The notes under the pieces: model-generated | Told to the model about the DNA's origin: nothing | What the model saw: the letters and a program-made list of their open reading frames with translations, nothing else | Database searches by the model: none | Translations under genes and position numbers: made by a program | Assembly: GCF_016859285.1 (NCBI RefSeq) | Contig: NC_053414.1 | Coordinates: 3,219,517 to 3,283,516 of the forward strand | DNA: 64,000 nucleotides | Direction of reading: 5' to 3' | From: Xiphias gladius | Taxonomy: Eukaryota; Chordata; Actinopteri; Istiophoriformes; Xiphiidae | Part shown: piece by piece, positions 1 through 64,000 of the stretch | Layout of the letters: every line of letters begins with the position of its first letter | Numbering within the stretch: position 1 is the stretch's first letter

Positions 1-372
1 CAGTTATTTGTTCATTTCATTTTTTTATTCGTTCCTTCAGAAATTAATTCATTTTTTCAGTAATTTGCTCATTAATTAATGATCCCTTCGTTTGCTTTTC
101 ACTTTCGTCATTAAATTATTCATTTGTTCATTCATCAAACACTTCTTCCATTCATTTGTTCACACGTTCCCTCCTTCTTTCGTTGGTATAAATAGATATA
201 ATATCATTTATAACAGATAAATACTCATAACATTTACATTTGCCAACAACTGTATTAGCTAAGAGCTAACAACAAAATATATTCATCAATATCCACCAGT
301 GTGTGAGTGACACTGGCCACTGAAAACCAGTATCAGTCGAAGCGTCAGTGTGATGCTGCTGTGACACAGTAG

Positions 373-373
<1 letters not shown>
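1..373. other. AT-rich flank with degenerate TTCATT-type repeat
   Basis: Bases 1-180 are a degenerate pyrimidine-rich array of TTCATT, TTCGTT and TTCATTTG words on the plus strand, resembling a decayed short-period satellite. Bases 180-373 are plain AT-rich sequence with no open frame of note. I see no gene here; it is the upstream flank of gpr137b. Confidence 0.5.

Positions 374-407
<34 letters not shown>
374..407 (+). repeat. (TG)17 microsatellite
   Basis: Seventeen uninterrupted TG units lie about 370 bp upstream of the gpr137b start codon. They encode His/Thr runs on the opposite strand that are translation artefacts. Confidence 0.95.
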
Positions 408-408
<1 letters not shown>

Positions 409-539
409 TGGGTGGGACCACAGATCCCAGTTTACCTCTCTCTCCTTCCAGATCCATCCCTCCACCTTCCTCTCCTCGCTGCAGCATCCCTCCTCCTGCT
501 CAGCCAACCATCTGCCGGGGAGCTGGATCATGTGACTGA

Positions 540-777
540 CTGCCACATATAGCGCTCCACAAGGCACCGGCAAAAAGAGGGGAGGTGCCTCTCCTCCTCC
601 TCCTCCTCCTCCTCCTCTGAGTCAGACGGTGTGTCTGGAGGAGGCTTGATGGATGTGAAGGGTCCGTCTAACGAGTTGAGACACGTTTCTTCTTCTTCTT
701 CAGCCGGAGATCAGAGGCTGCTGCTTCGTCTTTAACCCCCTCTCCGTCCCTCCCTCCTGCTGGGGAACACAGGGGGG
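540..777 (+). promoter_or_regulatory. Probable gpr137b promoter-proximal region and 5' UTR
   Basis: Composition changes here from AT-rich to C/T- and CpG-richer. There is a (CTC)n run at about 590-617, and an open region leads to the ATG at 778. A weak TATA-like word sits near 545. The start site cannot be placed exactly, so the boundaries are inferred from composition and from the position of the start codon. Confidence 0.35.
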
Positions 778-812
778 ATGAATGGGGAGGCGATGGAGGG
801 GAACCCAGCGCA

Positions 813-846
<34 letters not shown>

Positions 847-3800
847 GCCGGTAATGGCTCCCACCTCCCTCCCCCTCCCACCATCGCGCCGGCCATCCCC
901 CCCTATGTGAAGCTGGGTCTGACCATCGCCTACACTATCTTCTACTCGCTGCTCTTCGCCTTCATCTACGCCCAGCTCTGGCTGGTGCTGCGGTACCGGC
1001 ACAAGCGCTTCAGCTACCAGACGGCCTTCCTGTTCCTGTGTCTGCTGTGGGCCGCCCTGCGCGCCCTCCTCTTCTCCTTCTACTTCAGAGACTGTGTGAC
1101 CGCCAACGCGCTCGGACCCTTCGCCTTCTGGCTGCTCTACTGCTTCCCCGTCTGCCTGCAGTTCTTCACGCTCAGCCTCATGAACCTCTACTGTGCACAG
1201 GTGAGGGGGACTCAGAGAGTGGTACCGGTGGCCGTGGTGGAGAAACTAGGGACACTGGGAGTAGCTGTTGGGTTCGGACTCTGGACTTGTGTCTGGCAGC
1301 ATAAACTTTGATCCAATTTTCTCTAAAGATATAATCCCTACTGACTTAATAACACTGAACAGGTTCCCGTGATCAATTGAAATGAGGAGCAAAACCTCAA
1401 ACTAAATAACAAAATACATTGTTTATTAATGAGTTCTCTGAGCTGGTGCCGCTGTCAGCAGAGTACGTTAGTCGGTGCCTTCCAAAATGACTTGGTTTAG
1501 GAAACTAAAACTACCAGGTAAAAGGTTAAGCCGGTGGTCGTGGTGAAAGAGCAACTTGCCATCAGCTGAAAATCTTGCTTTTGCTGACCTCCAGTGCTTT
1601 AACTTCTCTCCTTGCCGCATCGATGTAGAAGCGTACTCCAGGGTGTTGTGGGTGCACTGTGACGTCACTGCTGGGTCCGGTTACAGGTGTCACAGAGCAC
1701 ACTTCCGACCACACCCAACCACAGCCCTCAGAGGTGAAACGAAACGTAAATCAAACCCACAAAACTTTACGTTTAGCCCTTAAGACACGAAAGATACCAA
1801 ATATGTCGGACTGAAACTTGGGAAAATGCTTCTGCAGTGATGCATAAGTCGTACAAAGGATATTTCCATCTGACTGAACGGTGCTAGACTGGTTCCGGAC
1901 CCGTAAATCGCAGCCAACATCTCAGATTTGTTTTGCATTCCAGATCACGTGTTGTGCTGTGCTGAAGGTTAACTCCAGCAGCTGGGGAAACAGTCAACCA
2001 ATCAGAGCTTGGCAGGTGGGAATAAGAATGTGGACTGTAACTCCCTAAATAACGACTTAGCTACTTAGCTACATAAATGAAAAATAGCGCCAGGAAAAAG
2101 GCCGACAAAATGCAACAAGTTTGGATGAGATGGAAACAGCTGCACAGGTTGTCGTAGTCCGACTTACAGAAACGCTTAGACTCATGTATTTCTTTAATCA
2201 TTAACTCATTAATGAAAATCATTGACTTTGTCCTGGCAAACATGACCATAGCTTCTGTGTCCACTGAAAATAACGTTGAGATGGATACAGTGCTCGTTAC
2301 CGACTCGTTAAGGAAAAGCAATGCAAGCCCCCAGAATGTCGGACGAGTGGTTTGTACTAGTCTGAATTCCACTTGAAAGTAAATTTAAGAGGAGATTTGG
2401 GGATTCAGGAGTATTTAATGAGTTCAGAAGTCACGGAGCAGGTCTTGATGGACCGTTGCTTTGGAGGGTAATTAAGCAGTGGGAGCATTCTGAGAGCATT
2501 AGATCCATAAAAACACATTCAGACATCAAACTAGCCTTCACGGCCAATGATGTTGACCATACTATAGTACGGTTCTGCACTGCAGCCTGTGACTGAGATC
2601 CAACCCCGGACTCTACTGGGATGTTTAAGAGCTGACCTGACTATACCCAACTGATACTGCAAAGTTTAAGACCTGAATCTGACTCGAGACCTGGAGCTGC
2701 CATATATTTTTGCTTTATCCCACCCACTCTGGAAACACTCTGTCTCTCTCCCTCTCTGCCTTGGGTTTGTGTATCTAGTTGTGTGTGACACGCATGGACA
2801 TGGATGATCGGGATAGTCAGAGACAGAATAACATTTCTTAAGCCGGAAGTGTTATGCTCGTACCTGAAACAAACCCCAATACTTTGTTGGGACCTGTCAG
2901 GTTCGGGATGGGTACAGGTAGATTTTGTAGAATCCATCCAAGTAAGAGCTTGGAGTATTTCACCAGTATAACCATCATGTTCCACTGGTAAACAGCAAAG
3001 AAAAACCCAAGGGATTGTATGGTAAGAATTTGAGATTAGCTGTTAGTTCAGTTTTCTTCAGTTCACTATGTGCTTTGGTCCCTGCTGGTGGTTTTCTTGT
3101 AGGACGGTTGTTTCCAGTTGACCACTAAAAACCAACGCACCTACATGGTTATAAAGGGCGTAGACATCTGCGGCTGACATTACAGATGACGGATGACCGG
3201 TGGCTCTGTTTTTACTGATCCTTTACGTCTATTTTCGTTGATTGCTATGGTGAGGAGTTGGTTGCACACTCAAGGCTAATGATGATTTGTCTGCATGAAA
3301 TACCTTAATTTAGCAGACAGTTTTGTCTTTAGCAACTGACATTTTTGCTGTCCATACACACATCAAGGACACGCTGGAGGATACCTCAATTTGTGGACAG
3401 GAGGAGGTGTGAATTAAACCACAAATGCTACAAGTATTGGATGATGACCCTCTTTACCACCTGAGCTAGAGCTGCTTCTGTAGTCAGTGAACCAGTTCGA
3501 GGGGTTTTGTTTTGCAGTAAGTGGCTACAAACTTAAAAGGATGCAGCATCTGACGACAGTGTTGAATGGTATAATGGACTGACAGTATAATCGTATAAAT
3601 TCTGCCAGTTTGTGTAGTGATAAGTGTAGCAGCTGCCTCTTATCTCTACCTTTTATACCCATTCATCCACAGCAGCTGGTGGATTCTGAAATAGACTGGA
3701 AAACAAAGACACTGTTTTCTTTTCAGACTAGAGAGGAACCCTCTTTACCAGCTGTTTTCATACACTTGTCCCTGAGAGCAGGGATCAGTATGGTTGTTTT

Positions 3801-6800
3801 TTCCAACCAAACACTAGGGTGTCTTATTTCCTAAATGAGGGCACCTTCAGGAACTAATCGATGAAATAAACTGCTGGAGTGAAAAGCGACAGACTGTTGG
3901 CTGCGCTAACATGGACATTTGGCGTCCTCCACACTCACTGTCGGTCTACGACCTGGGCTGCGTCGTAGCGGAAGTGTCTCCAAACCTTTTGAACCAATGC
4001 CTGCCACACATTTGCCAGCCGAAAGGTTGGGGCCAGGTTATGCTAGAAGAGAAGCGGTTAGTACAACATGCTGTCAGAACACGTTGGAAATCAAAGGTGT
4101 TTATAGTTGTTTCAAACAGCCACACTGGAAGGCGGAGTGAGGAGCCAGTCGTCATAGAGAGTAGTGAGATGTGATTTCGTTCAAATAGGGGGATAACGTT
4201 GCACGTTTTCAGAAGATATTCATAGTGTTGCATTCATTTGCACACAGAAAAAGTGACAGACATTGTGGTGTAAAAAGTGAAAAAACAGAGAAGTTCAAAC
4301 CCCGGATCGTTTCTCAGGGTTTCAGGAATTTACGAGGAACTGCCGAACACAGCCCCCCTATTCAAACGTAGGGAAGTTGTGAGGTTGAGGGGGTCTCAGA
4401 TGCTGTTCAACCATCTGACAAGCTCTTCTGATGAAGCGTAGTGGCAGCTCACAGCTCTCCTGAGGGGACATTTTCCTCTGAGTCCATATGGGCCATCCAA
4501 ATATGTTTGCACAGCGGTTCAGGTACTGAGAGTAGAGATCTTTATGTATCTTGATTCAAAAAGGCCTGTGGGAAAACCAACCCCAACTTGAAGTGCATGA
4601 ATTAATGATGAAAAAATGAGACGAAAATTGGAAGGGGCCCGAGGACATTATGACCGGCTCAAAACAAAACTTAATATAATTTGGACGTGGCCCCACTAAC
4701 GTCCCAGGTCAGGAAAAAATAATATCAGACCTTTGATTGACAGCTGTCATGGGGTAACGACAGGATCAAATGTTGTCTCTTTGCTTTTGCTGTCTACATT
4801 CTCTGTCCACAGTCTGTCTTTTGTCTCATAAGCCCAAAGTTTGTGGGGGACGTATTGAGCACATAACTTACATGGTCAACTCTAACTCTGATTAGGCCGT
4901 TTTTTTCTTACGTTGCAACTATACTGGTGCGACAAAGTAGGTCCGTTCCCGTGTGTGATTTGTCCGTGCATTGTTTTCCTCCCTCAAATTGCGGGAGCTT
5001 GATGAATGACCGATATAAGTTATGATGCAGTTCAATTACATAGTCAAGGGAGTAGAAAACAACTGTGTGCTTCTGCATCATGAGAGAATCAACCCAAGTT
5101 CAAACGGTTGACCCCAGGTTTTCGCCTTTGAGCTTTTGAGTTTTAATTCAAAACAAAGGGAGTTCTGTCGTGTCTCCAGTATTTGAGTCCATATGTTCAA
5201 GTCTGCAACGGGGCATAAGAATTTTATCAGTAGTGGAGCCTAAAATGTAGTTTGTGTTGAGGGTCTGGCTAGAGGGAAGGTCATAGAGTCAGTAAAATCT
5301 AGAGGGTTCATCTTCTGGGGAGCAGGAATTTGATAAGACATTTTACAGAAATCTGGCCGAGTCAGTGCAGAGTTGACCTTCTGTCCTGAAGCCGTGTTGG
5401 AGAAAGTTCATGAAGTGTTCAAAATTAAAAAGGGACATGGACTGGGGAGCATGTGCATGTGCCGTGTCAATTTTAAGGCCATTAGAATAGAAGATTTTAA
5501 TATTTCTTGCGTCCAGTTGGGAAATCGGACACAATGGTCATACAGGGGCTCCCCCTGGGGTTGTGGGATCACCAAAATCCTAAGGATACATCATCGGGGC
5601 AGCATTAACATGGGCACTAGACGTTGGATTATCTCGCCTCGGACCAAAGGTTTGGACCCAATGAGTGACCTCGGTCGACACAGCAGATGCCATGAGGGAA
5701 ACCATGAAGCAGTTCAGCAGTGAAGTCTGCAGAGTCCGTTTTACAAGCTGTACATGGCCACCGACTCATTGGTACTAATCACAGCCACTAGCCCGATTCT
5801 AGGACTGAACTGCCGTAATTTTGTTTTGGCTTCATACACTCAGTCTGACATCATGTTCACATCAGCAGATTTTGTTGTTGAGAAGGGGAGGTCATTTAGT
5901 TTTGTTTGGCCCAGTAGGGAGCGACGTATTCGTCCCTTCAACGAGTAGACACAAGTAGACACCGGGGCTGTTGTATCGGTTGCTAGGACATGTTGTGGTT
6001 TGTCACGTTGATCAGAGAACTCTCATGTCTGAAAGCCGACCTGTCCACTGCTGTACAGCTGCGTAAATCTCCTCTACACTCGTCTCCATTTTTCTGCCGC
6101 TGTTTTTCATAGATGTAGCAGCGATACAAGCTAGCTATGCAGGAAGATGACGTCGCCACTGTTATTCCCTCCCACGGAGCTCTGATTGGTCGACTGTCTC
6201 ACCAACAGTGAGCGCAGGATGAGATGTATATGACTCGCCGAACAACTTCAGATGTCTGAAACCAGGCTGGAGAAAAATGTGTTTTTTGAACGGGAATGTG
6301 TGTGTAATCATTCTTTTTCCACACAGGTTTACTTTAAGGCGAAGTCCAAGTACACACCTGCACTGCTGAAGTACAGGTAACTTCAACTGACTCATTCTGC
6401 TTAGATGGAGTATTTGTAACTCAATCAAAATGGTCACCTGTTCTAAAAAATTATTCATAAATCAGACCAGACTGTATGAAACAGTAAAACTATGTATTTG
6501 ATTTTAAAAGTAGTGGCTTTTTGAGCATCGCCCTCTTGCTTATAAAACAGTTATAGGTCATAGATCGTAGTTTGTTGTGGATAAACACTTTGCGGTTTTT
6601 CTCCTCCAGACTCCCTCTGTACCTGGTCTTCCTGGGCGTCAGTCTCCTCTTCCTGGTAGTCAATCTGGTCTGTGCCCTGCTGGTAAAGATGACCGCCGCC
6701 GACGTCAAGACCATCGTCCTGGTGAGGGTCACGATCAACGACAGCCTGTTTGTCCTCTGCGCCGTCTCGCTGTCCGTCTGCCTCTACAAGGTCGCCAAGA

Positions 6801-9479
6801 TGTCGCTCGCCAACATTTACCTGGAGTCAAAGGTAAAGTCCGGATGCGGACGACGCAGGTCTCTCTGTGCACTTGTAAAATTCACAAACATGACGCACCA
6901 GAAAAACACTTTTGTTTTTTTTCTGGCTTCACTGGTGTGGAGATGGAGATTTTCTACAGACTGAGCTTTCTTCACATCTAAATTCTAAGGTTTTCCATGA
7001 CTGTGAGGAATCCTCTGTCCTATATAAAATCTCCCTCTGTGTGCAGGGGACGTCCGTGTGTCAGGTGACTCTAATCGGCATCATGGTGGTGCTGCTGTAC
7101 GCGTCTCGAGCCTGTTACAACCTGGTGGTGCTGGCCCTCGCCGACATCGAGACCATCAACTCCTTCGACTACGACTGGTACAACGTCTCAGACCAGGTGT
7201 GCGTTGCTGTAGATTTTGAGCTGGCCACGGGTGTCGTTCACATTCACGCGGAGTTCACTGGTTCTTCGGCGAGGTTTCATTCTGAAAACAGTGTCTCGGT
7301 TAAACAGAAGTTTTTGCCCCCGACCTCTGACCTTTGACCTGTCTCCGTGTCTCCAGGCAGACTTGCGGTCGTCACTGGGAGACGCTGGTTACATCGTGTT
7401 CGGCGTGATTCTGTTCGTCTGGGAGCTGCTGCCCACTTCGCTGGTGGTCTTCTTCTTCAGGGTCCGACGGCCGCCTCAGGACAGGGTCAGTCCTCCCGGC
7501 AGGGTCAGGTGACCTCTGACCTCTGCAGGTTGCTTTTTATAACACAAAGAGAAAGGACAAACGGGACTTTGACACTTTGAGAAACTGTCAGAAAGTCTTC
7601 ATTAAGAGACGCGTTTTGCTTCTTGTTCCTTCGCTGTGCAGAACGACGTCTGTGCTTTTCACCTTCATCTGCTGAAGGAGAAAACTCAGTCTACCACCTG
7701 GACGTACCTGTAGGATTTATCACATCGCAGCCAGCCACGGTCCACTATGCAACTCACACAGGTGTCATGTGGAAACTCGAATCCGGGTCCGGTGGACCTT
7801 TCGGCGGAGCAGAAGGCGGCGTCTGGTGTCCGACAGCCAAACTTCACAAACGCTCCATATTTACAGATTCAGAGATTCGGGGTTTTTCAGTGAAAGAGAA
7901 GGAGCAGACGTTGTTTTAAGAATTTTTAACTTGTTATTGAACTTTTTTTGTGGGAAAAAAAACAAAACACACCAGACACAAATTATTATTGAAAGCAGAT
8001 TGTTTTATATGTTACATGTCAACTTGTCCACATGACTGCACTGTAAAATTTTTAATCGTTTCTATCTCAAACACGACTTCCTCCTGATGAGTCATCACCA
8101 TCTGCTGAAACCCGCTCAGATGGTGATGGTTAGCTCGCGTCTGACACTAATTCAGCACATCTTAACGTGTAGTTTGTGTGTATTTGTCCGCAGAGCACCG
8201 CTGGGATACCGAACCACATCCTCTCCTCCAGGGGATATTTCTTCGACAACCCTCGTCGGTACGACAGCGACGACGACCTGGCGTGGAGCATTCCCCCCCA
8301 GAATGCGTCAGCGAGGTACGAGCATCTTCAGCTACATCGTTTTAGTGGTATTTATTGTTACGTTAACAACGGGTTAAAAGGCTACAAGTACCGTGAAAGC
8401 AGTGACTAGATGAAGAGCGGTACCGCTCTCATCAGTCTGGTGAATGTAGGTCTACAGGGTCCACAGCCAGCAGCTTAGCTTAGCTTAGCAAAAGACTGGA
8501 AACGGGGGAAACAGGTAGCCTGGCTCCGTCCGAAGCTGGTGAGAAAACGTGGTTTTCGCACTTGTATGAATAAAACACACAAGATATAACATGTTGATTA
8601 TTGAGATTTACAGCTGCTGGCTGTAGCCTTGTATTTAACTGACAGTTGTTGAACAACTGTTTTCATTTCATTTCAAACTCAGGTTTTACTTCCGATTTCT
8701 TAATAACTAAAGGAAACAATTTCAAAATCCACCGGGTTCTCTGTCCCCTCTGGGAAGAGCCCCGGCTGTTCCAGACTTCTTCCGTTGAAGAACTATGGAG
8801 GCCACTGTCCTCTCGGGGACTTTCAATGCAGCAGAACGTTTTTCGGTAGCCCCCCCCAGGACTGCGCCCTGACACGGTCCTGTCTCTGTGCTTTGCAGGA
8901 AGTTCCTTTGACCTCGTGGCTTGGTTTTGCTCTGATGTGCAGTGTCACGGGAGGCACCTGAGCTAAATTTCGAGTGTCATAGCGAAGGGTCCGAATACTT
9001 ACGTCAATGTGATATTTCGGTTTTTCCTTTTTAATAAATTTGCAAAGATTTCTAAAATTCTGTTTTCGTTTTGTCATCATGGGGAACTGAGAGAAAATGG
9101 CTACGACGTAAGGAAAAGTGAAGAAAAGTGAGGGGGTCTGAAAACTCTCTGAATGCGCTGTGTAAGATTATCCAAGCATGTCCTGGGTGGAGTCAGGCTA
9201 ACATGACACAAGGATACGTCCACACCTCAGAGTGGTATCCATCTTTTCATCCAGCTCTCCAGGAGAGAGCGACTGAGTGCATTTCCCAAAAATGTTGAAC
9301 TGTTCCTTTAAACCAGCGGACTGACAGTTTCTGGTCTCTCCGACAGTCTTTCCTCCGACTGCTACGACTGGGGCAGCCGCCACAGCAGTTTCACCGTGCA
9401 CCCCAGCAGTGACGAACAGCGTCTGACCGCCGCCGCCGCCCCCACCGCCGCCGCCGGAGAGCTCCACCCTTACCCATGA
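778..9479 (+). CDS. gpr137b: Integral membrane protein GPR137B (7-TM, lysosomal)
   Basis: Seven coding exons: 778-1200, 6327-6376, 6610-6832, 7047-7196, 7357-7485, 8194-8315 and 9347-9479 (1230 nt, 409 aa, stop TGA). All introns are GT-AG and frame is kept. Residues 42-72 form TM1 followed by RYRHKR. The exon ending at 1200 closes with [13 protein letters not shown], and the 50-nt exon 2 encodes [16 protein letters not shown]. Later exons carry [64 protein letters not shown] and [17 protein letters not shown], all hallmarks of the family. The C-terminal DCYDWG motif fits paralogue B better than GPR137 or GPR137C. The family is lysosomal and promotes Rag-GTPase/mTORC1 signalling (known for the family, not shown here). 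The N-terminus carries Q9 (residues 14-22). It is convergent with ero1b, as in human. Confidence 0.95.
817..843 (+). repeat. (CAG)9 coding for polyglutamine in gpr137b
   Basis: Nine pure CAG codons in exon 1 encode residues 14-22, just before the luminal N-terminal segment that precedes TM1. The pure codon run makes the tract prone to length change. Human GPR137B has no polyglutamine there, as far as I recall. Confidence 0.95.
1201..6326 (+). other. gpr137b intron 1 (5.1 kb)
   Basis: Donor GTGAGG follows CAG at 1200, and the acceptor ACACAG precedes 6327. The content is mostly unique-looking AT-rich sequence with decayed interspersed repeats. One is a plus-oriented fragment at about 5230-5345 containing GGGTTCATCTTCTGGGGAGC, a word shared with copies at 20300 and 28580. 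A TGACGTCA octamer lies at 1660-1667. The short open frames at 3610-3834, 3911-4174 and 5373-5723 have no recognisable family or splice context, and I do not call them genes. Confidence 0.6.
8411..9312 (+). mobile_element. Interrupted fold-back element in gpr137b intron 6
   Basis: Bases 8461-8560 contain TTAGCTTAGCTTAGC, then an AAGACTGGAAACGGGGG block and a TAGCCTGGCTCCGTCC block. Bases 9225-9312 contain AGAGTGGTATCCATC through GTTGAACTGTTCC. The same blocks occur as the two arms of the more complete copy at 30758-31281. The middle is interrupted by an unrelated repeat (8985-9165). The family is common in percomorph genomes and has no coding capacity. Confidence 0.6.
8985..9165 (+). mobile_element. 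Tc1-like DNA transposon end fragment (class uncertain)
   Basis: The segment reads GGGTCCGAATACTTACGTCA, then TTTAATAAATTTGCAAAGAT, and later GGGGGTCTGAAAACTCTC. It closely resembles a very common fish repeat whose ends read GGGTCTGAATACTT, which I associate with Tc1-like elements. It appears inserted within the fold-back element above. No open frame remains. Confidence 0.5.
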
Positions 9480-11490
9480 CTCCTCTCTCCGCTGCACAGC
9501 ATCACTCCGCACTTTGACACCGACCAGTTGTTGCGTTTTTTATTATCACCGATGCAGACGTTCGTAGAGTCACAGTGTAGAACGTGTAGGAGAGAAACAG
9601 GAATGTTTAACAGGGTTCCTACACGGGTTGTGGTCATCATCTCACGAGATGCTGTGTTTTACACTGTAGCGCCCCCCTCAGGCCAGTAGGTGCAGCTTAA
9701 AGGGAAAAAGACTCCAATGATAGATCCAATAATAGTAAATCTTCAACATTTTAGTTGCACGTGGATCTCTAATTAAAACGTACACAGTGACAGACAATCA
9801 TGCTGATTGGCGGCCACGAGGTTTGGAGAACGCCCAAATCCCGTCCGACAAACACGAATTTTACAATATTTCAAACGTGTCAAAAACCACGACGACTGAG
9901 TTGTGAACTTTTCCATCCGTCACGCTGCTGTAGCGCCACCTAGAAGTCAAATGGGCCGTGACGACAAGAATTCAGCAGACTATTACAGGAAAGCAGTAAG
10001 TGCTTTTGCTCATCCAATTATGAGGTTGCCTGGATGACATTTGTTGGAGTGGTTATAAAAAAGGAAAAAACAAAAAAAAAATAGGTGAAAGCTTTTGACC
10101 AAATCACATGGTCCTCATCAGCAGGTCAACATGGACGAAACAAGAAGCCCTCCAGGAGCTCAGGATGGTGGAAACAGCTACGGCTCCACGGCAACCGAGC
10201 AATGAGATTCGTCAAGTGGTGAAAAATAAAAACCAAACTGCTTGGGACGGGGCACATTGCGTAAATCTGGGCGAGAAGGAACTCAGGAAAAAATTCATTT
10301 TAAATGCTTTGTTAATAACATCATGGTGGCGCTAGTGAGATCTGAGTTATCGCGTTCCTCCGCACTTCACAGAGGACGACAACACACACACGTAAAGCAA
10401 CTTACCGCGATGCTCACCTGATGACGCTGGAGGATTTTTACAAAAAACACCAGATTTCTAATTTTTTTTGAATGTGAACAAAAAACGCCAAACCGTGTCG
10501 ACTGATTTCTGAACGTGTGCGGCCTGGAGACGATGAAATCACGTAAACATTTCCAGACTAACGCTGTGTAGGAGCCCTGCTTCAGAGAATGTCCATGTTT
10601 TTTAGAACCACCGTGTGTAAATGATGTTGTGATGAACGTTTTAGAGAATGTTTCTTAATCATTAGGGGAATATTTCAATGAGGATTATTTAGGTAGTCAA
10701 ACAAATGTGACTTGATTTTTTATTTTGCCTGAAATAAATATTGAATCCGATCAACTACTGCTCCAGATGTGACCGTGATTTTGCGGGATCCTTGCATTTT
10801 TTTTTTATCTCTTTTTCAAGGTATTTAGCAAGAGGTATTTTATTTTTTGAACTTTAGATTCTGGTTTGTGACTTTTGAATTCTATCGAACATGGAGGCTG
10901 ACAGACAAACGATTTCAATTCCTGTCCTGATTAATTCTTGAAAAACACCGTAATCTGCGAGAACACTTGATTTAACATAATCAATATCCTGTAAATATCA
11001 GTAGCCGAACACCGCTTGTGTTGGTTCGACGTACATCTCAAAACATCCATGTCTTCACAGGTCATCGAATCCTGGGTTCAGTCTCAAGTTAAAGTTAAAT
11101 TGTTTCACAGCTAAGAAATATATTTTTTGAGATAATATAACTTGAATATGATTATATAAAAAAAAAAAGAAGAAATTTACAAAAGAAAAAAAAAGTTCTT
11201 TGGACACAAAAAGCCTTTAAAAACCTGGAATGTAATGGAACCATCAGACCGTCCAAGTTTCAGAATCAGTAGTGATAGTCAGCATTTTGTCTTGGCCCAT
11301 CATTAGATTCAGGTTAAAACGGACTCTGTTTTGCCGTGTTGACACTTCTGTCACGATGTTCAGGAAAAAGCCTAAACTCTATATTTCTGACAGACGCAGG
11401 GTTTGTACGTTCGTCGTCCAGCTGCAGAGTCTCGCTGAAACTGTACGACACAAAAATCAGCTCTAACAATAAAATGACAAGTTCCTCTGG
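9480..11490 (+). other. gpr137b 3' UTR (probable) and downstream sequence
   Basis: After the TGA at 9477-9479 the sequence is AT-rich and non-coding. There are two AATAAA signals: 10733-10738, and 11468-11473. The second is followed by a T-rich stretch (11513-11531) that would suit a downstream element. Which signal is used cannot be told from sequence. A short open frame at 10108-10335 lacks family resemblance. Confidence 0.45.
11468..11473 (+). terminator. Candidate poly(A) signal for gpr137b
   Basis: An AATAAA hexamer is followed within about 45 nt by an uninterrupted T run. An alternative AATAAA lies at 10733-10738. Assignment to gpr137b rests on position and orientation only. Confidence 0.3.
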
Positions 11491-13355
11491 TTTTCATTAG
11501 GACATATTACATCTTTTTTTTTTTTTTTTTTTCTTATTCGCGTCATTTAAAAAGAAATTGACGGGTGAAGTTGGCGATTCACTTCTAATCCCGTTTTGTT
11601 CACAGTTTAAACAGCGTCGGAGGTGCTGGCAGGTGGGTTTTTGTTGGTAGGAATGAATGGGGACGCCAGTCGGTCAGCGGGTCCACCACTGTGGTCCAGA
11701 CCGAAATCTCTCAACAGCCATTGGATGCTTTGTCCTATGTGATCCCCTGACTTTTCTTCTAGCGCCACCAGGAGGCTGATACTTTGAAGTGTGGACATTT
11801 ATCTTCCCCACACGGACCTGATGTCTTCGTCTCCTCACCGGAAGGGACGAGTGACGTTTCGGTCACGCGATTCACGTACGTCAGCGTTTATTCACTCAGT
11901 GTGTTTTATCCACACGACAACAACTTCTCCAGCTCACACTACAGGGTGAAAATGCCGTCACAATGTAAGTGTTGGTGGGAAACCAGCTCGAGATTTTAAC
12001 CAAAAACCAAACAGTTGCATGATGTCCAGAAATATTTATTCCTCTTTTCAAATAAATATACTCAACGGGTTCACACATCAACATGGGGCAACTAATATTA
12101 TATATATATATAAATCATATAGATCTGAAAGCAAAAGGAAAAAAACTTGAACCTGTGCTGCCTTTAACAAACTGTACAGATTTGGATTCAACATGAAGAG
12201 CGAGAGGATCTGAAGCAGGTCGTTTGGGTTTTTCTGTCTTTTTCTAAAGTGGCGTTTTAAGTTTTAAGGCTGATGAGTGGACTGTACGGGACGTCCAGCC
12301 GCTGGAGGGCATGCAAGGCTCGGAGGAAGGCACTCACGCATCCCACACGCACTCTGTGCCTCTTACGATGGACTTTGTATTTTGTTCACATAAACACATA
12401 CGTCCTCTTACGGAGGCTGGAGTGTGACGCTGAAATATTATATCGGATATTATGGAAGCAAAAAGGCCAAAGTCATTTAGATTTTTATAAGCAACTTAAC
12501 AACTCTAATCACAGCATATGAAATTTTTCTTTGAAAACCATCTATCTATCTCTGTTTTGAATTCCCCAATTTGGATTTTCAGTAGGTAATTGTAAATTTT
12601 GGTGTCTGAATTCGACCGATCCAATTTGAGCACCTTATATACAGTTTTTAGAATATTGGTCACTTACGTGGAAAAAAAAAAAAAAAAAGAAAAGTCATGA
12701 TTAAGTTTATGAAATCACGCAACTTCAATTTTTTTCTTCTTCCTGGAAATCAAATTTTACTTTTAGGTTTCAGTCACTTACAAGACTAAATTATTTACAG
12801 CCTCTCTTTCACATTTAGAAATAACATCAATAATGTAACTAATATGTGTTTAACTGGTAAATAAACCGATGAGCCTGAGTGAATTTGTAAAATTGTTAAA
12901 TAGGCTTTTGAATTTTACAAATCTTATGTTTCAAGCTGTTCATAAAAATTGTTTCATTTACACTTTTTCACACTTTTCATTAACTTAAAAACTTCCCTCT
13001 TTAACATAAAAGTTCCTTTTTTGAATTAGAAAAATTAAATGAAACCAAAGAGGAGAAAAGTGAATTTAAATTTAAAAAAAAGTTAAATGAAATTTAATCC
13101 AAGTTAAATCATTTTAGAAATCCACGTATTGACCATTCAAAGGCAGAATATTCCAAACATAATTATCAATTGGCACATTTAATGATAATTTCATCATAAC
13201 TTTAAAAAAAAATTATTGTATTTTGTTTTGATTGAATCCCTGGAGGGAAAAAAATTATTATTATTACTTTTATTTTTATTCAGGTGTCACACTCGGGCCT
13301 CCATACACTCAAACATACATTATGTATCTTACGTCTATATATCTCACTCTATTCC

Positions 13356-13356
<1 letters not shown>

Positions 13357-13405
<49 letters not shown>
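13357..13405 (+). repeat. (CT)n(CA)n compound microsatellite
   Basis: About seven CT units pass directly into about eighteen CA units. The apparent His/Thr-rich open frames across it are artefacts. Confidence 0.9.
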
Positions 13406-13406
<1 letters not shown>

Positions 13407-15599
13407 CTCTTATATTTCACACATAAGACACGTCAGCTATGAACCGTCTCCCTCATCATTTGGTTTATTTGTACGAACACACACCTTCCCTCTCACAGTC
13501 GCACAAGCTGGGACGAACTGTTTCCTCTCTGCGGAGCTCGTGAGGCGTCAGGATCAAACTTCACATTTAACGGAATCAGCAGCTGCTTCCCTGAACTTTC
13601 CCGCCTTCACCGCTGCTCCCATCTCCAGCAGCTCCCCCGTTTTCCGCTCACCAGCTCTGGTTCGTTCGTTTCAAACCCATCGGCCGACAGAAAAGCACGG
13701 TGAAAAAAAGGAATGAATAAATAAAAATCTCCACGTCCACAACCCTGTGGGTAATCTATCACTTCCCGCGGCTGCTTCACAGTAAAAGCAGGGCCGTAGC
13801 TACCGCTGAGTGCGGCGCGGTCGACGACGGCGGGAGGATTATACATTTTAAAAAGAAACACAAATATTGTGGGATTTTAAAGGCAGATTCTTAGACTCCA
13901 GGCTGTTTTTAGGTTAAAAATAGAAAACAAAACTACAAATATAAAAATATTACAATAGTAATTTACTTAAACTGAAGTTTTCTGTTTAGTATTTCTCTAC
14001 CTCGATTATACAGAAATACTGTATATTCCTGGTGAATGTGCAGAGCATCATTTAGGAAACTAAATTAACAAGAAAGTGGAATAACACGGTTAAATGAATA
14101 AAGAAAATGTTTTGAAAGAATCAAAACTCTTTACAGACTTTCTGGTGGATGGCAAAAACTTCCTTACGGGGTTGCAGTTGAACTGGGGAATTTGGACTCA
14201 TGACTTCAGGATTTCTAAAATACTGGCCACAAACCCTGAGTAATATTAGCCTTTAGTACTGAAACAATTACATACACCAGACTCCAGAGGAAAAAAACTC
14301 AATTTCATAGCAAACGATCTGGATCCTCCCCAGAGTTTAACGGGTTCTTTTCCGGCCCACGCTCCTTCCCTCCACCAAGTTCTGTGCAAATCGGTCCAGT
14401 ACTTTTTTTTGACTGTTGATTAGATTAAGTGATTTAATGATGTTGAAATGGGAATCCTCTGACGATTTTTTTTATTTTGACATCATAAAAACTAAATATT
14501 AACAACGGCACCTCCTTGCTTCATGCCTCTTTTTGGATTCCCAGCAGTAATTTTCATGTGAAAAAGTAAAAAAAAAATATTCATGAAACCAAAACACGCC
14601 AGAGTGCCACTAGGGGGCTTTTACTGTGAAGAGGCGGCAAAAATGTTTGAGTTAGCAACCGAGGGCCAATTGTAGCTCGGAAAGAAGAAAAAAAGAGAAA
14701 AAGGTCAGAATTGAAATTCAGAAATTTGTAATTCTGCATTTAAAAAAATAAATAAATAACAAAAATCAGATGAGCTTGAAACCTAAAGGAGGAAGAAACT
14801 TCACCACAGTGCTGAACAGCAGCGACTCCTCAGTCTGCAGGAGCTGCTGGGCCCCAGAGGGATTTTACTTCCCTCTGCCCAGACTATAACAAGCTCCACC
14901 AATCAGAAACTCTATGTCATGATTAAGATTTGACACCTCCCACTGAAGGCAGAGGCCTCTGTAGGGATTAGGGATGGGGGGGGGTCTGCCTGGGAGACTA
15001 CATTTGGGGCAAAAAAAAAAAGTTTTAAATTGAACAAAAAGAGAAACCTTCAGCTCCAGATAAACTGCTTCTGACTGAGTTTGATGGACAGAAGTTTTTG
15101 AAGGAAACACACAGATGATTATGGACTGACGTTGCTGGCGGCTGATATTTATACCTTTAATTTTAACCACATTCACCCCCCCCCCCGATGCAACATTAAA
15201 GCACGAGATAGGCCCAAGCAGAAGCTGGAGTTTTACTTTTATTATGACTTTAAATGTTGTAATTTTATATTTTCCATTTTTGATTTTAAGTAGCCAAAAT
15301 AAAAGAAAGTGATGTGTCAGCCTAAATCTTACTTACACTGTATGATCAGAAAAAAAAAAAAGCTTACATGTGTGTGTTGATCTTGAAGGCCATGACTGAT
15401 CGTAACATATAGACTCCAAACTACACAGCTCAGGTGATCAAAGAATCAATAGAGTAAAAGATAAACACTTCCTGGGCATCATAACAAACACAAGACACAT
15501 AGTTAAACGTAGGCAACTTAAAATTCTTTGGTCCATTCCTACTTTCCAGCAGACAAACTATTTAGGCTGGAATGACGACTGAATCTGTAAAAAGAAAAA

Positions 15600-15920
15600 A
15601 AAAAACGAAACACAATCCCATAGACCAGTCCGTCCACCTGCCGAGACGATCGCCGTCTTCTCACACGACTTAAAACCAAAGCTGTCTCCCAAGCTGCAGT
15701 TCCTCTAACGGCCGCTGCGTAACTATAGACCTCGATTCACAAAGTTTCAGCGGTCTTCCTGAAGCACGAGGGAGAAAAGTCTCATCTCGAGAGGTTCAGG
15801 CTGTTCGAAGTGTTCCGCTTCTTCAGCTGCGGCTGTTGCAGCAGGTAATCCAGGCTCTAGGAACCCGCGGGTGACGTCACAGACACGACACCCGTTTTTT
15901 GGGCTAACGACGTCACCCAG
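15600..15920. promoter_or_regulatory. CpG-enriched patch with inverted TGACGTCA elements
   Basis: Within an AT-rich desert this 320-bp block is dense in CpG and holds a palindromic CRE octamer TGACGTCA at 15872-15879. The 10-mer GGGTGACGTC (15869-15878) is repeated inverted as GACGTCACCC (15909-15918). On the minus strand, bases 15862 down to 15787 also read as a short open frame beginning SLDYLLQQPQLKKR and ending at a TGA, preceded by a CCTAG acceptor-like site. It may be a promoter, a remote exon of an unrecognised transcript, or neither. Confidence 0.3.
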
Positions 15921-16225
15921 GTTAATGGCAAACGTGTTGCTGGTCCTTTGCTTGTTTGACGTTGCTTAACGACGGTAACAGGTGTTAATCACAGGGTGGG
16001 AAATCATTTAAATCTGCTGGTTCATCATGAGAGTCACATCTCTTGGGGATCCTTATTTCTGGGCTGTTTCAGTATATTGCTCTCTAGAAAATTCCTAAAA
16101 CGGTTGCAGCTGTCTAGAGGAAAAGCCTTGTTCAAGTACAGGTTTAGTGACTTCCAATATTTTTCTTCTTGTCAACAAATCCCATGTGCAGAGCCAAACC
16201 AACGCTGAGCGCCTCCTACAACCAG

Positions 16226-16228
<3 letters not shown>

Positions 16229-16257
<29 letters not shown>
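16229..16257 (+). repeat. (TG)14 microsatellite
   Basis: A pure TG run sits at the left edge of the interspersed repeat copy starting at about 16258. Confidence 0.9.
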
Positions 16258-16259
<2 letters not shown>

Positions 16260-16615
16260 CTACAGCCTGACAGATCTGATTCCTCTGAGCCACAGAAAAC
16301 TATTACAACACATCAGTGATTCACACTGTTGCTCTGGGGGACACGTTCCTTCATCACCATGAACACACACACATTAATCCGCTGCTGAAAATAGTCCCCA
16401 ACAAAGTCACTGTTTCCTCCCTTTTGTTTGATAAAAAACTACAGCGAGCAGCTGTAGTTTTTAAAAAAAATTATATATCTATCTATCTATCTATATCTAT
16501 AGATCTATATCTATATCTATAGATCTATATCTATAGATATAGATAGTATATTATCATATATTTGTGAGGTGTTTTTAAACACCAATGAGCTCAGAGCTGA
16601 GAGAAAAAAAATTTG
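16258..16615 (+). mobile_element. Interspersed repeat, copy 1 (paired with 32256-32790)
   Basis: Shared words include GATCTGATTCCTCTGAGCCA, then CATCAGTGATTCACACTGTT, TGAAAATAGTCCCCAACAAA and CCAATGAGCTCAGAGCTGAG, in the same order and orientation as the copy at 32 kb. Copy 1 is interrupted by an ATCT tetranucleotide array. There is no coding capacity. The family looks like a common percomorph dispersed element, but its class is unknown to me. Confidence 0.7.
16464..16556 (+). repeat. (ATCT)n / (AGAT)n simple repeat
   Basis: Tetranucleotide ATCT units grade into interspersed ATAGATCT and ATCTATAG words. It is self-complementary and able to form a hairpin. It lies inside interspersed-repeat copy 1. 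Confidence 0.85.
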
Positions 16616-17628
16616 AAAGGGAACTAAGACTGAGAAAGACAGTTGATTGGTTGACATTTCGGTTTCCAGTTAGGGCAGGATGTCCGGTATCATTCTGGAA
16701 CCAGTATTCACTTCTGTCTGGGTTCCATGCCTGAGAGACATTTATAGTAGTTGTGTCAGTATAGTATAGCAGTAGTCATCTAATAAAATACTCAGATTTG
16801 AGAAAGGATTGAGAGACGGACTGGTGCGTTGTTGGTTTGGGTCTAAACGTGGGGTTTGCGCAAAACTCCAGCAGCACAGTCTCCTGAAACATTGTGGTAA
16901 CAGGACAGTCAGTGTCACCACAACTCCGTCCTCCACCCTCTAATCCCAGGGGCAGTTATTAAACCTCAGTTTCACTCTTGACGGAAACTCCATCTCATAA
17001 CCGTCTGTGACTCTCTGAACAGCAGGACTTACAGCGTGAAAGAAAATACTGAAACAACAACTCATCTCTATCTTAACAACTCCTAGTTTTCCTGTTTAGA
17101 GAAACCGAATAAATCTGTCTTCATTAAAGTTGTGTTTTAAGACAAAATGGCTGAAGCAAACACAACGCCGGATTAAACTAGGCAGCAATCTTACATAATA
17201 TACATCAGCAGCTAGAGAAACAGACAGAGAAACAAACAGAGAGAGAGACAGAGACAGACAGAGAAACAGAGAGACAAACAGACAGACAGAGAGACACACA
17301 CACTAATATGATCCATTCAACCAAGGAAAAACAGAATTGTTGGTTAGTTATCGCAAAAGAGCAAAAGTCTTCTACTGGTATCTGGTTGATGGTTATTTAA
17401 CTATGGAATCAAGTCATAGTCCATTATTTTATAGCTGCAACTCTTGATCCACACACGCACGCACACACAGTCAAAATGTTCCAGCTCTCCAGACTGTTTT
17501 TGGTTCCTTTGCTAGAAGAGAAGAGAAAAAATAAATAAATCGACTCCCTCCTCCCTCAGATGTTGTTGTATGTATGTGTCTGATTTAATGCACGTTTCCT
17601 TTTTGTTTGTTTCTACTTTCAAACAGGT

Positions 17629-17634
17629 TTTATT
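17629..17634 (-). terminator. Candidate poly(A) signal for ero1b (minus strand)
   Basis: TTTATT on the plus strand reads AATAAA on the minus strand, 1.8 kb past the ero1b stop codon. I saw no closer canonical signal by eye. If used, the ero1b 3' UTR would include the MITE at 17974-18241. Confidence 0.25.
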
Positions 17635-17973
17635 GCAGCTTCAGAGCTCATTCACTTTGGTAGATCTTTGGGTCGGGTAGTTTTCCGTCTGTAATCCGAA
17701 TTCGATTTCTGTCGCTTGTGTGCTCCGTTGGTGGGAAACAAAGCATATTTGGTTTTCTTTTTCTCTCTTCGCTCACACTTGTCGTACGCACGGCAAAACT
17801 TCTCAAGTTCATAAAATCCACACAGAAACCTACGCTGACCAGAGATTCTACCGAAGTTCAACCCCGCTCTACTAAAGAAATTTATATTGATTCAAGAGAT
17901 GTTGGGCAAATGTTGGAAACCAAAATCTCTTATTTTTGCAGAAAGCTGATGAATCTTCAACTCACCGGCCATT

Positions 17974-18241
17974 AGGGCTGCAACCAATGGTCATTTTCAT
18001 TATCAATTAATCCGACGATTACTGTCTTGATTAATCGATTGATCGAACAACAGCCTAAAATATTCTGTTTACAACTGCAGAAGACCAAAGAGAGCAGAAA
18101 ATAATCACACTGGAGAAGCTGGAACCAAACTTTTCTTCTTAGGTAACGACTCAAAAGGATTATTCGATTATCAAAACAGTTGCCGATTCATTTTTTGCCG
18201 ACTGACTCATCGATTAGACAGCAGATCGTTGCAGCTCTACC
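17974..18241 (+). mobile_element. MITE-like repeat with GGGCTGCAAC ends (full-length copy)
   Basis: It begins TAGGGCTGCAACCAATGG and ends GTTGCAGCTCTAC, giving short imperfect terminal inverted repeats (TAGRGCTGCAAC). The interior has repeated ATTAATCGATT-type words. Related copies or fragments are at 38285-38420, 41890-41970, 47440-47790 and 51890-52190. It resembles an abundant fish non-autonomous DNA element, probably hAT-like, which is inferred rather than shown. Confidence 0.65.
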
Positions 18242-18261
18242 AGCCATTTTCACCATGTTAC

Positions 18262-18405
18262 AGTCAACCGGGTTTTCTCTGGTTTCCGCCCACTGTCCAG
18301 AGACATGCAGGTTAACTGGCGACCCCGAACTACCTGTAGGTGTGAATGTGAGAGTGCATGGTTGTCTGCCTCTATGGTCCAGCCCTGCGATTGACTATTG
18401 ACTGG
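18262..18405 (+). mobile_element. Interspersed repeat fragment (retroposon-like 3' part)
   Basis: The words GGTTTTCTCTGGTTTCCGCC, AGACATGCAGGTTAACTGGC and GTGTGAATGTGAGAGTGCAT match a repeat found very widely in teleosts. It is non-coding here. Its class is not certain from sequence alone. Confidence 0.55.
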
Positions 18406-19444
18406 TGACCCCCCCCCCCCCGATCGGCTCAACAGGTGTCATCGACTCTGCATGTAGCGACCGGGCAGACACAACTGTTGTCTGGTCTCAACACGCGTCA
18501 AAGGCGACCAGTTAATCCATGGCGGCTACGTTCTTATCAGCTGCAGCAAAACCTCACCGCTTCGTGGCTGGTGGTAACTCCTCCCATACAAAACACACAC
18601 ACACGCAACTTCCAACAAGCTGACATAAAATAGGCCTTACATCGTAAACATGAGCAGATTAGTCCAGATCCTCAGGCTACGAGCAACAAACAACAGGAGA
18701 CGTTGAGAGGAGGAGGAAGAGGAAAGAACAAATAAAAACAAGACAGGCAGCAGCGTCCCGACGGTTCGGACGCACTTTCATCTAAACGAACCGAGTCAAC
18801 CTCAGGACAAAGTCTTTCTACATCCTTACGGAGGAGCCGTAAAGGTCTGAATCAGGTTCATGGATGTAAAATCCAACAGGATGTGATGTCAGCAGAGGGC
18901 GGGATTAGCAAAGGAGGAGAAATGAACTGTGAAGTGACTTAAATTTTCTCAGACGGCTTTAACTCAAACTCAGTCCCTTCCTGTTGAATGCAGTTTAATC
19001 TGCACCCAGGCATCACGAGTCCGTCTGGTTGCTGAGGGTTCGGTCTGTTGCATCACGTCCTTCCAAACGTCTGATTATTTCCTTCAGGTTGTCGAAATGT
19101 CACAACCAAACTGCCGCTTTTCCAAAAAAGACCAAATTAACTGAAGTTGCAGGGGTCAGAGTTTGTAACTTACTGACAAGTTTGACAGCAGAGAAGAAAA
19201 AAAAACGTTTCTGACCAAGGCAAGAGGAGGCAGAAGAGTTAACATTCATGATCTACCAGACGAAGGAGGAGGATGTTATAGAGGGGAAATTAAATTTATC
19301 GGAAAAAAAGGGGGAAGTGGGTGTTTTTAATTTTACTGCTGATCCTGATGTCCATAAAAAAGGCCTTCTCCCCGTGAGGGTTAGACTATTGCAGTTCGCG
19401 GTGGGCCGGCGCCGCCTACCGGCCGGGTAAGGCGTCCCCTCCTG

Positions 19445-22400
19445 TTACCTGTTCTCCTTCAACAGCAGGCGGAAATTGTGGAGTTGTTGTATACTGGTGG
19501 ACAACCTGAGAGAGAGACCGAGACAAATAACAGGTAACATGACCTCCATTCACATTCAATCACTGTGTAGACCATCATTTATTTTTAATTTCCCCAGTTG
19601 ATACTTCCTCCAGACCTTATCCACGTTCACCTGCGGTCCTGACAAATTCGGTAGAACGTTCATTTTTTCAGCCACTCCTCTTTGCCTTTTTCCCCGTACA
19701 ATGTTAAGCTACCATAAATGAAACTCAAGACTTCCTGAATTTTCACATTTAAAAAAAAGACTTGCAGCCTCCCTTTAGTAGGTAGGCTTTTAATGTGTAA
19801 AACATCAGAGGCGTTGAGAGTATTGTTGACTGTAACGTGGAACTCGACATTACATTAAATTTACCACGTGAGCTGTTGTAGTAGTAGGCTACAGGTAACT
19901 CCCTTAATATATATATATATTTCTTTTTTTACCTGACCTTTATTAACGACCGGCCTTTGTTTGTTTTTGCTGGACCTGGGCTATTACTTAAGAATTTACT
20001 CAGTCTGGCCATAAACCAAAGTACTGGACAAATCAAAATTCTGACCTAATGGTGGCGCTAAATTAAAAAGTCAGGTGACCATCAAAATAATTACAAGTCT
20101 TCTTTGTTTTTTAACTTTAGAAATTTATACTCTCTAGTTTTGCAATTCATCCTGAGGGGGGACAGATGTCTGAACCAAATTACGTTGCAACCCATCTAGT
20201 GGATGTTGAAATATTTCACAGGATAAGAGAAAAATCTGACCTCATAGTGGCACAAGAGAAAACGTCAGAGGATCACCAAAGTGATTGGAATTTATCCTCT
20301 GGGGATCATGAACGTCTATTAAAAATTTCATGGTTGGTCTCATTGTTGAGACATTTCAGTCTGGACCAAAGTGTTGGACCAACTGCCACTGCCATCCACA
20401 GAGCCACACTGCTATCACGACTAAAGAAACATTTCAAAAAGTCGTTTAATGTCTATTATGTTATTCAGTATTCTTGTGCATCTGCCCTTTCATATTAAAC
20501 CTCTCGGCCGTCACGGCTTCCTCGGACACCTGTCGGGAGTTTACGCTCCATGGAGCAGCGAACGTACCTGGCAAAGCCGTTCATCAACGCCACGATCTCC
20601 TGTCGAGTGAGCTGGAAGCCTTTAGACGGGCTGTGTTCGGGGAGGTTCTTGATCTCTTTCTCAGAGAAAAGGATCTTCAGAGCCGTGCCCAGACCCTGAG
20701 TCTGCAGACGACACAAACACAAGGGATTCGTTCGGAGAAACAATATTTATACAACAGAAATGTCTGTGATGTACTTAATGTACCATACTTTTTTATGCCT
20801 GCTTTATCCTAACCGTCCAGTTGAAATCCCTTTCGGTCAGTGCAGAAGTTTTTCATGCCATTAAATAAAATGTTCTTTATCTACCCAGTTATGGCAACAG
20901 CGAAAACACAACAGTTTTTAATTCTTTCAACAGACATTGTTCTGATCTGAGAGCTGTCAACTTGTAGCAGCCTCACTAGATGTGTAAACTTTACCCCGCA
21001 CTTGTCGCCATGAATGTTTGGATTCCTGTTCGTGACGTGAGTCGACTTTAGCTGCGTCGTCGAAAAGCTTTGATTGGCTCGCTCTGTGTGTCCAGTCACA
21101 GAAACGCCATTCATTAGAGCAACAGACCTTTGAATCACAACAACCGCATTCAAGATGTGGATGTTGATTTACGGGTCTGGAAGTGGCTCATAAGGTGGCT
21201 GCCTTAACAACAGGCATTTAAGAATTTTATTTGTTTCACCACAACTGAACTAAATTTTTATGTTACCTTTTCAAATGCACCAAAACAGAAGCAATAAGCA
21301 GTAAACTCTAAAACCACCCATTTAAAAGCCCTGTTAAATATGCTGTTAGGTCTATATTATTTAACTGGGTACCGATTTTAGTTCATAGATTTTACATATT
21401 TTGCATCAATGTTGTTATTTCTGTTAGTTTGCTTAAATAAATTCTTATTACAGAATATTAAACGGTGCATTTTTAGCTGGGAATGGTGCTCGTGTATGGG
21501 CAGTGTGTGTGTGTGTGTATGCATGGGCATGGACGGGTGGATTGGACTAGTATAATGTCTGTAACTATGTGTAGTCACTGCTGCCAGGGCCATGTCTCAC
21601 TTGGAAGTGAGATTGGGAGTCACGAAGCGATTATACCAGGGTAATTAATATTTAAAAATAATAATAAGGAACGCCGAAAACAATGCAGCATAGTTTGGAG
21701 AAAATCTGTGAGAGCTAACACACAGCACACACACATTCACGCAGTGAGACAGCGAAGTGACTCACCTGAAGTTTTCCCCACAATCGACATTTACTGCAGC
21801 CGACACAGTCCATGATCCTGGAGATGTTTTTAAAATGGAGGCGGAATTCCTCCTGAGGGATAAACGAGAGGACACGACTATGTTCAGAGTTTCTGTTTGT
21901 CACGAAGACATTTTATTAAGCAGCGTTCATATATGAAAAGAGAGTTAATCTGGTGTGACTGATTTACTGAATCTTCTAAAAAGGTTATGGAGTATGGTTA
22001 CACCACCGATGCACAAACACTGAGTGAAACCAGTTATACATAAAGCTGTATTTCCGCGGGTTAGTCTACTTTTGTCCTGCTGACACCGAAGGTGTTCAGC
22101 TCCCGATCAAATACATCAAACGTCCACCCGTTTCTGGCTCCTCTGCTTCCCTGCTCATTAAGAAGAAGCAGAAAAGCAAACAAAGGTTCTGCTCTGTCAA
22201 AACCACAAAGAACAAACCATGTTGGTTGTCAGCCACAAAAAGCGACTCTTCTCTCTCCCTGTAACACGACAAGCTGTATGCCGAGTCACTTTTAAAGCTT
22301 TTGCTCTCACCTTCAGTGTTTTGGCTTCCATTTTGTGTCCGGCGAACATGGACCTCTCATCGAAGTGCATCGGGAAAGATCTGGAAGACAGAGGGAGCTG

Positions 22401-25400
22401 TTAGTCTAACAGCAACTTTGTTCTGAGGTGACAAATGGCCTCTTTCAAATCGGGGGTTGTAGGACATTTCTGTGTTTTAATGCACCTGTGCAAAGTAACA
22501 GGCGTCTCCTGGGAGCTGCTTAGATTAGCTGTTGTGATTGTGGTTCACTCACTTTATCTTACCCAGGTCCACGTTTAAAATCTGAATGTGTGTTTTACTT
22601 TTGCTCTTGTTCGGTGTTTGATTTATATAAAAAACATCAATTCACATCAAAATGTGACATAATTTCAATTAAAGCAAAAGCTTAGACCTAGAATGTAAAA
22701 TCCACGAACAAAGTGGTTGAGGTTGGTGCCAGCGTAAGGTCATGGAGATCATCACATGCCATCCCTTATTCCAGACCAGACATTTCAGTACGTGTAGACG
22801 CCAGCACAACATATAGTAGATAAGATACTTGAGCTGTTGAGATATTTCAGCCAGAGGTCAAATTTATCAAAGTGTTGGACCGACAGACCTGAACACCGCG
22901 ATCCACCAGGACTGTCTGAGTCCAACACTTTATTCAAATATCTCTAAATTCCAAATTTTTTTATTCGCTCAACGTTTTGGAACCATCTGAAGATTTTGGC
23001 TGGTGTTGGCCAATTACAGCCAGTCTGACCAAAGTTCAGTCTGCTCCTGTAAAAGATGAAATTAATTTAAAAGCCTTGGCCCGTTTGGAGGAGACTTTCT
23101 TACTTGAGCTCACTGAAGATCTGCAGCAGCAGGTCTTTGGTGGCTCCGTCCTCCTGAGCGTTTCCGGTGTACAGGTTGACGAAGGCTCGCTCGAAGTACG
23201 GAGCCACCTTGTAAAGCGCCCGCAGCTCGATCAGGTAGAGGAAGTAAAGGTTCTTCAGACGCCGCGTGCCCTCGCCCTTTGTCTCGGCCGTGTCGAAGCG
23301 CTGCCGAAACTCCTGGATGTTTGGGCCCCACACTGACCGGCCCCAGCCCTCTGAGGGATCGAACACCAACAACAACGTGTTACTACGTGAGCCAACACTG
23401 TTAAATATTAAAAAATATTTAACAGTGTTGAATATTATAATTTAAATGTTTACACAGGGAATTTCAACTAAATAACTGCAATCATAAGCGCAGTGTCTAT
23501 GAGAAGTGTGGGACGTCCAAGTTTGTTTCTGTATGAATATTTTGGCTGGACTTTGTTATCAGGTGTAAAGGTGTCGATACATATTGCTTCTTTAATGTTA
23601 CCTGTTGGTATTTAGAGTTTTTTAATATCTACAATGTCTCTATTCATTAATTTGTATCTGTAAATTTTACTTTACTCTTTGTCCTGTTCAATTTCATGCT
23701 GTTTTTTATGCTCATTTTCATGGATCAAGCTCACAGCAGGTACTGTTTTCCTGTTAAATAAAAATAAATAACACAATATTGTCATTTATAATGCGACATT
23801 AAAAAATAATATAAATTCATACAGTCTGATGTACTCCATATTTGGTATGAAAACCTTGAAATTCCAGTGTTCAGTGTTTTAATGCTTGCTAGGATAAAAG
23901 GAATTGGGATTCACTGTTTTCCAGGTTAGGTGGTCGTACCGTCCAGCAGGTACTCGGCGCACAGGTGGATGTTGATGCTGCTGTGGAGGCCGGAGATGAG
24001 GCGGTAAAAAACTCGCTTCTCTAAACACAAACCTGGAGAGAGGGAGAGACGAGCGTGAGCAGTGAAGAGAGAGTTAACTAAAACATGTTTTATCGACACA
24101 AGCAAAAATAATTAAAGAATCCAGAAGATTGCAATTCTATAGAAGCTTTATTTAAAGCTTCATTTCCCCAAAATTACTAAAAGCATTTATTCTTCCCTCC
24201 ATTTGTATCTTTTCATGCAGAGAGTTTGGGTTTTTATTTCTCCACATTTGGAGATATCTGTCTGTTTGCTATATCTGCCTCAACCTCATTACAACGGAGA
24301 TGAATGGAACTTTATTCACATTGCTCACTGCACTGAAAAATGCAGCTGCATGCCAAACCCCAGTAGGACTGAGTGATATAGTGAATGTTTCTGATGGTGA
24401 ATTGACCCTTTAAGGCGTATATTTACATTCACTTCAGAGTCCCTCTGCTATGGAGCTGTGCACCACTGAGCTCCCAGTTGTGTATTTCTACACTGTGTTG
24501 TCAGGTCCCTCAGCTTCTTTTATCAAGAGCTTCAGAATCTGAGGCTTTCCAGTTATTATTCTATTTCAGCTTATTTGTCTCCTCTATTTAGTTTCACTCT
24601 TTTAAAGTCCTATTTATGTCTTTTTATATTACCCCGTTTCTCTTTTATATCTTTCCTTAATGCTTTTTATGTAAAGCACTGTGAATTGCCTCCTTAAACT
24701 CCTAAACTCCTTGCCTTACAGTTAATGTTTGGGTCTTTGAAGAAGCACATAAAAATAAAATTAGTTATCACCACAACTAGCGACCTTTCTACTTAATTGT
24801 GCTACTTCGTAGGAAATTTTTTTCTCATTATTTTTCATCTATTTAATGTATTTATTTATTTATTGCAGTTTGACTTGGACTGATCCTAAAGATAATTTAG
24901 TCTTTTTTTCAGTGACCAAGAACCCAAAGAAGTCTCCAACCTAACTGTGACATATTTGAGATTTGTAGATGTGTGTTATTTAATGTTTAATATTATTTAA
25001 TGAACCAAGCTATCGTCGCTGTGGTCTGATTCATCCGAAGATGAACCGGCAGATGTCATGCTGTACAGCAGATGACTGACAGCTCACTGTGAGGGCTTTT
25101 TGGCCTCTTTGAACCCAGTGAACTATCTGCCATCTTTCAGCAGCCTTCTGTCTGCAAAAACACTTGCAGAGGAGTAGGAGAGGAGATAAGAGGGTTCGCT
25201 CTGTATGCTGAACTTCACAGGATGAGGAAATGTGACCGATATTTTCAGCAGACGTGGTTGAGAAATAGTACTTCTACAGCCAGGAGTTGAATGTCCACGA
25301 GGAATAATGTTGGAGATTTAGAATTTAAAATGACTGGTTGTTTCTGAATGTACAGAAGGATGAAACTAATGACAACTACAGTTTTTCTTCAGGTTCATTA

Positions 25401-27232
25401 AAATAAGATCAGAACGTAAGAGTGCTTGACTGGTCAAAGTCTTATCTTCACCCGAGATGAAACTCTCTCTAAGGTTAAAAGGAAACAAATGTTTGGTTTT
25501 TAAAAAAAAAAAAAGGAAACAGGAAGTTGTTTGTTAACTCAAAAGTGAAGAAAATGTCAGAACAATTCCTTTAGTGACAGACAGAGAAATATGTGAGCGG
25601 AAAGATAAAAACATGAGGTAGCGCCTACCTTCGAGCCAATTGTAGAAACCTTCTCCTGCAACGTGAGCGACATCAAAAGAGACTCTCAGTTTTTGTTTTT
25701 TTAAACAGCACAACTAAAAATAAATTCATGTGGAGCCAGTGTTGTTTTACTCACCATCGTCGTCTCCTGAACACAGAAAGACAGGAGAGAGAACAATGCT
25801 CTGTTAGATCTATGCTATTCATAAACACAAACAAACACACACACACACCCTCTCAGTCATGGAAACACAAATAAATCAACAGAAACATGAAGAGATGCAA
25901 AAATAAAAAAAAAAAAACACTGCAGACATTTCAGCTGTTAAGTTATTCTACAATCATTTCTAAAAATATTGTTTATCAGGAATTGTAAAAAAACAAACAA
26001 ACAAAAAAAAAAAAAACAGGAAAAATCTGAAATCTGATGATTAATGAGTTTTAAAAAAAAAAAAAAAAAAAAAAAAATCCTACTCTGGGTTTTGGTAAAT
26101 TAAAGTAAAAGATCATCTAATTAGTACAGAAGGGTTTTTAGGCTGTGATGGAAATAGAAATGACATAATAGGGGTATTATATAAACCTTGAGAGGTAGCA
26201 GATGGGATGTAACAGATGCTTAACTAACAGACTAAATGATGACATGGATGATCAACAAAACATTGGTTAATATAAAAACTTGATTATAACTATATGTCTG
26301 TGAAGATTCTCAGGCATCCAGGTCGTGGTTCAGAACTGAAGAAGCCCGTCGGATGAGAGGCGACACGTCCTCAAGAACTTCAAGCAAGTCCAGTTGCCTT
26401 CACACAGCACTTAGAGAATTTATTATAGCAAAGGATTTTTTTTGGGTCATTTTTTGTAATACCTCTGACAGTCGTGTGTTTTTTTTGAACACACTCTAAA
26501 CTTGCCAGTTTCTTAGGTACACGCAGCTAAAACGAATGCAATTTAATACAACTGTCCTTTAGTTTTCGTTGAAAATGTTTTAAAAAGGTGTGGATTCGAC
26601 TGTACGGTAATATTTGAGGCTACAGTTTGTGCTGCTGTTGAACTGCACTGCATTCTAGAGAGGTGTTTCTGTTATTTAGCCAACCCTCCCGGATATATGA
26701 AGATCCACGTTTGGTCTGCTGAAATGTGCGAGCTGATGAAACATGACCATACAGTCAGTCTGCCCGTCCTTCCTTGGCTTTCCTCATCTCTCCCAGGTCC
26801 CTGCATTTTCTAAGAAGCCTCACAGTCGCTGCCGTTCTCCATCCATCCACAAGTCGCCCTCAGACCCCCCCTCAGTCACCTGCTCATTCCTCATTTCCCT
26901 CAGTATTTAGCCCTTTTCCACCTGGCCCCTGACTGATTTTCAATGTGGCCACATGCCTTTGTGTCCCGGTCACTTCAACCTGACCCCGTATTTTTTATCC
27001 GTACCTGAACCTGAACCTCCTACAGCTGAACCTGTGAGTCTGTATCAGGGTCCTCTTCCCCGCTGCCGTTTACTTTACCTTGACAGAAACTGTCAACTGA
27101 GCTTTTACTGACTCACCTCTGCTGGGAGCCAGAGGGTTCAGAGGTCGGTACACTGATCTGGGCCTGTCGACACAAAAACAGATTTTTATTTAATGATAAC
27201 AATAAACAATAATCAGGTTCACATTCAGTGGG

Positions 27233-27313
<81 letters not shown>

Positions 27314-30300
27314 TAAGACCATTTCAGTGTCCAGTATTCTCATGTGGATGCAGGTGAAGATTATGAATTTAAGTTTCTGATAACAAATACACGTATATCT
27401 AAAAATACACAGATTATGTCTTTTCTTTGACATTTGTTTTATAGTAGCATTTTGTATATTGTGGACACAGTTAAGCAATAAATACAATAAAGATCAACAG
27501 CCAAGGAAATATTGTTTCCTCTGAGTTAACTTATTCGTCTATAAAAAAGAAAATGACATGAACTCACATCAAACACACATCTTTATGTTTTATAAAAACA
27601 AATGTAAACAACAGGAACACAACCAGGAAGAGTCTTGTGTTCTGGATCAGCTGTGTTCATACTGGGAGTTACGTGTGGCTAGATCAATTCATCAGCGGAA
27701 GTCGAATAGTACCTGAGTAATAAGGTAAACCGATGATTGATTTATCCATACTGTGTGTGTGTGGCAGCTGAGAAAAGTTTCGAAACTCTGAAGTTTCATC
27801 TGTGATTTTTGTTGATATCGTAGTTTGATGATGCTTCACCGCTGTTTTTCTGGAGTTACAGATCAGTTATTGAACTGTTGTAATGTTTTTTCCCCTCAGA
27901 AGATAATCAGCCGCACACAGTTCAGAAAAAATACTATATGGAAGCATTGATTGTCACCTAGCTATAGTGTGTGTGTGTGTGTTTGTGCGTATGTGTGGGA
28001 TTTTTGCGTCTCAGTCTCACTTGAAGCAGTTTTCCTCATAGATGCTGTTCCAGACTCTCCAAGCTGAAGGACCCTTATATCCAGTGAATCGCTCCGGATT
28101 CAGCAGCAGATCCACGTACTCTGCATCTGGAGAGGTTTCATCTAATGCAAGCACGCACACGCACACACACACGCATGACACGCACGCACACGCACACACA
28201 CACGCATGACATGCACACACACGCACACACACACACACACAGTTAGACTTTAACGGACTGAAAACACTGTCACATGTAAACAAGCTTGTTGTAATGTGAA
28301 CACTCTTCGTGGTCTGTGGCTCTAACTTTACAAACAACATATTTATGATTTCTCTACTTTAAGAGCCTTACTAGTCGTGGAGCAAAATATGTAGTTTCTC
28401 CTGAAGGTGGCACTAGAGGAAAGTCATGTGGTTATTAACATCTAAAGGAATGAGATCAGGAAATTACATGGAAATTTGCCCCTTAGGTTTGGATATTTCT
28501 GTGCACAGGAGGGAAATTTGTTCTGATGTTGATGGTTCAATTAAAGGTCAGCAAAAGTGTCACCAGAATCATTAGGGTTCATTCTCTGGGGAGTAGGAAT
28601 AACCACACTGGAAATGTAAACAGTAATTGTTTAGATAGCTTTGGATTAAAGTTCTTAAAGTGAACAGAAAAAATCCTCACCATCCAGCTCACAGAAGTGG
28701 TCCTGAGCGTCGTCATGTCTCGCCCAGTCAGCGAACGCCTCTTTACTCTGGCTACTGAAACAGGAAATAATAGAAACTAAAACGGGACCTATCATGCTCA
28801 TTTCCAGCTCTATATTTTTATTCAGGAACTCCACTGGAGTAGTTTTGCCTGATTCACAGTTAAAAAATAATTTAAAAAAAAAGCAATTTTTTTTGTTTTT
28901 CAAACTGCCTGTTATGCAGCCCCTCAGTTGAGCCTCTGACTGAAATAGGCAATATAAGCTCAGATTTTGTATTTCAATCACAATCCGTAAATAAAAAAAG
29001 TTCTATATATGCCCCAGTTAAAAGTTGTACGTAAAAGAAATGCGCTAAAATGCCGAGTGAAATGGAAAACCTCTGCTGTCAGGAAATTGAGATGCTAATG
29101 TTGTTGGTAAAATGCTATTCTGCTGTCGCCAAACAACTGTGTGGTAAACCTGAACCGTCGGTTATCTGTTTGCTGGAGTACTTTAAATACCTATAATCCT
29201 ACTCAAGTAGACTTGTTTGGGAGAACGAGCTGTGCTTGGAGCGGACAGCTGTATAAAGAAATCCATGACTGCGGCTCGCCACGGACGTAGAATGAACCGG
29301 TGGAAACCTAGCGTTCAGAGCTGTCTGAGCTTGTCTCTCACAGAGATTACTTTTACATACAGTACATTTACCTCATTATTTGAGATTGTGGCCACGTTAA
29401 ATATGGAAATTACACACCGTAATATTGTATATATGGCAAAAAATAAGGACATAGCATAACAGATTGCAGAGGGGAACCTGACTTTGTAGCAGTAAAGAAT
29501 TAGATTTAATAAGAACACCAAAAGCCAACAGCCACTGTCATGGAGGATCCAGGATTAATGTATCAGTGATCAGACAGCATTTATAACCTTGGCACGTCAT
29601 CATATAAATAAATAACACCTCTAACAACGACTGGATTGAAGACTTAAATCTGAATTTTGAGGTTTAATTAAAGGTCAGAGATCCACAGCTACCATCTGCT
29701 TATTGATCACTGATCAGGAGATGATTTACAAATTTACACTTTGGTGCAAGATCAGAAATAGAGGACGTACTTCCACATAAAAACTGACTCAGAAATTTTC
29801 CCATTTCACCGGCCATCACGTTGAAACATGTCAAGAAATACTTGTAACAGTGCAAAAAACTGCATAATGTGGAAAACAAATAAAGTACCTCCAGGTTTCA
29901 TCTCACAGCCCCGGTGTGATACTATGTGACTGTAAACAGTGGGTAATAGTCAAGATATTTGAAGTCTATTTGTTTTTCCTGGCTTGTTCACTCTGAGGTC
30001 ATTTTTAGACTTTACAGTCGAGCGAGTTGAGCAGGTTTTTGATATCATGAGTGTCGTATAATCTTTGTTTTAATCTGCATAAATTTATGTGTGGTTTGCG
30101 TATTCTTTTATCAGATTCTACTGCTTGTACCGTATTAACTTGACCCTGCACATTTCAAACGACAGCGGTGCAGTGAAAGTCATTCTGCTGCCGCTTCTGG
30201 TTTTGAACAGTGGGAAAATACCAGAAGCTGCCAGTCAGACGCTGGTAAATATTTAACCTGCTTACTGTCAGCCGCTGAAGCTGCTTTGCATGTTGAAAAT

Positions 30301-32401
30301 GAGCTGCTGCAGCTGACAGAGTGAGAGTGTCTGCAGCCAGCAGATAAAACAGACCGGAAGGAGGTCTGTGATCTCACCTCAGGGTGCTGTTGATGGCGCC
30401 CAGCTCTTTGGCCTGCTCACACTCTGTCATGTCTGACATCGTATTCGCTGCATGGGAGTACTGGAGAGAGAGAAGGATGGAAGGACGGGAGACTGTTAGT
30501 ATGTCGTGCTAATAATAATACTGTGATCTCTATACAGATTTCATATCATCTTTGAATTTATCCGCCCCCGTAGATCAGTGAAGTGTGAGGAGCCACTGGT
30601 TCCTAGCATATTTTTCTTCCCATTTCAAAGTTTTATTGTAATGATATACTTAACAGAGAAACAAACATCCTAAATCACACCTCTCATGTCTTGCACCAAC
30701 ACAACGATGCTTTCTCAAAAAACGTCCCCCCTGGCCAAAAGTAGGTCAGGGAACAGGTCGACATTTTGAGAACTTACACGCTGATTCGCTTCCTTCCTGA
30801 GAGCTAGATTAAAAGATTGATGCCGCTAAGATCTGTCTGTTCAGTATGAAGATAAAGCGGGTTACCTTAGCTTAGCTTAGATTAAAGACTGGAAACGGGG
30901 GGAAACAGCTAGCCTGGCTCTGCCTGAAGCTAACAAAATCCCCAACTAGCACCTCTAAAGCTGGTTGCCTTGCACCATGACGTTGCCCCCCTTCCCTGTA
31001 ACACCACAACAGGTTGTTCTCACATAATTTTTTTATTTATTTAAACAAACTGGATATAACGTGGTAATTAGTCGTCTTTAAATGTTCTGGAGGGTGGACT
31101 TTTATTTGTTACCGCTGGACAGAGCCAGGCCAGCTGTTTCCCCTTAATTCCAGTCTGTATGCTAAACTAAGCTAACCAGCTGCTGGTTGTAGCTTAATTT
31201 ACCTGTACTCGTGAGAATGGTATCAATCTGAACATCTGACTCCCTGAAAGAAAGCGATTGAATGTATTTCCCAAAATGTCTTTAAAATGTGGATGTATGT
31301 TACAAAATGTTCGTGCTTGTTCAAAAACCATTTTGGTTCAGGCGTGAACTCCCTCTGTTTCCTCATTTGAGAATGAAGACGGGATTTTAGTTTAAACATG
31401 TATGAGGAGATATAAACCTTTCCTAAATTTAACAAAAGAAGAGAGGTTGTTGAGGTCACATGTTAAAAGGGAGATTATGTAACCTGTGTTGAACAGCAGC
31501 CACTGTGTCCACAATAGATAATGAGGGGTTAACGGCACATTAGATTTCACTTCTTTTCCACAAAGTCTCTTCACTCAGTTGCATTACTGACTGACCGAGC
31601 GCAATGAAACCACAAGCAGGAAACAACCAACACGCTCTTATAGTCCTTTGAAATCATTTGTAATCAGCGTGAATCAAAGCCGACTGAAGCCTCTGTCAGT
31701 AAGGAAACTACAAACTTTCACAGCCGCTTGTCGACCCTACCCAGGTAGAGCGTTTGATTATCAAAATACAGATTTCAGGTGAAGTATCACTTTAAGCCTC
31801 ATGCTTACGTCACTGTTAACCTGTCGAGTTCCACATGGGTTGTTTAGGATTTTAAGCTCCTGTAGTCCGAGACTTTCCTCACACACTACTGAGGTGGCAC
31901 ATTTTCATGTTTATTTAATCCCTCCCACTGGTTCTAACAGTAGCTGCTGGGTTTCCCAGCTGACGGTCAGTGAAACAGATTCGACCTTGACTGAGACAAG
32001 TGCAGATGTCCAAACACGTCTGGTTCATTACAAGACAAACATCAGGCTGCGAGCCAAGAGCTGGCAAACAGTCGGTCCGGATTGTCTACATGGAAACCAT
32101 CAGAGGAGATAAGCTGAGTGGTCCCAGAGTTTACAGCGTGCGTGTGTGTACGTGCGCTTTAGTGAATTAGCTGATGAGACAGAAAGTGCTGGGGCAAATG
32201 CAGCTGTTCCTTAACTCCATTAAGCAAGTTAACAGGACTGGATGTCCAGAGATGAACAGGTACAGCCTGATAGATCTGATTCCTCTGAGCCAGAGAAAAC
32301 TATAACAACACATCAGTGATTCACACTGTTGCTCTGGGGGACACGTTCCTTCATCACCATGAACACACACACTGTAGTTTAGTAAGACTCAGTCACACAC
32401 A

Positions 32402-32468
<67 letters not shown>

Positions 32469-33994
32469 ACGCACACACACACAGAGTCCTGCTGCCCCAC
32501 AGCACCAGATGTGGATTAATCCGCTCCTGAAAATAGTCCCCAACAAATGCACTGTTCCCTAATGTTTGTTTGACTAAAAACTACAGTGAGCAGCTGTTTT
32601 AGGAAAAATGACTGAACCTCTTGTAGAAAAATGAAACCATATATTTGTGAGGTATTTTTAGAGATTTATGTCTTCGGTAGGAACCAATGAGCTCAGAGCT
32701 GAGAGACACAGAAATGAGATGGGATTTGTGGACAGTAAGAGAAAAACAGCAGAACTGCATTGTATATAAAAGGAAACAGCCTCAGTCACCACCCTGATGA
32801 GGGACCAATAGTTGCCTTCATGTGTACTGAGATTTGGACTGAGGCTCATATTCACCACAGACAAGTGCACACTGGTAGTTGACCAATGGTATATTTTTGC
32901 ATAATCACCAGTGTTTCTATCTAAGAGAAGAAAAAAATGTTTTAAAGTGGTGTCAAAGCCAACATTTGCGTTTTCAATTCAATATGAACTTTGTCAGCTG
33001 GCCTCACCTTGTTGTAGTTCCCAGACTTGATGCCAACAGGGATCTTACTCTGTAAAACACGACAAAGATCAACAAACATACAAAGAATTAATAAGTGATT
33101 ACTTTATCTAAACAGCAAAATAAATGAGCCCTAAATCATCCATCTGAAAACTGTATAAAGACTATTTTATTAAGTTAATCAGTGCCTTAAAAACTGATTA
33201 AACAGGTGTTAGATAAAAGTAAGTCTTGTTTAATATCTACCGTAAATATAAAAATCCAGTCTAAACAGGCTAAAAGCTATGTTTACTTAACATTTCCTGT
33301 CACTGTCTTTATTTTCTTAACGCTGGAAAGCACTTTAGGCTTCTTCCTTGAAACGGGCTCTATTACATAAACTGTTATTGTTGTTATTGTTATTTGCAGT
33401 CAACCAAAGAAAATCTTGGTCGACGGAAATCGTACCTACTCTTCAACCAATCAATGGGTTGCGGGAAAGAAAAAATCCGCACGTTATCTCTAGATGAACT
33501 AAACCGCACACAGCGCACTGAATGCACCCTACCTGGTAGCTTTATTAGCCTAAATGAATTATAAATAAACATAAAAAGCTAGTATTTGCAGCATATTCAA
33601 TCTTTTTAACCCAATTATTTTATACTGAAATGATAACAACAGACTCCGAGCCGACCAGCGTGCACCTGCCCTTATTCATGTTATTTCTGAAAACAGAACT
33701 ACATCAACTGGTGATTCCAGCACAACATCTACTGAGGAATATTCACTCAAAGCCTCAAGCGTCAAACAGGAAAGTCTACGGAGCATCCTAACACAGACAC
33801 GTTAGCCTACCATTTTTAGATGATCTGCAATGTTGGCTGTGGAGCTGTGATATGCAAACTGCTGTTTGCAAAGTTTCCACTCGACTTTTTGGTCGTCTTT
33901 TTGAACAAAAACGCAGCCACACTGACAACTTCTGTGACACGGTGTCAATTAGTTTAGAGTTGTGAAAACAGAGTTGTTTTCAAAACACCCCTGT

Positions 33995-34033
<39 letters not shown>

Positions 34034-37000
34034 GTGAGTGTGGTTGACCGCTGACCTCAGGACAGGGCTCCACATGACAGTCTTTGATGGAGCAGTGTCC
34101 GTCATCAGGCCAGAAAGGACAAGGACGCTTTAAGTTCACCTGGAGAAAAGACAGAAAAAATGTCCTTATGGAGTAATGGTAGTTTCTCTTATTATATTTT
34201 TAGGATTAAATACTAAACATAGAACAGTCATCAAGAAACAAACCAGGTATGAGCAGCAGTTGTAAGGACAAGGACCTGACATGTGAAGTGACCTGTGATC
34301 CACCACCCAGTTTTTGAGGTGATGGGTGGATCACATGTGGCATACGGTACAATATGTCAGCCTGTGTTAACATGCTAATGTTTAGCATTTTACATTAGAA
34401 ATAATCTCAAGGTACATCTGAAGTCATTAGTTTTAGTATCGTTCGTTCAGTATCCTTCGGTATCTTGCCATCAACTGAAGATCTGGACGAGTGCAAATTT
34501 TGACCTGCTGGTGGCGCTAGGGGAAGAGCCCACAGATCAAAGTCATGGGGTATCACTGGCTGGGGGCAAAGAATTTGTGAACCAAACTTGATAGCAAACC
34601 AGCCAACGGTTGCTGAGATTTTATACTCTAGGCTAGCGCTTAACGATGAATTGTTTTTATACTGAAATCAGGATTTGAACGACGGTTATTGTCAAACTGC
34701 AGGAGGAGAGATTTTAAACACAACTTACATGATTTACATGTCTCCTGATCTCACAGCTAAAATGACAACTGTCAAATTTAGCTCAGCTGTGGCTAATTAA
34801 CATTAATGCTGTGGTGTGACACAACAAAAAGAAATCTTGACTGCTGTCCGGCTGACGTGCTCTCTGAATTCCTGTGTCTGTACTTTTTTTTACATTTTTT
34901 ACACACGCCGAAGACGGTTTTTTGGAAGAGGAATCACCACTCTGTTTAATTTTTCACATTTGAAAAAAATAAGGGGTGATCGGTGTCTTGTAACGGCTCA
35001 TAAAAGATCAACAGAGTGGCTAGTCTTTTTGGTCAAAGGCTCCTCAGGAATCTGAAGGGGAGCCTTTGACCAAAAATACAAAATTTAGGATATAAACGTC
35101 CCCATAGGCTGTAATTCCATTTTAACACGGTAGTTTAAGTACTCACCGCAAACGTCTGTCTTACCGTGTATGTTCATGGACTCACAATATATCATAAACA
35201 CATCACTAATCCTTCCTGTTTCGTAACAGCCTTGTAACTGACTCTAAGGAAAAATATTTTTAAAAATCTATAAATGCTACAACTGCTGTACTATTTTACA
35301 TTATGTCTGCTTTCTCCATTTCCTGCAGTGAGACTCAAAGCACTTACACGGACTGCTGACAGCTTCTTGGTTTAAGATCAGCGTGAACCTGAATATCAGG
35401 GAGTGTCCTGTCCAAAGTGCTGTTTAGACCAGCAGTCACTGTCACGGGAACTAACTCCTCTGTATCCAACTGAAGGACATAAATATCGTCATTCAAGAAG
35501 TAAAATGTGTGACAGTAGGAAATGAAAAGTTGGAACTGTTTTACAAGGATGGCGGGGAACCTGGTAGTGAATGGGACTGCTAAGGAACACTGCTTGTACA
35601 TTCACATTTGTTTAAAAGTAGAGGAGCGATTTAAACTGATTTTCCCCCAGACTGCATGTGCACACGCGTCCAAATGTTATTGTTTATCTTGCTACTAGAA
35701 GAAACCGATCAGTGAAGTTTACAGTAAATAACATCGTTGTTTACGGCTGAGAAAACATTTCCACTTATAGAAGGTGATAAAAAAAGAGAACGAAAATGAA
35801 AATGAGCTGCTCATTGTGCACCAGAGTCCCTTCAAATAAAAAAGAACAAACTTTACCACAGACTAAACACTAAGACATTACATGAGATGCATACAAATAC
35901 TTCACTCTTTTATTCACCAGTACAGTGAGAGATACCGTATTTTCAGTGAAGCAGCAGCTCTTACCCTGTAGTATCTGAAGTAGTCTCTCTCTGTCAGCTT
36001 CTTCATGCGAGGGTAAATCTTGAAGTTGTTGAAGACATCGATGCTTTCGACGTCACAGAAGCAGTCGTCCAGGACTCCTGTGAGCTGAAGCAGAGCAGAG
36101 AGAAAAGGGGGTTTCACTGCACGATGAGAACCTTGACGTCGCAGGCTACAGACAACCGAATAATAACCCAAACTAAATTTAGATGCTTAGCCAGTGATTG
36201 GCACATTTTTCCAGTGTGTGTCTTCTGTCTCATTGGGTTTCGTGAGTTTTCTATCCTGCAGCTGTTTGTTTTGTCTCTCTCATTTATCTCAGTTAATAAA
36301 ATAGCTGAGAACGGCTTCTATGGATGCCACTGACAGTAGGTGCATTTAAATAGTGCACGTAAGATGCGAGTGCAGATAATGTCGAGCCAACCACGATACA
36401 GAAGCGAGGCCAGACACTGCAACTGTAATTAAATAAGTTATCTATGGGGTTTTTATTGGAAAGATAACAGCCCGTTTCATTTTGAAATGAACTCTGACCT
36501 ACTTAGCTTTTCTCATATTTATATTTACTTTTTCTTTAAAAAAAAAAAATCACCAAATAAAAAACAAAAGAAATAAACCATTAAGAGTAACGGATGCTTA
36601 ATTGTGAAAATAATCAGCAGCAACACAGTTCCCCCACTTAGCATTCATAAGAAGCATATAAATGTCATAATAAACGTCTTGTGACACAACTCTAATGTAG
36701 TTGTAACAAGTGTTTATCAATGTATGGGTTATCAACTATAGTTCCTCCTGTGGACACCCATAAGTGAAGGCTGCAGATAATGAATGATGTTACAGTAAAA
36801 CACAGCTGGAAAATTATAAAATATGTCTCCGAAGGAGAAGTTAGAACAAATACTGAACATTAATAAAAACTCAAAAATCTCATAGTGCGTAATTAACCAT
36901 TTATTAAATGTTTGTATACGGCTCATAAAATGCTACATAAGGGGACTTAAAGTGTTACTGCTGCAGCACTCCTGGATATAAAATATCATGTTGATTAAAT

Positions 37001-40000
37001 GAAATCAAAGTTAAGACTGAAGTCGATAAATCAGCACTGTACTATACTATTGTATGTATCGTAATATAAGTGTAGCCTTTTGAGGTTATTTGAGCCTGAC
37101 AATGTTCTCTTGTTTTAATCCAGTGACGCACTTCGTTACCGTTGTGTTTGACAAAGTGCTATTCAAATAAAGATATTAATATTGGTACTATTATAATAAT
37201 AATTATTATTATTATTCTATCAATTGTCATCACTTCATACAGCTCTGACTACCTAGGCAGTCAATAAATTCCTCAAAGAAAAATCTGTACACGTGAAGTG
37301 AATATGTGATTTTTTATTTTTTTTCCAGATCTGTAGGCTGATTAGCCGATTAGACTTCTCCTCAGGTTAGTGTGGACAGAGCTGTTTAGAGGCATAGTCT
37401 AAAGGTTTGTTGGGGTCACAAACTGACCCAATAAAGCTCCAAGCTGTCTCATGCTAACACGGTGGAACTAAAGACACTCACTGTTGTTGTACTCGTTTTT
37501 TATTTACTATTTGTTTTCTTTGTTTTCAAATCTCTCTTTTCTGTTGTCTCTTTATTGCAGACGTCTTTTTTTTGCCTGTTTTGTGAAGCACATTGTACCA
37601 CACCTTCTTGCATAATTGTGCTAATTAAATGTGTAAATTAAGCTTTGTCCGTAGTACCTCTACAGAGCACATTGATCCGCAACACGCTGCGTTAGTAACA
37701 TGGTGGTTCACAGCTCCACCACTGACGGCTGAGCCTCCACTTCCACCCGTCCTGTTTTCACGGCAGGAGGCCAGCAGACAGACAAACCACCACCTACCTG
37801 CACTTCCATACATAATACATCCACCACCGCTGTGAGAGGACGCACAGCGCGCCGTCACCTGAGCCCATACAGGTCATCCAGAATCCAGACCTCCATCTGA
37901 TCACCGCAAACTGCACCTCTGCGTTCAGCCGCTGACGCGCTAAATTACGACAAATGTGTTTGACCTGAGGGGCAACTGAAGAGCCCGAATGTGAACCTGA
38001 GAACATTAATAACTTCAGTAAACAGAGGAAGGTATCAAAGGTAGGGCATTAACACCTGCAGCTTGTAGTGAGGAGGCTTTGGATTGTCTTATTAAGCAAA
38101 TAGCAGGTAACCAACCATTACCCGTAGTCTTCATCCACTGTAAGCATCTGGTTTAACTGGCTTGGAAAACGGCGACAAGGGTGTGGTCAGCTCATCTGCT
38201 CTGAACACAAACACGGCTCAGGGTGCCTTTTTAAATCTGGATGTGTTTAAGGAGTTTTGTGCTTGACAGAGTGCAGTGTGCTCATGTAAATTAGGGCTGC
38301 AACTGATTCATTATTTATTTTCTCCAACACCAGGTGAACGGGACCAACTGTCCAAAACCCAAAGATATTCAGTTTTTGCTTAGAAATGCACCTTATATAT
38401 TGAAACGTGCCTTGAAAGAACAACTTATAACACAATAGCTTATGTATTACCGAGCAGTAATTCAAAGTCTGGTCTCTGAGGGTTATGTATGGTCTGTTTG
38501 TCTGATCATTGGCGGGTTTTTACTACCTGAGCTTCGCTATTCTACGTGCCTCTTTTGCGTTTGCTATTTGCATACACAGACATACAAAAAGCTCGAGTGC
38601 TGTTTCACCAGCTCTGAAATGTAAAACGATCATATCAGTGTTTTTACATGTGGGTAAATATTGTAACTTGCCTTTACATTATTGAAAACCATTTTCAACG
38701 GAAGCCAGCGGCTGCCTGTAGGCAGACCAATCAAAAACTTTCTACACTACCTACTGATGCTTTTTAATTTTTTCAAATCAAGTGCCAACTCAAAACCGGA
38801 GTTATAACGCGGTACTAAATTACAACATTTTGGTTTTTTAATCTTATGGGTCTGTTACTTCCTAATAATGTCCGAGGGAGTTTCCAGGGGAAAAAAAACA
38901 AACAGGTAAGGTGACACTCTTCAGGGGGAAAATAGGCGCAGGGTTCAGTTGCTACACTTCCAATTAATTATTTCCAAGTAGGTGTTGTCATCAGGTCAAC
39001 TGAACACACAAAAATGCAATATTGGTCAAGGGGCAAACATAGCATTCAACGTAAATGTGATGAATTAAGTTCCCAATAAAAAAAACTGAATAATAAATGA
39101 ATACTGAGTTGAGTTTTGATTGAGATTTTCTCTCAGAGACGTTCTGATTTTACCAATAATTATTGCCAAATTATGCTGTTCTTTTCAGACAACTACCATG
39201 GAAATTCTTTTTAAAAAATTACACAGAACTGCCCCTTTTTTATGCCTTAAATAAACCATTTTTTATACCAACAAACCCAAAGTTAAATTATCGGATCAAG
39301 ATAAGACCAAACATATGGAGCCAGTTTTGGATACTCGAGTTTACGTGATGAGCGGTAGGAGCTAAAATATGAAAGACACTGATATGGCCCTGTTCTCTCC
39401 TACTTATCTAAAATCTTTTTTCTGGCATTGCAGAAAAATTGCCTCCAACTGCTCACGGACCTTCAGGAACACCTGGAAAGTCTCACTATGATACAAAACA
39501 CACGACAAAAACCACACCACAGCTGACCTCTGAGTGCAGCAGTCCACCGAGCGCTAGGAAAGGCAGGAGGAGGCAGATTCCCCTCAGCATCCTGCTACTT
39601 CAGTTTTCTATTTCAGCTCCTTCGGATTAAAACTTCTCCTCCTCCTTGGAGCCCCTGTGTCTCAGCAGTAGCAGCGGCAGCAGCAGCGGCGGCAGCAGCA
39701 GCTCTGTCTGTGGGCTGAGCTGTCACTACAGACCTCCAGCCCCATGCTCGCCCGGGCGCCCCGCCTCCAAACAACCAGCTGTCAAACACAGCCCGGCCCC
39801 TCTGCCGGCGCCTACCAGTTTGAAGTCCTGTGCAGGCTCTGAGGCCGTTAGGAGCGCTCGCAGGCTGTGGAGCAAAAGACTACAGCTCCCGTGAGAAGGC
39901 AGGTGACGGGAGCTCTGCCGTAGCCAATCAGAGTACACCACGCTTTTCTACTCGGTAATGGGAAAAACATCAGCTCGGCTCTGATCGGAATCTGTGTCTG

Positions 40001-40670
40001 AGTTCAAACGTGTAAAAATGTTTATTTGAACAGACGGAAATGACTTACAGTAAGCAGCGGCGAAGTCGCGCATCGCCTTCAGTGACGCAGTTGAATTGGA
40101 AACGTTATTTTATATAGAAATCATAAAAAATCGTGTAATGTTTACGTTTAATTTGACGTGTCAACGGTTTTCATGAAATTAAACGAAAAGCAAAAACAGA
40201 ACTTGGCATTGAGCCATTTGCCGACAATGTCTGTCGTTTCCTGCTTCAGTATAGAGACTAACCTTTATGTTATAGCTCAAGATAAAAATAAAAAAGTAAT
40301 AATGTGATTTTCACACAAACACACACACGCACACGCGCGGTGACGTCACATTAAGATGACAGTAGAAAGTGCTAGAAGATTTCCTCAATGGAGACGGTTG
40401 TGTCGTGTTGCCGCGCTCGAAGCTGGACAAAGATCTTATAAAACCGTGATAAAACCCGTTCTGGCCTCAGGTTTAAACAAGCACTGTGTGGAGGTTACTC
40501 ACATGGCAGAGGCAGCTCTGGTCCGGGCTGTCTGCTGCTCCGCTCGGATGCTCGCTGTGCTGCGTTTGGGGTTTGACGTTATTCTGTTGAAACCAACCCA
40601 GAACAAAGTTCCCGAAGAACCAGGCCAACAGCAAAACACCGGACGCTTGTAGAGTTACTCTCCACATCAC
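19445..40670 (-). CDS. ero1b: ERO1-like protein beta, ER disulfide oxidase
   Basis: Sixteen coding exons in transcript order: 40503-40670, 35965-36084, 34056-34139, 33008-33049, 30378-30460, 28681-28754, 28021-28141, 27117-27163, 25755-25766, 25629-25655, 23940-24032, 23104-23350, 22311-22380, 21766-21852, 20568-20701 and 19445-19505 (1470 nt, 489 aa). ERO1 is a FAD oxidase that re-oxidises protein disulfide isomerase in the ER lumen. Visible are a hydrophobic signal segment (residues 5-25), the shuttle pair C117/C122 in KDCHVEPC, regulatory-type C112 and C152, the FAD-site segment [12 protein letters not shown], and the inner active site C412-VG-C415-SK-C418. [16 protein letters not shown] identifies ERO1B rather than ERO1A. 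The human protein is 467 aa. Exon 9 is only 12 nt. The donor of exon 15 is GTACGT; reading through it gives a spurious alternative tail. Confidence 0.95.
20040..20415 (+). mobile_element. Interspersed repeat in ero1b intron 15
   Basis: It contains ATTTATCCTCTGGGGATCAT, then TTGTTGAGACATTTCAGTCT and GGACCAAAGTGTTGGACCAA, followed by CCACTGCCATCCACAGAGCC. These are diagnostic words of a dispersed teleost repeat often starting near GGTGGCGCTA. It accounts for the apparent 110-aa open frame at 20166-20498. Other fragments of the family lie at about 22795-22895, 28395-28605, 34490-34640 and (minus) 11670-11790. Confidence 0.6.
24032..25628 (-). other. ero1b intron 10 (1.6 kb)
   Basis: Between exons 10 and 11. 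It is AT-rich, with a retroposon-tail-like stretch at about 24400-24780 containing TGTAAAGCACTGTGAATTGC, a word type seen again at 37580 and 49420. No gene-like open frame or RNA gene was recognised. Confidence 0.5.
25755..25766 (-). CDS. ero1b: 12-nt microexon (exon 9) of ero1b
   Basis: Read on the minus strand, GTTCAG precedes GAGACGACGATG and GTGAGT follows. Taken with exon 8 (ending R-G) and exon 10 ([10 protein letters not shown]) it gives [16 protein letters not shown], matching the acidic linker before the conserved FY.WLEG segment of human ERO1B (GEDDGESFYTWLEG). Its 2+9+1 phase is the only arrangement found that links exon 8 to exon 10 with an acidic linker. Skipping it would remove four residues in frame. 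Confidence 0.8.
26054..26077 (+). repeat. Poly(A) run in ero1b intron 8
   Basis: More than twenty consecutive A residues follow other A-rich stretches at 25900-26030. No retroposon body is recognisable beside it. Confidence 0.8.
27235..27310 (+). repeat. (GT)38 microsatellite in ero1b intron 7
   Basis: A perfect 76-nt GT run on the plus strand reads (AC)38 in the ero1b transcript. It lies about 70 nt upstream of the exon 8 acceptor. It is the longest perfect dinucleotide array in the window, and the open frame across it is spurious. Confidence 0.95.
27967..27999 (-). repeat. AC-rich tract just downstream of ero1b exon 7 donor
   Basis: Plus-strand GT repeats with a few interruptions read as an AC tract in the ero1b pre-mRNA, starting about 22 nt after the exon 7 donor. 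It is complementary to the UG-rich tract that precedes the same exon. Confidence 0.85.
28150..28241 (-). repeat. TG-rich tract at the ero1b exon 7 acceptor
   Basis: Plus-strand CA repeats with CG and CATGA interruptions form a roughly 90-nt UG-rich tract in the ero1b pre-mRNA. It ends about 9 nt before the exon 7 acceptor (GCATTAG) and takes the place of a polypyrimidine tract. Confidence 0.9.
30758..31281. mobile_element. Fold-back (long inverted repeat) element in ero1b intron 4
   Basis: The left arm reads TTAGCTTAGCTTAGATTAAAG, ACTGGAAACGGGGGGAAACA, GCTAGCCTGGCTCTG. The right arm carries the reverse complement with changes: CAGAGCCAGGCCAGCTGTTT, CCAGTCTGTATGCTAAACTA and AGCTAACCAGC. Outer ends also pair (GATTCGCTTCCTTCCTGAGA against CCCTGAAAGAAAGCGATTGA). 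It is non-autonomous. Partial copies are at 8411-9312 and about 58690-58790. Confidence 0.7.
32256..32790 (+). mobile_element. Interspersed repeat, copy 2 (paired with 16258-16615)
   Basis: Same ordered words as copy 1, beginning TACAGCCTGATAGATCTGAT and ending near CCAATGAGCTCAGAGCTGAG. It is split by a long CA array at 32394-32483, inserted at a different point from the simple repeat in copy 1. It lies in ero1b intron 4 in antisense orientation to that gene. Confidence 0.7.
32394..32483 (+). repeat. (CA)n microsatellite within repeat copy 2
   Basis: About 45 CA units with a few CG interruptions near the right end. It sits next to GAACACACACAC, which is also present in copy 1, suggesting expansion from a short seed. 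Confidence 0.95.
33400..33960. mobile_element. Possible non-autonomous DNA transposon in ero1b intron 3
   Basis: The left end reads AGTCAACCAAAGAAAATCTTGG then TCGACGG, and the right part contains TCGACTTTTTGGTCG, giving weak inverted similarity around a GTCGACCAA-type core. The interior is AT-rich and non-coding. The class assignment is tentative. Confidence 0.3.
33997..34033 (+). repeat. (ATT)12 microsatellite beside ero1b exon 3
   Basis: A trinucleotide ATT run starts 23 nt downstream (in the transcript) of the ero1b exon 3 donor. It appears as poly-isoleucine in a spurious extension of that exon. Confidence 0.9.
34490..34640 (+). mobile_element. Interspersed repeat fragment in ero1b intron 2
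   Basis: The words TTTTGACCTGCTGGTGGCGC and CAAACTTGATAGCAAACCAG, followed by AACGGTTGCTGAGATTTTAT, match the same dispersed family as 20040-20415. Confidence 0.5.
39440..39960. promoter_or_regulatory. Candidate alternative promoter in ero1b intron 1
   Basis: This is a GC- and CpG-rich block in otherwise AT-rich DNA. It contains a GCA/GCG trinucleotide run (39664-39700) and the word ACTACAGCTCCCG at about 39879, which fits the ZNF143 consensus ACTACANNTCCC. It also contains a CCAAT box (AGCCAATCAGA) at about 39922. No TATA box was seen. It could drive an alternative ero1b first exon or a separate non-coding transcript. Confidence 0.35.
40341..40348. promoter_or_regulatory. Palindromic CRE/ATF octamer TGACGTCA near ero1b exon 1
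   Basis: A perfect TGACGTCA in a GCGCGG context lies 155 nt past the exon 1 donor. CREB/ATF-type bZIP factors bind this site. ERO1 genes are induced by ER stress, so an ATF-class input is plausible but not shown. Confidence 0.35.
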
Positions 40671-41118
40671 TCACTGTGCTGGCGGCGAACCGGTGGGACA
40701 ATTAAAGCGGAGAAAAATCAGCAGGAATTCTGTCCTGCTCAGCTCGTCCTCCTGCTCTGTGGCGAGTTGGAAGCTAGCGACGGTAGCTTCAGGCTAACTG
40801 AAGTTAGCATCCGCAGGCTAACAGTGGCTGTAAAAAAACAGAGCGGGCCGTTGGCTTGAGCAGACCGGTGTCTGAAGACCCTCGCACGGATATGTACAGC
40901 ACTGACTCCCCTCACAGAACCGGGGTCATCGTCTGAAAATGGTGCACGTCTGGAGAAGTTTTTTCCACCAGCCTTCACTTCGGTGTCAAATTAGCATAAC
41001 GAGAAGTTGTGTTACTTCCGGCTAAAATTGTCAAAATAAAATACTTGCACTCGAGATAAATAAACTTACGGAAGCCCAATTCTGCCAGTGACAGAAAAAA
41101 CTAAGAAATATTTTTTAA

Positions 41119-41176
<58 letters not shown>

Positions 41177-42439
41177 TTTTTACAGTAACCCAGAATTTAA
41201 TAAGTAAAAGTTATGAGATATAAAGTCACAATTATGAGATAAAAAAAACATTTCCATTTTATGCTACTTTATACTTTTACTCGACTACATTTCAGAGGGA
41301 AATACTGTATTTTTTACTCCACTACATTTATTTGAAATTTACAAATACCACTTTCTTTTCTGATAAACTTTTTCAGTGAAAAATAAATGAAGAGCATTAT
41401 ATTATATGATGCAGAGCTTTACTATTAAACCGCCCAGTAGTGTATAAAGAACCTAAACTTGACCACATATCGACGATTTACATCATTAAGATGTAAATTG
41501 ATGCAAAAAGATCCAGTTATACAATATATTCTAAAAGACATGTAACACTCTAAAAGGAGTGTTTCTGCATGATTTGTACTTTTACTTTTGATGCTAAAGG
41601 TACATTTCACTTAACATTTTGAACTCAGAACTTTCACGTGTAATAGATTTTTCTGAGACCATGGTATTTCTAAAGGATCTGAAAACTTATCCCACAGCTG
41701 TCAGATATAAACTGCTGTTAGTTTTACTCTCCATTGAATAAAATCCCCCATTGTCAAAGTTCCTTCAACATGAAGCTTAACCTGAGGTTTGATTGATTAA
41801 ATACAGTATTTAATATAGAAAGATAAATGCTACACCTTACTTTCTAAACTTTAATTTCTGTGAAGATTGGTTTGTTCAAATTTCTGTCTGTCAATAATCA
41901 ATTACTCAATGGACAGAAAATTAATCAGCAACTCTTTTTGATAATCAATTAATTGCTCAAAAAATGTTTTACTAAAAAGGCCAAAAAAAATTAGCTTCTC
42001 CGAAGTGTAGGTTTGCTAGGGTTTTTTTAATGTTATTGTAAATTGAATGTCTTTGGGGTTTCATGTGACATTTGAAAAGAAAAAATAAATCTGAAGACAT
42101 TAACTTGGACTTGAGGAAATTGAAAAGGCCGTTTTCTGCTGCATTCCCTCCCCAGAAAGGGAAATAAGAAGCAGATGACTCGATAATGCGTTTGTAAGTA
42201 CAAAGAGGGCAACAAGTAAATGGAGTCAAATTCTTTATGTGTTTGGCCAATAAACCTGACTTTGATTCTGCTTCTGAAAATCATCCTTGGTTGAAGCCAT
42301 ATCTGATATTATGGGGATCATTGATGTACCACTGACTTTCAATGTGTGTGTGTTTGATCAGTGTGTACCAACAAGGAATGTTTGTGGAAGCGTTTTATTT
42401 TGAAACTGGACTCAAGTCAGACGTGTTTCCCCCCTGGAT
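40671..42439. other. Divergent interval between ero1b and the TRIM gene
   Basis: Bases 40671-41000 are CpG-richer and should hold the ero1b promoter and 5' UTR; no TATA box or clear ERSE was found by eye. The rest is AT-rich and contains an (AT)n array (41125-41169), a MITE fragment (41890-41970), and an L2/Rex-like retroposon tail near 42180-42275 ending CAATAAACCTGACTTTGATT. No gene was seen. Confidence 0.5.
41125..41169. repeat. (AT)n microsatellite
   Basis: A run of about 22 AT units followed by a T run, between ero1b and the TRIM gene. Confidence 0.95.
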
Positions 42440-42614
42440 CCAGCAGAGTCCAGCATAACAGCACAGGTCGGAGAGAGGAGAGTTTGTTGAAGTGAAACCG
42501 AAAGTTTTTTCTGAGCGACAGCAGAACTGCAGTTGAGACAAATCTCTGCGTTTCCGTCAAAAGAAAAATAAAATAGAGCTCATCAGGATATTCTCAACAA
42601 CGGCTCAAATACTG
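42440..42614 (+). other. 5' UTR exon (inferred) of the TRIM gene
   Basis: An apparent non-coding first exon ends at the donor ACTG/GTGAGT (42614/42615) and splices to the acceptor GTGTAG at 42862-42867, three nucleotides before the ATG at 42870. The 5' limit is a guess. The exon or its immediate upstream contains the ISRE-like site. Confidence 0.5.
42494..42505 (+). promoter_or_regulatory. ISRE-like interferon response element
   Basis: GAAACCGAAAGT matches the ISRE/IRF-E core GAAANNGAAAS. It lies 375 bp before the TRIM start codon, next to the inferred first exon. Many fish and mammalian TRIM genes are interferon-induced, so this is a sensible control site for the gene. Function is inferred from motif and position. 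Confidence 0.5.
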
Positions 42615-42869
42615 GTGAGTACAGCTGATAATATTTACTGTGTTTCAACAAACAGCATTAGCACAAACTAAGAGGGCTACTCAGACAGGAAGTTCATCTC
42701 TTGTCATGTCATACTGACAATTGTCAGATGAACTAAAGTGAAGTTCAGTGACGTTAAACTGTAGAATTAAAACTTATTTCTTCTTCATAATGTTGATGCT
42801 CAACAATAATGAATCATTTTCTACTTGAAATGTTTTTCACACTCTCACTTTTGTTCTCAATGTGTAGAC

Positions 42870-44522
42870 ATGTCTGCTGCCAGTAACCTGCAATCTGAAG
42901 ATCAGTTTCTGTGCTCCATCTGTCTGGATGTGTTCACTGATCCCGTCAGTGCACCATGTGGACACAACTTCTGCAAAAACTGCATAGACAAACACTGGAA
43001 TATTGTTGGCAGGTGCCGGTGTCCTATGTGTAAGAAGGTTTACAAAACAAGACCTGAACTTCAAATCAATACTTTCATCTCTGAGATGGTTGCTCAGTTC
43101 AGACAGTCAACTCAACAGAAAGCCAGCAGCAGCAGCAGCAGCAGCTCAGAGCAACAAGCTGCCAAACCAGCAGAAGTTCCCTGTGACGTCTGCACTGGAA
43201 CCAAACTGAAGGCCCTGAAGTCCTGTCTGGTGTGTCTGACCTCCTACTGTGAGACTCACCTGGAGCCTCATCTGACGGTGTCAGGCCTGAAAAGACATCA
43301 GCTGATCCACCCCGTGGAGAACCTGGAAGACAGGATGTGTACGAAGCACGATAAACCTCTGGAGCTGTTCTGTAAGACCGACCAGACATATGTCTGCTTG
43401 ATGTGCTCTGTTTTAGATCACAAGACACATGAGTTTGTTCCTCTGGAAGAAGAATATGAAGGAAAGAAGGCAGCGCTGGGGAAGACTGAGGCTGAAATTC
43501 AGCAGATGATCCGGAAGAGACGACTGAAGATCCAGGAGATCAAACACTCAGTGAAGATCAGTAAAGATGATGCAGACAGAGAGAAAGCAGAAGGTGTTCA
43601 GGTCTTCACTGCTCTGAAGGAGTCTGTTGACAGAGGCCTGAACGAGCTCATGAAGGAGATCGAAGAGAAACAGAAAACGACGGAGAAACAGGCTGAAGTT
43701 TTCATCAGAGATCTGGAACAGGAAATCTCTGAGCTGATGAAGAGAAGCACTGAGGTGGAGCAGCTCTCAGGCTCTGAAGACCACCTCCACCTCCTCCAAA
43801 ACTTCCCATCCCTGAAAGCTGCTCCACCCACCAAGGACTGGACAGAGGTCAGAGTCCGTCTACCGTCATATCGGGGGACTGTGGTGAGAACTGTGGCTCA
43901 GCTGGAGAAGACGCTCGGTAAAGAGACGAAGAAGCTGTTTGAGGATGAGCTGAAGAGGGTCCAGCAGTATGCAGTGGATGTGACTCTTGATCCTGATACA
44001 GCACATCCTGGTCTCATCCTTTCTTATGATGGGAAAAAAGTAAATCACGGAGATGTGACAAAGAAACTCCCAGCCAACCCAGAGAGGGTTTCCAAGCATG
44101 TCATTGTCCTAGGAAAGCAGAGTTTCTCCTCAGGCAGGTTTTACTACGAGGTTCAGGTTAAAAGAAAGACTGCCTGGACTTTAGGAGTGGCCAGAGAGTC
44201 GATCAACAGGAAGGGAAAAATCAAACTGAGACCTGAGGATGGATACTGGACTATTTGGTTCCGGAAAAGAATGGAGTACCAAGGTCTTGCTGGCCCTGCA
44301 GTCTGTTTCTCTCTGAAGTCTCGGCCTGAGAAGGTGGGGGTGTTTGTGGATTATGAGGAAGGTCTGGTCTCCTTTTATGACGTAGATACTGCAGCTCTCA
44401 TCTACTCCTTTACTGGCTGCTCCTTCACTGAGAGACTCTACCCGTTCTTCTGTCCCTGTAATAACGATGGTGGTAAAAACTCCACCCCTCTGATCATCTG
44501 TCCTGTCAATCAAACTGCCTGA
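42870..44522 (+). CDS. TRIM E3 ubiquitin ligase, RING/B-box/coiled-coil/PRY-SPRY (teleost bloodthirsty/TRIM39-like)
   Basis: A 550-aa protein encoded in one exon. RING finger: C15, C18, C30, H32, C35, C38, C51, C54. A Ser8 run (86-93) links to a cysteine-rich B-box-1-like region starting CDVC at 105, then a B-box 2 near 150-195 (CTKHDKPLELFC..D....C..C). A charged helical coiled coil follows to about 330, then PRY (VTLDPDTAHPGLILSYDGKKV, about 370) and SPRY from about 421 (RFYYEVQV, WTLGVA, DGYWTIWF, VGVFVDYEEGLVSFYDV). This is the standard class IV TRIM layout: a cytosolic ubiquitin ligase whose SPRY reads the target. The frame opens at 42825, but a splice acceptor at 42862-42867 and typical MSAAS start favour 42870. 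The exact paralogue is not assignable by eye. Confidence 0.93.
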   Translation: MSAASNLQSEDQFLCSICLDVFTDPVSAPCGHNFCKNCIDKHWNIVGRCRCPMCKKVYKTRPELQINTFISEMVAQFRQSTQQKASSSSSSSSEQQAAKPAEVPCDVCTGTKLKALKSCLVCLTSYCETHLEPHLTVSGLKRHQLIHPVENLEDRMCTKHDKPLELFCKTDQTYVCLMCSVLDHKTHEFVPLEEEYEGKKAALGKTEAEIQQMIRKRRLKIQEIKHSVKISKDDADREKAEGVQVFTALKESVDRGLNELMKEIEEKQKTTEKQAEVFIRDLEQEISELMKRSTEVEQLSGSEDHLHLLQNFPSLKAAPPTKDWTEVRVRLPSYRGTVVRTVAQLEKTLGKETKKLFEDELKRVQQYAVDVTLDPDTAHPGLILSYDGKKVNHGDVTKKLPANPERVSKHVIVLGKQSFSSGRFYYEVQVKRKTAWTLGVARESINRKGKIKLRPEDGYWTIWFRKRMEYQGLAGPAVCFSLKSRPEKVGVFVDYEEGLVSFYDVDTAALIYSFTGCSFTERLYPFFCPCNNDGGKNSTPLIICPVNQTA

Positions 44523-45548
44523 TCTGTGTTATGATGAAGCGTCGCCAACAATCAATATACTTATTAAATGAATCTTTACATTTAACCTCTAAAGTGTAAA
44601 TATACACCAGCAAAGTATTTATACCACAATAGTGGGACAGCAGTCAGCACTAGGATGATAATAAATTAGAGACATGAAAACAAACCAATCAATGACAAAC
44701 TGATTAGTTTTTAAATGAAAAGATTCACTGTGATTCATGGTAACTAATGCACATATTCAGTGGTAATGTACAGTGTAAACGGGTCTTCATCTGAATATGA
44801 TTAATGTGGTCACTTGATGATTCACTATATCTTTGTTTTATTTAATGCAGGTCGTATTTTTCACTGTACTTGTCTTTTTACTGCTTCAGTGTGAGAAAAC
44901 CAAGTCATTCCATTAAAGCTTTACAGTGCAGCTTGAACGTGAACCACAGCAAGACTGATTCTGAGGGCAGAAGCAAGAGTGCATCAAGTGGAGTTCAGTG
45001 CAGAAAGACTGAGACTGAGCACTGTCTTCACTGAGACACTTTAATGAGGAGGTGAAAATAATGCAAGGCGTCAACGTTATCTGCAGATATGAGGCAGAAT
45101 TTTAAACTACAATGAAGGTCATATAACAATTAGGACACCAATTAATTAACACACAGGAAAAAATTAGACAAAAACATGTTTAAAAGTCACATTCATAGCG
45201 ATGTTATTACAGATATTGTGATCAGTACCAAGTAGAGTTTTATCTTGAAGCTTGAGTCAGCTTCCTGTTTTGCAAACCTGTTAGCGAAGTATTTTGAAAG
45301 TCATCCCCGGAAGCTGGACGGTATTGAGTGCGGCAGACTTGACAGCGTTGATGATGCTGAGTGGAGCGCATCCTCCGCTGCAGCTGTTCTCCCGGGCAGG
45401 CCGTGTGTTGTGGGAGATGCGATGTTGGAAAAGACAGCGTTACTTTCATCATCGTCGTTAACATTACTATTATATGTTATTTCATTACCGTGAGTTCAGG
45501 CTGCTCCCGGCGATCCCCCGTTTTCAGGCTGACATCCTGAGCTCAGCG
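44523..45548 (+). other. TRIM 3' UTR, then gtpbp2 promoter/5' UTR
   Basis: After the TRIM stop there are weak poly(A) signals (ATTAAA near 44566, AATAAA near 44659, ATTAAA near 44914). From about 45290 the sequence becomes CpG-rich and leads to the gtpbp2 start. In-frame ATG codons upstream of 45549 have poor context. No separate gene was seen. Confidence 0.5.
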
Positions 45549-48500
45549 ATGGTGGATTTGCCCGAAAGTGGTGCAGTGTCGCCCGGACACAGCAGACACG
45601 GACAGGGCTCCGGCTCCGGTAACAACGGGAAGAAAACGTCGAAAAAGTCGCGAACGAGGAGAGGCAGGCGAGGCAGGAGAAGAAGAAATAAAAAGAACAA
45701 CAGGAACAACAAAACACCTCCACCGTATTTACCACCGGAGGTAGCTACCGTTCTTGATCCTGGGGATTATCGGGACATCCAGCCCGCTAAACTAGCCAGC
45801 TAGCTGGTGGTGCTGCGGTAAACTCTAGCCAGTCGCGGGGTGATTGTTGCTGCATTTTGTTTACACCAGACTAATAAAATATCTATAACATGGCGTCATT
45901 AGAGTTAGACTTTATGCAGGAGCCTCTACTGCCAATATCTGCCGTTATCGTCTGGTGAAAATGTCACGCCAAAACTGCACTCAAATATCTGACAATTAAA
46001 AATGTATTCGTCTACATGGTTAAGTCACAGAGGCCATAGAAGTTGACTCAATACCTCCTCTGAAAAAACAATCCCCAAATAATAATTCGGCACACGATGC
46101 GACAACATCAGTGTTTGATTTACTATTTTTAGATTCCAACTTTTGGAAAAGTGAAACAATGAAAGCTACCACTGACTAAAGTTCTGTTCTGTGGAAGAAA
46201 TCTGGACTAACCGTTTTTAAAACAGATATTATCCTAATGAAATAAGTGTCGCCAGGCGAAAGGATTGTATTCCGAATTGAAACGTTAATCCTTTTGATAA
46301 CGGAAAAGGTTCAAGTCAAGCATTATTTATTAATTCGCGTTTTCTTAATTAAAAGAAAGCTCAAATTGCAAGAATAGTTAATTGAATCAGGTCGAGATTC
46401 TCTCCTCGCCATGACTGGGCCCCGCAGTGTGACCAGGCGCGATGCTAGAACAGTTACTGAAAATACCCTTTGTCTCTCACCTCGGTCAAATCCAACACCA
46501 GACCTTGACAGCTCTCTGAAAACAGAGAGCTTGACCTCGCTAGAGTTGAGCTCGGCCCCTGGTGTAGTGACAGTGGCTTAGGCTGGGCGACCAGGGGGGC
46601 ACTGGCACACTTCTCAAAAGCATCAACAGAAAATGTTCAGAAAGTTTCAATGAGCATCATAACAAGCGCATGAGCTAGAGGATTTGAGAGTTTTCTGTTG
46701 TTGTTTGAAGTCAAGAAGAGTGGTAATAAAGACAATGGCTAAAATGTCTTTTCCACCTGTTCTGTAAATAAGATACAACATATACACAGGACAGCTTGGA
46801 GATTTAAAAGGTAAAAGTGACATATTGGTGTTTTTATCTGACTCTGTGTAAGACGGACAACTTGCTATTTCTCAAAAGGTTTCTTTCTGTACAGAGAGAA
46901 ACTTTTTACGTTTTTTAAAATTGAAAGTAGGAGGAAGCAAAGACGAACATTACAGCCCCGTGTGATAGCTGAACACGTGACTCCGACACCATGGGCATTA
47001 CTCTGCTGCTGTATCAGCCAATGGATGTTGAACCTGCTCCCATGCAGACACATTGGAGCATCAGTGAGGTCCAGCACTGATGTTGGGTGATAAGGTCTGG
47101 CTCGCTGTCGGCGTTCCAGATTATCCCAAAGGTGTTGGATGCAGGGCAGTCAAGCTCCTCCACGCCAAACTGGGAAAACCAGTTCTTCATGGAGCTGGCT
47201 TTGTGCATGGAGGCACCGCCATGTTGAAACAAGGAAGAGACAACCAGGGATGTCCACACACTTTTGGCCATGTGGTGTGTATGATGGGTAGTCTTTTTGA
47301 CATTAGTTTGTTGTTAACTAATCTCATCTCTCATTCTGTCTTTCTCTGTTTCCAGGCTGAAGAAGGAAACATTGAATATAAGGTAACTTACTTGTTTTTT
47401 CCACAACAAAGTCTGGAAAAATTTGGTATTATTTCATGAAAAATTATCTAAATAGTTTCTGATAATCTACAGATTACTTATTTGATTCACCAGATAATTT
47501 TTTGGTCTATACAGTGTAAAAATACCCAAAGTGACCAAGGTGACTCCTTCAGATGTCTCCTTGTGATGACCCAACCGTGGAAAACCTAAAGATATTGAGA
47601 TCAGAATCATATTCGACAAAGAAAAGCAGAGAATGCTGCAAGTTGAGACCCTGGAACCAGGGAATATTTGACATTTCTTTACTGCTTTTGCTTGAAAAAA
47701 ATGACTGAATCTATTAATTGATTATTAGAATAGCTGCTGATTATTGTTTTGTTTTTTTTGTCGATCGACTAATCGTTTCAGTCGCTCTAGTTACCAGCTA
47801 TGTTTTGGCCAATCCACTGATTATTTGAATGCTCGTTTTAGCTCTGTTTGTTTATACGGTTGGTTAGTTCCATTTAAAACAAACCGATCGGGTTTTATAA
47901 CCTCTTCACAATGTTTTGTCTGCAAAATTCCTAATTTGTAAAGTAACTAGTAACTAAAGCTGTCAAATAATTGCAGTGGATTAAAAAGTACAGTAGCTCC
48001 GTCTCTGCTGTCGTCGTAGCTGAAGCTGGTGAACCCCACTCAGTATCGATTCGAGCATCTGGCCACGCAGCTGAAGTGGCGTCTGCAGGAGGGCCGCGGC
48101 GAGGCCGTCTACCAGATCGGAGTGGAAGACAACGGCCTGCTGGTCGGCCTGACCGAGGCCGACATGAAGGCTTCGCTCAAGACCTTAAGGAGGATGGCGG
48201 AGAAGTAGGTAGCCTCATACGTGTTCGGAGTTTGTCGGATTTAAAAGGTCAATGTGAGCCCGGAACGTGGCAGAACTTTCTTCAGTCGTTAAGGAACATT
48301 TATTCAATAATTGTCTTTAGTTATTTATCTCTCTTGAGGGTCTCAGTCACTTCAGTGCAATAAGAAAAACATGAAAACAGTTACAGTTGACGTAATCCAT
48401 CGCAGTTATGTTTTTGTGTGGGTGCACGGATACAAACAAAGTACAAGCTACTGTTTGTTGTTGGAAAATAACAACGTTAATGACAAAAAAGAAAAAGAAA

Positions 48501-49072
48501 AGTAAAGTGCATTTGCCACATCGGAGAATTCAAACATGAAGGATTTTCAAAACAGTCCTTCCTCGCAGCTGCGGTAAGAGAGGCAGCATTTAGTTACTAT
48601 GCAGTTACAGAGCTGGAAGAGACTTCTAGAAGATTTGACTCTATTTTGGCCACTTTGAAACAGATCCATGTTAAATACTTTTATGGTGTCTGCTGCCTTT
48701 AACCGAAGCTTAAATCAGTTAATTGAGTTTTTTCGTCACTTGGAGGAAGCAGAATAAGCTGATAAAACATCTGACAAATAAGCAGCTTACCAAATCATTG
48801 TAGCAAAAACAGGTCATTAGTCCACATCCAGCAGTTACACAGCAACATGTTGATTCATCTGGATCTGGTGTTTGTCCACCTGATGAATCCAAGTCCACCA
48901 CTCCCTCTGTTTTAGCTCTGGTTTTGGTCTCCACCAGCTCCTGAGGGAAACATCTGGCTCTTTAGCTGCTAAATGTTCCACCGTGTTCACCAGCTGGTCT
49001 CTGACTGGGTCTGTCTACTGTTTGCTGCTGAGCAGGTAGTGGACGGTGGCTTTATCAGAAAACAGCCGCTGC

Positions 49073-49106
<34 letters not shown>

Positions 49107-52100
49107 AACACTTGAGACTGAACCAGACAGGACATGTGGCGTAAAAACCAAAACTAGCAGCTAAAAGAGGCTTAAATGTTCCGTGGAGTCATAACTATGA
49201 GTGACCCCTTCTGAATTACATAGAGTCATTTGCCCTACTATTAATTTAAAGATACTGATTAGTGCAGTGCTCAGCATCGTCCACCTTGACCTGCCCCTTT
49301 ACCTATTTAGTTACTACTTAGTTCTTGTCCCTTCAGTATCTTTTGAAATGGTTTCTAATGTTTTGATTTGCATTTTATTGTTTTATACTGCATTTCCTTT
49401 TTTAGTATCTTAACGTTACATAAAGCACTTTGAATTGTCTTTGAAGTACCACATGACAATAATGTAACTCACAAAAAAAAAGTAGTTTACCGTGATGGAT
49501 AATTTACCTCAAGCACGTTTCCAGTCACTGTAAGTTGATTTTTCCAATGCACTTATAATGCAAGATTTAAAAAAAACCAAAGTGGTAGAAACTGGCTCTT
49601 TATATCGGCCTTTTCTCGTCAGCTGTCATCTGTCTGATCAGGTTTTGTTTCTCTTGTGTGCCTCTTCAGAGTCGGGGCGGACATCACTCTCCTCCGAGAG
49701 AGGGAGGTGGACTACGACTCGGACAGAAACACTCGGAAAATCGCAGAGGTCCTCGTTCGAAAAGTTCCCGACGATCAGCAGGTGAGATTCTGTCCTCCGG
49801 GTACCTCCCTGGTAACCCCGATGGAAGTCGAGTGACCCAGAGCTTCTTCATTTGACCAAAGTGTGCGGACGTCTAATGTCCATATTCGAAGACTAAATAC
49901 AAACACCTGATCCCTCTCCCCCGACACGCTGCTGTGGACGGGGACAGTTCCTGGACCTGCGGGTGGCGGTGCTGGGGAACGTGGACTCGGGGAAGTCGAC
50001 CCTGCTGGGCGTCCTGACGCAGGGCGAGCTGGACAACGGGCGAGGCCGAGCGCGGCTCAACCTCTTCAGACACCTGCACGAGATCCAGACCGGACGCACC
50101 TCCAGCATCAGCTTTGAGATCCTGGGCTTCAACAGCAAAGGAGAGGTGATCACACTGACACGTCCCACCGAAGACACAGAGACAGTGCATGCGATAGTAG
50201 TTAATGGCTTTCTTGACGAGTTCAGTGTTTAACGCTGTGAGGGTATTGTCATCTATGTCTCAGGACGTAATGTATGGAACTTGATATAAAAAAAATCAGA
50301 CTCATCTATGGCGTTGACATCAATGCGTTTGTACAAACTGGTGCAGATCCAGATAATAATCCGGATCTGGTGGAAGAAAATACTGAATCCACGCCAAACG
50401 CACAGTTGCACTCACTGTTTTATGACAAATCATTTATGGCATCAAACTACTTCCTTTTTCCTTTTATTTTTCTAGTTCAAGAGCTGGACAGACGTGTTTA
50501 GGATTGCTTGGCCTCGACGGAGACTCTTTCAGAGTCCAAAGCGGAAAGCTTTGGTTAACAAAACTACATAATATGATAAAGAGCTGTGCAGTTTAACATA
50601 ACTGGATGCAGTATCCCTGCAGTAAACGCTGCCTGCGTAAAGCTTGTTACAGGGATTTCCCAATTAGCTTCTTTCTTCTTCCACCTCAGCCTAAGCATGT
50701 GGTAGTGATCTACTTTTGCCCACAGTGATCATTCAGTTTCATTTTTGGGTTTTTTTGCCTTGCTAGCAACAGGGCCAGAAGATGGCAGGACTGGTTGCTT
50801 GTTCTTTCTGTCCGTCCACTTCTTAGTCCAGCAACTTTGGTCCAGAGCAAAAGTACCTCACGACTCTACTGTAAAATTGGCTGTTTATATTTATTGTCCC
50901 CAGATGATGATTTCTAATGGGGTTTTTTTTTGACTCCAGAGGCCAAAACGTTTAAAGATGCACAAGAAATATGAAAATCTAATGGGCAGACTGCCACTGA
51001 ATTTACTGAGCGCATTCCAGCTCCCCAGAGGATGAAAGCATTAGATTTGAATGACCTGATGCCGAAGTAAAATCCTCTGTCCGCGCTTTCTCACCATCGC
51101 GTCGTGTCGTGCAGGTTGTGAACTACAGCGAGTCTCGGACGGCCGAGGAGATCTGCGAGAGCTCCTCCAAGATGATCACGTTCATCGACCTGGCCGGACA
51201 CCACAAGTACCTGAAGACCACCATCTTCGGCCTCACCAGCTACTGCCCCGACTTCGCCATGCTGGTGGTGAGCGCCAACACCGGCATCGGTGAGCTGCAC
51301 CCACGCAACCGTTACTACCGTAAAGCAGTTCTGCCCAACGATCTGTAGGTTCCCCCACAATGGTACGACACAGAAGAGCATCTGTGGTGCAAGAAACACA
51401 ACAGCGTCTCCCCTGTCTCCTCACAGTACACCGGTCCTCAGCCTTGTGCTTGACATGCTTGTGAAAAGTTTGCTGATGGGGAAACAGAGCCTGAACCTTT
51501 GTTCTGAATTGTTTTGCTCGGAGTGAAATAAATACGATATGCTCCTCCACTTCCAGTGCTGGAGGGGACATAAAAAGTCACCACTAGGGGTCAGAAGTGG
51601 ACAGTTTTAAGACGAGCCCGGAGCTGGAGGAGTCAGTCGGATGTTTTGTCTGTGCAGCGGCAGAGAGCTTTTTGTCAGTCATTTAAACCTTCCAGGTCAG
51701 GATGTAAGGTTTCGGTATCTTTTTCAAATTTCACAATGACCGACCGTTATTCTCATTCTCTGTCAAACCTGCAAACAGCTGCGTTGTTAATTCTTCTCCT
51801 TTGCTTCAATCCAAGAGTTCAGTGAGGAGAAGGGCAGCGTAGTTATGCCCATGACATACTGTAAGATGAGAATATTAGCAGTTTTTTTTTTATTACCATT
51901 TAATCTGCCAGTTACTTTCTTCATTAATTGATTCATTGTTTGGTGGATGACAAAATGCCTGTAGCAATTGCCCCGTGTCCAAGGTGTCTCCTTAATAGGT
52001 CTTCTTTTGTCCGATCAACAGTCCAAAACCCAAATATATTCAGTTAACTATCAAGTAGGACAAATAAAAGCAGCGAATCCTCACATTTGAAAAGCTTCAA

Positions 52101-53016
52101 CCACGGTATCGTTTGTTTGAGTTACGACTGAAACAAAGAACCAAACATCAGAGCGGTTGCTGAATCATTTTCTGTCGACCTGCTGATTGAATGTTGCGGC
52201 GCTAATCTTTCTGTATTGCACAGTAACCAATCATTCTTCTCTCAGACTCTCATACTTGCAAAACTTTATTCTTCAAATTTTGTTCCGATCCTGGAGCTCA
52301 GTGAGGAGAGGGAAATGTGGCGGCGTTCAGATTCCTCTTGTTACTATCAGCTACTGTGAGAGGATGATTTTACAATGCATCGACTCCTTCAGCAGAAGTG
52401 TTGTGATTCAAGGAGGAAAACGCAAATCAAACACACGATAACTGTAGAAAGACTCTAGGATTCATTTTGATGTGAGCGGTCTCTCAGTGTTCCCCCTCTC
52501 CTCCGTCCAGCCGGTACCACCCGGGAGCACCTGGGCCTGGCCATGGCGCTGAAGGTTCCCATCTTCATCGTGGTGAGCAAAGTGGACCTGTGCTCCCGCG
52601 GCACCGTGGAGCGAACCGTCCGACAGCTGGAGCGAGTCCTGAAGCAGCCGGGCTGCAACAAGGTCCCCATGGTGGTATCGAACCCGGACGACGCCGTGAC
52701 CGCCGCGCAGCAGTTCACTCAGTCCGCATGGTGGGTCCACACACTACTGTTATACTGCTGCCTCCAGTACTACATCCAGCACTGCTCCCTAAAAATCCCG
52801 CAGACAGAGCTCCGGCGTCCCGGATCAACTAGTCTCCCCGTGAAGTCTCGCCGGGACGCGTTGGTAGTTGCCCCTAGTGACGGCACATGTTGAAAACTGT
52901 CCCCGTGATTCCGTAGTCCTTGTCCTTTTCATCTAAACGTCACAGCGTCAACTTCTTGAGTGAAACCAAAGACAGTGCACAAAGTATCAGAAACACAGAG
53001 TATAATTAAAGTTTCC

Positions 53017-53081
<65 letters not shown>

Positions 53082-56000
53082 GTGTGTGCGTGCGCAGCAT
53101 CACGCCCATCTTCACCCTGTCCACCGTGTCTGGGGAGAGTCTGGACCTCCTGAAGGTTTTCTTGAACATCCTCCCTCCACTGAGCAACAGCAAAGAGCAG
53201 GAGGAGCTGATGCAGCAGCTCACCGAGTTCCAGGTAAACACACACACACACACACACACACTGTGAACGTCACTCTGCATTGTGCTGCTACCAGTCGACA
53301 CATAAATGAATTTGTGATGTGATCTGTGTGGTATTTACCTTTAAAGAGGGCTTTCAGGTGATACAACTCATCCTCTGGTGTCTGATTTCCAGCCTGGAAA
53401 TCCATGGAAAAGCCCTGGAATGTAAAAAAAAGCATCACAAGACCCCGAATTCGTTTTTGTTCAGACTGAATGTCGACTCTCTGAAGCTTCAGCCAACAGT
53501 CTCTCCACAAGTTACAGCAATATGACGTGTTTTTATTGATTCCGTTTCTGTCTTTCACATCAAGTCAAAATTCATAAACAGCCATAAAAGATTAAGAGAC
53601 GAAAATGATACAATTAAACCCACATTCTCTGAAATACAAAACCATGAAAGTTACAAGAAAATGTACGAAAGTAAAAACTTTGAGTAGAAAATAAAAGAAG
53701 AAGACTTCCTTCATGTGTGTGTGTGTGTGTCTGCAGGTGGATGAGATTTACTCAGTTCCTGATGTTGGGACTGTGGTGGGAGGAACTCTGTACAGGTGAG
53801 AAGACTTCAGAGATCCTACTGGGGTTTGGAAGGTCTGGATCATGTTTCAAGGTTTGGAAATGATCCGAAAAGTCTGAAAAGTACAAAAAGTATCGTCTTT
53901 TTATTCCTGTTGTTGACCTAAACTCAGCCACGGGGACCACGGTCTTCAGACGCCAGATCCAATCAAATCCAACCCAAATCTTCAGTCTAGTTTAAAAATG
54001 GAGAATAAAGACACCAGAAACGGCCGTAGCCCGGAGTTGTGACTGAGAAAGGCTGGAATGTTAAAAAGCAAAGCGTCAGACTGTTATCAGAGGGATTACA
54101 GGCTCGGCTTTGGACTCCTCCACCGAGCGTGTGAGCTCTTCAGCGTCATTGGGTGGAAACAGTGAAGCTCCGCATCTGTGGTGGACCGTTAGGACCAGTG
54201 AGAGAGATCTGGTGAAGACAGCTGAAACATTTTGAGAGCCTGTAATAGATAATAACAAAAAGTCGGGCTTTATTTTTAGATTGTTTTCCGGAAGTTTCTT
54301 TTTTTACTCAAAACACTGAGATGTAGATTTCCGATGTATTTTTCCTCCATACGTTTCTGTCAGGCGTGTGATGAGGCTTCCCTCGTAGGCGACGCTGGTC
54401 ACATAAGACTTGATACAGGGTTTGCAGGGGGACACGAGTAAACTTCCGGATAAGGAGACCTTTGTAAATCTGTAGCAGCCGTTCAGTGGGCTTCAGGTTT
54501 TACTACCTCTGCCTCTAGAACCGGTCTCTGTCGGGTCTTAGTTCGGGGAAAGGCGAGTTCTCTGTTGTGTAACTGCTCTGATTTGAAGCGCAGTGTTTTG
54601 CAGTAGCGGCACTGACTGTGTGTGTGTGTGTGTTATCAGCGGAGTGTGTAGGGAGGGCGAGCGGCTGGTGGTCGGTCCGACCGACGAGGGCCGTTTCCTG
54701 CGTCTGAAGGTGGGCAGCATCCAGAGGAACCGCTCGGCCTGCAGGGTGCTGAGAGCCGGACAGGCCGCCACGCTGGCTCTGGGGAACTTTGACCGCTCGC
54801 TGCTGCGCAAGGTCAGAGGTCGCGTGGCCGAAAGACTGTGTGTGTAAGGTGATGATTCCAGCTGACGGAGCTGCAGTTGGTTAATGGCTTAGTCCATCAC
54901 CACCAAGTTTAATGAAGTTATTAGTTAAATATTTTTGCTTATTGTTTCAGTCTTTTTTTTTTTTTAAGCCAAAACAGTGGAACCCCCCCAAAAAAAAACA
55001 AAAACTTCTGTGATTCCAGCTTCTCAAATGAAAAGCATTTCCTTATTTGGTCAAATTTGCTCAAATATCACTGTAAACTCCATTTCTAAGAGGCCGTGTT
55101 CAGCAAAAAGTAGTCAACAGATTCAAATGTAAGGAAAACAGTTGTTAGTTCTGGCTGTAATTTGATTAAACATAGATGAAGGAAGGAATATGCAGCACGT
55201 AAACACAAATCTGGAACAGCGAAGATCCGGTGGTAAAGCCGGACCCACGACCCTCAGGCCCGTATTAGGTCAGCTGAGTTCTAGGGCCTGATCTTTCTGA
55301 AGTTTTATAAACAGATTTTACTCCCGTCCCTTTGATGGAAACCTAAAGTCGTTTAAACGACACTTTAAAGACGGAAAGTGCAAATGTTTTCGATGGATCT
55401 TCTCTTAGAAATCTCTTTTTGTTTTCCCTCCTTGACACTCTTGAAAACGAGATTTTATTTCTGGTTAAATAAAAGTCAAAGAAAAGTGTTGAGAGCGAAC
55501 ATTTGGCCGACACCCTGTAACGTGATAATACACACACCTCGGCTCTACACATTACACCTTTGTCTCTCAGTCTTTCATCCCTCCGCCAGCGCTGTTGTTT
55601 CCTGGTGTGTGTGTGTGTGTGTGTGTGATGAACCTTACATCCACCATTGCATCCTGCTACTCTGACTCTAGACTTTTAGGTTTGTGGTCACAGCAATGAC
55701 GTTTAGAGAAACGCATGATGGTCATCAACACAGTCCGCAGGCTCTTAAAGTAAAGAAGGGACAAACGTGTGAAAGCCGTCCCGAGCTGCAGGACACGCCG
55801 CCGTGACGGTGATATCCGATTGGTCGTTGCAGGGCATGGTGATGGTCAGTCCCAAGATGAATCCGACCATCTGCTGTCAGTTTGAAGCCGCCATCGTCCT
55901 GCTCTTCCACGCCAAGACCTTCCGCCGGGGGTCACAGGTCACCGTGCATGTCGGCAACGTCCGGCAGACGGCCACCGTGGAGTGCCTTCACGGAAAGGTG

Positions 56001-56275
56001 GGTTTGTAGGCGACGGGGTTCTCCACCCCGCGCGTAACCACATCCCGTAACCTCCTCTCTCTCTGCCGCTGCAGGACGAGCTGCGCACTGGCGAGAGGGC
56101 CGTGGTCCGTTTCTGCTTCATCAAACACCCCGAGTACCTGCGACTGGGCGCCAAGATGCTCTTCAGGGAGGGCGTCACCAAAGGCATCGGCCACGTCACC
56201 CGCCTGCTGCCCCCATTCCAGAACCACGACCAGAACCAGAAGCAGAACCACGACCAGAACCTGCTGGAGAATTAA
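45549..56275 (+). CDS. gtpbp2: GTP-binding protein 2, ribosome-rescue GTPase
   Basis: Twelve coding exons: 45549-45740, 47356-47382, 48020-48204, 49670-49781, 49948-50145, 51115-51289, 52511-52730, 53098-53233, 53737-53795, 54640-54811, 55833-55997 and 56075-56275 (1842 nt, 613 aa; human about 602). A basic N-terminus ([18 protein letters not shown]) leads to [16 protein letters not shown]. The GTPase domain has G1 GNVDSGKS (182-189), G3 DLAGH (263-267), G4 SKVD (319-322, the family's variant of NKxD) and G5-like STVSGES near 378. EF-Tu-like beta-barrel domains follow ([35 protein letters not shown]). Family members act with Pelota to rescue stalled ribosomes. ATG 45549 has G at -3 and +4; the upstream ATG at 45474 has T at -3. 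The C-terminus is a low-complexity NHDQNQ repeat. Confidence 0.95.
46510..46531. repeat. Perfect 9-bp inverted repeat with AAAA loop
   Basis: AGCTCTCTG, AAAA, CAGAGAGCT forms a perfect hairpin in gtpbp2 intron 1. It has no terminator-type T run and no known function here. Confidence 0.7.
46990..47285 (-). mobile_element. Broken Tc1/mariner-like transposase fragment
   Basis: On the minus strand it reads [18 protein letters not shown] then GVEELDCPA, matching the DDE-domain stretch (FQ.D.AP.HKA....WF..FGVEELDWPA) of fish Tc1-like elements. A second frame continues with a VLDLTDA segment. About 20 bp that should encode the SPDLNPIEH catalytic segment are missing, and the second catalytic-region Asp is Gly. 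The element ends near CACACTTTTGGCCATGTGG. It is a dead copy inside gtpbp2 intron 1. Confidence 0.6.
47440..47790 (+). mobile_element. MITE-like repeat in gtpbp2 intron 2
   Basis: It contains TTTTTGTCGATCGACTAATCG and ends GTTTCAGTCGCTCTAG, with internal AACCTAAAGATATTGAGAT. It belongs to the same family as 17974-18241, but is longer and diverged at its left end. Confidence 0.55.
48205..49669 (+). other. gtpbp2 intron 3, repeat-filled
   Basis: From about 48590 to 49190 it holds a dispersed repeat with CATCCAGCAGTTACACAGCA, GGCTCTTTAGCTGCTAAATG and CACCAGCTGGTCTCTGACTG, plus a (GCT)n run at 49073-49104. A retroposon-tail-like stretch (CATAAAGCACTTTGAATTGT) is at 49420-49439. No gene. Confidence 0.5.
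49073..49104 (+). repeat. (CTG)n trinucleotide run
   Basis: Ten or more CTG/GCT units within the interspersed repeat in gtpbp2 intron 3. It is non-coding. Confidence 0.9.
50146..51114 (+). other. gtpbp2 intron 5
   Basis: A 969-nt GT-AG intron (donor GTGATC, acceptor GTGCAG). It is AT-rich unique sequence. The open frames at 50274-50501 and 50745-50933 show no family resemblance. Confidence 0.6.
51890..52190 (+). mobile_element. MITE-like repeat in gtpbp2 intron 6
   Basis: Contains GATCAACAGTCCAAAACCCAA, followed by ATATTCAGTTAACTATCAAG and TTCTGTCGACCTGCTGATTG, words shared with the 38285-38420 and 47440-47790 members. Confidence 0.55.
53019..53095 (+). repeat. (TG)n tract abutting the gtpbp2 exon 8 acceptor
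   Basis: About 36 TG units with two or three CG interruptions run right up to the acceptor TGCGCAG (ending 53097). The usual polypyrimidine tract is replaced. Confidence 0.95.
53237..53261 (+). repeat. (AC)n tract at the gtpbp2 intron 8 donor
   Basis: The donor GTAAAC at 53234 runs directly into about twelve AC units. It is complementary in RNA to the TG tracts at 53019-53095 and 53714-53730. Confidence 0.95.
53714..53730 (+). repeat. (TG)8 at the gtpbp2 exon 9 acceptor
   Basis: Eight TG units are followed only by CTGCAG before exon 9 at 53737. With the AC tract at the other end of intron 8 this forms an AC...TG paired-end intron. Confidence 0.9.
54617..54632 (+). repeat. (TG)8 at the gtpbp2 exon 10 acceptor
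   Basis: A TG run followed by TTATCAG and exon 10 at 54640; a third TG-type acceptor in the same gene. Confidence 0.85.
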
Positions 56276-58508
56276 AAACTCCTCCTTCATCCTCCATCGC
56301 AGGGTCGACAGACGTTGAGCGCCGTGAGAACTCGGGCTGATCGGACGTCATCCATGCTCCTCTGATCGGGTTTTCTCTCCCGCCACGTGTCGGCGCATTA
56401 ATCCGCTTGTCCCGGGTCTATAGTTATGTCCTCATTCGCTCCTGCCGCGATGTCAGCGTCCGTCATTCTCATCATCCTCCTCCCAGCAGATGTCTGGGTC
56501 TTGAGTTAAAGCTGGCCGGCCTCAGTGGACTTAAGCTGGACACTTAATCTGATGTTGGGCCACAGACCGATTTAACAGGCTGCTTTTCATCAGCGCGGCT
56601 GTCACGGGAAGGCGGGGGGATTATTTAGCGGAGGATTTGAGGAACGGTTTTAAAGCGTCACAGGGCCGATCTCTCGAGTGCTGTCGCCAGACGAGGAGAG
56701 GGGATGCAACCCTGGTACTCTGCCGCACAGGAAGTGTCGACCTCCCGGTCTCTACACGCTGGGACTGAGTTTGAAATGTGAAGGGAAGTTTCCTTTCAAC
56801 AGTCTGAGGGGGATTTTTTGGATGAGATTTTCCTGCAGTTTCCTCAACATGACGATTTGAATGACTGATTCATGAAGCGTTCGTGGAGGCGAGATAAATC
56901 CCCATTTTGAATTTCACCTCGACTGCGCCGTTGGTGAAATTTGACACGCGAGTCGTCGACCATTCGCGATCCGTCCTCACAGTAGAAGAAACGAGGATCT
57001 AGGGTCCAAAATGGAGGAAGCTATCGTTTTAGCTTTGTCGCATCGTCGGGGTTTATAGAACTCCGCTCTGCTGGCGTATAAACTGCTCCATAGAAAAAGA
57101 TGCAGGATGGTTTGCGTTCAGCAGGCGAGACGTCTCTTCTCTTCTTGTCCAAATCCAGACCAAGACAGCAGGATTAAAAGCTAACTTCCTGTTAAAAAAA
57201 GGGGGTTATTGTGGCTAGCTAGCATGTGACCTCACGTGCTTAGCATGCCGGTTCGGCCGCTACAGTAGCTCACCAACCAGCCCTGCGAGCAGCCCCCAAG
57301 CTTCCACTCACGAAGACGCGTGGAGGAACTTTACTGTGATATTCCCGGGCCCTTCGTTTGAGATCAGGTATTACTGACTTGCGTGCTGGATTTATTTTAT
57401 TCCTTAGAGAGCACGAATTGGCCATTTGTGCGCACAAGTTTTTAAAAAACTACTCCCGACACGTCCAGGGCTCCACACGTGTTTAGACTGGTTTGAAGTA
57501 AAACGCTGATTGAAAAACCCACCAGCTCGTTGCGTCACGATGCTCTGCCTTTTTGCACTTTATTCAGTTTGAATCGTTACGGCGAATCGTTCCTGTCCAG
57601 TTAGTTTTGGCTCTGATCACCTACGGACTCACAAGTCCATATTTCTCCCCTTTTTTCCCCCCAGTCTATGAATTTGCAGTCCGGCCACACGTTGGTACGT
57701 TTTGTTTGTGAAAAGCAGGAACTGCGATCGATAAGGTCGATGTGTCGTCCAAAGCGTCAGAGAGATGTATCATTATGTAAATGTGTTTTGGGGAATAAAA
57801 CGTTTCTTCATCTCCAAACGACGACACGTTCTCTGGACAAGAAGCAGAGGTTTTCTACAGGTTTTCCAGCTTTACGTTTCCGGCTCCGTTTGGTGGGACT
57901 CGTGCCGTCTGCTCGGCCCTTAAACTGGTGAAGCCTGCACATTCAGCATCTGCATTCACGCACGACCGACACTGAAATACTTTGCGTCTCGGTTTTCCCG
58001 TTTGTTCTATCGGTTCATGTTCAGTGATGATATAAAAAGTTTGTAGGTTTGATGTACCAGGCAGCCTTTTGCAGCTAAACATAACCTGCATGCTCTTTGA
58101 CTGGCAGAAAAAAAGAACTGTAATCCTCTCATCTAAGATATAAAACCTGTGTCCAGTGAAGTGTTGAAGCAGTTTTTAACTTCATTTTTCGGAGGTTCTG
58201 TGCAGTTGTAAAAACCTAAACATCGAATGTACTTTCCATGGATCCCACGTAGCATTTGAAATTGCTTACTGTTCAAGTGTTACCGTAAAGTTACCGTCGA
58301 CTTTGCACTTGTTCTGATGCTGCATGTGTGTCGGAGAGCCGCGTCGGCTGAGTCCGCAGCACCGCCGCCACGGCGTGGACGCTGTGCCGCGGGGTCGAAG
58401 CGTGACACGGCCTCATGCTAACGCTACGGCTGAACATTTAAACACTGAAGGGTGGATTTATCACGTTGTTTTTCCCGACCGTCCCTCTTGCTGATAAATA
58501 AACTATTA
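56276..58508 (+). other. gtpbp2 3' UTR (inferred)
   Basis: About 2.2 kb of CpG-richer non-coding sequence after the TAA at 56273-56275. It has AATAAA at 57794-57799 and a second at 58497-58502, followed by a GTG-rich stretch. The later signal, with an ATTACA cleavage-like site, looks better. Confidence 0.5.
58497..58502 (+). terminator. Candidate poly(A) signal for gtpbp2
   Basis: AATAAA is followed by CTATTACA, then a GTGAAAATGTGTG downstream element. An alternative signal lies at 57794. Confidence 0.45.
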
Positions 58509-60290
58509 CAGTGAAAATGTGTGAAAAATCTCGTCTCTGTGATTTTAGGTTATGTCTCTTTTTGCAGGATGTTTAAGTGGAACAAGGAGGAAAGAAGGTG
58601 TGAGGTATTTTTTATTTTATTTTGGAAAATGGTCCTTTCTCCATTCTCCCCAGAGTCAGGCATGAAGATGGATATCAGTTTCATCTCTGCCCTTCCAGCA
58701 CAGACAGCTTTAGCTTAGCTTAGCACAAAGACTGGGAGCGGGGGGAAACTGCTAGCCTAGCTCCATCGAAAGTGAAACGAACACACCACGCATGCTTTGA
58801 TTAACGGGCAGCTTTGCACTTAAGATGATCGGGCTTTTATGTTGAAAAATGTAATCATCTACCAGAGGATTAGGAAAATAATGAACTTCAGCTTTTTGGG
58901 GTTTTTAATGAGTTCAGGCCGATGTGGAACTCTGAATTTAATATACCACTATACGACATATCTGCCGATGCTGATTTTAAAGAAACTGAGTGAAAATATG
59001 ACAAGTCAAAAGTTTCTGACTTTACTTGTTAATCTTTAAAAAAATGACAAAAAAAACTCTGTGCTGTACCGGAACAGAGACTTGTAAATAAAAATGACTT
59101 AATTAAATACAATAACTTTTATATTTAAAAAAAAACAAAAAAACAACAACTTTCATGCTCTTTCAAAACAAGTGCTTTTCCTTAACACACACATGCTGTA
59201 TGGGCTCTGGGACATTAATGACACAAATTTGGAAAACGAACAGTAACAAATGGCAGCCTGTTCACACTGGGCTGAGCTGGATTTGATCAGACCTGCAAAA
59301 CAAAAAAGTGCCCAACAAAACCTGGGTGCAATTTATTAAAAGAGATAAGTTAATAAAATTAAATTCCCTGCTTCAAGTTATTCTTCGCTGCGGAGCCCCA
59401 AAAGACACAGAAGGTATTTTTTAATCCTCTTCCAACAAGTTACTATCAAGCTCTTACCTGTTTGCAGGTTTATATCTTGTTCCTACAAGTTATTAGTTTG
59501 TTTGCACACATTGCCGTCTCATTCTTGCGAACACACACAAAAAAAAAAAAATGTTGGGACTTCTGGGGCTCCTTAACGTCGCAGCACTGACTCAGATGCA
59601 TTAGAGGCACACCGCCTAAATTTGTGTTTTGTTATAATTCCAATATTATACCACATTTGGGAGCTATATTTGGTGGATGCCGTAAAAAACAAAAACGAAG
59701 GATTGTACCTTTAAATACTTTAACAAAGACAGAAAACCCAAAGATAGGGGCCTCGTCGTTCAAATGCAGTGTCCCAGGTTCTGCTCCAGCCTTGGGGACA
59801 TTTGTTGCACATTGTACCCCCCCCTTTCTTGCCCCATGTTTCTTGTCTTTACGTCAGCTGTCGCTATTCCATGAAGTGAAAATAAAATCTAAAAAAGAAC
59901 AGAAGAAATATCACAAGACGAACTCAAAAGAATTTCACATTCTGTTTGTGAGGCTCCCCGGCTCCTCCGTCGGAGGGAGGATAAATCAGCGACATGACTC
60001 ATCGGCAAAAGTCGAAGGTCTAATAATATGTTCATTTGACCGCAGCAGGCAGATGAACTACTGTTTCTCCTGTCTCTGTTCTCCCACAGTTACACTGTGA
60101 CATTCTTTGTGCTGAGGTTGAAGAACCAGACAGAGGTCCGATGGCAGTCCAGAAAACACCTGTCTCTTTCTTTTTAAACAACAACCCAGACGGTTTATGT
60201 CCCTGCTAAACATGTCCAGAGGTTTACTCGTCTGCTGCTCCTCCCTCACAGGAATATTTTGGTCTTTTGAAGGATTCATCAGCCGTTGGG
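58509..60290. other. Convergent interval gtpbp2 / tp53bp2
   Basis: It contains a partial fold-back repeat (58690-58790, TTAGCTTAGCTTAGCACAAAG) and AT-rich unique sequence. A minus-strand AATAAA (TTTATT at 59332-59337) could end tp53bp2. The 158-aa plus-strand frame at 59624-60100 has no family resemblance and poor codon character. Confidence 0.45.
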
Positions 60291-63200
60291 TTAAGCCAGG
60301 CTCCTCTGCCGCGGCTTGATCCTCAGATACAGCTAGGAAATAAAGGGGGACAGAGATTTTCACTAAAACACCATAAAGATAACATTACACACTGAAACTT
60401 CTTACATAAGAATGTTAAGTAACAGATTCCCAGAGCTGCTTTTAAACCTGATTAAAAGAGATGAGCTTTAGGGACTGGAGGTGACAGCAGACTGACACTA
60501 GCAATTTAATGCTTTATTTTAGGGTCCCACAGTTTCCAAATCATTTCCTGGAAAGGAATTGGTATCTAACTAGTTTTTTCAGAGGGTTCCTAGAGAAAAC
60601 TATGTAACTTGGTAATAATTACAAGGATAGTGGAGACAACTGGTGCAAATTCAAGTCATTCCTATTAATCTCTGGTCCTCGAGAATTCAGCTCTGTCAAG
60701 ACTGTTTGCCATTGGTCAGGGGCTGAGATTCATGTGTCAAAGTTCACCAACGTTGAACTTCCCACAAAAAGTTTGTGTTGATTTACTTTGCCCCTGCAAG
60801 TGAGTCCACCAATCAAGGGGATTCAATGGAAATGAACTGATTTTGCAGTGGAATTTCGATGTTCTACAATCTGTCAACAGCTCTATGAGCTGTTCAAAGA
60901 AAAACTTAGTCAGTTTACCCCCAGCAGGTTGCGGGGGATGTAGCCCTCGCGGTCGCCACATCTTGCCCACCACCACTCCGTCTCCACCTCGACCTCCCGT
61001 CTCAGCACTGTCATGCAGTCGCCCTCGCTGAAGCCGAGCTCGTCGTTGCTCTGAGGCTCATAGTCCCACAGGGCGTACACCACGCCGCGGTTCATTACGC
61101 CCATCTTCTCCTGAACGCCTACCAGGAGGGGGGAAGAACCATTTAAAAACTGGATCATCTATCCAATGTGTAATTGTAACAAACAGTGTGGCAAAGTTAC
61201 ACCCTTGAAACCTCCTGAAGGACCCTGAAGCACTCAGTTATCTCTGTATTTAGCCCCATTACCTCCTTGGGAACCCTGGAACTCTTAAATGACCCCTGGA
61301 ACTGACTCACTGTTTCTTAAAATCCCAAGTAGAACCCATGTAACATCATCATTGACCACAAACAACAATAAGGGAACCTGAAATCTGATCGAGAACTCCA
61401 GGAGATCACCATTGTCTAAACTCTAATGGGGGAGGAAAAAATCTGTGATTAGATCCTTATTCCTATTTGAATAACCTGAGTGAATTCACTTTTAGGGACA
61501 CTAAGCATCCCTTATTTTGCTAGATTTCCCTTCAACCCCTCAAATAACCCTCTTTGCTGTGGAGTTCTCACAACCTACATAGACAACTTAACTCTTTAAG
61601 TTAGCCTGGAACATTCTTGTGACTTCTGAATCTCTGTGAAGAACCATAAAAAACACCCCCAGGGACGTCCACATGAACCAATAACCTACTTCGGAACAAA
61701 AGAGCCTCTAGAATGACCCATTGAACCTGCTTTAGGCCCATGGAACCTCAAATCTGCCAAAACTCCTATTCAGAACTTGTGACAGATCCTTAAGGATACC
61801 GAAAAACTTCCTCAAGATCACAGACTCTTTGTCAAAGATCCTGAAAAACTTAAATAGCCCCTAAAACTCTCTCCTGAAAATGAAACACATTTGCAGACCC
61901 TTCAAACCTTCATATGGACCACTGTAGAATCAACACAACCACTAAACATTGTTGAAACCTTGTCATGTTACCAAAGAACTCCCTCAAAGGTTTCCAAAAA
62001 GCCTCTGAATCCTCTCCACAGATCCAGGGCGCTTCCTAGGAGGACTCTCTAACTCTTTAAAGTCTTTTGAAATTCCCTTTCTTACCTCATAGAATGGAAT
62101 AAATCTCCTTTATCTCATTGAAACTTCTTACAAACTCCTAAAATCCATTTAACCACCTCAAACCTCCCCAAAACTTCAACATGCACCCTTTAATTTCCTC
62201 AGACATTCACCAAAATCCCCTCAGTATCATGGAACCTCCCAAAAAACTGAAATCTCCTCTCACACCACCAAATGGGCTCTATGACTCCCTTAAAGTCTTC
62301 AAAAATCTTTTCTTTCCCTCATAGAACCAATGGAACCTCCTCGAACTCCTCAGACCTACATTACAACTCCCATAATCTTCTCAGGCCTTAAAGATCTACC
62401 TTTGAAACATCCCTAAAATCTCACTTGTTGCTTTAGAACTCTTTCAAAAGGTTCCCAAAATCTCCCCAGGGAATCATGGAGTCTCTCAAACACCTCGTCA
62501 CAAACCTGTGAAACTTCCTAAAGGACTCTGGAAAAATTCTTCCAAAATTCCTTCTCTAGATTTTCATCTGTTTCTTAGCAGGACTGATATAACCTCCGAA
62601 ATTGACTCAAGTCCATATGGGGCCACCTTATAGATACTTGAAAAATCCTTACATTGCCCTACGAGTCCCTCTCAAAGGCTACCAGAATACCCTTAGGAAA
62701 CCATCAAACCTCCTAAAAACATCTAGAACGTCCTCATAAGCCAGGGAAACGTCCTAAAGGACTCTGGAACCTCTTCAAAGTCATCCAAAATTTCTTCTCC
62801 TCACTCATGGAACCAATGAGCTTTAACTCCTTGAATCTACCTAAAAACCCCAAAATTCCACTCAAGGCCTCGTGCTACAACCTAAAACATCTCTAAAACT
62901 TCCCCACGTTGCTGTAGAAATCCCTCGGAGGTCCACAAAATCTCCTTAAGGAATCACTGAATCTCTTTAATTATTCCCGTCTTCCAAATAATTCCCGTCT
63001 TCCAAAATTCCCTTTATAACCAACAAAAACTCCTCATGGACTCTGGATCGTAGTCTGGCTGAATTCCCTCAAGGACCTCCAATATCCCCTCAGTTGACAC
63101 CTGAGAACTTACTGAAGGATCCAAAATTCAAAACCCCACTATGGACCACCCCAGCGTCATTTAGTTCTGTTTTCTGTTAACATGTTACATAAGCATGAAG

Positions 63201-63788
63201 ATCCTACAATGCAACACGTTGCGTGTTTTGCCTCACCATAGAGGAACTGGGAGCACTGGGCATAGCCGTCCTCCATCTCTTCACATTTGTCGGCAGCTGT
63301 TTGCATGTCACTGTAGGTGGTGGCAAACACGGCCGCCCCTGACTCCACCAGGAACTTACAGACCTGAACGTTGTTACAAGAGGCAGCGCAGTGAAGGGGA
63401 GTCCTGAAGACGAGGGGAGGAAAAAAGTTTTTTAAAGAGTTGTTCAAACTGACTGGCATAGTTCTAGCCACATCTTAGTTTAGTTCAGTGATCCAGATAG
63501 GTCTGGTATTCTACTAGACCGATCTTAAACCAACATATCTCTTGGATCGACATGTCACGTAAACTGCTCCTACCAACCACTACCAAAGCCTCTGTATCGA
63601 CTGAAAGTGACGTTGGCAGGTTTGGAACGTGATGTTGTTCCGGTTGAGACTCACCAGCCGTCGCTGTCAGCAGCATTGACGTTGACGCCAAACTGAACCA
63701 GAAATTTGACAATCTCAGCGTGGCCAGCGCAGACGGCGTTGTGCAGCGCCGTAATGCCCTCGTCATTCGGCATGCTGGGGTCGTCCAC
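60291..63788 (-). CDS. tp53bp2: ASPP2 / p53-binding protein 2, C-terminal exons (partial)
   Basis: Four coding exons in transcript order: 63655-63788, 63237-63403, 60919-61118 and 60291-60332 (stop TAA at 60291-60293). They encode ankyrin repeats ([39 protein letters not shown], then [20 protein letters not shown]), the linker [20 protein letters not shown], and the SH3 domain ([39 protein letters not shown]). They end [13 protein letters not shown]. These ankyrin-SH3 modules bind p53 and PP1. Residues such as DYEPQ, GDCMT and PRNLLG favour ASPP2 over ASPP1. All four junctions keep frame. The gene continues past the right edge, so the N-terminal part is absent. Confidence 0.9.
61160..63150. 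repeat. Strand-asymmetric degenerate repeat in tp53bp2 penultimate-region intron
   Basis: For about 2 kb the plus strand is A/C/T-rich and poor in G. It is built of recurring words such as GGAACCTCC, AAACTCCT, AATCTCCT, CCTCAAGGA and TCCAAAATC at irregular spacing. It looks like a decayed satellite or minisatellite with a unit of roughly 25-40 bp. The intron is 61119-63236. No open frame or transposon feature was seen. Confidence 0.6.
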
Positions 63789-64000
63789 CTGCAGACATAC
63801 AGGCATCTGTAGTTGAGCTGCCGATTTCAACCATGTCGTGCCAACATTTAGTAGCTTTTAAGATGAACATTTTCAAGCTCAAAACATTCCAAATATTCTC
63901 TGTTAGCTAACGCTAAAAATCCAACTAAATATAGGAGCAGATTTCGAAAGGTGAAAAACACAACCTGACTAAGTTAACAGCACGTTTAAATCCAGTATTA
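63789..64000 (-). other. tp53bp2 intron, partial
   Basis: Sequence upstream (in the transcript) of the exon starting at 63788, with acceptor CTGCAG. It is AT-rich and runs to the window edge; no exon was recognised. Confidence 0.6.

Follow-up and report, generated by a model that had tools for sequence, protein, structure and literature searches.

Intron 8 of Xiphias gladius gtpbp2 shares the anatomy of (AC)m-(GU)n fish introns, and its donor repeat has a predicted competing partner in intron 7

About a tenth of zebrafish genes carry an (AC)m-(GU)n intron. At the (UG)m acceptor of CFTR, the repeat is bound by TDP-43 and causes exon skipping, and the top motif of HNRNPL is of the CA type. The (AC)m-(GU)n introns of zebrafish were reportedly published by Lin et al. 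(2016, Genome Res 26:12-23). Passages from three papers describe the (AC)m-(GU)n introns of fishes as having AC repeats by the donor and GT repeats by the acceptor (PMC9024468, PMC7404189, PMC9198270), and in a passage of one of them the energies of the zebrafish class are given as 50-100% lower (PMC9024468). According to passages from a further paper, PUF60 has high affinity for UG-rich motifs, and GANAB exon 6 no longer used its natural acceptor once the UG-rich segment near its distant branch points had been deleted (PMC6093180). For human GTPBP2 itself, a passage places HNRNPL downstream of a cryptic exon, on repeats of the motif it prefers most (PMC7410833), and another ties HNRNP-L to AC repeats (PMC13174678). 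Among the matches listed for literature on gtpbp2 splicing and on circular RNA with dinucleotide repeats, none concerned intron 8.

The window, by which we mean the whole stretch of DNA that was analysed (64,000 nucleotides, C15:3219517-3283516 of a 690.8-Mb genome), carries gtpbp2 on the forward strand at 45549-56275. The gene model comprises 12 exons, with GT-AG boundaries at 11 of 11 introns, and yields a spliced protein of 613 amino acids in which EF-Tu GTPase and D2 domains are present. This protein aligns to the solved GTPBP1 (9ypg) with an E value of 3.1e-166 over query residues 69-604; exon 1 and most of exon 2 lie outside the alignment. It continues without a gap across the junctions of introns 8 and 9; one gap, of a single residue, lies beside the junction of intron 7 and another, of five residues, inside exon 8. 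For comparison, 29 donors and 29 acceptors were collected from four genes of the window. Of these, gtpbp2 is complete, ero1 (minus strand, with a Pfam ERO1 match for one exon) is represented without its first and last exons, and two genes that we take to be gpr137-like and aspp-like are partial, so that the set covers the sites found and leaves the others outside; Pfam gave no match for the gpr137-like gene and an SH3 domain in the aspp-like gene. Rfam, searched over 52500-54900 at the gathering threshold, returned no matches, and among viral contigs searched with exon 7 eight stretches fitted a pattern, none of which encodes a relative. The window also holds a TRIM gene (42813-44522), the coding part of which is one open frame with Pfam RING, B-box, coiled coil, PRY and SPRY matches.

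The features of intron 8 are as follows.

53234..53736, forward strand: gtpbp2 intron 8, 503 nt, phase 0, with GT-AG boundaries and an ungapped GTPBP1 alignment through the junction
53238..53261, forward strand: (AC)12 tract, 24 nt, starting at +5 of the intron 8 donor
53710..53714, forward strand: candidate branch point TTCAT, whose A, at 53713, precedes the last intron base by 23 nt; a motif match only, with a weak score
53714..53730, forward strand: (TG)8.5 tract, 17 nt, followed by CTGCAG; it ends 6 nt before the exon, in the slot of the pyrimidine tract

An earlier note on this DNA had placed the intron at exactly these coordinates, and had described a donor GTAAAC running into about twelve AC units and an acceptor with eight TG units followed by CTGCAG. 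All of this is borne out by the boundaries (CAG/GTAAAC...CTGCAG/GTGG) and by the lengths of the two tracts. Intron 8 belongs to the GT-AG (U2-type) introns, and anatomically it matches the reported (AC)m-(GU)n class. With the zebrafish introns, as described in the passages available from that literature, it has in common AC by the donor, GT by the acceptor and, when modelled in isolation, a predicted helix from end to end. In function, the class is marked by splicing that depends on the pairing and proceeds without U2AF2. Judged by its anatomy alone, it would be a further example of the published introns and, taken by itself, would add one more to the reported class.

The folding of the intron on its own is in keeping with such a helix. 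In the model, the expected number of pairs between the AC and UG tracts is 16.7 for intron 8 alone and 16.6 when exons 8 and 9 are included. The minimum free energy of the intron is -122.9 compared with a mean of -105.5 for shuffled sequences (z -2.74), and 1 of 100 shuffles was as good. Its end-to-end duplex (-41.9) is the strongest among the 27 introns with both ends known, for which the median is -19.0, and among 702 mismatched pairs of donor and acceptor, 8 reach this strength, six of these involving an acceptor with a TG tract. For the donor end of intron 8, better partners than the 3' end of the same intron are those of intron 7 (-54.5), of an ero1 intron (-54.4) and of intron 9 (-52.9). 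Per nucleotide, the folding energy of intron 8 is ordinary, ranking 11th of the 17 introns of at most 1100 nt, among which GC content differs. The folding energy of the zebrafish class, which in the passages describing it lies below that of conventional introns of like length, is a property of the group and is not evident per nucleotide in intron 8.

The predicted pairing depends on the neighbouring introns. Introns 7, 8 and 9 all end in TG tracts, and a donor AC tract is present in intron 8 only. The features concerned are as follows.

52737..52744, forward strand: short CACACAC at the donor of intron 7, a weak possible partner (-10.1 kcal/mol with the intron 7 TG array)
53019..53092, forward strand: acceptor TG array of intron 7, with 37 periods and no interruption in the first 29 units; the predicted stronger partner of the AC tract
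53098..53233, forward strand: exon 8, 136 nt (not divisible by 3), preceded by the TG array and followed by the AC tract
54617..54633, forward strand: acceptor tract of intron 9, (TG)8.5, equal in length to that of intron 8, the donor of intron 9 having no AC tract

When intron 7 is kept in the modelled transcript, the AC tract forms about 24 pairs with the intron 7 TG array across exon 8, and 0.0 with the TG tract of intron 8. This preference is unchanged when the temperature is set to 20 or 28 C or the span is limited to 300 or 520 nt, and the pairing with intron 7 is predicted already in a nascent transcript that ends about 30 nt past the AC tract. If the intron 7 array is shortened, the model switches partner between 9 and 10 TG units. 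Relative to no pairing, the intron 7 array gains 25.4 kcal/mol and the intron 8 tract 12.8 kcal/mol in an RNA that spans intron 7 to exon 9; over 52731-54660, the gain is 26.7, 0.5 and 10.8 kcal/mol for the TG tracts of introns 7, 8 and 9, respectively. Removal of intron 7 from an RNA ending at exon 9 brings the pairing within intron 8 back (16.6 pairs, a gain of 9.3 kcal/mol). In an RNA lacking intron 7 and extending to exon 10, the intron 9 TG tract takes the AC tract (12.9 vs 1.3 kcal/mol) and the TG tract of intron 8 pairs with other stretches. This last fold was given less weight, as folds of about 2 kb are unreliable and take no account of proteins; at that lower weight, the predicted capture of the AC tract by intron 9 still counts against simple bridging. 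A preference of the AC tract for intron 9 was considered and, because of the unreliability of folds of this length, is not claimed. The earlier note had proposed that the two ends are complementary and could bring the splice sites together, and that the intron RNA be folded as a check. In the model, the proposal survives for the isolated intron, in which about 17 pairs join the ends, but not for the transcript that still contains intron 7, in which the TG array captures the AC tract and the pairing within intron 8 is lost.

The likeliest reading, which we hold only modestly and to which we would assign a probability of about 45%, is that the two tracts form a bridge across intron 8, for the most part once intron 7 is out of the transcript. 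The helix, some 17 pairs long, would bring the donor and acceptor of intron 8 together, and may thereby aid the pairing of splice sites where the pyrimidine tract is poor. Bridging would work mainly after removal of intron 7, because until then the model has the longer intron 7 TG array holding the AC tract across exon 8. The zebrafish introns differ from this locus in the latter respect: both neighbours of intron 8 carry TG tracts, the longer of which outcompetes its own tract in the model.

The pairing between the intron 7 TG array and the intron 8 AC tract could also matter in its own right, by acting around exon 8 to favour skipping of the exon, formation of a back-spliced circle or removal of intron 7 before intron 8. 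The number of predicted pairs and their early appearance in the nascent transcript are consistent with this, as is the strength of the duplex between the flanks of exon 8 (-69.6), which is second only to that of an ero1 exon (-71.0) among 27 exons with a median of -31.3. CFTR also has UG repeats before an exon, and differs in that the repeat there causes skipping. Against a role of the cross-exon pairing, omission of the 136 nt of exon 8 would shift the frame of a conserved GTPase. Exon 9 is 59 nt long, which is not a multiple of three either, so that looping out either exon would have this effect. Furthermore, proteins have no place in the folding model, and a long TG array may be occupied by them or adopt another fold. 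We regard cross-exon pairing as the main role of the tracts as very improbable. A poly(UG) quadruplex was considered for intron 7; a passage of PMC12276007 states that such a structure takes 12 repeats, and the 8.5 units of intron 8 are thus too short for one.

In a further reading, which we consider quite unlikely, a single donor AC tract would be common to the three TG acceptors and the length of the intron 7 TG array would decide between looping out of exon 8 and bridging of intron 8. If this were true, a polymorphic repeat in intron 7 would set the splicing of intron 8. Should the competition be real, the locus would offer a compact natural case of three acceptors vying for one donor helix, with microsatellite length as the switch.

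The tracts could instead be neutral microsatellites, grown by slippage from seeds at tolerant sites beside splice sites, and have no role in splicing. Dinucleotide tracts are indeed frequent: TG or AC tracts of at least 14 nt number 14 in the window and 34 in a small sample of the same genome (20 random 10-kb stretches, 200 kb in all). In this sample there is no excess of splice-like flanks, with YAG within 12 nt after TG in 7 of 34 cases, the mirror motif in 3 and the motif in the other order in 9, and, before AC, GTRA in 2, its mirror in 4 and RTGA in 1. The sample, small as it is, thus lends no support to a broad habit of TG acceptors in this genome. Pairs of an AC tract followed by a TG tract, with GTR before AC and YAG after TG, number 0 in the 200-kb sample; the window has such pairs in the intron 8 AC tract combined with the TG tract of either intron 8 or intron 9. 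Irrespective of flanks, the sample contains eight AC-then-TG pairs at most 1.5 kb apart and one TG-then-AC pair, counts which are small and perhaps clustered.

What a neutral origin leaves unaccounted for is the side on which the tracts lie. A TG tract is found within 30 nt before 4 of the 29 acceptors and within 30 nt of 0 of the 29 donors; a sense AC tract of at least 8 nt follows 1 of 29 donors within 30 nt, and none of the 29 acceptors has AC within that distance. The contrast is weaker at 50 nt, where AC occurs at 2 of 29 donors and no acceptors, and TG at 4 acceptors and 2 of 29 donors. In a placement test, the long tracts of gtpbp2 were put randomly in its introns in 200,000 trials. Three of the four gtpbp2 TG tracts of at least 16 nt end within 10 nt of an acceptor, when the imperfect end of the intron 7 array is included, and this was reached at random with a frequency of 1e-5. 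An AC tract starting within 5 nt of a donor occurred in 0.74% of the trials, and the combination of AC at a donor with TG no more than 10 nt from that intron's acceptor had a frequency of 3e-5. These values come from a post hoc test of a feature chosen as odd-looking, into which the intron 7 tract was entered as a 70-nt imperfect array whose perfect run stops 21 nt before the intron end. On the strength of the side-specific counts and the placement test, chance coincidence of two tracts was rejected as the whole account, with the caveats that the test is post hoc and that the random sample has no excess of flanks.

A second copy of gtpbp2, on C11, bears on the same matter. Its exon 8 is 84% identical over 134 bases, and tblastn matched exons 3-12 and did not find exons 1 and 2. 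The copy probably stems from the teleost genome duplication, and its open and conserved exons suggest that it is spliced. Its intron 8 (C11:12344697-12344825) has 129 nt, the same position and phase as that of gtpbp2, 55% pyrimidine before the acceptor and an end duplex of -25.7. It contains no AC or TG tract of at least 8 nt. TG tracts of at least 8 nt are likewise absent from introns 7 and 9 of the copy, and intron 9 has AC tracts well before the acceptor. If the C11 copy is spliced, the tracts are not required at this intron position, and the copy can serve as a control within the genome for the need for TG and AC ends at intron 8. The absence of both tracts at an unaltered pyrimidine content is in favour of neutral repeats; weighed with the side-specific placement, a wholly neutral origin appears unlikely. 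The tracts may be younger than the duplication, having been gained in gtpbp2, or may have been lost in the C11 copy. As for the claim of the earlier note that intron 8 fits the AC/GT class of fish introns, the match in anatomy stands, and it is tempered by the tractless copy and by three TG acceptors of the window whose introns have no AC tract of at least 8 nt near the donor. Elsewhere in the copy (C11:12334600-12354400), introns 7 and 8 are short and intron 6 is about 6.7 kb long.

Bridging by a helix has also to be set against recognition of the TG tract as such. The earlier note had stated that a normal polypyrimidine tract is absent. The pyrimidine content of intron 8 over the 20 nt preceding the last three bases is 55%, which is low for the window, and to this extent the statement is correct. 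Absence, however, overstates the case: of the 25 acceptors that lack a TG tract within 30 nt, six likewise score 0.60 or less (gpr137 7046, ero1 27164, aspp 63789 and gtpbp2 introns 4, 5 and 10), and the TG tract of intron 8 is immediately preceded by an 8-nt pyrimidine run, CTTCCTTC. The weak tract was rejected as evidence for independence from U2AF2, because the C11 copy has the same 55% without the repeats. The candidate branch point of intron 9 has a better motif than that of intron 8, CACTGAC, with its A 24 nt before the last intron base. Since the candidate branch points of both introns are placed directly upstream of TG, the TG tract fills the slot of the pyrimidine tract. In intron 7, the sole candidate in the last 110 nt, found with a relaxed motif, is 80 nt from the end, and the last 78 nt of this intron contain no A outside CAG.

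It may be, then, that the TG tract alone acts as a substitute pyrimidine tract for U-binding factors that accept UG-rich RNA, such as PUF60 or possibly U2AF2 itself, with no helix involved and with the AC tract either neutral or bound by hnRNP L. In introns 8 and 9, TG lies between the candidate branch point and the AG, which would suit such a function. So would the introns with TG but no AC: among the four introns with a TG-tract acceptor, a donor AC tract is present in one, while introns 7 and 9 and one ero1 intron have no AC of at least 8 nt within 100 nt of their own donors. The affinity of PUF60 for UG-rich motifs and the effect of the deletion at GANAB exon 6, both from passages of PMC6093180, point in the same direction. 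As far as those passages describe it, GANAB exon 6 resembles introns 8 and 9 in having UG-rich sequence between the branch point and the AG (the branch points here being assigned by motif only), and its distant branch points are akin to the distant candidate of intron 7. It is nonetheless a human exon with a mixed UG/UC tract, unlike the TG tracts of gtpbp2, and any role of PUF60 in gtpbp2 would be by analogy. The slot occupied by TG in introns 8 and 9, taken together with the PUF60 passages, makes recognition of TG without a helix a serious rival to bridging. It leaves the 24-nt AC tract at +5 unexplained, a position rarely reached by random placement as given above, and on balance we think it somewhat unlikely. 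The passage on human GTPBP2 (PMC7410833) concerns the same gene and has HNRNPL motif repeats downstream of an exon, and differs from intron 8 in that the exon is cryptic and the effect is repression. The presence of HNRNPL at that exon suggests that effects of repeats on GTPBP2 splicing may also act via hnRNP L.

A similar flanking pattern occurs in ero1. The exon at 28141-28021 on the minus strand is preceded by a TG-rich array and followed by an AC-rich stretch 21-56 nt after the donor (region 28241-27965). In the fold, 17.7 pairs are expected between the TG array and this nearby stretch, and 54.7 between the TG array and a 76-nt AC array located farther along that intron. The 76-nt repeat, at 27235-27310, reads AC in the sense of ero1 and lies about 70 nt before an acceptor, and its predicted partner is the TG array of the preceding intron.
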